Source: Agrococcus lahaulensis DSM 17612 (GTDB taxonomy: Bacteria; Actinomycetota; Actinomycetes; Actinomycetales; Microbacteriaceae). Taken from it: a stretch of DNA of 45,369 nucleotides. Shown here one piece after another: positions 1-45,369 of this stretch. The translations under genes were made by a program, and so were the position numbers. Within the stretch, counting starts at the first letter, position 1; every line of letters begins with the position of its first letter. A model generated the notes under the pieces. It was not told the DNA's origin. It did not search any database and saw only the letters and a list, made by a program, of their open reading frames with translations. The DNA lies in the NCBI RefSeq assembly GCF_000425105.1, contig NZ_AULD01000018.1, positions 1 through 45,369 on the forward strand, given 5' to 3'.

Positions 1-275
1 ATGACAATGCCCTCGCCGAGTCGACGATCGGGCTGTTCAAGACCGAAGCGATTCGCGACGACTCGCCCTTCCGGACCGGTCCGCTCAAGCAGCTGGAGGA
101 CGTCGAATGGGTCACCGCTGAATGGGTCGACTGGTACAACGCCAGGCGCCTGCATTCCACCCTCGGCGACGTCCCTCCCGAGGAGTTCGAGGCCGCGTAC
201 TACGCTGACCTCGAAACGCCATCACACCCGGTGCTGGCACCCGCATAGGAGCGGCAGAGAACCGGGGACGGTTCA
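1..275 (+). mobile_element. IS3-type insertion sequence, 3' end (partial copy A)
   Basis: This is the terminal part of an insertion sequence cut by the start of the window. It is identical in reverse complement to 45030-45304. The two copies diverge immediately after the bases ending ...GGGGACGGTTCA at 275, which defines the IS end. On the other strand the end reads TGAACCGTCCCCGG, a typical IS3-like terminus opening with TG. The element contains the transposase C-terminus. Confidence 0.85.
3..248 (+). CDS. IS3 family transposase, C-terminal part (orfB, partial)
   Basis: The open frame begins at the window edge and ends at TAG 246-248, giving the last 81 residues of an IS3-family DDE transposase. 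It opens with DNALAESTIGLFKTE, whose Glu is the third acidic residue of the DDE triad. It continues with WVDWYNARRLHSTLGDVPP, the usual C-terminal signature of integrase-core rve_3 domains. The first two catalytic Asp residues lie outside the window. The same protein, 22 residues longer at its N-terminal side, is encoded at the other end on the minus strand. The family call is firm but the IS subgroup is not resolved. Confidence 0.88.
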   Translation, partial: DNALAESTIGLFKTEAIRDDSPFRTGPLKQLEDVEWVTAEWVDWYNARRLHSTLGDVPPEEFEAAYYADLETPSHPVLAPA

Positions 276-568
276 CTGGCTCCTGACCCTTCAACGGAAT
301 CGCGCGCCCTAGACATCCGTGCGCGACGACCCGACGCATCTGCCTCGCTCCCCCGCCGTTGCGGCTCGGCACCCGGCGTCCCTAGAGTGAGGCGAGCCGA
401 GAAGTCGCGAGGCTGCCCAGCTGGTCTGCTTGGGCACGATCCGCAAGGACCGGGATTCGCCCGCTGCTCGACCCGGGGCCGAGCCCCTATGCCGCGGCAG
501 TTCACGATCACACGCTGGTCGGAGAATTGCTCAGCACCGCGCGGGCCTCCGACCTGGAGGAGGCTTCC
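276..568. other. Intergenic region between IS end and MFS gene; no gene recognised
   Basis: About 290 bases lie between the IS border and the MFS transporter start. No open frame here resembles a known protein, and the short frames look like GC-rich noise. A GGAGGAGG Shine-Dalgarno at 557-564 belongs to the MFS gene. The region probably carries the MFS promoter and whatever sequence the IS interrupted. Confidence 0.5.
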
Positions 569-2017
569 ATGACGCGACTGCCCGACCCGCCTGCCACCTC
601 GCGGGAGGACGGCGCGCACGCGCAGCCGAAGCGCCGCTGGCTCGCGCTCACCGTGCTGCTGCTGCCGACCGCCCTCACGCTCATGAGCGTCACGAGCATC
701 AACGTGGCACTGCCGTCGATCCGCGAGAGCCTCGGCGCCGGGCCGGTCGAGCAGACGCTCATCCTCACGTCCTACACGATCGCCTTCGCGGTAGTGCTGC
801 TACCCGCCGGGCGGCTCGGCGATCGCTACGGCCACAAGCGCGTCTTCATCGTCGGCGTCGCGGTCTTCACCCTCGCGAGCGCGTGGTGCGCGCTCGCGCC
901 CGACCCGACGCAGCTCATCCTCGGCCGCGTGCTCTCGGGCATCGCGGGCGGCCTCGTGCTCACGCCGCTCAACGCGCTCATCCAGCTGCTCTACTCGGGG
1001 CGGGAGCGCGCGCGGCCCTTCGCGATCATGGGCGCCGTCTTCGGCGCCGCGAGCGCCGTCGGGCCGATGCTCGGCGGGCTGCTGCTCGAGGTCGGCGGCG
1101 AGTCGGGCTGGCACCTCGTCTTCTGGGTCAACGTGCCCTTCGGGGTCGTCGCGGCGATCGCGGCGGCGCTCGTCATCCCGCGCGGCACCCCGCTCGGCGT
1201 GCGCGGCCGCGACCCGCTCGGGCTGCTGCTGTTCAGCGTCGGCATCACCGCGCTCGTGCTGCCCTTCGCCCTCGGCAGCGGCGTGAGCGCGGCGAACCTC
1301 GGCGTGCTCGCCGCCGGGCTCGCGCTGCTCGCGGCCTTCGCGCTGTGGGAGCGGGCACGGGAGCGCCGGGAGCGCTTCGCGATCGTGCCGCTGCGGCTCT
1401 TCCAGCAGCGGGCGCTGCCGATCGGCATCGTCACGACCTTCCTCGGCTTCGCGAGCTTCACCGCCTCGTTCCTCATGCTCGCGCTGCTCTGGATCGACGC
1501 GCTCGGCAACGCGCCGCTCGAGGCGGGCGTCGTCGTCACCCCCTTCGCCCTCGGCTCGGTGGCCGGCGCGCTCGCCTCGCAGCGGGTGAGCCGTCGCTTC
1601 GGGGTGCGCACCGTCACCTTCGGCCTCGCGCTCATCGCGGTGAGCCTCGTCGCGGTCGGCGCGCTGCTCGCCGCGCTCCCGCCCACGGCGGTAACGCTGC
1701 CGGTCATGGCCGCGCCGCTGCTCGCGATCGGCGTCGGCGTCGGCCTCTTCGTCGGCCCCAACACCAACGCGGCGTACGTGCAGACCGAGCCGCGCGACGC
1801 CGGCATCGCCTCGGCGCTCATCACCGCCGCGCAGCGCACCGGCACCGCCGTCGGCATCGGCATCGTCTCGGCGCTCTACGCGCTCGCGCCCGGCGGCGCG
1901 GCCGAGGTCGCGAACCATGCGGCCGCGACCTTCACGACTGCCGCGATCGCGGGTGCGGCCGTCGCCGTGATGGTCGTCAGCCGACGGAGCCGGCTCGAGG
2001 TGCCGGAGCGGCGCTGA
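569..2017 (+). CDS. MFS transporter, DHA2 (EmrB/QacA-type) drug exporter
   Basis: This 482-residue polytopic membrane protein is expected to export drugs or other small molecules in exchange for protons. The N-terminal half shows the MFS layout: a first helix with SINVALPSIRESL, then the loop motif GRLGDRYGHKR, then a long run of Ala/Leu/Val helices. The length and many hydrophobic segments fit the 14-helix DHA2 group. I start at ATG 569 because GGAGGAGG sits 5-12 bases upstream; an ATG at 527 in the same frame lacks such a site and would add an unneeded 14-residue leader. No TetR-type regulator is adjacent, which is unusual for this family. The substrate cannot be predicted. The IS end lies about 290 bases upstream. 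Confidence 0.85.
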   Translation: MTRLPDPPATSREDGAHAQPKRRWLALTVLLLPTALTLMSVTSINVALPSIRESLGAGPVEQTLILTSYTIAFAVVLLPAGRLGDRYGHKRVFIVGVAVFTLASAWCALAPDPTQLILGRVLSGIAGGLVLTPLNALIQLLYSGRERARPFAIMGAVFGAASAVGPMLGGLLLEVGGESGWHLVFWVNVPFGVVAAIAAALVIPRGTPLGVRGRDPLGLLLFSVGITALVLPFALGSGVSAANLGVLAAGLALLAAFALWERARERRERFAIVPLRLFQQRALPIGIVTTFLGFASFTASFLMLALLWIDALGNAPLEAGVVVTPFALGSVAGALASQRVSRRFGVRTVTFGLALIAVSLVAVGALLAALPPTAVTLPVMAAPLLAIGVGVGLFVGPNTNAAYVQTEPRDAGIASALITAAQRTGTAVGIGIVSALYALAPGGAAEVANHAAATFTTAAIAGAAVAVMVVSRRSRLEVPERR

Positions 2018-2029
2018 CGCAGACGCCCG

Positions 2030-2159
2030 TCAGCCGGCGGTGGGATCGAGCGTCTTCGCCCCGTACCGGCTGAAGCCACGCTCGCTCAGCCCGTCGACCT
2101 CGTGGCCCTGCAGCGCCGTGTACAGCCGCCTCCGCTCGGTGCGGCACGTCGACGCCAAG
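2030..2159 (-). pseudogene. VapC-like PIN toxin, C-terminal remnant
   Basis: Directly after the VapB-like stop codon on the minus strand, another frame carries about 40 residues ending LSERGFSRYGAKTLDPTAG before a TGA at 2030-2032. This resembles the last strand and tail of VapC PIN toxins, where a final Asp/Glu-containing 'T-D-R-x-F' segment is followed by a closing 'L-x-P' motif. The first roughly 90 residues, including the N-terminal catalytic Asp, are absent. I read this as the scar of an internal deletion that removed most of a VapC toxin. The assignment is weak because so little sequence is left. Confidence 0.4.
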
Positions 2160-2405
2160 TCAGCGATGCGAATCGCCGAGCAATTCGCCCAGCGCCGCCT
2201 TGTCGTACAGATCGACGCCGTCCCGGAGCGTTCCGCGATAGGCAAAGTCGGGCAGCTTCGTCGCAGCGATGCTGGCCTCATCGGTCTCGCTGAGCAGTCG
2301 ACGGAGCGCCTCACCCACCACGGAACCGAGGGATCGGCGCTCGCGTGCGGCGCGCCTCTTCGCATCCGCAAGCACCTCCGCATCGATGTTCACCCTCACG
2401 CGCAT
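2160..2405 (-). CDS. VapB-like antitoxin (ribbon-helix-helix), orphaned
   Basis: An 81-residue protein opens with MRVRVNIDAEVLADAKRRAA, the beta strand and first helix of a ribbon-helix-helix DNA-binding domain, followed by RRSLGSVVGEALRRLL. The C-terminal 40 residues, including PDFAYRGTLRDGVDLYDKAAL, look like the toxin-wrapping tail of VapB proteins. In an intact module it would repress its own promoter and neutralise a VapC RNase encoded just downstream. Here only a VapC tail survives downstream (2030-2159), so the antitoxin appears orphaned. The Shine-Dalgarno is poor. ATG at 2403-2405 is chosen because the RHH fold begins there. Confidence 0.65.
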   Translation of the reverse strand: MRVRVNIDAEVLADAKRRAARERRSLGSVVGEALRRLLSETDEASIAATKLPDFAYRGTLRDGVDLYDKAALGELLGDSHR

Positions 2406-2531
2406 GCGGGCACCGCAGCACCGGCTTGACTTTCCCGGCGCCCTCGCGTCCCGTCTCCGTACGATGCCGCGACCAGGAGACGCGTGCGCAAAGGTGTACG
2501 CATTCGGGCACACCGTCGGTACGATCCAAGC

Positions 2532-2819
2532 ATGTCGAAATACGAGGCTCAGATCGTCAGGACGAGCCGCGAGGCTCGAGAAGAGCTCGGTGACGTGGTG
2601 CGTCGGTTCCGCGAGCGAGGGGCGGGCGCCGCACCGCTGATCTTCGGAGCGCACCGTCGCCCAGAGGCGGCCATCATCCCGTTCGATCTGTACAGAGAGA
2701 TCGTGCCGCTGCTCGAGGATCTCGAGATCGCGCGGATCGCGCGAGCACGTCTGGCGAGCGGCGAGACGGAGTCGCTCGATGAGCTCGCCACGAAGCTCGG
2801 CGTGGCACTGCCGCGGTAG
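2532..2819 (+). CDS. Phd/YefM-like antitoxin
   Basis: A 95-residue protein starting MSKYEAQIVRTSREAREELG shows an N-terminal fold with PLIFGAHRRPEAAIIPFDLY, which matches the Phd/YefM layout: an alpha/beta DNA-binding core with the 'rPeaaiipfdly' strand. The C-terminal helix-rich tail LLEDLEIARIARARL...LDELATKLGVALPR would bind a toxin. The stop codon TAG (2817-2819) shares its last G with the GTG start of the RelE-like gene, a classical coupled toxin-antitoxin arrangement. It should autorepress and neutralise the downstream mRNA interferase. Because that toxin is frameshifted, the antitoxin may now have no partner. Confidence 0.7.
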   Translation: MSKYEAQIVRTSREAREELGDVVRRFRERGAGAAPLIFGAHRRPEAAIIPFDLYREIVPLLEDLEIARIARARLASGETESLDELATKLGVALPR

Positions 2820-3161
2820 TGGCGCTCAAGCTCGTCGCGGCTCCTGGGTTTCAACAGGACGTCTACGACCTCCCGACGCTCGCGTTGCGGAAACGAGCGA
2901 TGGAGCTGTCGGCGAGCGTCGCGAACGGCGAGCTTCACGGCATGCCGCTCGATCGTCGAGTGGCGACCGGTGACCTCTCGGACTGCCGCAAGCTGTACTT
3001 CGACGAGGATCCTCGCAACCAGAAGCCGAACTACCGACTCGTGTACCGCTCGACCCCGAACGAGGCGAGCAGTCGCGGTGCAGGCGGTCGCCGTCGGCGA
3101 AGGGTTCGAGCTCGACGCGTACCTGCGCGCCCAGCGGAACCTCGGCCGGGACGGCGCATAG
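2819..3161 (+). pseudogene. RelE/ParE-superfamily toxin, frameshifted
   Basis: From GTG 2819 the frame encodes MALKLVAAPGFQQDVYDLP and then KLYFDEDPRNQKPNYRLVYR, the core of a RelE-type ribosome-dependent mRNA interferase. After STPNEAS (about 3070) this frame turns into low-complexity Arg/Gly. The frame shifted by one base instead reads VAVQAVAVGEGFELDAYLRA and ends RNLGRDGA at TAG 3159-3161, a believable RelE ending. One extra base near 3071 explains both. It could be a real inactivating mutation or a sequencing error. Without the shift the protein would run on to 3187, overlapping the cydDC start. The preceding gene is its antitoxin. Confidence 0.65.
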
Positions 3162-3180
3162 CGAGCGGTGAGATCCTGGG

Positions 3181-6100
3181 GTGGTGACCCCCGCGGAATC
3201 TGACATCGCCGCATCGACGGATCGCGAACTCTCGACCAACGATGCTGTGGCCGACGATACATCGGCCCCGAGCGTCGACCCGTGGGTCCTCGAGGCAGAG
3301 CGGAGCGCATCCGCCCCCCGGTTCCGCCCGCCCGCGCTCGGGCCGGTGCCGAAGGGGCCCGTCTACCTGCTCGGGCTGCTCGCGGCCCTCCGCGCCGCCG
3401 GCCTCGTGCTCGTCGCCGAGGCGATCGCGCGCGGCATCGGCGCGCTCGCCGCGGGCGACCTCGCCGCCGAGACCACGCGGCTCATCGTCGTGCTCGGCAT
3501 CGCCGGCGCGCTGCTCCGCGCGGGCGCCGAGTGGGCGACGTCGGTCGTCGCGCGGCGCATCGCGACCTCGGTGAAGCAGCGCATCCGCGGCAGGCTGTGG
3601 CGGCAGATCGCGGCGGGCGACGCCGCGGGCGGCGGCACCGCCGTGCTCGCCGCCGACGGGCTCGACGACCTCGACGACTACTACGTGCAATCGCTGCCGG
3701 CGACGATCGCGGCCGCGGTCGTGCCGCTGCTCGTCGGGATGCGCGTGCTCGGCGCCGACTGGCTGAGCGCCGCCATCATCGTCGTGACGATCCCGCTCAT
3801 CCCCTTCTTCATGATCCTCATCGGCCGCCACACGCAGCAGCGCACCGACGAGGCGCTCACGGCGCTCACCCGGCTCGCCGACCACCTCGCCGAGCTCGCG
3901 CGCGGGCTCCCGGTGCTCGTCGGCCTCGGCCGCGTCGACGAGCAGGCGAAGGCGCTCGAGCAGCTGCAGGGCCGCTACCGCGAGCGCACGCAGGAGACCC
4001 TCCGCTGGGCCTTCCTCTCGGCGCTCGCGCTCGAGCTCGTCGCGACCATCTCTGTCGCGATCGTCGCCGTCTTCCTCGGCCTGCGGCTCCTGAACGGCAC
4101 GATGGAGCTCGAGCCCGCCCTCGTCGCGCTCATCCTCGCGCCCGAGGCCTACGCGGCGCTCCGGCAGGTCGGCACCGCCTTCCACGCCTCGCAAGACGGG
4201 CTCTCGGCGCTCGACCGCTCGCAGGCGATCCTCGAGCGGCCTGCGCCCGCCGACGTGCGTGGCGCATCCGGCTCCGGCCCTATCCGCCTCGAGGCGCTCG
4301 CGGTGCAGTACGCCGGCCGCGACGCGCCGACCCTCGCGGGCATCAGCGCCGAGCTCACCGGCGTCGTCTCGATCGCCGGACCCTCGGGCGCCGGCAAGTC
4401 GACCCTCCTCGGCGCGCTCGCGGGAGCGCTGCCCGCCGACGCCGTCGTCACCGGCCGCGTGCACGGCGTGGGGGCGGATGCGGTGGGCTGGGCCCCGCAG
4501 GCACCTCGCGCGTTCGCCGGCTCGCCCCGCGCCGAGCTGGCGCTCTACGGCGCCGATCCGCTCGCCGCGCTCGACGAGCTGGGGCTGGGTCACGTCGCCG
4601 ACGCGGCCGTCGCGGAGCTCAGCCCCGGTGAGCAGCGGCGCCTCGCCGTCGCCCGCGCCCTCGCGCGCGTCGACGCCGGCGCTCGGCTGCTCGTGCTCGA
4701 CGAGCCGACCGCGCACCTCGACCGCGCCTCGGCCGATCGCGTGCGCGCGGCGATCCTGCGCCGCGCCGACCGCGCCATCGTCGTGCTCGCGAGCCACGAG
4801 CCCGAGACGACGGCGCTCGCGACGATGACCGTGCCGGTCGGTGCCGCCCCGCTGCCTGTCCCTCCTCCGCTGGCTGAGGAGGGCGCGGACGCAGTCCGCA
4901 CCCGTCTCGAAGCCCCTGCTCCCGCTGCAGGCGGTCTCGATACGCCCGACGCGCTCCGCGCGCCGGGCTACTCGACCAACGAAGGGGGCGCGCCGAGCTA
5001 CTCGACCAACGGAGGAGGCTGGCGTCTCACGATCCGCTCCCTCCTCCGCCCCCACTTCGCATCCTGGGCCGGCTCGATCGCGATGGCGGTCATCGCCGTC
5101 TCGATGGGTCTCGCGCTCACGGCCGTCTCGGGCTGGCTCATCGTGCGGGCGAGCATCGAGGAGCACATCATGATGCTGCTGCTCGCGATCGTGGGTGTGC
5201 GCGCGTTCGGCATCTTCCGCTCGGTCGGCCGCTACGCCGAGCGCCTCCTGACGCACGACGCCGCCTTCAAGGTCGTCGACCTGCTGCGCGTGCGGCTCTG
5301 GCGGTCGATCGCGGCGCGCGGCGCGGGCTCCCGGCGGCTGCTCGAGGGCGGCGCGCCGCTCGACTACCTCGTGACGCTCGCCGACGAGCTGCGCGACCAG
5401 CTGCCGCGGGTGCTGCCTCCCCTCGCGGTCGGCGTGCTCGTCATCGCCGGCACCGGCGTGACGACGGCCTTCATCGCGCCGCAGCTCACGTGGATCGTCG
5501 TGACGACGCTCGTGATCGCGACGCTCGTGGCGTCGGCGCTCGCGATCTGGTCGGAGCGCGGCGCTGCCGCCGCTCGCGTCGGCGCCAGGTCGCGGATCGT
5601 GCGCGGCACCGCAGCGCTCGCCGCCGCCGCGCCGGACCTGCGCGGGAACGGCGTCGAGGGCGCGGCGCTCGCGCAGCTCGACGACGCGAGCGCTGAGCTC
5701 TCGACCGCCGAGCGGCGCGGCGCGTGGGCCGCGGGCCTCGGCTCCGCCGTCGTGACCGCCGCGCTGGCGGCGCTCGCGTGCCTCGTGCCCGTGCTGGCTC
5801 CGACGCTGACGGCCGAGGCCGCATCCGTCATCGCCCTGCTCACGCTCGCGCTGCTCGAGCCGCTCGGCGACCTCGTGGCGGCCGCGCACCGCGTGCCGGC
5901 GCTGCGGGCGGTGCTCGCGCGGCTCGCGCCCGTGCTGCGGCCGGCGCCGCAGCCGGAGTGGGGCGACGCCGAGCCGCCCTCGCCCGTCGGCGCCGTCTCG
6001 CTCGACCAGGTGAGCGTGCGCTACCCCGGCATGCCGCAGCCCGCGGTCGCCGACGTGTCGGGACGCGCGGAGCGGGGCCGGTGGCTCGTGCTCGACGGCC

Positions 6101-6747
6101 CCTCGGGCTCGGGCAAGTCGACGCTGCTCTCGGCGATCATGGGGGCGCTGCCGGCGGAGGGCGGCGCGGTGCGCGCCGCCGGCTCTACCTCCGCCTCTGT
6201 CGCCTCCCCCTCGGCAGATATAGGGCGAGTCGCTGACATGGCGGACCCTTCGGAGCGACACGCCCTATACGCGGCTGCGAGCGCGGCGGGCGGCGTGCCG
6301 CTCACCGAGCTCGACGAGCGCGCGTGGCGCTCGCGCGTCAGCTGGTGCCCGCAGGACGCCTACGTCTTCGACTCGACGCTGCGCGGCAACCTGCTGCTCG
6401 CCCGCACGCGCGACGATGCGCCCGACGACGCCGCGATGCGGGCGGCGCTCGAGCAGGCGGGGCTCGCGCGCCTCGTGAGCTCGCTCGGCGAAGGCCTCGA
6501 CACGCGCGTCGGCGCGGGCGGCTCGGCGCTCTCGGGCGGCGAGCGCCAGCGGCTCGCCGTCGCGCGGGCGCTGCTGACCCGCGCCGACGTCATCCTGCTC
6601 GATGAGCCCACCGCGCACCTCGACGCGCCGACCGCCGCGGCGATGATGGCCGACGTCCGCGAAGCGACGGCCGACCGCGTCGTCGTGCTCGTCTCGCACC
6701 GCCACGACGACCGCCTCCCGGCCGACGAGATCGTCGCGCTCACGTAG
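3181..6747 (+). CDS. cydDC: Fused CydD-CydC thiol/heme-linked ABC exporter
   Basis: This 1188-residue protein joins two complete ABC half-transporters. In the CydDC family the exporter is required for cytochrome bd assembly. The first half has membrane helices from about residue 60 to 310, then an ATPase with Walker A GPSGAGKS near residue 400, signature LSPGEQRRLAVARAL near 480 and Walker B LLVLDEPTAHLD near 503. The second half has helices from about 620 to 920, Walker A GPSGSGKS near 973, LSGGERQRLAVARAL near 1117 and ILLDEPTAHLD near 1137. The two are normally separate genes (cydD, cydC). The linker (about 555-615) and a loop in the second ATPase each contain a palindromic repeat read in frame. 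Start is one of two consecutive GTG codons. cydAB lies 3 kb downstream on the same strand. Confidence 0.92.
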   Translation: MVTPAESDIAASTDRELSTNDAVADDTSAPSVDPWVLEAERSASAPRFRPPALGPVPKGPVYLLGLLAALRAAGLVLVAEAIARGIGALAAGDLAAETTRLIVVLGIAGALLRAGAEWATSVVARRIATSVKQRIRGRLWRQIAAGDAAGGGTAVLAADGLDDLDDYYVQSLPATIAAAVVPLLVGMRVLGADWLSAAIIVVTIPLIPFFMILIGRHTQQRTDEALTALTRLADHLAELARGLPVLVGLGRVDEQAKALEQLQGRYRERTQETLRWAFLSALALELVATISVAIVAVFLGLRLLNGTMELEPALVALILAPEAYAALRQVGTAFHASQDGLSALDRSQAILERPAPADVRGASGSGPIRLEALAVQYAGRDAPTLAGISAELTGVVSIAGPSGAGKSTLLGALAGALPADAVVTGRVHGVGADAVGWAPQAPRAFAGSPRAELALYGADPLAALDELGLGHVADAAVAELSPGEQRRLAVARALARVDAGARLLVLDEPTAHLDRASADRVRAAILRRADRAIVVLASHEPETTALATMTVPVGAAPLPVPPPLAEEGADAVRTRLEAPAPAAGGLDTPDALRAPGYSTNEGGAPSYSTNGGGWRLTIRSLLRPHFASWAGSIAMAVIAVSMGLALTAVSGWLIVRASIEEHIMMLLLAIVGVRAFGIFRSVGRYAERLLTHDAAFKVVDLLRVRLWRSIAARGAGSRRLLEGGAPLDYLVTLADELRDQLPRVLPPLAVGVLVIAGTGVTTAFIAPQLTWIVVTTLVIATLVASALAIWSERGAAAARVGARSRIVRGTAALAAAAPDLRGNGVEGAALAQLDDASAELSTAERRGAWAAGLGSAVVTAALAALACLVPVLAPTLTAEAASVIALLTLALLEPLGDLVAAAHRVPALRAVLARLAPVLRPAPQPEWGDAEPPSPVGAVSLDQVSVRYPGMPQPAVADVSGRAERGRWLVLDGPSGSGKSTLLSAIMGALPAEGGAVRAAGSTSASVASPSADIGRVADMADPSERHALYAAASAAGGVPLTELDERAWRSRVSWCPQDAYVFDSTLRGNLLLARTRDDAPDDAAMRAALEQAGLARLVSSLGEGLDTRVGAGGSALSGGERQRLAVARALLTRADVILLDEPTAHLDAPTAAAMMADVREATADRVVVLVSHRHDDRLPADEIVALT
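4933..5010 (+). repeat. Palindromic repeat inside the cydDC linker
   Basis: The sequence begins GGTCTCGATACGCCCG (4933 on) and continues to a GGGCTACTCGACCAACG arm ending near 4981. The GCTACTCGACCAAC arm is then repeated at 4997-5010. The two arms are imperfect reverse complements, so the unit can form a hairpin. I recall this pattern as a dispersed intergenic repeat of Microbacteriaceae genomes. Here it lies in frame, encoding duplicated GYSTNEGGAPSYSTNGGG between the two exporter halves. It disrupts nothing because this is a flexible linker. Confidence 0.75.
6219..6269 (+). repeat. Inverted repeat inside the second ATPase domain of cydDC
   Basis: TATAGGGCGAGTCGCT at 6219-6234 and AGCGACACGCCCTATA at 6254-6269 are reverse complements at 15 of 16 positions, separated by 19 bases. 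The AT-rich ends stand out from the surrounding GC-rich gene. The hairpin encodes extra residues (around SADIGRVADMADPSERHALY) between Walker A and the Q-loop region SWCPQDAYVFD. It resembles a small mobile palindrome that landed in frame. Confidence 0.75.
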
Positions 6748-6790
6748 GCGCGCCGCTCAACAAGCCCGGTCGATCGACCGACCGCGTCGA

Positions 6791-7318
6791 TCAGAGTCCG
6801 AGCAGCTGCCGCTTCTTGGCCTCGAAGTCCTCGCTGGTGATGACGCCTTGATCGCGCAGCGCGGCGAACTTCTGCAGTTCAACGGTGATGTCCGTGGGCG
6901 CAGCAGCGGCCTGCCTGGCGTCCGCCGTAGGTAGTTCGGGCGCCTGCGCCGGAGCATCGCCCGTGAGCATCAGCGTCTGGACCAGATCCTTGACCTTCAC
7001 GGCCTCAGAGTGCGACACGTTCATCTCGATGGTGTTCCCGGTCGTGATGAACGTCATCAGGGTGTTCAGCACGCCCTTCTTCGTCGTGATCGACGAGATC
7101 GACTTGATGGGGATCATCTCGGTATCCCGCTTCCCCGTCACGCCCGTGGCGAAGTAGGAGAGCCCCGCTGTTCCTGCGGCGAGCACCGCCTTGCCTCCCG
7201 TGCCGAGCAGGCTCTTGCGGTCCCATTCGATTCGATCGCGGTAGACCCGCACTTTCGCGTTCTTGCCTGCGATGTGCGAGGTGAATTCGAGGACGGGAGT
7301 CGTCGCGGTGTCTGTCAT
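6791..7318 (-). CDS. Hypothetical protein with PH-like N-terminus and SHOCT C-terminus
   Basis: This 175-residue soluble protein has two parts. Residues 1-115 form a beta-rich region (AKVRVYRDRIEWDRKSL...EMIPIKSISSITTKKG...NTIEMNVSHSEAVKVKDLVQTL) resembling the bacterial PH-like domains that often precede SHOCT. The last 30 residues, LQKFAALRDQGVITSEDFEAKKRQLLGL, are a textbook SHOCT motif, a short helical element thought to mediate oligomerisation. Function is unknown. ATG at 7316-7318 is chosen because the conserved domain follows directly. The gene lies in the segment between cydDC and a duplicated cydC tail at 8071-8192 and points opposite to both, which suggests it arrived as part of an insertion. 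Confidence 0.8.
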   Translation of the reverse strand: MTDTATTPVLEFTSHIAGKNAKVRVYRDRIEWDRKSLLGTGGKAVLAAGTAGLSYFATGVTGKRDTEMIPIKSISSITTKKGVLNTLMTFITTGNTIEMNVSHSEAVKVKDLVQTLMLTGDAPAQAPELPTADARQAAAAPTDITVELQKFAALRDQGVITSEDFEAKKRQLLGL

Positions 7319-7436
7319 GACAGCAACGTAAGCCTCAAGAGCACCACCCTGGGGGACAATTGGGGAAGCGCTAAGCCCCGCGCGTCTGGAGCAGGCGCCT
7401 GAGCGCGGCGACTTCACCAAGCGCGGGCGCTGAGCA

Positions 7437-7805
7437 TCAGCCGTATTGCACGAACGCTCGGGCCGCCGCGATGGCGTCGCGCGACCGATCGTCCGCAATG
7501 GCCTCGGCAGGCGACAGATCGTCCAGCTGCGGGTTCATGCCCATGAACCAAGCGCGGACGGTCGCCGGCGCCTCGACCTCCGCGACGACCTGCCAGACGG
7601 CGTAGGCGGCGAGGAGTCGTCGCTCTGGGGCGAGCTGCGGCTTCGACGTGCCCCTCGCCCAGCGATCGATGCTGCTCGGGTCAGCGCCGACGGTGATCGC
7701 CAGCAATTGTCGCCCGAGGTGCTCCGCGAGGAAGCCCGCCGCCTCCTGCGCCGTGACAGCTGCCGCTCGGGCCGCCGTCGACCGGTGTGTGGCCTTGATG
7801 TTCAT
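7437..7805 (-). CDS. MbcA/ParS/Xre-type (DUF2384) antitoxin-like protein, no toxin partner
   Basis: A 122-residue protein has a helical N-terminal region with an HTH-like stretch (GRQLLAITVGADPSSIDRWARG). Its C-terminal domain (TVRAWFMGMNPQLDDLSPAEAIADD...AARAFVQYG) matches the MbcA/ParS/Xre toxin-binding fold: Trp and Asn-Pro in the first helix, P-x-E-x-I in the middle and a closing Tyr-Gly. Such proteins normally neutralise a RES-domain NAD-consuming toxin encoded next door. No RES gene is present: the neighbours are the SHOCT gene and a repeat-filled intergenic region. The start ATG at 7803-7805 has a purine-rich GAGGGGGTCAGG just upstream. It may be a solitary regulator. Confidence 0.7.
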   Translation of the reverse strand: MNIKATHRSTAARAAAVTAQEAAGFLAEHLGRQLLAITVGADPSSIDRWARGTSKPQLAPERRLLAAYAVWQVVAEVEAPATVRAWFMGMNPQLDDLSPAEAIADDRSRDAIAAARAFVQYG

Positions 7806-7831
7806 CCTGACCCCCTCGCCGTCGTTCGCTT

Positions 7832-7864
7832 ATTCTACGCCTCTTCTGCGCGTTTAGTGCGCGT
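7832..7864 (-). promoter_or_regulatory. Predicted promoter and direct-repeat operator of the DUF2384 gene
   Basis: On the minus strand a -10-like TAGAAT (7837-7832) lies 26 bases before the start codon. Just upstream is a direct repeat, ACGCGCA at 7864-7858 and 7853-7847, separated by CTAA. This local AT-rich island in a GC-rich region suits a promoter bound by its own Xre/ParS-type product. The operator role is inferred from position. Confidence 0.4.
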
Positions 7865-7934
7865 ATTTTGCCTCGGTTGGTGTCAGTGCTGTTCGCGCGA
7901 TGCACGTGCGCCCGACAACGTGCCGCGATACCGA

Positions 7935-8045
7935 GGTACCGAATTGTCGCCTGCCGTCGCTCCGAGCGGCACTTCGGTACTACCCAAGCGGATGGGCGGT
8001 ACCGATTTGTCGCATGACGCGCACGCCAAGCGACCATTCGGTGCC
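7935..8045. repeat. Two tandem hairpin units (REP-like), about 62 bp apart
   Basis: Unit 1 pairs GTACCGAATTGTCGC (7936-7950) with GCGGCACTTCGGTAC (7966-7980), 13 of 15 positions. Unit 2 pairs GGTACCGATTTGTCGC (7998-8013) with GCGACCATTCGGTGCC (8030-8045), 13 of 16. Loops are 15-16 bases. The left arms of the two units are almost identical. No gene is recognisable in 7865-8070, so this stretch appears to be non-coding repeat DNA. Confidence 0.7.
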
Positions 8046-8070
8046 ACCCTGCCGAGCGCAGCCGCCCTAG

Positions 8071-8192
8071 CCTCGGCAGCCGACGCATCCGTGGCCGACG
8101 TGCGCTAGGCGACCGCCGAGCGCGTCGTCGTGCTCGTCTCGCACCGCCACGACGACCGCTCCTCCGACGACACGGTGCTGCGCCTCCACTGA
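8071..8192 (+). pseudogene. Duplicated remnant of the cydC 3' end
   Basis: In frame this reads ...VADVR, a stop (TAG 8107-8109 region), then ATAERVVVLVSHRHDDR and a TGA at 8190-8192. The functional gene ends MADVREATADRVVVLVSHRHDDRLP. The 39 bases at 8121-8159 are identical to 6676-6714. An in-frame TAG replaces the GAA codon of the functional copy and the upstream ABC motifs are missing, so this is a dead fragment. It suggests cydDC once ended here, closer to blaR/blaI and cydAB. On that reading the SHOCT/DUF2384/repeat block was inserted or duplicated between the two copies of the tail. Confidence 0.75.
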
Positions 8193-8243
8193 CGCGCGCG
8201 TGGCAACGATCTGCACGGTGCCGCGGTCGGCGCGGCCTCAACG

Positions 8244-8440
8244 CCGCAAGTGCGTGCACATCGATGGCCGAGGCGGGTCTCGAGCCGCGGCCATGTGCAC
8301 CGACTTGCGGTCTGCAGCGCGTCGAAGCCGCAACAGCGTGCACATCAATGGCCGAGGCGGGTCGCGAGCGGCGGCCATGTGCACCGACTTGCGGTCTGGG
8401 GTGCGGCGAAGCCGCAAGAGCGTGCACACGGATGCGCGGG
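8244..8440. repeat. 84-bp tandem repeat with internal hairpins
   Basis: Two full units start at 8244 and 8328, and a partial third at 8412, with an exact 84-bp period. Each full unit holds an inverted repeat: CGCAAG..GTGCACAT..GGCC on the left and GGCCATGTGCACCGACTTGCGG on the right, with GAGGCGGGTC-type loops. Together with 7935-8045 and the cydC remnant, this fills the 670 bases between the DUF2384 gene and the M56 protease gene. No coding function is apparent. Confidence 0.85.
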
Positions 8441-8474
8441 CGGGCTCGCCGACAGCCGGGCGCCTGCGAGCGCC

Positions 8475-9290
8475 CTACGCGACGAGCCGCTTGAAGCGGT
8501 CGCTCCCCCGCGACGACCCCGCCGCGTCGACCTCGGCCCCCGGCACGCCGCTCGCGCCGACCTGCAGGATCGCGCGCGCGAGCACCTCGTCGCGCACCTC
8601 GCGGCGCGCGTGGTCGTCGGCGAGCATCTCGACGAGCGCGGCGACCTCCGCGTCGGCGAGCGCCGCGACCGGGAACCACGGCAGCGCCGAGCGCCAGGCG
8701 CGGAACGCGAGCAGCAGCAGGTCGTGCCGCTGCTCGACGTGCGCGCGCTCGTGCGCGATCACCGCGACGAGCTCATCGGCGTCGAGCCGGTCGAGCAGCC
8801 CTTGCGAGAGCACCGTCACCGAGCCGGCGCCGCGCGGCAGGCAGTAGGCGACGGGCACCGCGTCGTCGAGCACGCGCGTGCGCGCCCGCGTCGGGTGGGG
8901 CGACGAGAGCATGTCGAGCAGCTGCAGGTGCCGGCGCCGCTGCGCGGTGACCTGCACGATCGTCACGGCGAGGTGCGAGAGCAGGTAGATCGTGAAGACC
9001 GCCGCCGGGATCGCCGCGAGCCACGGCTGCCCCGGCGCGATCGCGAAGCCCGTGAGCGCGAGCGCGCCGATCATCGACAGCCCTCCCGCGAGGCCGACCG
9101 CTTGCCACACGAGCAGCGCGATGACGGGCGCGCGCATCGGCCACGCCGCGCGCGAGAGCCACACAGGCACGGGCCACGCGAGCATGAGCGCGACGAGCCA
9201 CAGCATCGCCGCGCCCCACACGATCGCGCCGTGCGGGATCACGAGCGCTCCGCCCGGCACCGCGGCAGCGGCGATCAGCGGCACGGGCAC
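8475..9290 (-). CDS. M56 (BlaR1/MecR1-type) membrane metalloprotease
   Basis: A 271-residue membrane protein. The first 115 residues contain about four hydrophobic segments, followed by a cytoplasmic metalloprotease domain. The zinc motif HERAH is at residues 180-184 (HExxH), and a downstream Glu in EMLADDHAR is a candidate third ligand. In the BlaR1/MecR1 family such proteases trigger removal of a BlaI-type repressor. Unlike BlaR1 there is no C-terminal penicillin-binding sensor domain, so the signal is unknown. The start is GTG 9288-9290, 13 bases after the blaI stop, so the two genes form an operon divergent from cydAB. This pairing suggests the protease relieves repression of the cytochrome bd genes. 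Confidence 0.85.
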   Translation of the reverse strand: MPVPLIAAAAVPGGALVIPHGAIVWGAAMLWLVALMLAWPVPVWLSRAAWPMRAPVIALLVWQAVGLAGGLSMIGALALTGFAIAPGQPWLAAIPAAVFTIYLLSHLAVTIVQVTAQRRRHLQLLDMLSSPHPTRARTRVLDDAVPVAYCLPRGAGSVTVLSQGLLDRLDADELVAVIAHERAHVEQRHDLLLLAFRAWRSALPWFPVAALADAEVAALVEMLADDHARREVRDEVLARAILQVGASGVPGAEVDAAGSSRGSDRFKRLVA

Positions 9291-9303
9291 GAGCGCGATC
9301 CGC

Positions 9304-9672
9304 TCAGCCGTCGCCGCGGAGGAGCTTGCGCAGCACGGCGGCGTCCTCTTCCGAGACCGAGCCGACGAAGCGCTCGAGCACGGCCATCCGGTCGCGCGAC
9401 TCGCCCAGCACCTCGTGCATGAGCTCGGCGACGTGGTCGGCGCGTGAGGCGACCGGCGAGTAGCGGTAGGGCCGCACCGTGCGGTCGGAGGCGACGAAGC
9501 CCTTCTTCTCGAGCCGCGAGAGCACCGTCAGCAGCGTCGTCGCCGCGAGCGGGCGGCCGGCGGCCTCGAGCTGCTGCTGGACGTCGTACGCCGAGAGGGC
9601 CTCCGGCGAGTCCCAGACGGCGTCCATCACGACGCGCTCGAGCTCGCCGAGCGCGGGCATGTTCTTGCGCAT
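9304..9672 (-). CDS. BlaI/MecI/CopY-family transcriptional repressor
   Basis: A 122-residue winged-helix repressor beginning MRKNMPALGELERVVMDAVW. The recognition helix region TTLLTVLSRLEKKGFVASDRTVRPYRYSPV and the C-terminal dimerisation helices are typical of the family and the length is standard. The start at 9670-9672 is supported by GGGAGG seven bases upstream; an in-frame ATG at 9697-9699 lacks one. It sits first in an operon with the M56 protease and is divergent from cydA. The 126-base intergenic region carries TTCTAC/GTAGAA palindromes. It therefore probably controls both its own operon and cydAB. The family is known from beta-lactamase control, so a respiratory target is inference from position. 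Confidence 0.9.
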   Translation of the reverse strand: MRKNMPALGELERVVMDAVWDSPEALSAYDVQQQLEAAGRPLAATTLLTVLSRLEKKGFVASDRTVRPYRYSPVASRADHVAELMHEVLGESRDRMAVLERFVGSVSEEDAAVLRKLLRGDG

Positions 9673-9714
9673 CGTGCCTCCCGGGCCAGTGTGACGCATC
9701 CGTCGTGAATCCGA

Positions 9715-9773
9715 TTCTACAACGAGTCGAACTTCTTCTATGCTGTGTAGAAGTGGTTCTACGCGGCGTAGAA
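9715..9773. promoter_or_regulatory. Predicted BlaI operators between blaI and cydA
   Basis: Three related 17-bp sites lie in 59 bases. TTCTACGCGGCGTAGAA (9757-9773) has perfect outer arms. TTCTATGCTGTGTAGAA (9736-9752) has perfect five-base arms. TTCTACAACGAGTCGAA (9715-9731) is degenerate. The spacing is 21 bases centre to centre, about two helical turns, so repressors could bind the same face. BlaI-family proteins bind TACA/TGTA-type dyads, and these sites are close variants. The array sits 14-84 bases upstream of the cydA Shine-Dalgarno and 43-101 bases from the blaI start. Confidence 0.75.
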
Positions 9774-9798
9774 CTCAGCGCAGCGAAGGAGGGTCGGC

Positions 9799-11388
9799 GT
9801 GGAAGCGCTCGACATCGCCCGGTGGCAGTTCGGCATCACGACGGTCTACCACTTCATGCTCGTGCCGCTCACGCTCGGGCTCGGCATGGCCATCGCCGTC
9901 ATGCAGTCGATCTGGGTGCGCACCGGCGACGAGAAGTTCCTGCGCATGGTGAAGTTCTGGGGGAAGCTCTACCTCATCAACTTCATCCTCGGCGTGGCCA
10001 CCGGCCTCGTGCAGGAGTTCCAGTTCGGCATGGCGTGGAGCGAGTACTCGCGCTTCGTCGGCGACGTCTTCGGCGCCCCGCTCGCGCTCGAGGGGCTGCT
10101 CGCGTTCTTCGCCGAGTCGACGTTCCTCGGCATCTGGATCTTCGGCTGGGGGCGCCTGCGCAAGGGCCTGCACCTCGCGGCGCTGTGGTGCGCGGTGATC
10201 GGCTCGTGGCTCTCGGCCTACTTCATCATCGTCGCGAACTCGTGGATGCAGCACCCCGTCGGCGTGGAGATGACCGCCGAGGGGCGCCCCGTCATGACCG
10301 ACATCTGGGCGGTGCTGACGAACAACACCGCGATCGCCGCCTTCACCCACACGATCTTCGGCGCGCTCATCGTCGCCGGCATGTTCCTCATCGGCATCTC
10401 CTGGTACCACCTCTGGCGGCGGCGCCACGACGGCATCGACCGGGCGGATGCGTCGGGTCGCGTGATCGTCGGCGAGGCCGCGTCGGTGCCGGGCCGCGAC
10501 CGCACCGACCACGGGGTCTGGCTCTGGTCGCTGCGCGCCGGCGCGGTCGTCGCGATCGTCGCCTTCGGCGGCACCGCGCTCACGGGCGACTGGCAGGGCA
10601 AGCTCATGTACGAGCAGCAGCCGATGAAGATGGCCTCGGCCGAGGCCGCGTGCCACACCGGCTCGTCGTTCTCGGTGCTCTCGATCGGCGACCCCGGCAC
10701 GACGGATTGCCGCGACGTCGTCACGCTCATCGAGATCCCCGGCGTGCTCGGCTTCCTCGGCACCGGCGAGTGGGGCGCCGACATGCCCGGCATCACCGAC
10801 CTCGAGCCGCAGTACGTGAACCAGTACGGCGAGACGATCCCCGACGACGAGCTCTACGGCTCGTTCGCCGGCACCGAGGTGAACTACGTGCCGCCGATGT
10901 GGGTCACCTACTGGGGCTTCCGGCTCATGATCGGGCTCGGCGGCATCACGGCCTTCGGCGCGCTCGTCGCGCTGTGGCTCACGCGCCGCGGCACCGTGCC
11001 GACGTCGCCGTGGATCATGCGGCTCGCGATCCTCGGGATCCTCGCGCCGTTCGCCGGCAACATCGCCGGCTGGATCTTCACCGAGATCGGCCGCCAGCCG
11101 TTCGTCGTCGCGCCGAACCCCGACCCCTCGGGCATCGACGGGGTGTTCATGTTCACTGCCGCGGCCGTCTCGCCCGGCGTCACGATCGGCGAGCTGCTCT
11201 TCTCCGTCATCACGCTCACCGCCGTCTACGCGGTGCTCATGGTGGTCGAGATCTTCCTGCTCGTGAAGTACGTGCGCGGCGGGGTCGCGAGCGCCATGCC
11301 CGAGCTCGCGCCGCGGCACGACCGCGGCGACGACCCGGGCGACCGACCTGACGGCGAGCGGGACGACGTGCTCGCCTTCGCCTACTGA
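9799..11388 (+). CDS. cydA: Cytochrome bd quinol oxidase subunit I
   Basis: A 529-residue membrane subunit that oxidises quinol and carries hemes b558, b595 and d in the cytoplasmic membrane. Visible signatures are the N-terminal ARWQFGITTVYHFMLVPLTLG, with His18 as candidate heme b595 ligand, and the quinol loop motif GDWQGKLMYEQQPMKMASAEA (about 264-283), with Lys277 and Glu282 matching the quinol-binding pair. GWIFTEIGRQPF lies near residue 424, the family's GWxxxExGRQP box. The start is GTG 9799 with AAGGAGGG six bases upstream. It is followed by cydB after 45 bases. The BlaI-like operators lie just upstream. The length fits the short Q-loop class. Low-oxygen or stress induction is likely for the family. 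Confidence 0.96.
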   Translation: MEALDIARWQFGITTVYHFMLVPLTLGLGMAIAVMQSIWVRTGDEKFLRMVKFWGKLYLINFILGVATGLVQEFQFGMAWSEYSRFVGDVFGAPLALEGLLAFFAESTFLGIWIFGWGRLRKGLHLAALWCAVIGSWLSAYFIIVANSWMQHPVGVEMTAEGRPVMTDIWAVLTNNTAIAAFTHTIFGALIVAGMFLIGISWYHLWRRRHDGIDRADASGRVIVGEAASVPGRDRTDHGVWLWSLRAGAVVAIVAFGGTALTGDWQGKLMYEQQPMKMASAEAACHTGSSFSVLSIGDPGTTDCRDVVTLIEIPGVLGFLGTGEWGADMPGITDLEPQYVNQYGETIPDDELYGSFAGTEVNYVPPMWVTYWGFRLMIGLGGITAFGALVALWLTRRGTVPTSPWIMRLAILGILAPFAGNIAGWIFTEIGRQPFVVAPNPDPSGIDGVFMFTAAAVSPGVTIGELLFSVITLTAVYAVLMVVEIFLLVKYVRGGVASAMPELAPRHDRGDDPGDRPDGERDDVLAFAY

Positions 11389-11433
11389 CCGCATCCGCAA
11401 CTGATCCGCCCGACCGCACTGGAGGCATCCGCC

Positions 11434-12501
11434 ATGGAACCGCTCGCCATCACCTGGTTCGTGCTCATCGCCGTGCTCTGGATCGGCTACCTGCTGCTCG
11501 AGGGCTTCGACCTCGGCGTCGGCATGCGCATGCTGTTCGCCTCGCGCGACGAGCGCGAGCGCCGCGTCATGCTCAACACCATCGGACCCGTGTGGGACGG
11601 CAACGAGGTGTGGCTCATCACCGCCGGCGCCGGCACGTTCGCCGCCTTCCCGGAGTGGTACGCATCCCTCTTCTCGACGCTCTACGTGCCGCTCACGCTC
11701 GCGCTCGTCGGGCTCATCCTGCGCGCCGTGTCGATCGAGTGGCGCGGCAAGGTGCACACGCAGCGGTGGCGCTCGGCGTGGACGGCCGGCATCGGCGTCG
11801 GCTCGCTCATCGCCGCCTTCTGCGTCGGCGCGATGCTCGCGCTCACGACGCTCGGGCTGCCGATCGACGGCAACGGCGACCGCGTCGGCGGCCCGTTCGT
11901 GTGGTTCGGCTGGCCGGCGATCGTCGGCGGCCTCGCGGTCGTGGGCTTCTCGCTCGCGCACGGCTCGACGTTCCTGGCGCTCAAGGCGGATGGGTCGGTG
12001 CGGTCACGCGCGGCGGTGTTCGCCGAGCGGTGGTCACCCGCGTGCCTCGTGCCCGCGGCGATCTGGGCCGTCTGGGTGCAGCTCGAGCACGGCGGCAACC
12101 CGCTGTCGTGGGCGCTCGTGCTGCTCGCGGTGGTCGGCGGCGCGTGGGGCTGGGTGCAGGCGCGGGCGCGGCGCGAGGGACTCGCGTTCACGGGCTACGC
12201 GGCGTTCGGGCTCTTCGGAGTCGCGGCGATCTTCGCGGGCGTCTTCCCGAAGGTGCTGCCCTCGACGATCGACCCGGCGTTCGACCTGACGCTCATGAAC
12301 GCGTCGAGCAGCCCGTACACGCTCGGCGTCATGACGGTCATCACGGCGGTGAGCCTGCCGATCATCCTCGGCTACCAGGCGTGGAGCTACTGGGTGTTCC
12401 GCAAGCGCGTGACCCCCGGCATGATCCCCGACGCGCACATCGTGCTGCCGGCGACCCTGCGCGACCGCGACGCGGACCGCGGCGTCGCCCCGACCGCGTA
12501 G
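11434..12501 (+). CDS. cydB: Cytochrome bd quinol oxidase subunit II
   Basis: A 355-residue integral membrane protein starting MEPLAITWFVLIAVLWIGYLLLEGFDLGVG, the conserved first helix of CydB. It also shows NTIGPVWDGNEVWLITAGAGTFAAFP, the family's most recognisable stretch (residues about 49-75). It pairs with CydA to form the bd oxidase. The ATG has GGAGG nine bases upstream. It lies 45 bases after cydA and is clearly in the same operon. After the stop come three palindromes that may terminate or stabilise the transcript. No small CydX/CydS-type peptide was recognised nearby. Confidence 0.96.
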   Translation: MEPLAITWFVLIAVLWIGYLLLEGFDLGVGMRMLFASRDERERRVMLNTIGPVWDGNEVWLITAGAGTFAAFPEWYASLFSTLYVPLTLALVGLILRAVSIEWRGKVHTQRWRSAWTAGIGVGSLIAAFCVGAMLALTTLGLPIDGNGDRVGGPFVWFGWPAIVGGLAVVGFSLAHGSTFLALKADGSVRSRAAVFAERWSPACLVPAAIWAVWVQLEHGGNPLSWALVLLAVVGGAWGWVQARARREGLAFTGYAAFGLFGVAAIFAGVFPKVLPSTIDPAFDLTLMNASSSPYTLGVMTVITAVSLPIILGYQAWSYWVFRKRVTPGMIPDAHIVLPATLRDRDADRGVAPTA

Positions 12502-12526
12502 CCGCCCCTCGCCCGGCGGCCGTGCC

Positions 12527-12618
12527 GCAGAGTGCCGGAACTCTGCTGCTCTGCGGCCCCGAAACAGCAGAGTGTCGGCACTCTGCGGTTCCGGGGCAGC
12601 AGAGTGTCGGCACTCTGC
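12527..12618. repeat. Three 20-bp palindromes after cydB
   Basis: GCAGAGTGCCGGAACTCTGC (12527-12546), GCAGAGTGTCGGCACTCTGC (12567-12586) and an identical copy at 12599-12618 each form an eight-base-pair stem with a four-base loop. Copies two and three are perfect stems and copy one has a mismatch. Spacing is 40 and 32 bases. The cluster could act as a terminator or mRNA 3' stabiliser for cydAB, or be a mobile palindrome family. No T-run follows. Confidence 0.8.
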
Positions 12619-12681
12619 TGCTCTTGAGGTCGGCAGACCGCACAGTGACGGAGCTCCATTGCGGGCGCGGCACCGCGTCCC

Positions 12682-12735
12682 TTGCCGCGCCCGCTCGCGC
12701 GGCGTATCATGGACGTTGCTTAGGCGTAGGCAACG
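12682..12735 (+). promoter_or_regulatory. Promoter and operator of the RHH/PIN module
   Basis: TTGCCG (12682-12687) and TATCAT (12705-12710) with a 17-base spacer make a good vegetative-type promoter. Just downstream, GTTGCTTAGGCGTAGGCAAC (12716-12735) is a near-perfect dyad overlapping the probable transcription start. It ends ten bases before the antitoxin ATG. That position is what is expected for autorepression by the RHH antitoxin. Confidence 0.65.
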
Positions 12736-12745
12736 GGAGGTCGGC

Positions 12746-12991
12746 ATGGTAGCGAAGACGGTAGGCATCGCGGTCTCCGACGATCTGCGCCCTGCGCTCG
12801 ACGAGGTGGTGGAGCACTTCGGCAACGGCAATCGCAGCGAGTTCCTCCGACTGGCGGTGCGCGAGTTCCAGGGCAGGCTTCGCCTCGAGCGCCTGCACGC
12901 GATCCGCGGCCGGGCGAGAGAAGAGCGCGGCGGGCGCCGCTACTCAGCCGACGAGGTGCTCGACATGATCCGCGAGTCTGCGGCGTCGTGA
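12746..12991 (+). CDS. Ribbon-helix-helix antitoxin of a PIN toxin module
   Basis: An 81-residue protein opening MVAKTVGIAVSDDLRPALDE, then VEHFGNGNRSEFLRLAVREF. This is the beta strand, helix, Gly/Asn turn and second helix of a CopG/RHH DNA-binding domain. The tail RRYSADEVLDMIRESAAS is a short amphipathic helix able to contact a toxin. GGGAGG lies seven bases before the ATG. Its TGA overlaps the GTG start of the PIN gene by four bases (GTGA), so translation is coupled. It should repress the promoter at 12682-12710 through the dyad between them. Confidence 0.8.
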   Translation: MVAKTVGIAVSDDLRPALDEVVEHFGNGNRSEFLRLAVREFQGRLRLERLHAIRGRAREERGGRRYSADEVLDMIRESAAS

Positions 12992-13470
12992 TCGACGGGG
13001 CGACCGCGGTCGTCTTCGACGTCAACGTCTACCTCGACTACATCCTCGGTGACGATGGCAGCTGGCCCCTGCTGCCCGACGTCCCGCCCACGACGGACAA
13101 CGCATCCGCCGATGCGGTCGCACTGGCCTTCTCCGCGCGCTTCCGCCTGTACTGCTCGCCCCACATCCTGCGCAACGTGGCCCGCGTCATGCGCCTCACC
13201 GGCCACACCGAAGCGACGATCGAGGACTTCTGCGCGGCGGTCGTCGAGATGTGCGAGTTCTCGGGCGGCGGGGTCATCGAGCCGACACCGCGCGACCACG
13301 GCGTGCGTGACTTCGAGGACAACGCGATCGTCTCGTTGGCTCGCGATCCGGTCGTCGATGCCTTGATCATCGTCACGAGCGACGCGGATCTGCTCGACCT
13401 CGGGCCGGCATGGCACGGCCGCTTGATCATGCGCCCGCGGGCCTTCGTGCGCAGGGTCGTGGCGCCGTAG
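12988..13470 (+). CDS. PIN-domain toxin (VapC-like ribonuclease)
   Basis: A 160-residue PIN-domain protein. The N-terminal strand ATAVVFDVNVYLDYIL carries the first acidic catalytic residue (Asp11). The middle has LYCSPHILRNVARVM. DFEDNAIVSLARDPVVDALIIVTSDADLLDL supplies the remaining acidic residues and ends with the typical 'TsDaDLL' motif. These belong to the group annotated as PIN-family toxin components. The toxin would cleave RNA and be held inactive by the RHH partner just upstream. GTG 12988 overlaps the antitoxin stop. Unlike the two modules near 2-3 kb, this pair looks intact. Confidence 0.82.
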   Translation: MIDGATAVVFDVNVYLDYILGDDGSWPLLPDVPPTTDNASADAVALAFSARFRLYCSPHILRNVARVMRLTGHTEATIEDFCAAVVEMCEFSGGGVIEPTPRDHGVRDFEDNAIVSLARDPVVDALIIVTSDADLLDLGPAWHGRLIMRPRAFVRRVVAP

Positions 13471-13648
13471 CCGCGCGGGTCGGCTGCCCGGCGCGCTACC
13501 CGGATGCGCGGCGGATGGGTGACAATGAGCGCACCGGTCCCCAGCCGGAGTCACGTCTCGAGGAAGTCCACCGATGCACTCCCCGCGATCGTCGCGCTCG
13601 TCGTCGCTCCGCGGCTCTGACGGCCGGCCGCGCCCGCCCCAAGTCCGT

Positions 13649-13726
13649 CACGCGACACGGACCCGGTCTCGGCAGCCGGACCCGAGATCTCGGGTCCCGC
13701 TGCCGAGAAGGGGTCCGCTTCGCGTG
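13649..13726. repeat. 78-bp long imperfect hairpin
   Basis: The segment is a long inverted repeat centred between 13687 and 13688. The outer arms CACGCG/CGCGTG are exactly symmetrical. Inside them GGACCC/GGGTCC, CTCGGCAG/CTGCCGAG and GACCCGAGA/TCTCGGGTC pair, with short mismatches between. It lies in a 276-base gap with no recognisable gene, between the PIN gene and the DUF2945 gene, which converge here. It could be a bidirectional terminator, a structured RNA or a REP-type element. Confidence 0.75.
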
Positions 13727-13746
13727 ATGCGGCAGGCGCGTCGCGC

Positions 13747-13959
13747 TCAGCTCTGCAGCTTGCGCAGCGCCGAGCCCTTGTGCGCGGCGAGGTGGTCGGT
13801 CTTGTCGCTCTTGACCTCGTACTGCGGCTCGTCGCTCGACGCGCGCCGCGTGCGCCCCATGAACTCGAAGTCGCTCTTGTGCACCTTCGTGATCGTGCCG
13901 CGCACGCGGCCCGCCTCGGAGTTCCAGCTGACGTGGTCGCCGACCTTGAAGTCGCTCAT
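13747..13959 (-). CDS. DUF2945 (HVA1/Tudor-like) small protein
   Basis: A 70-residue protein: MSDFKVGDHVSWNSEAGRVRGTITKVH, then FEFMGRTRRASSDEPQYEVKSDKTDHLAAHKGSALRKL. The pattern 'f-k-v-G-D-x-V-s-W-n-S-e-x-G-x-v-x-G-x-I' followed by 'p-q-Y-e-V-k-S-d-k-t-x-x-x-A-x-H-k-g-x-a-L-r-k' is the hypervirulence-associated/DUF2945 domain, predicted to be an SH3/Tudor-like barrel. The biological role is unknown and the protein makes up one full domain. It lies 36 bases after the OYE gene's stop on the same strand and could be read through from that operon. The Shine-Dalgarno is weak. Confidence 0.88.
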   Translation of the reverse strand: MSDFKVGDHVSWNSEAGRVRGTITKVHKSDFEFMGRTRRASSDEPQYEVKSDKTDHLAAHKGSALRKLQS

Positions 13960-13995
13960 GCCGCCATGGTGCTCCGCGCGGCTGGGAGCGGCCCG

Positions 13996-15087
13996 TCAGT
14001 AGGCGCGGGCGTACTGCGGCGGGTGCCAGTCGACGTCGGCGCCGAGCTCGCGCGCCCACCGGATCGGCAGGAACGGGTCGCGGAGGGCCGCACGGCCCAC
14101 GCGCACGGCGTCCACTCCGGCCCGCACCACCGCATCCGCCTGCTCGGCCGTCTCGATGAGGCCGACGGCCGACACCGGCACGCCCTCCTCGCCGATCCGC
14201 TCGGCGAGGTGCACCTGGTAGCCGGGGCCGACGGGGATGTCGGCGAGCACCGCCCCGCCGGACGAGGCGTCGACGAGGTCGGCACCCGCCTCGCGCGCCC
14301 AGGCGGCGACCGTCGCCGACTGCTCGGCGTCGAGGCCGCCCTCGGTCCAGTCGGTCGCCGACATGCGCAGGATGATCGGCAGCTCGGGCAGCTCGGCGCG
14401 GATCGCCGCGACCACCTCGAGCAGCAGCCGAGCGCGGCCGGCGAGGTCGCCGCCATACGCATCGGTGCGCCGGTTGGTCAGCGGCGAGAGGAACTGGTGC
14501 AGCAGGTAGCCGTGCGCCGCGTGCACCTCGACGAGGTCGAAGCCCGCGTCGACGGCGCGGTGCGCGGCCGCCACGAAGGCGGCGACGATGCCGTCGATCT
14601 CATCGACGGTCAGCGCCCGGGGCGACGCGAGGCCGAGGATCGCCTCGCCGGAGGCCGACACCGTCTGCCAGCCGCCGGCCTTGATCGGCACCGAGCCGCG
14701 CGCATCCCCGTCGCGGCCGAAGCCCGCGTACGTGCTCGCCTTCGCGCCCGCGTGGTTCAGCTGCACGCCGATCGCCGCGCCCTGCTCGTGCGCGAAGTCG
14801 ACGATCGGCCGCCACGCCTCGACCTGCGCGTCGTTCCAGAGCCCGGTGTCCTGCCGGGTGATGCGCCCCTCGGGCGCGATCGCCGTCGCCTCGACGACCA
14901 GCAGGCCCGTTCCGCCGGCCGCGAGCGCGCCGTAGTGCACGCGATGCCAGTCGGTCGGCACGCCGTCGTACGCCATCACGGAGTACTGGCACATCGGGGC
15001 GATCCAGATGCGGTTGCGGATGCGCAGGCCGCGGACGTCGATCGCATCCGTGACGCTCGTGGTGCTGATCGTCGCCTCGGCCGTCAT
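13996..15087 (-). CDS. NADH:flavin oxidoreductase, Old Yellow Enzyme family (YqjM-like)
   Basis: A 363-residue TIM-barrel flavoprotein expected to reduce activated C=C bonds with NAD(P)H using FMN. Landmarks are APMCQYSVMAYDGVPTDWHRVHYG near the N-terminus (the Cys typical of YqjM-type enzymes), VQLNHAGAKAS, and VEVHAAHGYLLHQFLSPLTNRRTDAYGGD (active-site His pair). VRVGRAALRDPFLP near the C-terminus is phosphate binding. Its ATG overlaps the TGA of the M20 peptidase gene (ATGA). It is the last gene of the six-gene overlapping operon starting at 20265. In that setting it may reduce an unsaturated intermediate. The substrate is unknown. Confidence 0.93.
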   Translation of the reverse strand: MTAEATISTTSVTDAIDVRGLRIRNRIWIAPMCQYSVMAYDGVPTDWHRVHYGALAAGGTGLLVVEATAIAPEGRITRQDTGLWNDAQVEAWRPIVDFAHEQGAAIGVQLNHAGAKASTYAGFGRDGDARGSVPIKAGGWQTVSASGEAILGLASPRALTVDEIDGIVAAFVAAAHRAVDAGFDLVEVHAAHGYLLHQFLSPLTNRRTDAYGGDLAGRARLLLEVVAAIRAELPELPIILRMSATDWTEGGLDAEQSATVAAWAREAGADLVDASSGGAVLADIPVGPGYQVHLAERIGEEGVPVSAVGLIETAEQADAVVRAGVDAVRVGRAALRDPFLPIRWARELGADVDWHPPQYARAY

Positions 15088-16241
15088 CGCGCTCCCCCGC
15101 TCGCGAGCTTGCCGAGGAGCAGCGCCGCGATGCCGGCGCGCTCGAGCATCCCGGCGATGCTGATCCACTCGTGCCGCGCGTGCGCGCCGTCGCCGACGGC
15201 GCCGAGCCCGTCGAGCACCGGCAGGCCGAGCGCGGCGGCGAAGTTGCCGTCGCTCGCGCCGCCCACCGACGTCTCGCGGATGCTCGTGCCGAGCTCGGCC
15301 GCGGCCTCCTCGGCGAGCGCGAAGAGCCGCGCGGTGCCCTCGGAGCGCTGCATGACCGGCCGGTTCCAGCCGCCGCCGACCTCGAGCTCGGCGAGCTCAT
15401 GCCGGGGCGAGAGCGCCTGCAGCACGCCGTCGATGCGAGCGCGCTCCTCCTGGTCGGCGACGCGCACGTCGACCATGGCGGTCGCGAGCCCCGCGGTGAC
15501 GTTCGAGCGCGAGCCGCCGCGCAGCGTGCCGACGTTGACGCTCGTGCCGGCGGCGAGGTCGGCGGCGCCGTGCAGCTGCACGACGACGCGGGCGATCTCG
15601 TCGATGGCGCTCACGCCGCGCTCGGGGTCGAGGCCCGCGTGGCCCTCGATGCCGCGCGTCGTCACCTGGAAGATGCCGACGCCCTTGCGCGCGGTCTTGA
15701 GCGCGCCCTCGGCGCTCGCCTCGAAGACGAGCACGGCGTCGCAGTCGGCGACCTCGGCCTCGATCACGGGGCGGGAGGCGGGCGAGCCGGTCTCCTCGTC
15801 GCCGTTCAGCACGAGCCGGATGGCCGGCAGCGGCAGCCCGGCCTCGCGGGCTGCGCGGATCGCCCACACGACCTGCACGAGCCCGGCCTTCATGTCGAAC
15901 GCACCGGGCCCGGTGAGCCGGTCGCCGTCGATGCGCACGGGCCAGCCCTCGAGCGTGCCGAGCGGCCACACGGTGTCGTAGTGGCACAGCACCGCGACGC
16001 GGCCCTCGCCACCGCCGGACGCCGCGTAGTCGAGCACCGCGACGTCGCCGTGCTCGCCGCCGTCGACGCGCCGCTCCTCGGCGGGCTCGCCGATGCGCTC
16101 GCCGAGCCAGCCGCGCACCCAGGCGAGGCCGGCGTCGAGCGCGGCGAGGTCGTCGGAGGGCGTCTCCTGCTCGATGTAGCCGGTGAGGTCCGCGACCATC
16201 TGGGCCCGCGCATCCGCCAGGTACTGCGCGATCGCGCTCAT
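15084..16241 (-). CDS. M20 family metallopeptidase (carboxypeptidase G2-like)
   Basis: A 385-residue zinc amidohydrolase/peptidase. Metal-binding signatures in order are CHYDTVWPLGTL (first His and Asp), GPGAFDMKAGL (bridging Asp), NGDEETGS (general-base Glu pair) and HARHEWISI near the C-terminus (last His). A dimerisation insert with GIEGHAGLDPERGVSAIDEIA lies in the middle. The family cleaves C-terminal Glu-type amides or related N-acyl amino acids. It overlaps both neighbours by four bases (ATGA). In this operon it could hydrolyse the half-amide released by the deacetylase-fold hydrolase, but that is inference. Confidence 0.93.
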   Translation of the reverse strand: MSAIAQYLADARAQMVADLTGYIEQETPSDDLAALDAGLAWVRGWLGERIGEPAEERRVDGGEHGDVAVLDYAASGGGEGRVAVLCHYDTVWPLGTLEGWPVRIDGDRLTGPGAFDMKAGLVQVVWAIRAAREAGLPLPAIRLVLNGDEETGSPASRPVIEAEVADCDAVLVFEASAEGALKTARKGVGIFQVTTRGIEGHAGLDPERGVSAIDEIARVVVQLHGAADLAAGTSVNVGTLRGGSRSNVTAGLATAMVDVRVADQEERARIDGVLQALSPRHELAELEVGGGWNRPVMQRSEGTARLFALAEEAAAELGTSIRETSVGGASDGNFAAALGLPVLDGLGAVGDGAHARHEWISIAGMLERAGIAALLLGKLASGGAR

Positions 16242-17245
16242 CGCGCCGCCAGCCGGTCGAGCTCGTCGAGGTGCGCCTGGGACATCTCGGTCTGCCCCGT
16301 CTCGAGCCGCACGATCGCGTCGACGAGCCACGCGATGAGCGGCGCCTCGACGCCGAGCCGCGCGGCGTCGTCGAGCACGGGCGTGTACTGCGTCGGCACC
16401 TCGGTGCGGCGGCCGCGCACAGCGATGTCGCGCCAGATGCCCGAGCGCTTCTTCGTCTGCGTCGCGAGCCACGCGACGAGGCCGTCGGTCGCGGCGTCGG
16501 CTTCGGCGTCCGTGCCGAGGTACTGCTCGGGCACGAACGCGTCGAAGCTCTCGAGCGCGATGCCCTGCTTCGAGGCGACCGTCAGCACCTCGCGCACGAG
16601 CGCGTGCATGCCGACGCGGTGGCGGTCGATCAGGTCGCCCATGTCGTCGTCGGCGAGCGCCGTCGCGACGAGCATCGCGCCGAAGCCGAGCTTCGACCAC
16701 AGGAAGCCCTCGACGTTGTCGCTCACGATCGGCTCGCCCCAGTGGCGGAGGTCCTCCGCGAGCGTGCGCACCCGATCGCTCACGCCGCCGGCGTACTCGC
16801 CGAGCGCGATCGCGCCGATGCCGCCGTCCTTGATGACGCCGGGCGCCATGACGTCGGCGAAGAGGTCGACGAAGGCGGCGACGGTGCGCTCGGTGCCGAC
16901 GTGGCGCGCGATCGTCGCCTCGTTGAGCCCGTTCTGCATCGACGCGACCCAGCCGTCGGCGGCGAGCCGCGGCGCGATCCACGCGGCGACGTCGTCCGTC
17001 GCCTGCGCCTTGACCGCGAGCAGCACGGCGCCGAGCTCCTCGGGCGCCTCATCGGGCGTCGAGATCGGCAGCCGCGCCTCGAGCGCGCCGCTCGGCTGCT
17101 CGATGCGCAGGCCGTGCTCGCGCACCGCCGCGACGTGCGCCGGGTCGGCGTCGATGAGCTGCACGTCGGCGCCCGCGAGGCGCAGGTGCACTCCGAGGGT
17201 GCCGCCGATCGCGCCGGCACCGACGATCGTGTACTTCGAGGTCAT
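16238..17245 (-). CDS. Ketopantoate reductase family (ApbA/PanE-like) dehydrogenase
   Basis: A 335-residue NAD(P)H-dependent 2-oxo-acid or 2-hydroxy-acid dehydrogenase. It has an N-terminal Rossmann motif YTIVGAGAIGGTLGVHL (residues 5-21) and the family signature VKAQATDDVAAWIAP...SMQNGLNE. The C-terminal helical domain includes FLWSKLGFGAMLVATAL and ALESFDAFVPEQYL. True panE is about 300 residues and usually stands with pantothenate genes. The catabolic setting, between an SDR and an M20 peptidase, points to another oxo/hydroxy-acid. AGAAGGAGA lies about nine bases before the ATG. Four-base overlaps on both sides show tight coupling. Confidence 0.87.
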   Translation of the reverse strand: MTSKYTIVGAGAIGGTLGVHLRLAGADVQLIDADPAHVAAVREHGLRIEQPSGALEARLPISTPDEAPEELGAVLLAVKAQATDDVAAWIAPRLAADGWVASMQNGLNEATIARHVGTERTVAAFVDLFADVMAPGVIKDGGIGAIALGEYAGGVSDRVRTLAEDLRHWGEPIVSDNVEGFLWSKLGFGAMLVATALADDDMGDLIDRHRVGMHALVREVLTVASKQGIALESFDAFVPEQYLGTDAEADAATDGLVAWLATQTKKRSGIWRDIAVRGRRTEVPTQYTPVLDDAARLGVEAPLIAWLVDAIVRLETGQTEMSQAHLDELDRLAAR

Positions 17246-18033
17246 GCGTCTGCGTCTCCTTCTCGGCCGAGGGCCGTCCAATGCTGCGGCAGGTGCCAGG
17301 CGCCGGTCGACGATCCCCCGTCGACGCGCAGCACCTCGCCCGTGATCCACTCCGCCTCGTCGCCCGCGATCCAGACGACCGCGCGCGCGATGTCGTCGGG
17401 GCGGCCGCGACGTCCGAGCGGGGTGTCGCCCACCGCATCCGCGTACTTGTCCGTCACCGGGTTGACGGCACTGTCGACCTCGACGAAGCCGGGCGCGACC
17501 GCGTTGACCCGGATGCCGTACCGGCCGAGCTCGAGGGCGGATGCGCGAGTGGCGGCCTCGAGGGCGGCCTTCGACGTCGAGTAGGGGGCGGCGCCCGGGC
17601 GAGCCCGCAGCGCCGCGCCCGACGAGATGCTCACGATGCTCGCGGGGCGGCCCGCCTCGATCGCGCGCTTCGCGAGCGCGACGGTGAGGAGGACCGGTGC
17701 GCGCGTGTTGACGTCGAGCACGAAGTCCCACGCGCGGGCGTCGAGCTCGAGGAACGGCGTCGCCGGGTAGACGCCCGCGCTCGAGACGAGCACGTCGATC
17801 GGCGCGACCGACCACGCCGCCTCGATGAGCTCGTCGTGGGCGGTCTCGCCCCGCAGGTCGATCGGCACGACCTCGACGCGCGGCGCACCCGCCTCGCGCG
17901 CCTCAGCCGCGACGGCCTCGAGCGGCTCGGCGTGCAGGTCGGCGAGCGTCAGGGCGTCGCCCCCGCGCGCGAACGCGAGGGCGACCTCCTTGCCGATGCC
18001 GCTGCCGGCGCCGGTGATGAGCGCGTGCCGCAT
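17242..18033 (-). CDS. Short-chain dehydrogenase/reductase (SDR)
   Basis: A 263-residue classical SDR. It has the cofactor motif ALITGAGSGIGKEVALAFARGG at the N-terminus, then LVSSAGVYP (NAG-type strand 4), SIVSISSGAALRARPGAAPYSTSKAAL (catalytic Ser-Tyr-Lys) and VAPGFVEVDSAV. C-terminal ITGEVLRVDGG is typical of FabG-like enzymes. It probably oxidises a secondary alcohol or reduces a ketone in the operon's pathway. The start ATG shares one base with the preceding permease stop (TGATG), and its own stop overlaps the next start. The substrate cannot be inferred from sequence. Confidence 0.93.
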   Translation of the reverse strand: MRHALITGAGSGIGKEVALAFARGGDALTLADLHAEPLEAVAAEAREAGAPRVEVVPIDLRGETAHDELIEAAWSVAPIDVLVSSAGVYPATPFLELDARAWDFVLDVNTRAPVLLTVALAKRAIEAGRPASIVSISSGAALRARPGAAPYSTSKAALEAATRASALELGRYGIRVNAVAPGFVEVDSAVNPVTDKYADAVGDTPLGRRGRPDDIARAVVWIAGDEAEWITGEVLRVDGGSSTGAWHLPQHWTALGREGDADA

Positions 18034-19342
18034 CAGTCGAGCTTCTTGCCCTTGGTCTCGGGCATCGTCAGGTAGACGACGAGGCCGATCGCGGCGGCGA
18101 CGGCGCAGTAGAGCCACACCCAGCCCCCGTAGCCGTTCGTGTTCATCCACGTCGTGATGTAGGGCGCGGTACCGCCGAAGACGGCGACCGCGAGGGCGTA
18201 GGGCAGGCCGATGCCGGTCGCGCGCACCTCCGGCGGGAACTGCTCGGCCATGATGACGGCGCAGTTGGCCGAGTAGCCGAGCAGCAGCACGATGCCGACG
18301 AGCTCGATCGCGAGCAGCATCCAGAAGTCGCCGTTCAGCAGCTGGAACGCGGGCCACGAGAAGATCAGGAAGCCGCCAGCGAACGCGGCCATCGTGGGCT
18401 TGCGGCCGATCTTGTCGGAGAGGATGCCGGCGAACGGCAGCAGCACGAGGAAGACGACCATCGAGATGAAGTTCGCGAGCAGCGCGAGGTTGAGCGGGAT
18501 GCCCGTCGCGACCGACGCGTACGTCGGCATGTAGCTGACCCACATGTAGTAGAGCAGCGTGCCGGCGATCGTGATGCCGAAGACGCGCAGCACGGCCTTC
18601 GGGTGCTCGACGAACATGCGGAAGAGCGCGTTGCGCTTCTCGCCCGCCTCGGCGTTGCGCGTCTTGGCGAGCTCGAACGAGTCGGTGTCCTCGACGGCGC
18701 GGCGCAGCCACAGGCCGACGAAGCCGAGCGACGCGGCGATCACGAAGGCGAGGCGCCAGCCCCAGCTGTCGACGGCCTCCTCGGGCAGCGTCGAGGTGAT
18801 GATCGTGCGATGCCCGAGGCGATCAGCACGCCGGCGCCGACCGAGACCTGCTGCCACGAGCCCGCGAAGGCGCGGCGCTTCGGCGCGGCCGACTCGACGA
18901 TGAACGCCGAGGACGAGCCGAACTCGCCGCCCGCGGCGAAGCCCTGCACCATGCGCGCCGCGACGAGGATGATCGGGGCGATGATGCCGACCTGGTCGAA
19001 GGTCGGCGAGAGGCCGATGAGCAGCGTCGCACCGGCCATCAGGCCGATGGTCAGCACGAGGCCCTTCTTGCGGCCGTGGCGGTCGGCGTAGGCGCCCATG
19101 ACCGCAGCGCCGACGGGGCGCATGACGAAGCCGACCGCGAAGATCGCGAGGGTCGACAGGAGGGCCGCGGCGTCGTTGCCCGGCGGGAAGAAGTGGTGGG
19201 CGAAGATCGACGAGAACGTCGTGTAGATGGCCCAGTCGACCCATTCGACGGCGTTGCCGATGCTGCCGGCGATGAGGGCCTTCTTGCCCTTCTTGGTGAG
19301 CTTCGTGCCGTCGACGGCCGTGCTCGTTGCGGTGGTGGTCAT
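18033..19342 (-). pseudogene. MHS-type MFS permease with single-base frameshift
   Basis: The protein begins MTTTATSTAVDGTKLTKKGKKALIAGSIGNAVEWVDWAIY and shows GAYADRHGRKKGL and GEFGSSSAFIVESAAPKRR, the signatures of metabolite:proton symporters (ProP/KgtP type). This frame is good to VLIASGI near 18812, then becomes Arg/Ser/Pro noise. The frame one base away continues perfectly with TIITSTLPEEAVDSWGWRLAFVIAA and runs to MPETKGKKLD. One missing base around 18806-18812 explains it, and the span (1310 bases) is one short of a multiple of three. It is either a real knockout or a sequencing error. Overlapping neighbours on both sides make it the operon's uptake permease. Confidence 0.85.
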
Positions 19343-20265
19343 GCGTGCTCTTCTCGGGAGATGTCCTGCAGGAGGGGGCTGACGTGCGTCGCGATGTCGG
19401 CGTGGGTGCCGATCCAGACGTCGTCGAAGGAGCGGATGTGCGCCAGGAGGTCGTCCAGGATCTTCAGCCGCGAGCGGTACCCGATGATGTGCGGGTGGAG
19501 GGTGAGCTGGAACAGGCCGCCCTCGGCGCGCGCGGCGTCGAACTCGTCGATCCAGATCTGGAGGAGCTGGCGGGGCGGCATGTGGGGGCGGAGGCCGCCG
19601 TAGCGGTCCATCATGAGGTAGGGCGCGTCGTCGCGCGTCCACTCGACGGGGATCTCGATCACGCCGGTGCGCTCGCCGTGCTCGACGAGCTCGTAGGGCT
19701 CGTTGTCGGCCATGAGCGAGGAGTCGTAGACGAAGCCGAGCTCACGGATGACGCTGAGCGTGCTGCCCGAGAAGTCCCACGAGGGCGTGCGGATGCCGGT
19801 GGGCCGGTAGCCGAGCTGCGACTCGAAGACGTCGAGGGCCCGCACGATGAGCTCGAGCTCGTCGTCGCGGCTCAGGAGCGTGTTGCGCTCGTGGATCCAG
19901 CCGTGGATGCCGACCTCGTGGCCCGCCGCGACGTAGCCGGGCGCCTCGTCGGGCCGCAGCAGCGCGCACACCGCGGGCATGTAGAAGGAGGAGGGTGCCT
20001 CGTGCTTGCGGAGGAGCTCGAGGATGCGCGGCACGCCGACGCGAGCGCCGTACTCGCCCTGCGCCATGCGGCCCGGCGACGTCTCGCCGTCGCGGAGCGC
20101 GGGCGTCTCGTGGTCGGAGTCGAAGGAGAGCGCGACGGCGACCTTCGCACCGCCCGGCCAGCGCTTCGAGGGATCCGGGTCGACGAGCGCGCGGCCGGCG
20201 CGCACGTGCTCGACGTGCGCTCGCCACTCGGCTTCGCTCCACTGCCACGGCTGCTTCGGCTCCAT
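19339..20265 (-). CDS. Polysaccharide-deacetylase-fold hydrolase (PuuE/cyclic imidase-like)
   Basis: A 308-residue NodB-fold enzyme. Metal motif 1 is ALSFDSDHETPALRDG (Asp49, Asp51, His52), motif 2 is GHEVGIHGWIHERN (His121, His125), and GIRTPSWDFSGSTL supplies the Arg/Pro/Trp motif. FYMPAVCALL fits PuuE-type allantoinases and imidases rather than secreted chitin deacetylases: there is no signal peptide and the 'TFDDG' motif is replaced by SFDSD. It is therefore probably a cytoplasmic C-N hydrolase of a cyclic amide, imide or ureide. GGAGGGG lies about eight bases before the ATG. It is the first gene of the six-gene operon, whose probable regulator is the divergent Lrp-type gene at 20456. Confidence 0.85.
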   Translation of the reverse strand: MEPKQPWQWSEAEWRAHVEHVRAGRALVDPDPSKRWPGGAKVAVALSFDSDHETPALRDGETSPGRMAQGEYGARVGVPRILELLRKHEAPSSFYMPAVCALLRPDEAPGYVAAGHEVGIHGWIHERNTLLSRDDELELIVRALDVFESQLGYRPTGIRTPSWDFSGSTLSVIRELGFVYDSSLMADNEPYELVEHGERTGVIEIPVEWTRDDAPYLMMDRYGGLRPHMPPRQLLQIWIDEFDAARAEGGLFQLTLHPHIIGYRSRLKILDDLLAHIRSFDDVWIGTHADIATHVSPLLQDISREEHA

Positions 20266-20455
20266 GCCGGCTCCCCTCCATCGCGGAACGACGACGCTAT
20301 GTCATCGATGCGCATGATCTTAGGAAGAACCGTAGCGGTGCACAACCTCTATGGGCGTTTCCGTCATGTCACAGCCTTGTAACGGAATGATCGACCGCAT
20401 CCCGGCGCATCCGCGAGGCGCGACCGGAGGTCACCGGACTGGCTAGTCTGGCCCG

Positions 20456-21490
20456 ATGCAGCGCAGCAGCCCGCACCGCGGCCTCCTCGACGAGACCGAC
20501 CTCGACATCGCGGCGGCGCTGCACATCGCGCCGCGCGTGCCGACGGCCGCGCTCGCCGAGCTGCTCGGCATCCCCACGAGCACCGCGAGCCGCCGCCTCG
20601 CACGGCTGCAGCAGGAGCGGCTGCTGCGCACCGTCGGTCGCTACGCGTGGCAGCTCATCACCTCGAGCAATCCCTTCGAGCTCTGGATCACCTCGGCGCC
20701 CGGGCAGTCGCGCGACGTGCTCGCGCAGCTGCTCACCATCCCCGACATCCAGTTCGCGATGCACGCGAGCGGCCCAGCCGACATCTACGCGCACCTGTAC
20801 CCGCTCCGCGGCTCCGACTCCGAGCAGCTGCTCGCCGAGCGCATCCCCTCGATCCCGGGCGTGCGCGCCGTCGACAGCCGCATGATCCTCGAGCCCGCGA
20901 AGGTCGGGCAGTCGTGGCGCTTCCAGCGGTTGAGCCCCGAGCAGACCGCGGCGCTCGAGGAGCACGTCACCCCCGTGACCGAGGCGCCGCTGCAGGATCT
21001 CGAGCAGCTCTCGGAGCTCGAGCTGCTCGCGATGCGCGAGCTCGGCGCGAATGCGCGCGTCTCGGCCGCGGAGGTCGCGCGGAAGCTCGACACGTCGCCG
21101 TCGACGGCCGCTCGAGCGATCCGGATGCTGCTCCAGACCGGCGCGGTCTTCCCGCGCGTCGAGATCCAGCCGGAGCTGCTGGGCTTCCCGCTCAACGCCG
21201 TCGTGAGCATCGACGCGCGTCCGAGCGGGCTGCAGCAGGTGCTGGCGTCGCTCACCGATCACCCGAACGTGCGGCTGCTCAGCACCGTCACGGGCGACAC
21301 CCCGATCAGCCTCTACGCCGTCTTCGCCGGGCCGGAGGACCTCGCGCGCTTCGTCCGCGAGGACCTCGGCGGGCGCGAGGAGGTGCGGGCCGCGTCGAGC
21401 GTCGTCGCGCTGCGCCTCAAGCGCCGCTACTGGATCGATCGCGAAGACCACTTGCTCGGGGCGCAGGTGCCCGACGTCGTGCGGCGCTAG
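20456..21490 (+). CDS. Lrp/AsnC-family regulator with two HTH domains
   Basis: A 344-residue protein made of two consecutive AsnC/Lrp units. Residues about 12-60 (LLDETDLDIAAALHIAPRVPTAALAELLGIPTSTASRRLARLQ) and about 185-235 (LSELELLAMRELGANARVSAAEVARKLDTSPSTAARAIRMLL) are both winged HTH domains. Each is followed by an alpha/beta effector-like segment. Double-length AsnC proteins are common in actinobacteria. It is divergent from the six-gene operon with 190 bases between, so it is the likely controller. A TAGTCT hexamer lies about nine bases before the ATG, which could indicate a leaderless transcript. The ligand is unknown but may be a substrate of the operon. Confidence 0.88.
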   Translation: MQRSSPHRGLLDETDLDIAAALHIAPRVPTAALAELLGIPTSTASRRLARLQQERLLRTVGRYAWQLITSSNPFELWITSAPGQSRDVLAQLLTIPDIQFAMHASGPADIYAHLYPLRGSDSEQLLAERIPSIPGVRAVDSRMILEPAKVGQSWRFQRLSPEQTAALEEHVTPVTEAPLQDLEQLSELELLAMRELGANARVSAAEVARKLDTSPSTAARAIRMLLQTGAVFPRVEIQPELLGFPLNAVVSIDARPSGLQQVLASLTDHPNVRLLSTVTGDTPISLYAVFAGPEDLARFVREDLGGREEVRAASSVVALRLKRRYWIDREDHLLGAQVPDVVRR

Positions 21491-21502
21491 TCCGCCTCTG
21501 CC

Positions 21503-21727
21503 TCAGCGCTGCTCGAACGGGTAGCCGGGCGCCTTCACGTGCTCGTTGAAGTAGCGGCCCACGCTCTCGCCGGCGTCAGCCGTCGCCATGAGGCCCGCGT
21601 AGACGCGCGCGGGCACGAGGAAGTAGCGGTAGACGTCGCCGTCCTCGAACTCGACCTCGAGCGTGCTCGAGCCCTTGTCGTAGCCGATCGAGCGCAGCAC
21701 GCTGCTCGTCACCCGCGCTCGCTTCAC
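21503..21727 (-). CDS. KTSC-domain small protein
   Basis: A 74-residue protein: VKRARVTSSVLRSIGYDKGSSTLEVEFEDGDVYRYFLVPARVYAGLMATADAGESVGRYFNEHVK. The 'S-S-x-L-x-x-I-G-Y-d-x-x-x-x-x-L-e-V-e-F-x-x-G-x-v-Y-r-Y' pattern, then 'S-x-G-x-Y-F-n', is the KTSC domain (named for Lys tRNA synthetase C-terminal fusions), here as a stand-alone copy. The role is unknown but nucleic-acid binding has been suggested. The GTG start is preceded by GGGGAGG at a good distance, and no ATG in frame gives a shorter sensible product. It converges with the Lrp gene and is the last gene with host-like base composition before the island. Confidence 0.87.
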   Translation of the reverse strand: MKRARVTSSVLRSIGYDKGSSTLEVEFEDGDVYRYFLVPARVYAGLMATADAGESVGRYFNEHVKAPGYPFEQR

Positions 21728-21761
21728 GTCGCCATCCTCCCCCGCGCGGCGACATGCAGAA

Positions 21762-21781
21762 AGCCCCGCCGAAGCGGGGCT
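21762..21781 (-). terminator. Hairpin terminator near the island's left border
   Basis: AGCCCCGC (21762-21769) and GCGGGGCT (21774-21781) form a perfect eight-base-pair stem with a CGAA loop. On the minus strand it is followed by TTTCTG, so it fits an intrinsic terminator for leftward transcription. No leftward gene ends directly before it; the next gene on the right (21920) runs the other way. It could be left from a gene lost when the island arrived. Bases 21782-21919 hold no recognisable gene. Confidence 0.6.
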
Positions 21782-21919
21782 CTCCAGTCTGTGGACCTCC
21801 GTAGAGAGTTTGAGAACCCCTGCCCACACCTGAAAACTCTGTCTTTGCGCAGGTCACGGGGCTTCTACGACCACGACCAGCGTTCCTCCGAGCCTACCGT
21901 TTCCGACTCCAGGGGTCGG

Positions 21920-22285
21920 ATGGTGCGATCACTTGGGATGGCTCAAACCCTCCTTCGCCCGGAGCAGGTCGACGATTTGGTAGCGCAGTATCGCGAGGGC
22001 GCGACGCTCGTCGAGTTGGCATCCCGCTTCGGAGTGAACCGCCGCACGGTCGCCATGCACCTCACCCGTCGGGAGGTGACGATCCGCCGCGGGCGGTTCG
22101 ATCCTGCCCGCATCCACGAAGCAGCCGACCTCTACCTCAGCGGGTTGACGCTGGTAGAGGTCGGCGTGAAGGTTGGGGTGGGGCCTCAGGCAGTCCGGCA
22201 AGCGCTCGCTTCGCACGGTGTCGTGATCCGGCCTGGCGGGCGCCGTGGTTCTAGCATCACAGCATCCGCTGCCGTGGGCGGTTGA
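21920..22285 (+). CDS. Helix-turn-helix protein resembling a recombinase DNA-binding tail
   Basis: A 121-residue protein with two HTH-like units: LLRPEQVDDLVAQYREGATLVELASRFGVNRRTVAMHLTRR (residues about 11-51) and ARIHEAADLYLSGLTLVEVGVKVGVGPQAVRQALASHG (about 63-100). The first is typical of the C-terminal Hin-like DNA-binding region of resolvases. No catalytic recombinase domain lies upstream, so it is either a free-standing regulator or the surviving tail of a recombinase. An alternative start is ATG 21938 (MAQTLL). Its position at the composition change suggests it belongs to the mobile island. Confidence 0.65.
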   Translation: MVRSLGMAQTLLRPEQVDDLVAQYREGATLVELASRFGVNRRTVAMHLTRREVTIRRGRFDPARIHEAADLYLSGLTLVEVGVKVGVGPQAVRQALASHGVVIRPGGRRGSSITASAAVGG

Positions 22286-22287
22286 GC

Positions 22288-22659
22288 CTAGGAACGAAGG
22301 ACCGGCACACGAGTGTCTGCTTCGGCGACCGCTTCGCGGCGCTGGTGACGACGGTTCGCGGCCTCGCGCAGGCGCGCGCGGATGAGCAAGACGACGCTCA
22401 CGGGTCCCATGATGATGAACTTCAGTGCGTTCCAGCAGGCCCACAGCACGATTAGGTGGAGCCAGCCGGGGCCGCCGTCGGCTGCCGCGCCAGAGCAGAC
22501 GCTGGCGATCAGGATGTACGGAAGCGCGACCAGCATCGCGGGTATCCCCCACTTGAGTCCGCGACGGGTGCGGATGGCAGCGAGCAGCCGGTTGCTCGGC
22601 ATGTAGCGGTGCAGATAGTCGCGAGTGTGAACGCTGAGCGTCCAGATAAGGCGGAACAT
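22288..22659 (-). CDS. Small membrane protein ('sulfate permease' misnamed family)
   Basis: A 123-residue protein: MFRLIWTLSVHTRDYLHRYMPSNRLLAAIRTRRGLKWGIPAMLVALPYILIASVCSG, then a second hydrophobic segment WLHLIVLWACWNALKFIIMGPVSVVLLI and an Arg-rich tail. Two or three membrane helices are evident. I recall near relatives in Microbacterium and Arthrobacter mobile regions labelled sulfate permease, but the protein is far too short for one and shows no such motif. The function is unknown. It converges with the HTH gene (two bases between stops). A DprA fragment follows in the other direction. Confidence 0.7.
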   Translation of the reverse strand: MFRLIWTLSVHTRDYLHRYMPSNRLLAAIRTRRGLKWGIPAMLVALPYILIASVCSGAAADGGPGWLHLIVLWACWNALKFIIMGPVSVVLLIRARLREAANRRHQRREAVAEADTRVPVLRS

Positions 22660-22861
22660 GACGGCCTCTCGTCACACGTGTTACTCCGTCGAGGAGGCAG
22701 AACGTGTGTGAGTGCCCGAAGGCCGTCCCGGAGGACCCGCAATATGAGGAGAACCTGCCTCACCATCCACTGTACGCCGGGGTCGGCGTTCATGGAACCC
22801 TCGCCCTCGGGCTCCCCGCGTCGCCGCGCGCACCTCTCTATACGAGTGAGAGGACCCGACG

Positions 22862-23266
22862 ATGACGACGACCCTGAGCCAGGTAGTCCAGGACGAGCGC
22901 ACAGCACGGATGCTGCTGTCGATGATCGTCGAGCCAGACGACGCCGTGACAGGCCGTCTCCTGGGCGACCTGGGAGCGCTTGAGGTGCTCCGACTCGCCG
23001 AGCGTGATGACGCCGTGACAGGCCTCAGTGCTGTTGACGCTCAGGTGTGGCGCGCCCAGTTCGAGCGCTCAGACGCTCAGACACTTGAGCAGCGCATCGT
23101 CGACGCCGAGCGCGCCGGTATCGGCACGCTGATCCCCGGCGACAAGGAATGGCCCTCTGCGCTCGACGAGCTTGGCGACCGACGGCCATACGTCCTGTGG
23201 ACTCGTGGCACGACATCTTTCCTCGCGCGACCGCTCAATGATCTCGACTGGCAACCTGCGCTGTAG
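22862..23266 (+). pseudogene. DprA-like protein, N-terminal fragment
   Basis: From ATG 22862 the 134-residue frame encodes a helical N-terminal region (DERTARMLLSMIVEPDDAVTGRLLG...LEQRIVDAERAGIGTLIPGDKEWPSALDELGDRRPYVLWTRGTTSFLARPL). This matches the N-terminal part of DprA/Smf-type proteins, where 'i-p-g-d-x-x-W-P-x-x-L-x-d-L-g-x-x-P-y-v-L-w-x-R-G' is characteristic. It then ends at a stop after NDLDWQPAL, before the Rossmann-like fold that binds single-stranded DNA. The gene is thus cut to about 40 percent. Loss of the 3' part coincides with the repeat-bearing junction at 23267-23515. Similar DprA-like genes occur on actinobacterial mobile elements. Confidence 0.72.
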
Positions 23267-23369
23267 CAACTTGACGCTATAGCTCCGGACTCGGTCAGAT
23301 TCGAGGCTCTCGTTCCGGGGTATTTCAGGGCGACGGAGCTTCCCTCAGTGGTCCGTCTCCGGGGCCAGG

Positions 23370-23463
23370 CAAAGCTCCTGGAGGATGGGCCAGCGGCGTC
23401 ATCGCTCTCCAGCGTTCAAAGCTCCTGGAGGATGGGCCAGCGGCGTCATCGCTCTCCAGCGTT
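23370..23463. repeat. 47-bp perfect tandem duplication
   Basis: The 47 bases at 23370-23416 (starting CAAAGCTCCTGGAGGATGGG) are repeated exactly at 23417-23463, and the next five bases CAAAG begin a third copy that then diverges. The tandem lies in the 250-base gap between the DprA fragment and the lspA stop, where no gene is visible. It looks like a slippage or recombination scar at a cassette junction. Confidence 0.9.
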
Positions 23464-23515
23464 CAAAGCGGCCTCGGCTGGCGCGCTCGGCGCGGCGTCG
23501 GTGGAGTTCGTGCCG

Positions 23516-24199
23516 CTAGGAGGTGGACCGCGGCGCGTGCTCGGGACGCATTCGCTTGCCATTGGCCGCCAGGATCACGCACAGCGCCAAGCCAGCAAAG
23601 ACGAAGACGTCTGCGACGTTTCCGATGAACCAGTCGGCATAGGCGATGAAGTCAACGACGTGGCCCCTACCCGGACCAGGGGCTCGTGTCAGGCGATCGA
23701 CCACGTTCCCGAAGGCGCCACCGAGGATCAGTCCGAGTCCCACCGCCCAGGGCAGCGACGTCGTCCTCCCGATGAGCCAAGCAGCGACCGCGGAGCCGGC
23801 AATGGCTATGACCGTGATGATCGGGGTGGCGCTGGCGCCCAGCGAGAACGCCGCGCCGGGGTTGAAGGCAAGCTGAATGGCGAGCAGGTCGCCGAGCAAG
23901 GGCTGCCGCTCTCCTAGGGCGAGCGTCGCCTCCGCCCAGACCTTGGTGAGCTGATCGACCGAACCCGCGACGAGGGCCACAACGAATCCCAGCATGGCCG
24001 CTCGACGACGTGGTCGGCCGCCCCATCGCGAGGCGGTAGCGCCGGCCGCCGCCGAGGGCGCGCTCGCATCGGTGGCCTGGGTCACATCGCCATCCGCGAT
24101 CAGTGCGCGCGGCAAGTCCGGGTCCGCGGCCTCTGACGGCATCTGGTCCGCATTCAATGGATGTACATCCTTCGCCGTTTCGATTGTGTGGTGCCGCAC
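23516..24199 (-). CDS. lspA: Lipoprotein signal peptidase (signal peptidase II)
   Basis: A 227-residue aspartic protease of the membrane that removes the signal peptide from diacylglyceryl-modified prolipoproteins. Signature blocks are VDQLTKVWAE (82-90), FNPGAAFSLG (112-121), GGAFGNVVDRL (160-170, catalytic Asp168) and HVVDFIAYADWFIGNVADVFVFAG (180-203, catalytic Asp197). Four hydrophobic segments match the family. The N-terminal 65 residues form an unusual polar extension; an internal ATG at residue 20 may be the true start. It lies downstream of cadD and cmtR and is part of the metal island. A housekeeping lspA presumably exists elsewhere, so this would be an accessory copy paired with lnt at 27747. 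Confidence 0.9.
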   Translation of the reverse strand: MRHHTIETAKDVHPLNADQMPSEAADPDLPRALIADGDVTQATDASAPSAAAGATASRWGGRPRRRAAMLGFVVALVAGSVDQLTKVWAEATLALGERQPLLGDLLAIQLAFNPGAAFSLGASATPIITVIAIAGSAVAAWLIGRTTSLPWAVGLGLILGGAFGNVVDRLTRAPGPGRGHVVDFIAYADWFIGNVADVFVFAGLALCVILAANGKRMRPEHAPRSTS

Positions 24200-24236
24200 G
24201 GGTCATGCGCACCTTGGTGCAGCATCCCCGGTCGAG

Positions 24237-24833
24237 TCAGAGCCCGAAGGCTCCGCCGCTGACCAGGATGAAGATGCCGAGGCCGATGAGGACGAGCGGG
24301 AACAGGATGTGCTCCCAGCGCTCCAGCGCCTCCGCGATCGGTCGGCGGGTGGCAACGAACTTGGCCAAGCCCACGAGCACCGCCACCAGCACGAGGAACA
24401 CGACGCAGTAGGCGATCACGGCGGCCGTGCCCACGCTAAGGAACACTGGGACGTAGACGCCGATGTTATCTCCGCCGTTGGCGAAGGTCACCGCGGCGAC
24501 GGTCCACACGGCGACCTTCTTGCCTTCGATCTTCGCGTCGTCGTCGTCGTCGCCCCCGCGCCAAGCCTGCCAGGCGGCCCACAACCCCAGGCCCAGCGGG
24601 ATGAGGCCGAAGTACGGGATGACCTCCGGGGGCAGGAACGCCCCGGCTCCCAGGGCCACCAGCACGGCCGCACCGAGGATGCCGATGAACCCGAGGTACT
24701 GCCCGATGAGGATGCGGGCGGTGGTGCCGCGCTCACCGGCGCCTCGGGCGAAGAACAGCGAGAGGATGATGATGTCGTCGATGTTGGTGGCGAGGAACAA
24801 GCCGATCGCTTGCAGGACCGAGGACAGGATCAT
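24237..24833 (-). CDS. cadD: CadD-family cadmium resistance transporter
   Basis: A 198-residue membrane protein with five to six hydrophobic helices, starting MILSSVLQAIGLFLATNIDDIIILSLFFARG. The 'a-T-n-i-D-D-i-i-i-L' stretch and VTFANGGDNIGVYVPVFLS in the second half are the two conserved acidic motifs of the CadD/LysE-like cation family. The central loop carries a run of five Asp (GGDDDDDAKIEGKK), a possible metal-binding patch. Its ATG overlaps the cmtR stop by four bases. Expected role: export of Cd(II), controlled by the upstream ArsR-family sensor. Confidence 0.88.
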   Translation of the reverse strand: MILSSVLQAIGLFLATNIDDIIILSLFFARGAGERGTTARILIGQYLGFIGILGAAVLVALGAGAFLPPEVIPYFGLIPLGLGLWAAWQAWRGGDDDDDAKIEGKKVAVWTVAAVTFANGGDNIGVYVPVFLSVGTAAVIAYCVVFLVLVAVLVGLAKFVATRRPIAEALERWEHILFPLVLIGLGIFILVSGGAFGL

Positions 24834-25189
24834 GCGCCCGCACCCGTCTCGCAGCAACCGGGCACCGAGCAGGCCGGGTCGAGGCAGGGTGCGTCCTCGT
24901 TGACCGCCAGGGTGGTGTCGACCAGGGCGGTCAGTGCCCGCGACAGGTGCGGGTCGGCGATCTCATATCGCGTCTGCCGGCCCTCGGGTATGGCGACCGC
25001 AATGCCGCAGTCGCGCAGGCACGCCAGATGGTTCGACACGTTCGAGCGCGTCAACCCCAGAGCTTCGGCAAGCTCCGCGGGGTGAGCCGGCGCCTCGAGC
25101 AGCGTCAGTAGTATCCGGGATCGCGTCGGGTCGGACATGGCGCGCCCCAACCGGTTCATCACATCCACACGAGAAGCAATAATCAGCAT
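24830..25189 (-). CDS. cmtR: CmtR-like ArsR/SmtB Cd(II)/Pb(II)-sensing repressor
   Basis: A 119-residue winged-helix metalloregulator. The HTH reads HPAELAEALGLTRSNVSNHLACLRDCG. Cysteines fall at 57, 61 and 102, exactly the positions described as the Cd/Pb ligands of Mycobacterium tuberculosis CmtR. Extra cysteines occur at 107, 112 and 113 in the tail CLDPACSVPGCC. The ATG at 25187-25189 lies inside a perfect palindrome, TCAGCATATGCTGA (25184-25197). It is the first gene of a cmtR-cadD unit, with lspA downstream. Metal binding should release the repressor and induce cadD. Confidence 0.9.
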   Translation of the reverse strand: MLIIASRVDVMNRLGRAMSDPTRSRILLTLLEAPAHPAELAEALGLTRSNVSNHLACLRDCGIAVAIPEGRQTRYEIADPHLSRALTALVDTTLAVNEDAPCLDPACSVPGCCETGAGA

Positions 25190-25202
25190 ATGCTGAACTA
25201 TA
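25184..25202 (-). promoter_or_regulatory. cmtR operator and probable leaderless promoter
   Basis: TCAGCATATGCTGA (25184-25197) is a perfect 14-bp palindrome that includes the cmtR start codon. On the minus strand TATAGT (25202-25197) forms a -10-like hexamer ending seven bases before the ATG, so transcription would begin at or next to the start codon (leaderless). A repressor on the palindrome would block the start site. The -35 region is not obvious. Confidence 0.6.
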
Positions 25203-25394
25203 CAGCACTCACTGAACTGCGATCGGCACTCGCGCCGTCCGATTCGTCGTCGACATGGCGAGGGTGTCAGGCCCCGGAGTGCGCTGCGTCGGCGCCCCAA
25301 GCGCTTCGGCATCCTCCGCTCCCAAGGAGCGGATCATCCTCGGCTGCAGGCGCGAACCAGAGCGGCGCAGGTAGGCCGGGGCTCGGCAAACAGT

Positions 25395-26020
25395 CTAAGG
25401 GCCGCCATCGTCGAAGAGGCCGGTGCGGGCGGCGTAGCGGCCGTCGCTGACGGCGACTGCCTGCGCCCAGGACGTCGCGGTCGAGAGGCCGGTGAGCCGC
25501 GCCACGACCGGCGCCGGGAGTTCCTGCACGAGCGAGACCACCGCGCCGGTTCGGGCAGCACGCACGCGCACACCGACCGCGTTGAGGCGGTCGGTGAGGG
25601 GTCCGTAGAGATCGAGGTGCCGTGGTATTGGCCGGGGAACAGCCAGTCATCCTCACCTGCGTCGGAGAGAAGCCGCGGCGCTTCTCGAGGTCCTCTAGCC
25701 ACTACCGCCAGCTCGCCTATCGCGCCGTGCAGATCGAGTGGGTCGGCACCGAGCCGGATGGCAACTCGCCCAGCTTCCCCGGTGATGTCGGTGACGCGCA
25801 GTCGCCGCAGCTGCACGACCCGAGTGCCGTAGAGCAGCACGAGCACGCCGGCGAGACGAGTCCGCGGGTCGATGGCCCGTTCGTGTAGCAGGCGTTCGAG
25901 CAGCTCCCATCGCTCCTCAACGCTCGAGCCGGTCGGCGTGAGGGTCGACTTGCGCTGCGGCGGCACCCTGAGTCGGGGGCACAGCTGGTTGCGCGCTGCC
26001 CAGCGCAGGAATGCGGAGCC
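25395..26020 (-). pseudogene. Tyrosine recombinase/integrase-like gene, broken
   Basis: On the minus strand from the IS border at 26020, the frame reads SAFLRWAARNQLCPRLRVPPQRKS...ERWELLERLLHERAIDPRTRLAGVLVLLYGTRVVQLRRLRVTDI, then WLFPGQYHG. This is the middle of a phage-type integrase ('G-x-R-x-x-E-l-x-x-L' region, here LYGTRVVQLRRLRVTDI). Near 25610 the frame fails and another continues as LDLYGPLTDRLNAVGVRVRAARTGAVVSLVQELPAPVVARLTGLSTATSWAQAVAVSDGRYAA, stopping at 25395-25397. It has therefore lost its 5' end to the IS3 insertion and also carries a frameshift. It marks an old integration module of the island. Confidence 0.7.
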
Positions 26021-26054
26021 TGCCCCGGTTTCGCGGACACGTTCTCTGTGTTGA

Positions 26055-26929
26055 TCATGCCGCAGCGGGGGTGTCGGTGTGAAGGGCTTCGAACTCGGCC
26101 GGGGCAAGGTTGCCGAGCGCGCTGTGCCGTCGCGTCGGGTTGTAGAAGCCCTCGATCCATTCGAACATCGCGGACGCGAGCTGCGTCCTCGAGTCCCAGG
26201 CGGTTCGGTCGAGTAGCTCGCGCTGCATGGTCGACCAGAACGACTCGATGAGCGCGTTATCGACGCTGGAGGCGACGCGCCCCATCGACCCGAGCAGTCC
26301 GGCCTGCCGCAGCCGGTGGCCGAAGAGCCAGGACGTGTATTGCGCGCCCCTGTCCGCGTGCACGATCGTGCCGACGGGTCGGCGCTGCCATCTCGCCATC
26401 TCGAGCGCGTCGACGACGATCTCGGTCGTGATGCGGTCGGAGATCGACCAGCCGACGATGCGTCGACTGAACGCGTCGATCACCGCCGCGCAGTAGACCC
26501 AGCCATCGCGGGCTCGATGCTGCGTGATGTCGCAGAACCAGAGCCGATCCGGACGATCGGCGCGGAACTGCCGCTTGACCAAATCTTCGTGCGTGGCGGT
26601 GTCGGGCTTCCAGCCGCGCCGCTTGCGACGATGCGAGACGCCCGTGAGATCGGCGAGCCGCATCAGCCGCGCGACACGCTTGCGGGCCACGTGCACGCCC
26701 AGCCCAAGCCGCAGTTCCGCATGCACGCGCGGCGACCCGTAGGTGCCGCGCGAGCCCGCGTGGACCTGCCGGATCGTGGCCGTCAGCGCATCGTCGGCGA
26801 CCTGCCGCGGCGAGGGACATCGGGAGCGCCAGCCATAGAAGCCGGACGTGGAGACCTTCAGCACCCGGCAGGCCACCGCGACGGGCACCCCGTCGGCGGC
26901 GAGCTCCTGGACCAGCCGGAACCCTATTT
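26055..26929 (-). CDS. IS3 family transposase OrfB (DDE), made by -1 frameshift from OrfA
   Basis: The frame continues OrfA after the slippery AAAA at 26927-26930 as PKIGFRLVQELAADGVPVAVACRVLKVSTSGFYGWRSR. The HTH_21 region is followed by HAGSRGTYGSPRVHAELR and the integrase core. The catalytic triad is visible: Asp in RLWFCDITQH, Asp in GTIVHADRGAQYTS, Glu in NALIESFWSTMQRELLD. It ends FYNPTRRHSALGNLAPAEFEALHTDTPAAA, stop 26055-26057. No good separate start codon is seen, so translation as OrfAB through frameshifting is likely. All key residues are intact, so the element may still be active. Confidence 0.92.
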
Positions 26930-27208
26930 TGGGAGCACGTTCTCCCGGGCGAAGTACGCGCTCGCTCGCTTGAGGATCTCGTTCTCCATCTCCAGCACAC
27001 GCGTCCGCCGCCGCAGCTCGACCAGCTCGCGCTTCTCTGCGCTCGTCAGCCCCTCGCTGCGGCCGGCATCGACATCGTCCCGCGCCATCCATCGCCGCAG
27101 GCACGACTCGCTGATCCCGAGGTTCCTGGCCGTGGCCGCGACCGGCTCGCCGTGCGCGACCAGATCCAAGGCTCTGCGCCGGAACTCCGGCGACTTCGGT
27201 GCAGGCAT
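26924..27208 (-). CDS. IS3 family transposase OrfA
   Basis: A 94-residue protein with an N-terminal HTH (EFRRRALDLVAHGEPVAATARNLGISESCLRRWMARDD) and a leucine-rich coiled coil (LTSAEKRELVELRRRTRVLEMENEILKRASAYFA), the usual OrfA design for binding the IS ends. It stops at TAG 26924-26926, directly after a run of four A (minus strand ...CCCAAAATAG). Slipping back one base there continues into OrfB to give the full OrfAB transposase. OrfA alone normally acts as a regulator of transposition. Confidence 0.92.
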   Translation of the reverse strand: MPAPKSPEFRRRALDLVAHGEPVAATARNLGISESCLRRWMARDDVDAGRSEGLTSAEKRELVELRRRTRVLEMENEILKRASAYFARENVLPK

Positions 27209-27282
27209 CCTGACCCCTTCCCGAGACGATCATCGCCTCAGCTCAGGTATCCGCGAAAGCGGGTCAGGCTCCGTGGTCGTAA

Positions 27283-27750
27283 TCCCACGTTCTTGTCGCA
27301 CGTGTGTCGCAACCTGTCCACGAACTTGTCGTAGCGCACACTAGAAGGCATGAGCGGCGCTGGACGGCCATGATCGGTGACGGGATCAACGTCACCCCGG
27401 CACTCGCCGAAGCGACCGTGGGGATTGCGACGGGCGCGACAGGGTCAGTTGCCGCGATCGAGTCCGCGCACGTCGCCTTCACCGGCCGCGACCAGCGACT
27501 GATCCCCGCCGCCATCCGCCATGCGCGTCACGGCCGACTCATCAGGGCCGCGAACATCGTCCTCGCGTTGCTCATCGCCGTGATCCACTTCCCGCGCGCG
27601 CTCTCCCGCGTGCTCGGGTTCGGCGGTGTCGTGCTGGTCCAGGAGGTCGCGGAGGCCATCGTGATCCTCAACGGCGTGCTCGCCGCCCGGCGGCCAGCGA
27701 TCCTCTCGGCATCCGTCACGCCCGCGGTCCGGACGCTCGCATCCGCGTGA
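27283..27750 (+). pseudogene. Heavy-metal P1B-type ATPase, C-terminal fragment (cadA-like)
   Basis: The frame holds the last roughly 155 residues of a heavy-metal ATPase: PVHELVVAHTRR...AMIGDGINVTPALAEATVGIATGATGSVAAIESAHVAF...AAIRHARHGRLIRAANIVLALLIAV, then a final helix pair. The hinge motif, normally GDGINDxPALA, reads GDGINVTPALA, so the conserved Asp is lost. Everything upstream, including the phosphorylated Asp (DKTGT) and the CPC metal site, has been removed at the IS end, where an in-frame TAA lies at 27280-27282. The TGA overlaps the lnt start (GTGA), so cadA and lnt were once one translationally coupled operon. Confidence 0.85.
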
Positions 27751-29303
27751 GCGGCCACGATCGGGTTGCCGCCACTCTCGGCCAGGACGACCGGGCGCGT
27801 GTCCATCTCGCACGGGTACTGTTGGCGGCCGGCGGCGGGTTAGCAATAGCCGCGTCCGGGTCGCCGTACGACCTGTGGCCATTCGCCCCGGTCGGGGTCG
27901 CCCTGGCACTCCTGGCCGTCCGCGGCCGCACCCCGGGAGCCGCATTTGCGTTGGGGTTCATCACGGGCGCGACCCAGTACGCCGTCCACATCTCATGGAT
28001 CACGGTCTACCTCGGACCCGCGCCGCTGCTCGGCCTCACCATCGTCATGGCGACGTGGTTCGGGCTCGGCGGCATCGCGAGCGCCTCCGTGTGGCGACTC
28101 GTCCGTGCAGCCAGGTGGCTCTCGACGGTGCTCGCCACCATCGGACTCGCCGCCGTGTGGACGACGCGCGAGCTGCTCGCATCCACCATCCCCTGGGGTG
28201 GGTTCTCCTGGGGGCGGCTCGCCTACTCCCAGGCGGACAGCCCCTTCGGACCTGTCGTCGGTTGGGCGGGGATCGCGGGCCTGACGTTCGCGATCGCCCT
28301 GCTCGGCGCCACAGCCGCAGTGACGGTGAGGTCCGCTTCCCGGGCCCACGTGACCCGCCGCGCCGTCGCACCCGTAGCCGTCGCAGCCATCCTCGCGCTC
28401 GTGCCCGCCGTCCCCGTCGAGTACGACGGGACCATCCGGGTGGGGGCTGCTCAGGGGGCGTCGGAGGCAGGACTGCTCGCCCCCTACGAGCCAGGCCAGA
28501 TCATCGCCGAGCATGCAGCCGCGACCACGCTCCTCGACGGCGAGAATCTCGATCTGCTCGTCTGGCCCGAGAACGCAGGCGAACGCGAGCCGCAGACGAA
28601 CCCCCAGACTATCGCGCTGCTGGAAGACCTGCAGCGGCAGTTCACGGCCCCCATCATCCTGGGAGCGGTGACGACCGAGGGCACGCGGACGTACAACTCG
28701 CTGCTGCTCTGGGATGAAGGCGTCGACGCGGTGTATCACAAGCGACACCCGGTCCCGTTTGCCGAATACCTCCCGAGCCGTGCCGTGCTCGCCCCCGTGC
28801 TGGATGCGTTCGGTTTCCTCGATCTGATCCCCCGGGACTTCTCGATCGACCCCGCCAGCGCGAACGTCTTCGATGTCGGCGGCGTCCGCGCGGGCCTGGC
28901 CATCTGCTTCGACGTCGTCGATGATGCACTCGCCCGCGAGATGGTCCTCGATCGTGGCGCGCAACTGATCCTGGTTCCGTCGAACAACGCCGACTTCGGC
29001 GAGGGCAGTGCGCAGAACGTGCAGCAGCTCGCGATCGCGCGACTGCGTGCGATGGAGAGTGGACGGTCGCTCGTCATGATCTCCACCGTCGGCACGAGCG
29101 CGATCGTGCTCGCGGACGGCAGCATCCTGCAACGCCTGCCGCAGTACGAGCCGGGCGCGATGGTCGCCACGCTACCGCTGTCCGCCACGGTCACGCCCGC
29201 CATCCGTTTCGGCCGCGGGATCGAGGTCGCCATCGCGATCGCAGCGCTGCTCACCGTGCTCGCTGGTGCTGGCGCCTCGCCCGCCCGTCGCGCATTTCGG
29301 TGA
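27747..29303 (+). CDS. lnt: Apolipoprotein N-acyltransferase
   Basis: A 518-residue membrane enzyme that adds the third acyl chain to the N-terminal cysteine of lipoproteins. The first 240 residues hold six to eight helices; the rest is a nitrilase-like domain. The catalytic triad can be read: Glu275 in VWPENAG, Lys332 in YHKRHPVPFAEYLPSR, Cys387 in LAICFDVV. GGFSWGRLAYSQ is a family hallmark before the nitrilase domain. It starts at GTG 27747, overlapping the stop of the truncated cadA, and it lost its original promoter when the IS removed the 5' part of cadA. Together with lspA it makes an accessory lipoprotein-maturation set in a metal island. Confidence 0.93.
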   Translation: MSGHDRVAATLGQDDRARVHLARVLLAAGGGLAIAASGSPYDLWPFAPVGVALALLAVRGRTPGAAFALGFITGATQYAVHISWITVYLGPAPLLGLTIVMATWFGLGGIASASVWRLVRAARWLSTVLATIGLAAVWTTRELLASTIPWGGFSWGRLAYSQADSPFGPVVGWAGIAGLTFAIALLGATAAVTVRSASRAHVTRRAVAPVAVAAILALVPAVPVEYDGTIRVGAAQGASEAGLLAPYEPGQIIAEHAAATTLLDGENLDLLVWPENAGEREPQTNPQTIALLEDLQRQFTAPIILGAVTTEGTRTYNSLLLWDEGVDAVYHKRHPVPFAEYLPSRAVLAPVLDAFGFLDLIPRDFSIDPASANVFDVGGVRAGLAICFDVVDDALAREMVLDRGAQLILVPSNNADFGEGSAQNVQQLAIARLRAMESGRSLVMISTVGTSAIVLADGSILQRLPQYEPGAMVATLPLSATVTPAIRFGRGIEVAIAIAALLTVLAGAGASPARRAFR

Positions 29304-29385
29304 GCACCAGAGGAGGAACGTGGTGGACGCGAAGTGTGACGTCGCACCCACCCGTATCCAATGCATAGGTCGCTCGAGACACCGG

Positions 29386-29459
29386 TCAGCGCCGAATCTT
29401 CTCGCAGCGTGCGACGAGGCTCATCGCTGAATCCTCGGCAGCGTGCGACGCGGCTCAGC
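29386..29459. repeat. Imperfect direct repeat after lnt
   Basis: Two copies of about 37 bases lie side by side, both containing CGAATC or TGAATC, then GCAGCGTGCGACG and GGCTCA. They fill the gap between the convergent lnt and CPBP genes. Short, diverged direct repeats like this can be a deletion or duplication scar, and no stem-loop terminator is obvious. Confidence 0.55.
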
Positions 29460-30873
29460 GCGTCACGACGGGTGCCGCCATTGGCGGCCGCGGCTGTGAC
29501 ACGAGCAAGTCGGCAGCAGGCGCCCCCGTCGTAAACCGCTGCGCCCCGCGCATGGCAAAGTGCACCGCGAGGTACGCGAGGCCGAGCGCCAGCGCGGTGA
29601 TACCGAAAGAGAGCCAGTCCTCGCCGGCGACCGGCTGCGCGGATGAGAACGCTGAGACACCGGTGAGCGCGAGCGGAACCATGATGAAGACGTTGTTGGC
29701 GGTGTGCAGCACCGACGCCGCCTCGAGCCCACCCGTGCGGTAGGTGAGCATCGAGCAGGTGAAGCCGACCAGCGAGAGCTGCAGCGTCGCCGCGATCGAC
29801 GGGTGCGTGTGCATCGCGCCGAACAGCAGCCCGGTCGCAAGGCCGGTCCAGACCGCGTTCCCCAGCGGTCCACGCAGCACCCATGGCCCGACCGCCGCGG
29901 CGACCAGCGCGAGCAGCGAGAGGTACCAGGTCGCTGGCTGCAGCACGATCACAGTCAGCACCGGCAGCAGCATGACGAGCGCGGGCACGTAGCGGTGGCG
30001 CAGCCAGCCGCCCATCAGCTGCGGCAGCAGCCCGCGGAATGTGAACTCCTCGCCGGTCGCCTGCAGCGGCGTGGTCAGCAACACCACCGCGACGAGGCCC
30101 CAGTTGGGATCCCACTGCCACTCGACACTCGGGTCCATCCAGAGCGAGACGCCGATGTAGATCGCGAAGATGGGGAGGATCAGCAGCGCCGAGCGGCCGA
30201 CAGCGCCCCAGCGCCAGCGACCGACGACACTCGAGGCGTACCCGGCCGCGCCCTTGCCGAACGCCGCCAACGCGACGATGACGCCCGGGATCATCGCGGC
30301 CCAGGCCATGTTCACCCCGGCCATGCCCAGCGGCGAGCCGATCACCTCGGCGAGCAGGTCGGCCGTGAGCTCGGCCTCGTCGGTCGGTGCCGCGGTCGGG
30401 TCGAGCTGCAGGAAGAAGGCGACCATGCCCGGCATCAGTAGTGCGAGCGAGATGATCTGGCCCCCGAAGAAGAAGCCGATCGCGATCGCCCATGCCAGGA
30501 ACCAGCGACCGACGCGCTGCTCGAGCGGCTGAAGCACCAGCGCGAAGGACTTCCCCGCCATCGGCAGCGTGGCAGCCAGCAGTGCCGGCTTCTTGGGCGG
30601 ATGCATCGCAAAGCCCAGCTGCCGCGGGAAGGCGTCCCTGTATTGCGGCTGACCGTAGGGCGCCCGCCCATGGGGCGATTGGCCTTCGCCGGAGTATCCG
30701 TAACCGAGCGCTGCTGAGCCGACGGGAGCATCGCCGTAAGGCGGCTGCCGGCCGCACGGCGGTTGCGTCTCAGCGGGCTGCTGGCCGTGCGGCATCCGCC
30801 GATTGGAGGAAGGCCGAGGCTGCTGCGCCTGCTGCGAGTGATCCCAGGGCTGGGCGGACTGATCGGTCACCAT
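29455..30873 (-). CDS. CPBP-family intramembrane metalloprotease (Abi/CAAX-type)
   Basis: A 472-residue protein. Residues 1-95 are a polar Pro/Gln/Gly-rich, low-complexity cytoplasmic region (QPPCGRQPPYGDAPVG...PHGRAPYGQPQ). Then come about eight membrane helices. The CPBP signature is intact: EEFTFRGLLPQL (EExxxR motif), then LFGAMHTHPS (FxxxH) and a later NNVF. The glutamates and histidines form the zinc-type active site in this glutamate/metalloprotease family, which includes Rce1 and bacteriocin self-immunity proteins. GAGGAG lies just before ATG 30871-30873, and the next codon GTG is an alternative start. Possible roles are protein processing or immunity; the target is unknown. Confidence 0.88.
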   Translation of the reverse strand: MVTDQSAQPWDHSQQAQQPRPSSNRRMPHGQQPAETQPPCGRQPPYGDAPVGSAALGYGYSGEGQSPHGRAPYGQPQYRDAFPRQLGFAMHPPKKPALLAATLPMAGKSFALVLQPLEQRVGRWFLAWAIAIGFFFGGQIISLALLMPGMVAFFLQLDPTAAPTDEAELTADLLAEVIGSPLGMAGVNMAWAAMIPGVIVALAAFGKGAAGYASSVVGRWRWGAVGRSALLILPIFAIYIGVSLWMDPSVEWQWDPNWGLVAVVLLTTPLQATGEEFTFRGLLPQLMGGWLRHRYVPALVMLLPVLTVIVLQPATWYLSLLALVAAAVGPWVLRGPLGNAVWTGLATGLLFGAMHTHPSIAATLQLSLVGFTCSMLTYRTGGLEAASVLHTANNVFIMVPLALTGVSAFSSAQPVAGEDWLSFGITALALGLAYLAVHFAMRGAQRFTTGAPAADLLVSQPRPPMAAPVVTR

Positions 30874-31149
30874 GCTCCTCGCGTGTGTCGCCCCGAGGCT
30901 ATCGATCTCAGCCTTGAGTTCCGTGAGCGTCGACCGAGAACAGGGCACACGACTGGCACCCGAGCGATCGTGGCTCCGCTCGGCAAGCAGTTTGTCGAGT
31001 CGTCAGTGTGGGCACGAGAGGTCCTCCGCTACGAGCATTAGGTTTAGGTACGTGGGTGCCTGCTGGTTGACGCGCGGAACACGTTCGCGCACATTCGCGC
31101 GAGCCGGTGTTGTTGTAGAGGTCGCCGAGCACTCCGGCCCACTCGCCAG

Positions 31150-32133
31150 ATGACGAGTAGCACGCCGACGTTCGCGTCATGGATGGAACGCCAGCAAGTC
31201 CTCTTCTACCTCGCCGCGATCGTCACCGGTATCGCGCTTGGCTTGCTGGCACCGGGCTCCGAGCGGCTCGCGGTCGCGATCAACCCGGCCATCGCCGCGC
31301 TGCTGTTCGTCACCTTCCTCGGGGTGCCTTTTGCGGAGATCGCGCGCGGGTTCCGCGACGTGCGATTCCTGACCGCGCTGCTGGTGCTGAACTTCGTCAT
31401 CGTGCCCGTCGTGGCCGTCGGCCTTTCCCGCTTCGTGGCGCACGATGATGCGCTCCTGGTCGGCGTGCTGCTCGTGCTGCTGACCCCGTGTGTCGACTAC
31501 GTGATCGTGTTCGCCGGCGCAGCCGGCGGCGCGCATGAGCGGCTGCTCGCTGCCACTCCCCTGCTGATGGTGGTGCAGCTGCTTCTCTTGCCGCTCTACC
31601 TGTTCATCATCGCGGGCCCCGTTGCGACCGAGAGCGTGGAGCCGGGACCGTTCATGGAGGCGATGGTGCTCCTCATCCTGATCCCGCTCGGCGCTGCAAC
31701 GCTCACCCAGTGGGCCGCGCGGCGCGTGCGTCTCGCCGCCGCAGCCACGGCCAGCGCGCTGCACGCGATGGTGCCGCTGACGATGCTCGTGCTGCTCGTC
31801 GTCATCGCGTCGCAGACGCCGGCGATCGCCCGCGACCTAGTCCTGCTGGTTGAGCTCGTGCCGATCTACATCGCGTTCCTTGCGGTCATGGCCGCCCTCG
31901 GTGTCGGCGTCGCGCGGCTTGCACGCCTCGACGTCCCTCGTAGCAGGGCGCTCGTGTTCAGCGGTGCGACCAGGAATTCGCTTGTCGTCCTCCCACTCGC
32001 CCTCGCGCTTCCGGCAGACCTCCGGCTCGCGGCTGCCGCCATCGTGACGCAGACCCTCGTCGAACTCATCGGCATGGCCATCTACGTCAAGCTGATCCCC
32101 CGACTGCTCCCGCCGCAAGCAGCAAGGCCCTGA
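31150..32133 (+). CDS. Bile acid:sodium symporter superfamily protein, arsenic-resistance (Acr3-like) type
   Basis: A 327-residue membrane protein with about ten hydrophobic helices and little else: LFYLAAIVTGIALGLLAPG, then LLTPCVDYVIVFAGAAGG. The Cys in the mid-membrane 'l-T-P-C-x-d-y-v-i-v-F' motif is conserved in arsenite-exporter relatives (Acr3), but the rest is closer to proteins merely annotated as arsenic resistance protein. GATRNSLVVLPLALALP in the C-terminal half is the second signature of the BASS fold. No arsC or arsR stands beside it. The substrate may be arsenite or an organic anion. The start is ATG 31150 with no clear Shine-Dalgarno. It converges with mntH. Confidence 0.75.
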   Translation: MTSSTPTFASWMERQQVLFYLAAIVTGIALGLLAPGSERLAVAINPAIAALLFVTFLGVPFAEIARGFRDVRFLTALLVLNFVIVPVVAVGLSRFVAHDDALLVGVLLVLLTPCVDYVIVFAGAAGGAHERLLAATPLLMVVQLLLLPLYLFIIAGPVATESVEPGPFMEAMVLLILIPLGAATLTQWAARRVRLAAAATASALHAMVPLTMLVLLVVIASQTPAIARDLVLLVELVPIYIAFLAVMAALGVGVARLARLDVPRSRALVFSGATRNSLVVLPLALALPADLRLAAAAIVTQTLVELIGMAIYVKLIPRLLPPQAARP

Positions 32134-32161
32134 ACCTCGGCGCACTGATCCGGTCGCACCG

Positions 32162-33475
32162 TCATGTGCCGGAAGCGACCAGCCAGAGCAGCATCGCGTT
32201 CAGTGCGATGAGAGCGACGGATGCCACGATCCCGGCTGCGGTCGTCACCGCGCGGTTGCGGAACTCGCCGAGCACTTCGTGTTTGGCGGTGAGGGCGACG
32301 AGCGGGATGAGCGCGAAGGGGATGCCGAACGAGAGCACGACCTGGCTCAGCACCAGCGCGAGGGTGGGGTCGACGCCGAGCGCGAGGATCACGAGCGCAG
32401 GGATGAGGGTGACGAGGCGTCGAGCGATAAGCGGAATGCGCACGTGCAACAGTCCATGCATGATCTCAGCACCGGCGTACGCCCCCACTGAGGTGCTCGC
32501 GAGGCCGCTGGCGAGCAGGCCGACTGCGAAGAGGGTCGCGACGAGAGGCCCGATTCCATCCCGTAGTGCGGCATAGGCGCCCTCGAGGGTGTCGGTGCCC
32601 GGAACGCCAGCGAGGTTGGCGGCCGCCAGCAACAGGATGCAGAGATTGACGGTGCCAGCGATCAGCATCGCGACGCTGACGTCCCAGCGCGTCGCACGCA
32701 GGAGGCGTCGGGTCGAGATGCCTCGCAGCTCCTCCAGGGGAACGTTGAAGCGCACCTGCGGCTGCGATGGAGCGAAGCGATCTCGAGCCAGGGCGCTGTG
32801 CGCGTAGATCGCGTGCGGCATGATCGTGGCACCGAGAATGGATGCCGCGAGCAGCACGGAGTCGGTGCCCTCGAACCGAGGCAGGAGGCCGGCTGCGACA
32901 CCGCCCGGGTCCGGGGGCGCGACGAACACTCCGAACGAGAAGCCGATGGCGATGATCACGACCAGTCCGATGACGACGAATTCGAAGCTGCGTGCGCCTC
33001 GCCGGGACTGGACCACGAGCAACACCAGCGACACGGTTCCGGTGATCATTCCTCCCCACAGCAGCGGGATGCCGAACAGCAGATTCAGCGCGACGGCACC
33101 ACCGATCACCTCGGCGATATCGGTCGCCATGGCGACCAACTCGGCCTGCAACCAGTACGCACGGCGCACATACGGATTGCGGATGCGTGCCCCGAGCATC
33201 TCCGGCAGGCTGCTGCCGGTGACGATGCCGAGCTTGGCCGAGAGGTACTGGATGAGCCACGCCATGACATTGCCGAGCACCACCACCCAGACCAGAAGAT
33301 ACCCGTAGCGCGCGCCGGCCGTCATATTGCTGGCCACGTTGCCGGGGTCGAGATAGGCGACTCCCGCCACCAGCGCGGGTCCCAACAGCCATGCCAGCCG
33401 GGGCGCTGATGATCTTTGCCGCGTTGTACGCGTCACGGGTTGTGCTTGTCGTTCTTCGCGCACGATTTTCGGCAT
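32162..33475 (-). CDS. mntH: Nramp-family divalent metal (Mn/Fe) transporter
   Basis: A 437-residue proton-coupled importer of Mn(II) and related divalent ions. The two metal-coordinating unwound helices are visible: GVAYLDPGNVASN (DPGN at 43-46) and GATIMPHAIYAHSAL (MPH at 219-221). Eleven hydrophobic helices fit the family. The start is ATG 33473-33475, and a TTTCGG-N4-CCGAAA palindrome covers it, a likely MntR-type operator. An importer inside a resistance island is odd because Nramp transporters can also bring in Cd(II). It might keep Mn supply up during Hg/Cd stress. Confidence 0.93.
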   Translation of the reverse strand: MPKIVREERQAQPVTRTTRQRSSAPRLAWLLGPALVAGVAYLDPGNVASNMTAGARYGYLLVWVVVLGNVMAWLIQYLSAKLGIVTGSSLPEMLGARIRNPYVRRAYWLQAELVAMATDIAEVIGGAVALNLLFGIPLLWGGMITGTVSLVLLVVQSRRGARSFEFVVIGLVVIIAIGFSFGVFVAPPDPGGVAAGLLPRFEGTDSVLLAASILGATIMPHAIYAHSALARDRFAPSQPQVRFNVPLEELRGISTRRLLRATRWDVSVAMLIAGTVNLCILLLAAANLAGVPGTDTLEGAYAALRDGIGPLVATLFAVGLLASGLASTSVGAYAGAEIMHGLLHVRIPLIARRLVTLIPALVILALGVDPTLALVLSQVVLSFGIPFALIPLVALTAKHEVLGEFRNRAVTTAAGIVASVALIALNAMLLWLVASGT

Positions 33476-33482
33476 ACCGAAA
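33467..33482 (-). promoter_or_regulatory. Palindromic operator over the mntH start codon
   Basis: TTTCGG (33467-33472) and CCGAAA (33477-33482) are perfect reverse complements with CATA between, and the mntH ATG lies in the centre. A DtxR/MntR-type repressor would be the natural ligand for an Nramp gene, but I infer this from context, not from a recalled consensus. An AGGA-like element lies just upstream on the minus strand. Confidence 0.55.
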
Positions 33483-33738
33483 TCCTATGCTCATTCTGCG
33501 TCACGCGGAAGCAGAGGTCGCGCAGATCGAGGACATGCAGCGGATCCCTGGCCCGGCCCACCGTCGGCGCAGCCCGGTTGCTCGTTGCGCCGGCGGTACG
33601 CTTGTCGGGTGGCTCGGACTGTGCCGCGCTCGGCGCTGCAGCGCCGTTGCGTGCGGTGCCGGCCGTCGGTGCCTGTGGGGCCTGTTCATCTCGTTCCATC
33701 TCCGCTTCGAGTTGTGCGCAGATCTGGGAGAGTGGCAT

Positions 33739-33896
33739 CGCTAATCGGCTCGCTGCTCATCCCGCGTCGCCGCCTGTGGGTCAAGGCGGCACCAGCCGGG
33801 CTCGAACTCGCAGGGCTTGCCCGCGGCGAGGATCCCGCGCTCGAGCGAGCAGTCGACGACCTCGCACGGCGACTTGATTCAGAACCACTTGGGTAG
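33739..33896 (+). pseudogene. resB 3'-end remnant
   Basis: The frame reads SLIGSLLIPRRRLWVKAAPAGLELAGLARGEDPALERAVDDLARRL and stops at 33894-33896. This is the C-terminal tail of ResB: the intact gene at 39480-41099 ends SMLGSLLIPRRRMWVKAAEGRLELAGLARGEDPTLERAVEDLSRRI. By eye the DNA is about 80 percent alike, so the remnant comes from a related but different copy, now in inverted orientation 6 kb away. The 260 bases upstream (33476-33738) hold no recognisable gene. It ends three bases before the merA stop region. Confidence 0.85.
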
Positions 33897-33899
33897 CGT

Positions 33900-35276
33900 T
33901 CAGGCGCAGCAGGAGGTGGGGAGTTCGTTGCGGAAGAGGTTCGCGGTGAGGCGGATTCCTTCGGCCATGGTGAGGTACGGGGCCCAGATGTCGGCGAGTT
34001 GGGCGACGGTGAATCCGGCGGTGATGGCGTAGGTCGCGGCGAGCATCATCTCGCCGGCGGTCTCGGCGAGGGCGTGGACGCCGAGGACTCGGCCGGTGTC
34101 AGCGTCGGCGACGATCTTGATGCCGCCGCGGGTGTTGTGGTTGGTGATGGCTCGGGGCACTTCGGACAGTCGCAGGTAACGGCAGGTGCACCGGTATCCC
34201 GCGGCGAGGGCTTCGGCTTCGGTCATCCCGGCGGAGGCGAGCTGAGGTGAGGTGAACAACACCGAGGGCATCCCGGTGTAGTCGACCTGCTCGTGGCGGC
34301 CGAGCGCGTTGCGGGCTGCGATCTTCCCGGCCATCGCGGCGACGTACACGTACTGCGGCACATCGGTCACGTCGCCGGCGGCGAACACGGTCGGGTTCGT
34401 CGTCCGCTGGTCCTTGTCGACGATGATGAAGCCACGGCCGTCCCTCGCGACGCCCGCCGCAGCGAGGTCGAGCCCGTCAGTGCGTGGTGCGCGTCCGGTG
34501 GCGATGAGGATTCGTCCACCGGTGGCCGCCTTGCCGGTGCGGGTGATCGCCTGCACCAGGTCGCCGTTCCGGGTAATCGTCACGGCTCGGTCGTTGATGA
34601 CGGCGATTCCCTCGGCGAGGAAGGCATTGTGGAGTTCGGAGGAGAGTTCGGGTTCGGCGTGCGGAGCGAGCCGGCCGATGATGGTGACCTCGACCCCGAG
34701 GCGGGCGAAGAGCTGCGCCTGTTCGAGGCCGACGAAGCCGCCGCCGATCACCACGAGCGAAGCGGGCAACTCGGTCAGCTCCATGGCCGTGGTCGAGGTG
34801 AGGTAGTCCACCTGCTCGAGACCGGGGATGGCCGGGGCGTGCGGTTCGGCTCCGGTGGCGACCAGATACGACCTAGCACGAACTCGTCGGCCGTCGACGA
34901 GGAGTGTTGCCGCGTCAGTGAACGTCGCGGTGCCGGACTGAATGTCGAACCCGTAGGCGGCGGCGATGTCAGCGTATTTGGTCTGGCGAAGTATGCCGAT
35001 CAACTCGTCCTTCTGCTGCATGAGCGCGCTCAGGTCAACCTCGCCGGCGGATGTGGGGGTGCCTGGGAACGGGTTCGATCGGGCGGCATGTCGAGTGTGC
35101 GCGGCGGCGAGGAGTGTCTTGGAGGGCACGCAGCCGACGTTCACGCAGGTGCCACCGAGCGTTCCCGACTCGATGGCGACCACGCTCGCCCCTTCGAGTC
35201 GAGCGTGGATCGCCGCGGACATCGCCGCACCGCCCGTGCCGATCACTGCAAGGTCAAACTCGCCGTGCCGTGCCAT
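33900..35276 (-). CDS. merA: Mercuric reductase
   Basis: A 458-residue FAD- and NADPH-dependent reductase of Hg(II) to Hg(0). The redox-active pair is in GGTCVNVGCVPSK (Cys44, Cys49) and the C-terminal vicinal cysteines Cys456-Cys457 (NELPTSCCA) deliver Hg(II) to the active site. The FAD motif AVIGTGGAAMSAAIHARLEG and NAD(P) motif LVVIGGGFVGLEQAQLFARLG are intact. It has no N-terminal HMA (NmerA) domain, as in many actinobacterial forms. ATG 35276 has GGAGG seven bases upstream. It is divergent from merR with the mer operator between. No merT, merP or merB is present. Confidence 0.96.
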   Translation of the reverse strand: MARHGEFDLAVIGTGGAAMSAAIHARLEGASVVAIESGTLGGTCVNVGCVPSKTLLAAAHTRHAARSNPFPGTPTSAGEVDLSALMQQKDELIGILRQTKYADIAAAYGFDIQSGTATFTDAATLLVDGRRVRARSYLVATGAEPHAPAIPGLEQVDYLTSTTAMELTELPASLVVIGGGFVGLEQAQLFARLGVEVTIIGRLAPHAEPELSSELHNAFLAEGIAVINDRAVTITRNGDLVQAITRTGKAATGGRILIATGRAPRTDGLDLAAAGVARDGRGFIIVDKDQRTTNPTVFAAGDVTDVPQYVYVAAMAGKIAARNALGRHEQVDYTGMPSVLFTSPQLASAGMTEAEALAAGYRCTCRYLRLSEVPRAITNHNTRGGIKIVADADTGRVLGVHALAETAGEMMLAATYAITAGFTVAQLADIWAPYLTMAEGIRLTANLFRNELPTSCCA

Positions 35277-35327
35277 GTTGCCTCCTCTGGGAACCGGGTC
35301 GTTCATGCCGCCTCATCCGACAGAATG

Positions 35328-35351
35328 GACCTTCAAGCATGCTTGAAGGTC
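35328..35351. promoter_or_regulatory. mer operator, perfect 24-bp palindrome
   Basis: GACCTTCAAGCATGCTTGAAGGTC is its own reverse complement and sits between merA and merR, 52 bases from the merA start and 28 from the merR start. Sequences of the ACCTTCAAG/CTTGAAGGT type are the recognition sites of MerR-family proteins of the ZntR/CueR/MerR group. It should allow one regulator to control both directions. Confidence 0.85.
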
Positions 35352-35378
35352 AAGCGGGCGGCGGAAGGCGTAGTCACG

Positions 35379-35768
35379 ATGCGGATCGGGGAGCTCGCGG
35401 AGAAGGCGAGGACGAGACCGTCGACGCTGCGGTACTACGAGGAACGAGGGCTGCTTCAGCCTCCGGAGCGCACGACCGCCGGATACCGCAACTATGGCGA
35501 CGAGACAGTGCAGCGGCTCGAGTTCATCGGTCGGGCCCGAGCGGCAGGACTCACCCTCGCACAGGCCGCGGCGATCCTCGATGTTCGTGACGCTGGCGGT
35601 TCACCATGCGGTCATGTTCGGGATCTCCTCGACCGACGGCTAGTTGAGATCGATGAACAGCTCGCGAAGCTCAGCCTCCTGCGGGCGAGTGTCGCCGAGC
35701 TCCGCGGGCATGCGGCACAGACACCGTCAGAGGCGTGCACACCCGAAACGATCTGCGAATATCTCTGA
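35379..35768 (+). CDS. merR: MerR-family mercury-responsive regulator
   Basis: A 129-residue protein with the N-terminal winged HTH MRIGELAEKARTRPSTLRYYEERGLLQPPERTTAGYRNY, a dimerising helix (LLDRRLVEIDEQLAKL) and a C-terminal metal-binding tail. Cysteines at 77 (SPCGH), 120 (SEACTPE) and 126 (TICEYL) resemble the three-cysteine Hg-binding set of MerR (79, 114, 123 in the classical protein). Because merA is divergent and a perfect palindrome lies between, an Hg(II) sensor is the natural reading. A Zn/Cd sensor of the CadR/ZntR type is the alternative. The start ATG lies after GGAAGG. Confidence 0.9.
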   Translation: MRIGELAEKARTRPSTLRYYEERGLLQPPERTTAGYRNYGDETVQRLEFIGRARAAGLTLAQAAAILDVRDAGGSPCGHVRDLLDRRLVEIDEQLAKLSLLRASVAELRGHAAQTPSEACTPETICEYL

Positions 35769-35841
35769 GTCCGAGTATCACGAGCGCTGAGGGTCCCACC
35801 TTGCGGTGGTCACGGAATTCCGGACATGAAACCGGAAGTGC

Positions 35842-36537
35842 CTACTGCGGCATCGCTGCTTGGATCGCCGTCTCGATGTCGCTCAGCTGCGATAGCTCCA
35901 GCCGCTCGCCGTCGACGAAGATCGTCGGCGTCCGGTCGACGCCGAGCTCGGCGCCGGCCTGGAAGTCCTGCTCGACGCGGGCCAGCGTCGCAGGGTCCGA
36001 AACGGCGGCGTCGTAGGCCGCCACGTCGAGGCCCAGGCCCTCGGCGTAGCTGCGGAATCGGTCGGCTTCCGAGGCCTGTCTCTCTCCCCACTCGGATTGC
36101 GTCTCGAACATCCGCTGATACATCGCCTCGAACGCGCCCTGTTGTGCAGCAGCTTCGACGGCGAGGGCCGCATTGACAGAGTTCGAGTGCCCGGGCAGCG
36201 GGAAATAGCGGACAGCGAAGGTCACCTCGCCGTCGTACTTCTCACGGAGCTCTTCCATCGTGGGGTACACGGCGCCGCAGGCCTCGCACTCGAAGTCGAG
36301 GAATTCGACCACGACAGGAGCGCCGGGGCCCGCGTTGTTCAGGATGTGCGTCGATTCGTCCACGAGTGGTGGCAGTGCAGCGGGGGAAGCAAGAGCGTCG
36401 ACCGGTTCTTCGCTTGCGACCGGCGAGCCGTTCCCCTCCCAGGGCCGTACGACCAGCAGCAAAGCGATGATGACGACGGCTGCGGCTGCAGCGATGATCG
36501 AGAAAGCAACAACGGGTCGAGTACGCACTCTCCTCAC
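35842..36537 (-). CDS. DsbA-like membrane-anchored thiol oxidoreductase
   Basis: A 231-residue protein with one N-terminal membrane anchor (VVAFSIIAAAAAVVIIALLLVV) followed by a DsbA/thioredoxin-fold domain. The active site is VVEFLDFECEACGAVYP, a CxxC motif with Glu-Ala between (CEAC). A cis-Pro site lies in GVDRTPTIFVDGERL. It would work outside the membrane as an oxidase or isomerase of exported protein thiols. GTG 36535-36537 is chosen with GGAAGG upstream; a second GTG nine bases further in is possible. It follows merR convergently and comes before ccsB on the same strand. Oxidative folding would serve cytochrome c maturation or metal-exposed exported proteins. Confidence 0.85.
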   Translation of the reverse strand: MRRVRTRPVVAFSIIAAAAAVVIIALLLVVRPWEGNGSPVASEEPVDALASPAALPPLVDESTHILNNAGPGAPVVVEFLDFECEACGAVYPTMEELREKYDGEVTFAVRYFPLPGHSNSVNAALAVEAAAQQGAFEAMYQRMFETQSEWGERQASEADRFRSYAEGLGLDVAAYDAAVSDPATLARVEQDFQAGAELGVDRTPTIFVDGERLELSQLSDIETAIQAAMPQ

Positions 36538-36734
36538 TCTACCTTCCGCCCGTGCTCGCCCGAAGCGCAGCACGCTGCTGCGTCTTCCTCGCCTGCCTCG
36601 GCGCCACGCCACGAAGACGCGAAATCGGCCAAGCCTGCAACGCCTAGTCGAAGCTGCCTACCGCTGCCTGCCTGGCCACGCTGGCCCCCAGGACACGACA
36701 CAGATCAGCTCGCGGTGGAGGTGATTGCTGACCG

Positions 36735-37670
36735 TCAAAGCCCGCTATACGCGTGCAGGCCGGTGAAGAATTGGTTGACGATCGTGAAGTTGAAGATGAT
36801 CGCTGCGAAGCCGATGATCTGCAGCCACGCCGAACGAGAGCCGCGCCAGCCGCGCGTCGCACGCGCGTGGATGTAGCCCGCGTACACGACCCAGATCACG
36901 AAGGTCCACACCTCCTTCGTGTCCCAGCCCCAGTAGCGGCCCCAGGCGTGCTCCGCCCAGATCGCGCCCGCGATGAGCGTGAAGGTCCAGAAGATGAACC
37001 CGATCACGCCGACCCGGTAGGCGAGATCCTCGAGCTGCACCGGGCTCGGCAGCGACCGCAGGAAGCCGTTGTCGCGCTTCTCCTTGATGAGCTGCAGGAT
37101 GCTCAGGCCCGTGCCGAGGCCCATGAAGCCGGTCGCGAGCGTCGCGACGAAAACGTGAATGACGAGCCAGTACGTCTGCAGGGCGGGCGGTAGCGGTGTG
37201 GGCGCTACGTAGTAGTTGACCGTCGCAACGCCCAGGAACACGGTCGCAAGCCCGGTGAAGAACACCCCTAGGAAGTTCAGGTCTTTCCACAGCCGCGACA
37301 GCACGAACACGCCGACGATGACGGCGACGCCGGTGAGGGCGAACTCGTACATGTTCGCCCACGGCACCCGTCCGGCAGCCAGCCCGCGCAGCAGTGTCGC
37401 GCCCAGGTGGAGCGCCCATGCGAGCACGGTCAGCGTGAAACCGATGCGGGCGCCGCGCCCGGCTGCCGCGCCCGGGGTGCCGGCCACCGTCGGCTCGGCC
37501 GCGGACGTTGGCGCGCCAGCGCCGACGGGCATGCGCGCTTCGGCGGGCACGATCTTTGTCGCCGAGCGGCGCGCGACGTCGATCGCGTAGGCGATGAACG
37601 CGAGCGTGTACACCGCCATCGCTGAGTAGACGAGCAGCAGCGAGTAGGAGTCGAGATCAGCGACGGGCAC
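36735..37670 (-). CDS. ccsB: Cytochrome c biogenesis protein CcsB/ResC (system II heme lyase)
   Basis: A 311-residue membrane protein that carries heme to the outside and ligates it to apocytochrome c with ResB. The tryptophan-rich WWD-like motif WAEHAWGRYWGWDTKEVW (238-255) and histidines His89 and His172, with His241 inside the motif, match the heme-binding design of CcsA. Seven to eight helices are evident. A Pro/Ala/Gly linker (about 45-72) lies after the first helix, as often seen in actinobacteria. GTG 37670 gives the first residue. ResB (39480) lies downstream of it in reading order of the island but is separated by ctaG. A host copy presumably exists. Confidence 0.93.
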   Translation of the reverse strand: MPVADLDSYSLLLVYSAMAVYTLAFIAYAIDVARRSATKIVPAEARMPVGAGAPTSAAEPTVAGTPGAAAGRGARIGFTLTVLAWALHLGATLLRGLAAGRVPWANMYEFALTGVAVIVGVFVLSRLWKDLNFLGVFFTGLATVFLGVATVNYYVAPTPLPPALQTYWLVIHVFVATLATGFMGLGTGLSILQLIKEKRDNGFLRSLPSPVQLEDLAYRVGVIGFIFWTFTLIAGAIWAEHAWGRYWGWDTKEVWTFVIWVVYAGYIHARATRGWRGSRSAWLQIIGFAAIIFNFTIVNQFFTGLHAYSGL

Positions 37671-38195
37671 GGGTCGATTGTACCCTTCCGTGTTGAGGGC
37701 CCCATGAACCCCAACACTTGCAGCGACGCATCGTGGAGCGTCTCCAATCCTGCTTGGGACGGACGATGGCGGTCACGCCGGACCAGCCGCCACGACCGCA
37801 GCCGCGACTTGAGACCCAGCGAGAGCGGCTCTCGGCGCAATCTGGTGCCGTCCAGTCCCCCAGCTATCGGAGTTCGCTGCCTCTCGTCAGGAGAGTGCGC
37901 GGTCGTCAGATGGATGCCTCGCGGCGACGGCTTGCCTGAGCCGACTACGCTGGGCCCAGAAGCGCGCAGACCTGCTGCCAGCTGCGTGAGATCAGCCGCG
38001 GATGGACAGCAGCGCGCGCTCGGTGCGCTCGTGAAGGCGCACCGGGACAGTGCTGCGGCAACACGCGGCCAGCGAACCAGGAGTGGACCATGTCGCAGTT
38101 GTGGTGGGTGTCGTGAGCCACCCACGATGCACTCAGCACCGGCATCGAATTGCGTGTGATCGCCGGGCCGTCGCAGCAGATCGCGACCTTCGGCG
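37671..38195. other. 525-base gap without a recognisable gene
   Basis: The stretch between ccsB and ctaG has long but unconvincing open frames on both strands. Their products lack any family signature, are Arg/Ser/Pro-rich and show no good Shine-Dalgarno. Base composition is lower in GC than in neighbouring genes. I see no tRNA, repeat array or insertion-sequence end. It probably holds decayed DNA and the ctaG promoter. Confidence 0.5.
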
Positions 38196-39155
38196 ATGAG
38201 CGCCGCCGACGCCGTCGGTCTGACGCCCCCGAGCTTCGACCAGTTCCTGCTCCCGGTCTCTTCGTCCGCGCTTGTGTTGCCGACGATCTCCATTCTGCTC
38301 GCCATCGTTTACGTGGCGGGGGTCGTGCGATTGCGACGGCACGGACATCGTTGGCCGTGGCTGCGCACCGCCTGCTTCCTGCTCGCCTGCCTGCTGATGG
38401 CGGTGGTCACGGGCGCAGGCGTCGACGCCTATGGCCGGCTGATGTTCTCCATATTCATGTTCCAGCAGCTCGCCTTGATGGTGGTGATCGCCCCGTTGCT
38501 CGTTCTCGGATCCCCGGGAACCCTGCTCCTGCGCGCCACACCGCATCGTGGCCTGGGCAACACCGTGCTCCGAGTCGCGCTGTGTGGATTGCGTTCGAGA
38601 GCGGCTCGATTCGCGCTGCATCCGGCGCTCGTCATCCCGTTGATGCTGCTGTCCTTCTTCGGACTCTACTTCGGTGGCGTCGCGGATGTGGTGCTGCGAT
38701 TCTGGTTCGGCCACATCCTTCTTGAAGTCGTGTTCCTCATCGTGGGGATCCTGATCACCGCGCCGCTGGTGTCTTCGGATCCGCTCCCGCGCCGGACCTC
38801 GTATCCGAGCCGGATGTTCGATGTGTTTCTCGAGATGCAGGTTCATGCCGCGTTCGGGCTCGCGATGCTGTTCTCGGCGACGCCGGTCGTCCCCTACTTC
38901 GCCGCCGCAGCTCCGGAAGCGTGGGAGGTCGACCCGGTTCGCGACCAGGGGATTGCCGGGATTCTGGCATGGACGTTCGGAGAGTTGCCGCTGCTCGCGA
39001 TGCTGATCGTGACGCTCGCACGATGGCGACGCCAAGACACGAGGCAAGCCGGGCGGGACCAGCGCCGCGCCGATGAAGACGCGGAGGCATACAACGAGTA
39101 CCTGCGGCGGCTGCAGCAGCGGGCCCAGGGCAGCGACGCGGACCGGCAGAGCTGA
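38196..39155 (+). CDS. CtaG/Cox11-independent cytochrome oxidase assembly protein (caa3 CtaG type)
   Basis: A 319-residue membrane protein with seven hydrophobic helices. The pattern includes LFSIFMFQQLALMVVIAPLLVLGSPGTLLLRA, then HPALVIPLMLLSFFGLYF and FEMQVHAAFGLAMLF-type helices near the end, as in the CtaG (Bacillus caa3) family, which is often fused to or next to CopD-type copper proteins. His residues (HILLEVVFL, MQVHAAFG) fit copper binding. The family is linked to copper delivery to cytochrome oxidase. It is transcribed against ccsB and converges with resB. The C-terminal 45 residues are polar. A copC-like gene occurs at 42640. Confidence 0.85.
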   Translation: MSAADAVGLTPPSFDQFLLPVSSSALVLPTISILLAIVYVAGVVRLRRHGHRWPWLRTACFLLACLLMAVVTGAGVDAYGRLMFSIFMFQQLALMVVIAPLLVLGSPGTLLLRATPHRGLGNTVLRVALCGLRSRAARFALHPALVIPLMLLSFFGLYFGGVADVVLRFWFGHILLEVVFLIVGILITAPLVSSDPLPRRTSYPSRMFDVFLEMQVHAAFGLAMLFSATPVVPYFAAAAPEAWEVDPVRDQGIAGILAWTFGELPLLAMLIVTLARWRRQDTRQAGRDQRRADEDAEAYNEYLRRLQQRAQGSDADRQS

Positions 39156-39479
39156 ACAGCCCAGCTCGGGAGCGATCGCCACCGCACTGCCGCCAAGGCT
39201 GCGCTCGAGCGGCGCGCCAGTGCTTCAGCAGTCGTGCTGACCCCGTGCCCATCGCTCGACGCTGCCGGACTACGTCCAATCCGAACTCGAGGCCTCTCCG
39301 TCTCTTCAATCCGAGCATTGCGGCCGATGTCTCCTCGGCGCTGGTGGTCCGCAACAGTCTCCGACTCCAAGGCTTCAAGAGGCCCCCGAGACCGCGGCAC
39401 TTTCGCGCTTGACCCGGTGCACAGCGGTCGTCCGGGAACCTTTGGCGATGCCCGCCCGCCCACCGGTCAATTCGTACAG
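39156..39479. other. 324-base gap without a recognisable gene
   Basis: Between the convergent ctaG and resB genes no frame shows a known domain. The forward frame starting at 39234 has a proline/arginine-rich, random-looking product. No clear terminator hairpin was found. It is a plausible cassette junction. Confidence 0.45.
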
Positions 39480-41099
39480 TTAGTCGATCCTCCGGCCAAC
39501 ACCGGCGACAGCGTCGCCCCCAATTCGTCTTGAGAGGTCTTCGACAGCCCGCTCGAGCGTCGGGTCCTCGCCGCGCGCGAGCCCAGCGAGCTCGAGCCGC
39601 CCTTCCGCAGCCTTCACCCACATGCGGCGGCGCGGGATGAGCAGCGAACCCAGCATGGAGAGGAACAGCACCACCGTAATCCAGAGCACCGGCGTCTGCG
39701 TGTGGTCGACGTGCACTTCAATCACGCCGTAGCGCCGCACATCCTCGAACGTGATCGTGCCGAGCCCACCGGGGATGTCCACCGTCTGCCCCGGCGCGAT
39801 CGTCAGCGCATCGGTGCCCGACTCCCCACCCGCGATCTGCGTCATCTCGTCGGTCTCCAGCGCGTACACCGAGCGCGGGATGCCCGCGTCGAGCCCAAGG
39901 TCGCCCGTAAACGCCTGCAGCGACAGCACGGGGTTGGCGATGTCTGGGTACGCGGACGCGAGCGCACCGGTGTCGAGCTCCACGGCGGTCGGGTAGAAGA
40001 AGCCACGCAGCCCCAGCTGCTCCTCCAGGCCGTCCGGCAACTTCATCACGCCCAGGCTCGTCATCAGGTCGTCCTGCGCCAGGAATGGGGTGTACTCGTC
40101 GTAGACGAGCTCGCCCTCAGCATCGCGCACCGAGATGCGCGGTGCATAGCCGTTGGAGATGAGGTAGAGGTCAGCGCCCGCGACGTCCAGCGGCTCGTTC
40201 ACCTTGATCTGCGCGTCGCGCGCCTCCCCGCCCTCAGTGACCGACACGTGTGCCGTGAAATCGAGCGGCGCGCCTACGGCGTTCGGATTCCTCGTCTCGT
40301 AGACGACATTTAGGTCATCGAGCTGCACCGCGAACGGCGGCAGGGTCGCGTCGTCGAACCACTGCCCTTCCGTGAACGTGTCGTAGCTCGAGAGCGTGTT
40401 CGCGAAGCCGCGCCCCTCGACGATGAGGCGCTGCCCGTTGTAGCCGAACCCCGAGCCGAGGCCGACCACCAGGATCATCGCCAGCAGCGAGATGTGGAAC
40501 AGCAGGTTGCCCGTCTCGCGCAGGTAGCCGCGCTCGGCAGAGACCGAGTCGCCGTAGCGCGTCGTGCGGTACCCGAGCTTCTTGAGCACCCCGTCCGCAC
40601 GGTCGAGGTCGGATGCGTCGCCCGCCACGGTCTGGAAGCCGACGAGGCGAGACAGGCGGGCGGGCGTGCGCGGCGGCAGCGCGCGCATGGCCTTCCAGTG
40701 GTGGGCGAGGCGCGGGATGACGCAGCCGACCAGGGACGTGAACAGCAAGATGTAGATCGCCGAGAACCACGGGCTCGAGTAGACGTCGTGGAGCGAGAGC
40801 GCGTCGTAGAACCAGACGAGGTCGGGGTTGTCGGCGCGCACCTGGATGACGCCGTTCGGGTCGCTCGAGCGCTGCGGCACGAGGCTGCCGGGGATCGCGC
40901 CGACCGCGAGCAGCAGCAGCAGCACGATCGCGGTGCGCATCGAGGTGAGCTGCCGCCACATGAACCGCAGCCAGCCGACGACGCCGAGCTTCGGCCCGCT
41001 ACCGAAGGCGAGCTCGTCGCGCTCTGGCTCATCGACGTGGTCGACCGGGCGCAGCGGGTCGGTGGCGGCCGCGTGATCGCGGCTAGATGATCGTGACAT
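39480..41099 (-). CDS. resB: Cytochrome c biogenesis protein ResB
   Basis: A 539-residue membrane protein that works with CcsB in system II heme attachment. The N-terminal region has LTSMRTAIVLLLLLAVGAIPGSLVPQRSSDPNG, the classical first helix and 'P-q-R' motif. It also has WFYDALSLHDVYSSPWFSAIYILLFTSLVGCVIPRL and LLFHISLLAMILVVGLG. A large extracytoplasmic domain follows, then the last helix LWITVVLFLSMLGSLLIPRRRMWV and a cytoplasmic tail. The ATG lies 17 bases inside the ccdA 3' end, so ccdA-resB is one operon (tlpA, ccdA, resB). The order matches host ccs operons except that ccsB is separate. Confidence 0.94.
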   Translation of the reverse strand: MSRSSSRDHAAATDPLRPVDHVDEPERDELAFGSGPKLGVVGWLRFMWRQLTSMRTAIVLLLLLAVGAIPGSLVPQRSSDPNGVIQVRADNPDLVWFYDALSLHDVYSSPWFSAIYILLFTSLVGCVIPRLAHHWKAMRALPPRTPARLSRLVGFQTVAGDASDLDRADGVLKKLGYRTTRYGDSVSAERGYLRETGNLLFHISLLAMILVVGLGSGFGYNGQRLIVEGRGFANTLSSYDTFTEGQWFDDATLPPFAVQLDDLNVVYETRNPNAVGAPLDFTAHVSVTEGGEARDAQIKVNEPLDVAGADLYLISNGYAPRISVRDAEGELVYDEYTPFLAQDDLMTSLGVMKLPDGLEEQLGLRGFFYPTAVELDTGALASAYPDIANPVLSLQAFTGDLGLDAGIPRSVYALETDEMTQIAGGESGTDALTIAPGQTVDIPGGLGTITFEDVRRYGVIEVHVDHTQTPVLWITVVLFLSMLGSLLIPRRRMWVKAAEGRLELAGLARGEDPTLERAVEDLSRRIGGDAVAGVGRRID

Positions 41100-41844
41100 A
41101 CGAGGAGATCCACCCCTGCATCTCGTTCATGATCGCGTTCCAGACGCCGGTCACCATCAGTAGGCCGATGATCATCAGAGTGACACCTCCGCCGATGTTG
41201 ATCGCCCGGATATGCCGTCGCATCCACGCCATCGTCGAGCCCATCCAACCAAGCCCCGTCGCGAGCAGCAGGAACGGTATGCCCAGCCCCAGGGCGTAGG
41301 CGAAGCCGAGGAGGGCGCCTTGCCAGGCGCTACCGGTGGTGACGGTGAGAGCGCTGATTGCGGCTAGGGTCGGGCCCGAGCACGGGGTCCAGCCGAGCGC
41401 GAAGATGATCCCCACAATAGGCGCTGTCCACATTCCGCCGCCCTTCAGTTGCGGCGGCTTCCATACGCGTTGGAGGACCCGGAACTGCCCGACGAACACC
41501 ATCCCCAGCAGGATCAGCAGCACGCCGAGAACGCGCACGAGCACCGCGGACCAAACGAGCAGGAACGAGCTGATGGTGCCGACGAGGGCGGTGCCGAGCA
41601 CGAACACGGCGGTGAAGCCGCCGACGAAGAGCGCCACGCCGGAGATGAGCCTGGCACGGCCGCCCTCCTCCCCGACCAGCGATCCCATCAAGCCCAGATA
41701 ACCCGGGACCAGCGGCAGGATGCAGGGACTCGCGAAGGAGACGATGCCCGCAAGCAGTGCGATCGGGACGGAGAGCAGCAGTTGCCCGCTGAGCACGGCC
41801 CCGCCTGGGTCCAGGGCACCGCTCAGCACGAGCAGCCAGCTCAT
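41083..41844 (-). CDS. ccdA: CcdA thiol-disulfide transporter
   Basis: A 253-residue six-helix membrane protein that carries reducing power from cytoplasmic thioredoxin to extracytoplasmic thioredoxin-like proteins used in cytochrome c maturation. Both conserved cysteines are present: Cys41 in SFASPCILPLVPGYLG and Cys155 in LGWTPCSGPTLA. The helix pattern fits the DsbD core. It overlaps tlpA by four bases upstream and resB by 17 downstream, so the three are translationally coupled. Because tlpA is truncated, the natural partner thioredoxin may be missing; the DsbA-like protein at 35842 is a possible substitute. Confidence 0.94.
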   Translation of the reverse strand: MSWLLVLSGALDPGGAVLSGQLLLSVPIALLAGIVSFASPCILPLVPGYLGLMGSLVGEEGGRARLISGVALFVGGFTAVFVLGTALVGTISSFLLVWSAVLVRVLGVLLILLGMVFVGQFRVLQRVWKPPQLKGGGMWTAPIVGIIFALGWTPCSGPTLAAISALTVTTGSAWQGALLGFAYALGLGIPFLLLATGLGWMGSTMAWMRRHIRAINIGGGVTLMIIGLLMVTGVWNAIMNEMQGWISSYVTII

Positions 41845-42158
41845 CGCTCCAGTTCCTCCTGCAGCAGGGTCGCGAGAATGCTGGTGTCCGTGACGGCACC
41901 GGAGACGCGCGCAGCGACACGACCCTCGGCGTCGAGGATGAGCGTCGATGGCACCGCGTTGGGGGCGACGATGCCTGCGAACGCAAGCTGGCCCTGAGCT
42001 GATTGGTCGTCGAGCACCGAAGGGTATTCGATGCCGAACTCCTCCTCGAAGGCCAGCGCCTGGGCGGCGCCATCGCGCACGTTGATCCCGATGAAGTCGA
42101 CTCGGTCACCATACTCGGCGTGCAGGTCCGCGAGCACGGGCGCCTCGGCGCGGCAGGA
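41841..42158 (-). pseudogene. TlpA/ResA-like thioredoxin, 5' truncated
   Basis: The frame reads KSCRAEAPVLADLHAEYGDRVDFIGINVRDGAAQALAFEEEFGIEYPSVLDDQ...AVPSTLILDAEGRVAARVSGAV...LLQEELER. In TlpA/ResA proteins this follows the active site FWASWCxxCRAEAPVL. Only the second Cys (42153-42155) survives. The signal/anchor, first strand and first active-site Cys are gone, and the frame runs straight into the M23 peptidase fragment on the other strand. A start at GTG 42137 is possible but would make only the C-terminal 98 residues. The protein cannot act as a thiol reductase. Confidence 0.88.
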
Positions 42159-42643
42159 CTTACTACGGCGGGAGCCCCGCCTTTCCCAATGCCTGGTCGA
42201 TGCTCGAGACCGACTATGTGCAGACTCCGTTTCCGCAGATTTCTCAGCTACCGATCTCGAGTGGCTTCGGATACCGGCCCGGTGGCATGCACGGCGGCAC
42301 CGACATCCCGCTTCCCCCTGGGCAGGAGATCCGCCCGATCGCTAACGGCGTCGTCTCAGCCGTCTGGCAGGGCAACAACCCGGGCGGCGGCGGCTATGCC
42401 GTCTTCGTCGACCACAACATCAACGGTCAATTCGTGCAGTCCTGGTACCCGCACATGCAGGCGGGGTCCATCCGAGTCGAAGTCGGTCAGGTCGTCGATG
42501 TGTCGACTGTCGTCGGTCAGGTCGGCAGCACCGGCAGATCCACCGGACCGCACCTGCACCTCGAGTTGAAGAACAGCGACTATGTGTCCTTCGACCCCCT
42601 GCTCTGGTTGCAGACCCGCGAAACGCGGCTCGAGATCCCTTAG
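42158..42643 (+). pseudogene. M23 metallopeptidase (LytM domain), 5' truncated
   Basis: The frame starts TYYGGSPAFPNAWSMLETDYVQTPF at the junction and contains a complete LytM catalytic core: GFGYRPGGMHGGTDIPLPPGQEI (the HxxxD-type zinc ligands, normally GxHxGxD), ANGVVSAVWQG, GYAVFVDHNI, SWYPHMQ and STGPHLHLELK (HxH), then a short tail. The N-terminal region, including a signal peptide or coiled coil, is missing. The enzyme cuts peptidoglycan peptide bridges in the family. ATG 42200 could give a leaderless 147-residue cytoplasmic product, unlikely to reach the wall. The junction is shared with truncated tlpA. Confidence 0.82.
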
Positions 42644-43275
42644 CTCGGGTCGGCTCCGCCGGCCTCGGCGCCAGAGCGGCGCTTGATCGCGAAGACGATC
42701 CCCGCGGCCAAGACGACGGCCGCGACCCCTCCGGCGACCAACAGCGGCAGGTTGCCTCCCTCTGCCGTCTGGTCCTCAGCACCCGTATCAGGCGCCGCGA
42801 TAGCCTCCGGCGAGCTCGATGAACTACTGTCGCCCGTCTCCCGTGAAGCGGGCGCCGACGACGCGGGAGCGCTTTCTCCACACACTGGTGCGGCTTCACC
42901 GCCCCTCGCACCTTCAGCACCCGATGCCGGTTCGAACGCGAACTCGATGACACCGTCGACCGCGTGTCCGTCGGCCGACACGAGCTGATACGTCAAGGCG
43001 TAGTCGCCAGCTCCACCGAGTTCGGCGTCGAGCGCGATGGTTCCGCCCTCTACGGCGATGCAGCCATCGCCGTAGAACAACCCGTCGGCGTCCGTCAACT
43101 GCATCACGTTGGCTCCGCTCGCCCCTTCGATCGCAAGGATCTCCTCGTTCATCACGACGCTGAACGTGCCCGGCTGCTCCACGACCACGTCTCCGTTGGC
43201 CGGAGTCGAGCCGGTGACGGATGCGTGGGAAGGCAGGAGGATGACAGCCGCAGCGGCGGCAACGATAAGCAGCAT
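42640..43275 (-). CDS. CopC-domain copper-resistance-like membrane protein
   Basis: A 211-residue exported protein. A hydrophobic leader (MLLIVAAAAAVILLP) is followed directly by SHASVTGSTPANGDVV, the mature N-terminus typical of CopC with its copper-binding His. The CopC beta-barrel continues with QPGTFSVVMNEEI and QLVSADGHAVDGVIEFAFEP. Then come a 65-residue Ser/Ala/Gly/Glu-rich linker, a C-terminal membrane helix (LPLLVAGGVAAVVLAAGIVFAI) and KRR. The protein is therefore anchored outside, unlike periplasmic CopC of Gram-negatives. It converges with the M23 fragment (four-base overlap). Copper or another metal chaperone role is likely. The copD partner is not present. Confidence 0.86.
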   Translation of the reverse strand: MLLIVAAAAAVILLPSHASVTGSTPANGDVVVEQPGTFSVVMNEEILAIEGASGANVMQLTDADGLFYGDGCIAVEGGTIALDAELGGAGDYALTYQLVSADGHAVDGVIEFAFEPASGAEGARGGEAAPVCGESAPASSAPASRETGDSSSSSSPEAIAAPDTGAEDQTAEGGNLPLLVAGGVAAVVLAAGIVFAIKRRSGAEAGGADPS

Positions 43276-43331
43276 GCTCCTATGCTAGGCCGACACCAGA
43301 ATTCTGCAGCGCGAGTCGGCGTCGCCACCAC

Positions 43332-44270
43332 CTACGGATGCCTGACGCCAGTCGCCTCCTGCTCACTGATCCGCGCGGTCTCAATCTGGAAGGTCGAATG
43401 CGGCACCGCGATCGGAAAGTGCCCGGCGACACACTGTTGGATGTCCTGTAGGACTTCGGCTGCGTGCCCGTCGGTAAAGCACTCGTCGTCGACCACCACG
43501 TGCGCGCTGATCGTCGGCAATCCTGTCGCAACGGTGGAGGCGTGCAGGTCGTGGACAGCGACCACGTGCTCGAGCTCGAGGATGTGGCGACGGACCTCGT
43601 CCAGGTCGAGCCCCTTCGGGGTGAACTCCATGAGTACACCCGCGGTCTCCTTCATCAGGAGGAACGCTCGCGGCGCGATGAGCGCGGCGATGAAGAGGCC
43701 GGCGATCGCGTCCGCCTGCTGGAAGCCGGTCGTCCAGATGATGATTGCCGCGGCGATGACGCCGAGGGAACCGAGCGCATCGTTCAGCACCTCTAGGAAC
43801 GCGGCCCGCATGTTGAAGTTCGCGCCGCGATTCGCGGAGAGCACCACGATCGCGATGATGTTCACGACGAGTCCGACCACGCCGAACACGATCAACTCGG
43901 ATGCTGGGATCTCGGGAGGCTCGAAGAGCCGACGAACCCCTTCGACAGCCGCATACACGCCTACGGCAAGCAGCAGCGTTGCCTGCCCTAGTGCAGCGAT
44001 TACCTCGACGCGCCTGAATCCCCATGTTCGCTTTGACGTTGACGGTTGCCGCATGAGGGTCGCCGCGATCAGCGCGACCAACAGCCCTGAGGCGTCAGTA
44101 AAGGCGTGCGCCGTGTCGGTGAGAAGCGCGAGGCTCCCCGTCACGATAGAGCCGATCAACTGCGCAATAACGATAGTGACTGTGAGTCCGAAAGCGATGC
44201 CGAGCCGCACTCGGAAGTCACCCGCCTCCCCAGTGCCACCACTTGACCCGTGGCTATGCGTCGTTTCCAT
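43332..44270 (-). CDS. Cation diffusion facilitator (CzcD/ZitB-like) metal exporter
   Basis: A 312-residue proton-coupled exporter of Zn(II), Cd(II) or Co(II). Six helices and a C-terminal cytoplasmic domain are evident. Helix 2 carries TDTAHAFTDASG (His55, Asp59 of HxxxD). Helix 5 has AFLEVLNDALGSLG, where the usual HxxxD His is replaced by Glu160 with Asp164 kept. This could alter metal choice. The N-terminus is His-rich (METTHSHGS). AGGAGG precedes the ATG, which lies 17 bases inside the arsR gene, so the two are co-transcribed. The adjacent ArsR-family sensor implies metal-induced export. Confidence 0.92.
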   Translation of the reverse strand: METTHSHGSSGGTGEAGDFRVRLGIAFGLTVTIVIAQLIGSIVTGSLALLTDTAHAFTDASGLLVALIAATLMRQPSTSKRTWGFRRVEVIAALGQATLLLAVGVYAAVEGVRRLFEPPEIPASELIVFGVVGLVVNIIAIVVLSANRGANFNMRAAFLEVLNDALGSLGVIAAAIIIWTTGFQQADAIAGLFIAALIAPRAFLLMKETAGVLMEFTPKGLDLDEVRRHILELEHVVAVHDLHASTVATGLPTISAHVVVDDECFTDGHAAEVLQDIQQCVAGHFPIAVPHSTFQIETARISEQEATGVRHP

Positions 44271-44667
44271 GCATATCCTCCTGCCGTGCTGAAGCGCCCT
44301 CGACACTGCGCCCGGCCGCGGTCAGATGCGCGCAAAGCGCATAGCGCGAGCCGGTGGCCTCAAGCAGCCGCTCTGCCGCGACGATCAAAGCGCCGAGGGA
44401 CACCGGCTCCGCCAACGCGTACCAGGTTGACCGCCCGTCGATCCGCGCCTCGACCAAGCCACACTCGCCAAGAAACGCAATGTGCTTGCTGACCGTGGAC
44501 TGCGCAAGATCCAGGTGCTCCACCAGGTCGCGCACGCGGTGTTCACCTAACGAGAGATGCTGAAGCACGCTCAGCCGGGACCGATCGGCCATCGCCTGAA
44601 ATAGATGCGCGAAGGCGTCTGTGGCTTCGACATCCAGGAAGGATACTCCGCGCTCAATTATCGACAT
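44254..44667 (-). CDS. ArsR/SmtB-family metal-responsive repressor
   Basis: A 137-residue winged HTH protein: MADRSRLSVLQHLSLGEHRVRDLVEHLDLAQSTVSKHIAFLGECGLVEARIDGRSTWYALAEP. This is the classical ArsR fold with the 'd-x-x-R-l-x-I-L-x-x-L' start. The C-terminal helix carries RYALCAHLTAAGR and a His near the end (MHGND), possible metal ligands. Pairing with a CDF exporter suggests Zn/Cd/Co sensing as in CzrA. The ATG lies next to an inverted repeat, ATGGCGAT-N3-ATCACCAT (44668-44686), which is the probable operator. The stop overlaps the CDF start. Confidence 0.9.
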   Translation of the reverse strand: MSIIERGVSFLDVEATDAFAHLFQAMADRSRLSVLQHLSLGEHRVRDLVEHLDLAQSTVSKHIAFLGECGLVEARIDGRSTWYALAEPVSLGALIVAAERLLEATGSRYALCAHLTAAGRSVEGASARQEDMHGNDA

Positions 44668-44686
44668 ATGGCGATGTTATCACCAT
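44668..44686 (-). promoter_or_regulatory. Operator of the ArsR-CDF operon
   Basis: ATGGCGAT (44668-44675) and ATCACCAT (44679-44686) are reverse complements at seven of eight positions with a three-base spacer, directly upstream of the arsR ATG at 44665-44667. On the minus strand a GATAAC hexamer lies inside it and could serve as a -10 for a nearly leaderless message. The position is typical of ArsR autorepression sites. Confidence 0.55.
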
Positions 44687-44935
44687 TGAACGATGCAGTC
44701 GCGCCAGATGAGGGCACCCGGTCCGCAGATCGAGCAGACAGCTCAGACATCGGATTCGTTGGCGAACCCGATCATCAGTTCTGGGAACCACGCAGGAGGC
44801 GGAAGCCGCAGCACCACGGCCTCAGCCGTTCCCTGAAGAGTGCGACACGAACGGGAGAATCGCGGGCACGCCACTGCCGCCCGACTTCCCCGGAACCCCG
44901 GGAATCTCGCGCGGCACGGAGCGAGGGAACCTAAA

Positions 44936-45029
44936 ACTAGGACGGGGACGAGGAAGCTGCCGGAGCCACAGGCGGGTTCGAGCGCGCGAGAGCCGATCCG
45001 CTCGGACTCGTGCTTGACGAGGTCGAGCA
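44936..45029 (-). pseudogene. N6-adenine DNA methylase fragment (motif IV-like/SAM site)
   Basis: On the minus strand just inside the IS end, the frame reads MLDLVKHESERIGSRALEPACGSGSFLVPVL. 'vLEPacGsGnFL' is the SAM-binding motif I of N6-adenine methyltransferases of restriction systems. The sequence upstream has been replaced by the IS (the ATG itself uses the IS terminal base) and homology stops about 30 residues in, near 44936. Only a 94-base shard is left. The rest of the gap 44687-44935 has no recognisable gene. It suggests a restriction or defence gene once stood at the island's right border. Confidence 0.65.
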
Positions 45030-45369
45030 TGAACCGTCCCCGGTTCTCTGCCGCTCCTATGCGGGTGCCAGCACCGGGTGTGATGGCGTTTCGAGGTCAG
45101 CGTAGTACGCGGCCTCGAACTCCTCGGGAGGGACGTCGCCGAGGGTGGAATGCAGGCGCCTGGCGTTGTACCAGTCGACCCATTCAGCGGTGACCCATTC
45201 GACGTCCTCCAGCTGCTTGAGCGGACCGGTCCGGAAGGGCGAGTCGTCGCGAATCGCTTCGGTCTTGAACAGCCCGATCGTCGACTCGGCGAGGGCATTG
45301 TCATACGCGTCGCCGATCGAGCCGATCGACGCAGCGATGCCCTCCAGGGCGAGCGTCTCGGCGAAGCTC
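45030..45369 (-). mobile_element. IS3-type insertion sequence, 3' end (partial copy B)
   Basis: The IS end TGAACCGTCCCCGG starts at 45030 and the element runs off the window. Its first 275 bases from this end are the exact reverse complement of window bases 1-275. A further 65 bases (45305-45369) extend deeper into the transposase gene. It is the second boundary of the interval and is in inverted orientation relative to copy A. Confidence 0.88.
45057..45369 (-). CDS. IS3 family transposase, C-terminal part (second copy, partial)
   Basis: The frame reads inward from the window edge: SFAETLALEGIAASIGSIGDAYDNALAESTIGLFKTEAIRDDSPFRTG...WYNARRLHSTLGDVPPEEFEAAYYADLE, ending LVLAPA-type residues at TAG 45057-45059. 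It adds 22 residues upstream of copy A, with GDAYDNALAES as the conserved context of the catalytic Glu. The two earlier catalytic Asp residues are beyond the window. No difference from copy A is seen in the shared part, so the two copies are recent or exchange by gene conversion. Confidence 0.9.
   Translation of the reverse strand, partial: SFAETLALEGIAASIGSIGDAYDNALAESTIGLFKTEAIRDDSPFRTGPLKQLEDVEWVTAEWVDWYNARRLHSTLGDVPPEEFEAAYYADLETPSHPVLAPA

Follow-up and report, generated by a model that had tools for sequence, protein, structure and literature searches.

Genes and operators of the locus

In the window, by which we mean the whole 45,369-nucleotide stretch of Agrococcus lahaulensis DNA analysed here, the genes for the two subunits of a cytochrome bd oxidase lie divergent from a single operon encoding a membrane zinc protease and a BlaI-family repressor (Table 1). 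This order, M56-like protease and BlaI on one side and cydA and cydB on the other, had been given in a preliminary description of the DNA and agrees with the coordinates and the Pfam matches; CydB is also above the cut-off of the NCBIfam cydB profile. A CydDC exporter is required for the assembly of cytochrome bd, and with a CydDC gene present and both CydA and CydB above their profile cut-offs the set is complete here. The CydDC gene has no operator of its own and we therefore make no claim for it as a BlaI target. The start codon of cydA is a GTG preceded by AGGAGGG; that of blaI at 9672 has GGGAGG directly ahead, with an alternative in-frame ATG at 9699, and 126 bp separate the two genes.

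Table 1. Features of the cydAB locus and of the CydDC gene in the same window
Feature	Position	Strand	Details
Fused CydDC-type ABC exporter	3181..6747	+	1188 aa; NCBIfam CydD 612 bits and CydC 487 bits, both above cut-off
Membrane zinc-protease gene (BlaR/M56-M48-like)	8475..9290	-	271 aa
BlaI-family repressor gene (blaI)	9304..9672	-	122 aa; Pfam Penicillinase_R
Operator 1, TTCTACAACGAGTCGAA	9715..9731		One mismatch (GTCGAA)
Operator 2, TTCTATGCTGTGTAGAA	9736..9752		One mismatch (TTCTAT)
Operator 3, TTCTACGCGGCGTAGAA	9757..9773		Perfect; ends 25 bases ahead of the cydA start
cydA, cytochrome bd oxidase subunit I	9799..11388	+	Pfam Cyt_bd_oxida_I 493 bits, E 6.5e-148
cydB, cytochrome bd oxidase subunit II	11434..12501	+	Pfam Cyt_bd_oxida_II 325 bits, E 4.4e-97

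The gap contains three palindromes with the consensus TTCTAC-N5-GTAGAA, spaced 21 and 21 bp from start to start, and the preliminary description of them withstood a pattern search with a genome-wide control. When up to one mismatch is allowed they are the only sites in the 2.68-Mb genome, none being found at atp or other genes, while the reversed control pattern yields eight, so that chance is not a credible explanation for them. At two mismatches there is no further excess (43 sites genome-wide against 94 for the reversed control) and additional targets in this genome are accordingly not claimed. A sigma-70 promoter scan of the 126-bp gap found none. Judged from the sequence, BlaI very likely binds these operators and very likely controls cydAB through them.

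Conservation and reach of the operator in relatives

Conservation was assessed in 80 named relatives, chosen as the genomes with the closest BlaI, and in a family sample of 29 loci other than our own, the two sets overlapping in some genomes. In the 80 relatives cydA is divergent in 76, the protease adjacent in all and the operator present upstream of blaI in 79; in the family sample all 29 loci have the protease, and 28 of them combine cydA with one operator or more. The gaps of the 80 relatives hold 188 operators with no more than one mismatch, or 2.35 per locus, against 0.00075 for a shuffled 410-bp stretch. The preliminary description had proposed looking for the same gene order in related genomes, and both order and operator prove to be widely conserved.

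Operator and repressor also occur together. Among cydA-bearing family genomes, the exact operator is found in 31 of the 34 with a strong BlaI match (at least 87 bits), in 2 of the 15 with a weaker match and in none of the 26 without one (Fisher test of strong-match versus no-match genomes, p = 5e-14, uncorrected for relatedness). Across 100 genomes the pattern gave 104 forward and 46 reversed sites. Since only two forward sites in all fall in the 44 genomes that lack a BlaI match, the reversed pattern is a poor yardstick on this scale and these 44 genomes served as the control. Genes, operators, conservation and co-occurrence are thus established computationally.

Departures from the arrangement take several forms. 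At four named Arthrobacter loci BlaI, the protease and the operator are all retained with cydA absent from the flank, two loci (L166 and L276) have cydA and lack the operator, and in one genome (G097) BlaI and protease are located apart from cydA. Another genome (G072) has two exact operators directly upstream of cydA, its sole BlaI match being weak (62.8 bits) and on another contig.

CydA proteins of four identity classes are encoded beside BlaI, although these classes follow cut-offs that we set ourselves and the BlaI tree, built on few columns, is poorly supported, so that the result shows only that several classes occur. In four of five genomes with a distant CydA (37-39%) beside BlaI, a variant palindrome, TACTAC-N5-GTAGTA, is found once per genome, in the cyd gap; the fifth (G113) has no such site. 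The variant was matched in 8 of the 15 genomes searched, four of the eight being those with cyd-gap sites. The six sites in f22 genomes lie at none of the genes compared, and the four f15 genomes and genome G124 have no site. At two further loci (L274 and L275) BlaI lies near a CydDC-like match, with no palindrome in the stretch inspected. The operator sequence drifts with lineage.

Elsewhere in the relatives' genomes, 70 further operator loci were examined, and 35 of them precede genes for respiration, haem, NO detoxification or energy metabolism (by group, 21 of 33, 12 of 25 and 2 of 12). The other half have no evident energy gene downstream, among them 10 of the 12 in the f7 group. The genes reached include hemQ-hemH, those for cytochrome c maturation, hmp, aa3 oxidase, ctaC-ctaD, qcrC, ctaG, ATP synthase (in two relatives, G085 and G040), pta-ackA and narK/moa. 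In G083 an exact operator lies between two divergent genes, one for BlaI and one for a PCuAC copper chaperone. A candidate energy target, yceI at locus L035 (G001), was left uncounted, its operator lying behind the 3' end of the gene and not upstream.

Repressor, protease and a candidate respiratory switch

BlaI matches Penicillinase_R (PF03965) with 80.3 bits against a cut-off of 22.6 (E 1.8e-22) and is the only match to that profile in the whole genome, which therefore has no BlaI paralogue by this search. Its closest solved structure is 2g9w (profile E 2.5e-27), which we take to be M. tuberculosis Rv1846c; MecI is matched only at E 8e-6. Phe102 aligns with the bond N101-F102 of BlaI/MecI, residue 101 being Arg rather than Asn, and Arg101-Phe102 is kept in all 80 relatives.

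The protease has a zinc motif, HERAH, at residues 180-184 with EMLADD downstream, preceded by four hydrophobic stretches in the hydropathy profile and by Cys150. All 80 relatives share the HExxH motif, and Cys150 is nearly invariant; a 48-row protease alignment was also made. The preliminary label of M56 protease holds in part. A zinc protease is indicated by HExxH and by a Pfam M48 match above cut-off (43 bits against 20.3), but M56 itself reaches only 24.4 bits against 31, so that this name depends on context and the HExxH motif. Its sequence profile has only weak matches among PDB entries, the best being to an HtpX homologue (E 0.0027). The protease had also been described as lacking a penicillin-binding sensor domain, and profile searches of its 271 residues indeed returned no such match, only M48/M56 and HtpX.

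Taken together, these observations make it probable that BlaI represses cydAB and its own operon, and that the protease inactivates BlaI when respiration is disturbed. BlaI dimers would occupy the three operators, repressing cydAB and, by autoregulation, blaI and the protease gene. With the respiratory chain inhibited, oxygen-starved or over-reduced, the co-encoded sensor-less membrane protease would inactivate BlaI, probably by cutting Arg101-Phe102. Cytochrome bd, an oxidase with high oxygen affinity and resistance to NO and cyanide, would then be made. From the aligned bond and the adjoining gene, cleavage by this protease is likely; repression of cydAB and a respiratory signal to the protease are what we infer, and the pair is a candidate sensor of respiratory state. 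In relatives this regulator would command a broader set of genes for respiration, haem and NO.

The classical role of BlaI/BlaR pairs is that of a beta-lactam switch, and the pair might here too serve an envelope or beta-lactam stress response, cydAB being one output of cell-wall stress. Amoxicillin/clavulanate raises both blaI-blaR and cydAB in M. tuberculosis, as passages of PMC5473688 state, and B. licheniformis BlaI leaves DNA upon binding a peptidoglycan dipeptide, according to parts of PMC3305447. Such a response nevertheless seems unlikely given a protease with no penicillin-binding match and, at the further operators, neither a beta-lactamase nor a penicillin-binding protein among that part of the flanking genes profiled with Pfam and NCBIfam, while half of those loci concern energy, haem or NO.

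Slightly less plausible again is control of cydAB by a BlaI that the protease never cuts, the repressor being released by a small ligand or acting through its own level and the protease having another substrate. Ligand release is documented for BlaI/MecI (in the same parts of PMC3305447), and the protease in the clade of the window, of about 270 residues, lacks the C-terminal hydrophobic stretch of some longer relatives. On the other hand, the protease adjoins BlaI and keeps its zinc motif at every one of the 80 named loci, and Arg-Phe stands at the known cleavage position in all 80, which counts against this reading.

It is very improbable that the operators only autoregulate blaI and the protease gene, with cydAB a mere neighbour. 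The four Arthrobacter loci would fit, but the cyd linkage in 76 relatives and across four CydA classes, the operators at cydA in G072, and three tandem operators that approach so close to cydA do not. Identity of BlaI as a CopY/TcrY-like copper sensor with cydAB as a copper-linked target, as a weak CopY_TcrY match (TIGR02698, 29.7 bits against a cut-off of 121.95) and the PCuAC neighbour in G083 might hint, is rejected because CopY needs C-terminal cysteines and our BlaI has none, nor do 19 of 20 aligned rows.

Comparison with known regulators

Like the present locus, BlaI-BlaR1 of S. aureus and B. licheniformis and MecI-MecR1 combine a winged-helix repressor, palindromic operators, an adjoining zinc membrane protease and a divergent target. 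Their cleavage position aligns with Arg101-Phe102. The present pair differs in the missing penicillin-binding domain, the terminal oxidase target, the half-site TTCTAC and the distance from MecI noted above. The operator architecture, 6-bp half-sites with a 5-nt spacer, is that of C. thermocellum BlaI_0696, for which the available text of PMC8457756 reports inverted repeats (GTCTAT) from DAP-seq with gel shifts, two sites per target and self-regulation; its three target operons are not described there as respiratory.

A close parallel is BlaI (Rv1846c)/BlaR (Rv1845c) of M. tuberculosis, with the nearest BlaI-family structure and a BlaR without extracellular sensor domain whose trigger is described as unknown (in passages of PMC5473688). 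Its BlaI is reported to bind the promoters of cyd and of ATP synthase (PMC5473688, which cites Sala 2009; PMC5874750). The preliminary description, in proposing a BlaI-protease switch on respiration, was well founded as to the cydAB target, which operators and conservation back, but overstated the novelty: the link between BlaI and cyd is not wholly new, given this precedent. The available text of a later M. tuberculosis BlaI paper (PMC12565901) does not mention cydA or cytochrome, and that of PMC8265638 has no match for cyd, BlaR or ATP synthase. Here, by comparison, the pair and cydAB form one physical unit with a triple operator, and no target other than these two is visible in this genome. 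The relatives' regulon adds genes for haem, cytochrome c, NO and acetate overflow, with no beta-lactamase among the genes annotated. Among titles and abstract openings of the open-licence literature we found no report of BlaI beside cydAB outside mycobacteria. As far as these searches reach, what is new is a dedicated module linked to cyd, together with its operator, its breadth and its respiratory, haem and NO regulon.

The locus is such a system in minimal form, from an environmental relative, with a single repressor, protease and target operon and three operators. An exact-pattern search suffices to find the operator in other genomes. The locus makes the question of the signal directly testable, and the regulon it predicts for related families would span respiration, the supply of haem, the maturation of cytochrome c and defence against NO. 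For actinobacteria, cytochrome bd is a safeguard against blockage of the main oxidase. ArcBA, ResDE, Rex and Fnr are cydAB regulators answering oxygen or redox state; the candidate switch here uses neither a two-component system nor an NADH sensor but a repressor together with a membrane protease. Tentatively, and with less confidence than the local switch itself, BlaI and its sensor-less protease may be a widespread actinomycete respiratory regulator, a proteolytic counterpart of ArcBA, ResDE and Rex in which the membrane-embedded protease itself senses the state of the electron transport chain, perhaps via Cys150. Penicillin sensing in firmicutes would then be a specialised application of an older switch for envelope and respiration.

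The blaI-cydAB locus and its operators

The gap between blaI and cydA contains three palindromes of the form TTCTAC-N5-GTAGAA, of which the third is perfect while the first two have one mismatch each. Operator 1 is separated from the blaI start by 42 bases and operator 3 from the cydA start by 25, so that a repressor on any of the three could obstruct one or both promoters. Across the whole genome (2.68 Mb in 13 contigs) these three are the only sites with at most one mismatch, against eight for the reversed control; at two mismatches there are 43 sites versus 94 in the control, and hence no excess. Very probably, BlaI binds these operators and controls cydAB.

Features of the locus and its surroundings
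Feature	Position	Strand	Remarks
Fused CydDC exporter	3181-6747		CydD and CydC in one 1188-aa ORF
84-bp direct repeats	8209-8460		three copies, directly 3' of the protease gene
Membrane protease	8475-9290	-	271 aa; 13 bases after the BlaI stop
BlaI-family repressor	9304-9672	-	122 aa; Pfam Penicillinase_R, 80.3 bits
Operators 1, 2 and 3	starts 9715, 9736, 9757		spacing exactly 21 bp
cydA	9799-11388	+	126 bp from blaI
cydB	11434-12501	+	
Palindromes CAGAGTG-N-CGG-N-ACTCTG	12524-12624		three copies just after cydB; spacing 40 and 32 bp
139-aa ORF and PIN-domain protein	12572-13470		PIN-domain protein (Pfam PIN_3) at 12988-13470

Identity to the first copy of the 84-bp unit is 79% and 63% for the other two. 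Beyond cydB, the adjoining 139-aa ORF, which matches no Pfam family, overlaps the PIN-domain gene, and the two are possibly a toxin-antitoxin pair. The CAGAGTG palindromes, often arrayed at a 40-41 bp period, are a REP/BIME-like family with 31 exact hits genome-wide (73 at up to one mismatch, both strands counted; control 0).

Conservation of the module

BlaI matches are present in 56/100 genomes of the family sample, 108/248 of the order sample and 181/296 of the class sample. At the best 29 family loci other than the window's own, the protease invariably adjoins BlaI, and a divergent cydA within 1.5 kb, the gap containing an operator with no more than one mismatch, is found at 28, the sole exception being L028. 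The named relatives, selected on BlaI similarity and sharing some genomes with the family sample, span Agrococcus, Microbacterium, Arthrobacter and its kin, Kocuria, Cryobacterium, Ruania and Dietzia; among the best 80 of 554 confirmed, cydA is present in 76, the protease in all 80 and the operator in 79 (it is lacking at L166). The nearest, among the matches listed, are Agrococcus species (81-84% BlaI identity) and Microbacterium oryzae (83%). The CydDC query also matches beside the locus in 75 of these best 80 of 554. The 28 non-own loci examined in the order sample, which overlap both other sets, have cydA in 27 cases and the operator in 28; at L276 cydA is present and the operator absent.

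Operator and repressor tend to co-occur. In the family sample, 75 genomes carry cydA; the exact operator is present in 31/34 of those whose BlaI match is strong (at least 87 bits), in 2/15 with a weaker match and in 0/26 with none (Fisher, strong versus no match, p = 5e-14, kinship ignored). The 44 family genomes without a BlaI match contain two exact operators in total, and in three other families the pattern occurs 97 times, versus 10 for the reversed control, in 18 genomes whose BlaI matches are strong. By coordinates, 33/35 strong matches, own genome included, lie beside cydA; G097 and G069 have theirs elsewhere, the latter genome having no cydA match. In genome G072, whose sole BlaI match is on another contig, two exact operators and one mismatched lie between cydA and a DedA/VTT gene (L055:4433-4494), a possible target in trans.

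The gaps of the 80 named relatives hold 188 operators at up to one mismatch, where a shuffled 410-bp stretch yields 0.00075 each, and neighbouring operators are 21 to 26 bp apart in 62/109 cases. The near-constant half-sites are an outcome of the selection criterion; the five positions of the spacer show free variation, which means that the operators are not simply unchanged copies.

The arrangement extends to more distant oxidases. In one other family (f36, loci L277-L293), a CydA-like gene of 27-31% identity lies beside BlaI at 14/17 loci, and the exact operator is found at 13/17; both of the genes tested are Cyt_bd_oxida_I by Pfam. A third type of CydA (37-39%) is known next to BlaI in five genomes, and in four of these TACTAC-N5-GTAGTA occurs exactly once per genome, between BlaI and CydA; it is absent from the whole genome of the fifth, G113. 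Between lineages, the half-site thus appears to drift and the operator architecture to persist.

Predicted targets beyond cydAB

From a larger set of exact-operator loci away from cyd in relatives, 70 were read. Within the window's family, energy-linked genes lie downstream at 12/25: hmp (L036, L050, L051), ctaC-ctaD (L044, L264, L265), the ATP synthase operon (L040, L043), pta-ackA (L039, L041) and inorganic pyrophosphatase (L048), together with an operator flanked by a NarK-like transporter gene on one side and moa genes on the other (L038). The other 13 are at other genes or ones not clearly assignable. For f6, taken as Arthrobacter-like from its loci, 33 were read. Eight concern hemQ-hemH, seven the gap that separates yceI from a divergent His-phosphatase/thioredoxin operon, five an hmp gene preceded by an Rrf2/NsrR-like gene, and one qcrC after ctaE; at eight more (L230, L231, L236, L243, L246, L251, L254, L257) the operator precedes the gene of one small conserved membrane protein, and four are elsewhere. 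At the one locus checked with Pfam, the His-phosphatase/thioredoxin operon continues to CcdA and ResB, of cytochrome c maturation. Seven f6 genomes (G304, G104, G280, G183, G252, G122, G266) have 26/28 of their non-cyd exact sites at the same four loci. Recurring in this way, the sites make up a predicted regulon that covers respiration, haem, cytochrome c and NO defence. The pattern is weak in f7, with two energy-linked targets (hmp, ctaG) at 12 loci. The window's own genome gives no sign of a wider regulon at up to one mismatch, nor any excess at two.

In its eight genomes, the gene of the small f6 membrane protein comes after those of another small membrane protein and of a MATE transporter; neither small protein matches Pfam or NCBIfam, and both are candidates for uncharacterised respiratory functions. 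In G083 (L053:1218-4343), with cydA on a different contig, BlaI is encoded ahead of a 267-aa ORF that matches no Pfam family; an exact operator occupies the gap to the divergent genes of a PCuAC copper chaperone and a Dyp-type peroxidase.

A putative respiratory switch and its known counterparts

In Pfam the protease scores over the threshold for M48 and under that for M56, and it has no match to a penicillin-binding domain. Four hydrophobic stretches precede its HERAH (180), and HExxH is found in all of the best 80 of 554 named relatives. Proteases of the window clade run to about 270 aa and those of most relatives to 300-340 aa, some of the latter with an additional hydrophobic stretch close to the C-terminus. 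All 48 aligned rows share Cys150, which in overlapping sets of loci is found in 112/113, 25/25, 3/4 and 14/14 across four CydA classes and in 14/17 without CydA; a redox role is speculation. BlaI itself has no cysteine, making it unlikely to be a thiol, Fe-S or CopY-type metal sensor. Its closest solved structure is 2g9w, which we take to be M. tuberculosis BlaI (profile E 2.5e-27), with MecI far behind (8e-6). The residue aligned to MecI Phe102 is Phe, preceded by Arg, in 80/80 named relatives; PMC3305447 places the BlaI cleavage bond at N101-F102.

In the most likely reading, BlaI dimers on the three evenly spaced operators would keep cydAB and the blaI operon off; blocked electron flow would lead the protease to remove BlaI, whereupon cytochrome bd would take over. 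In relatives the response would then extend to haem supply, cytochrome c maturation, NO detoxification, nitrate-linked functions and acetate overflow. We lean towards removal by the protease, and consider it rather likely that the signal is respiratory and not from the cell wall.

Related regulation has been described elsewhere. In PMC5473688, M. tuberculosis BlaI is reported, citing Sala 2009, to bind at the cyd and ATP synthase promoters, and the BlaR of all mycobacteria is said to lack a sensor domain, leaving sensing unexplained there. PMC12565901 reports that BlaI binds and represses Rv1303, a gene co-transcribed with those of ATP synthase; neither cydA nor cytochrome occurs as a word in the text of that paper. 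The motif of C. thermocellum BlaI_0696, as given in PMC8457756, consists of GTCTAT inverted repeats five nucleotides apart. The literature searched, with most subscription journals outside its coverage and sources seen in part, held no account of a blaI-protease|cydAB module or regulon in these families. Hence the link between BlaI and respiration is known in outline, and what appears to be new is a dedicated cyd-linked module and a broad predicted respiratory regulon.
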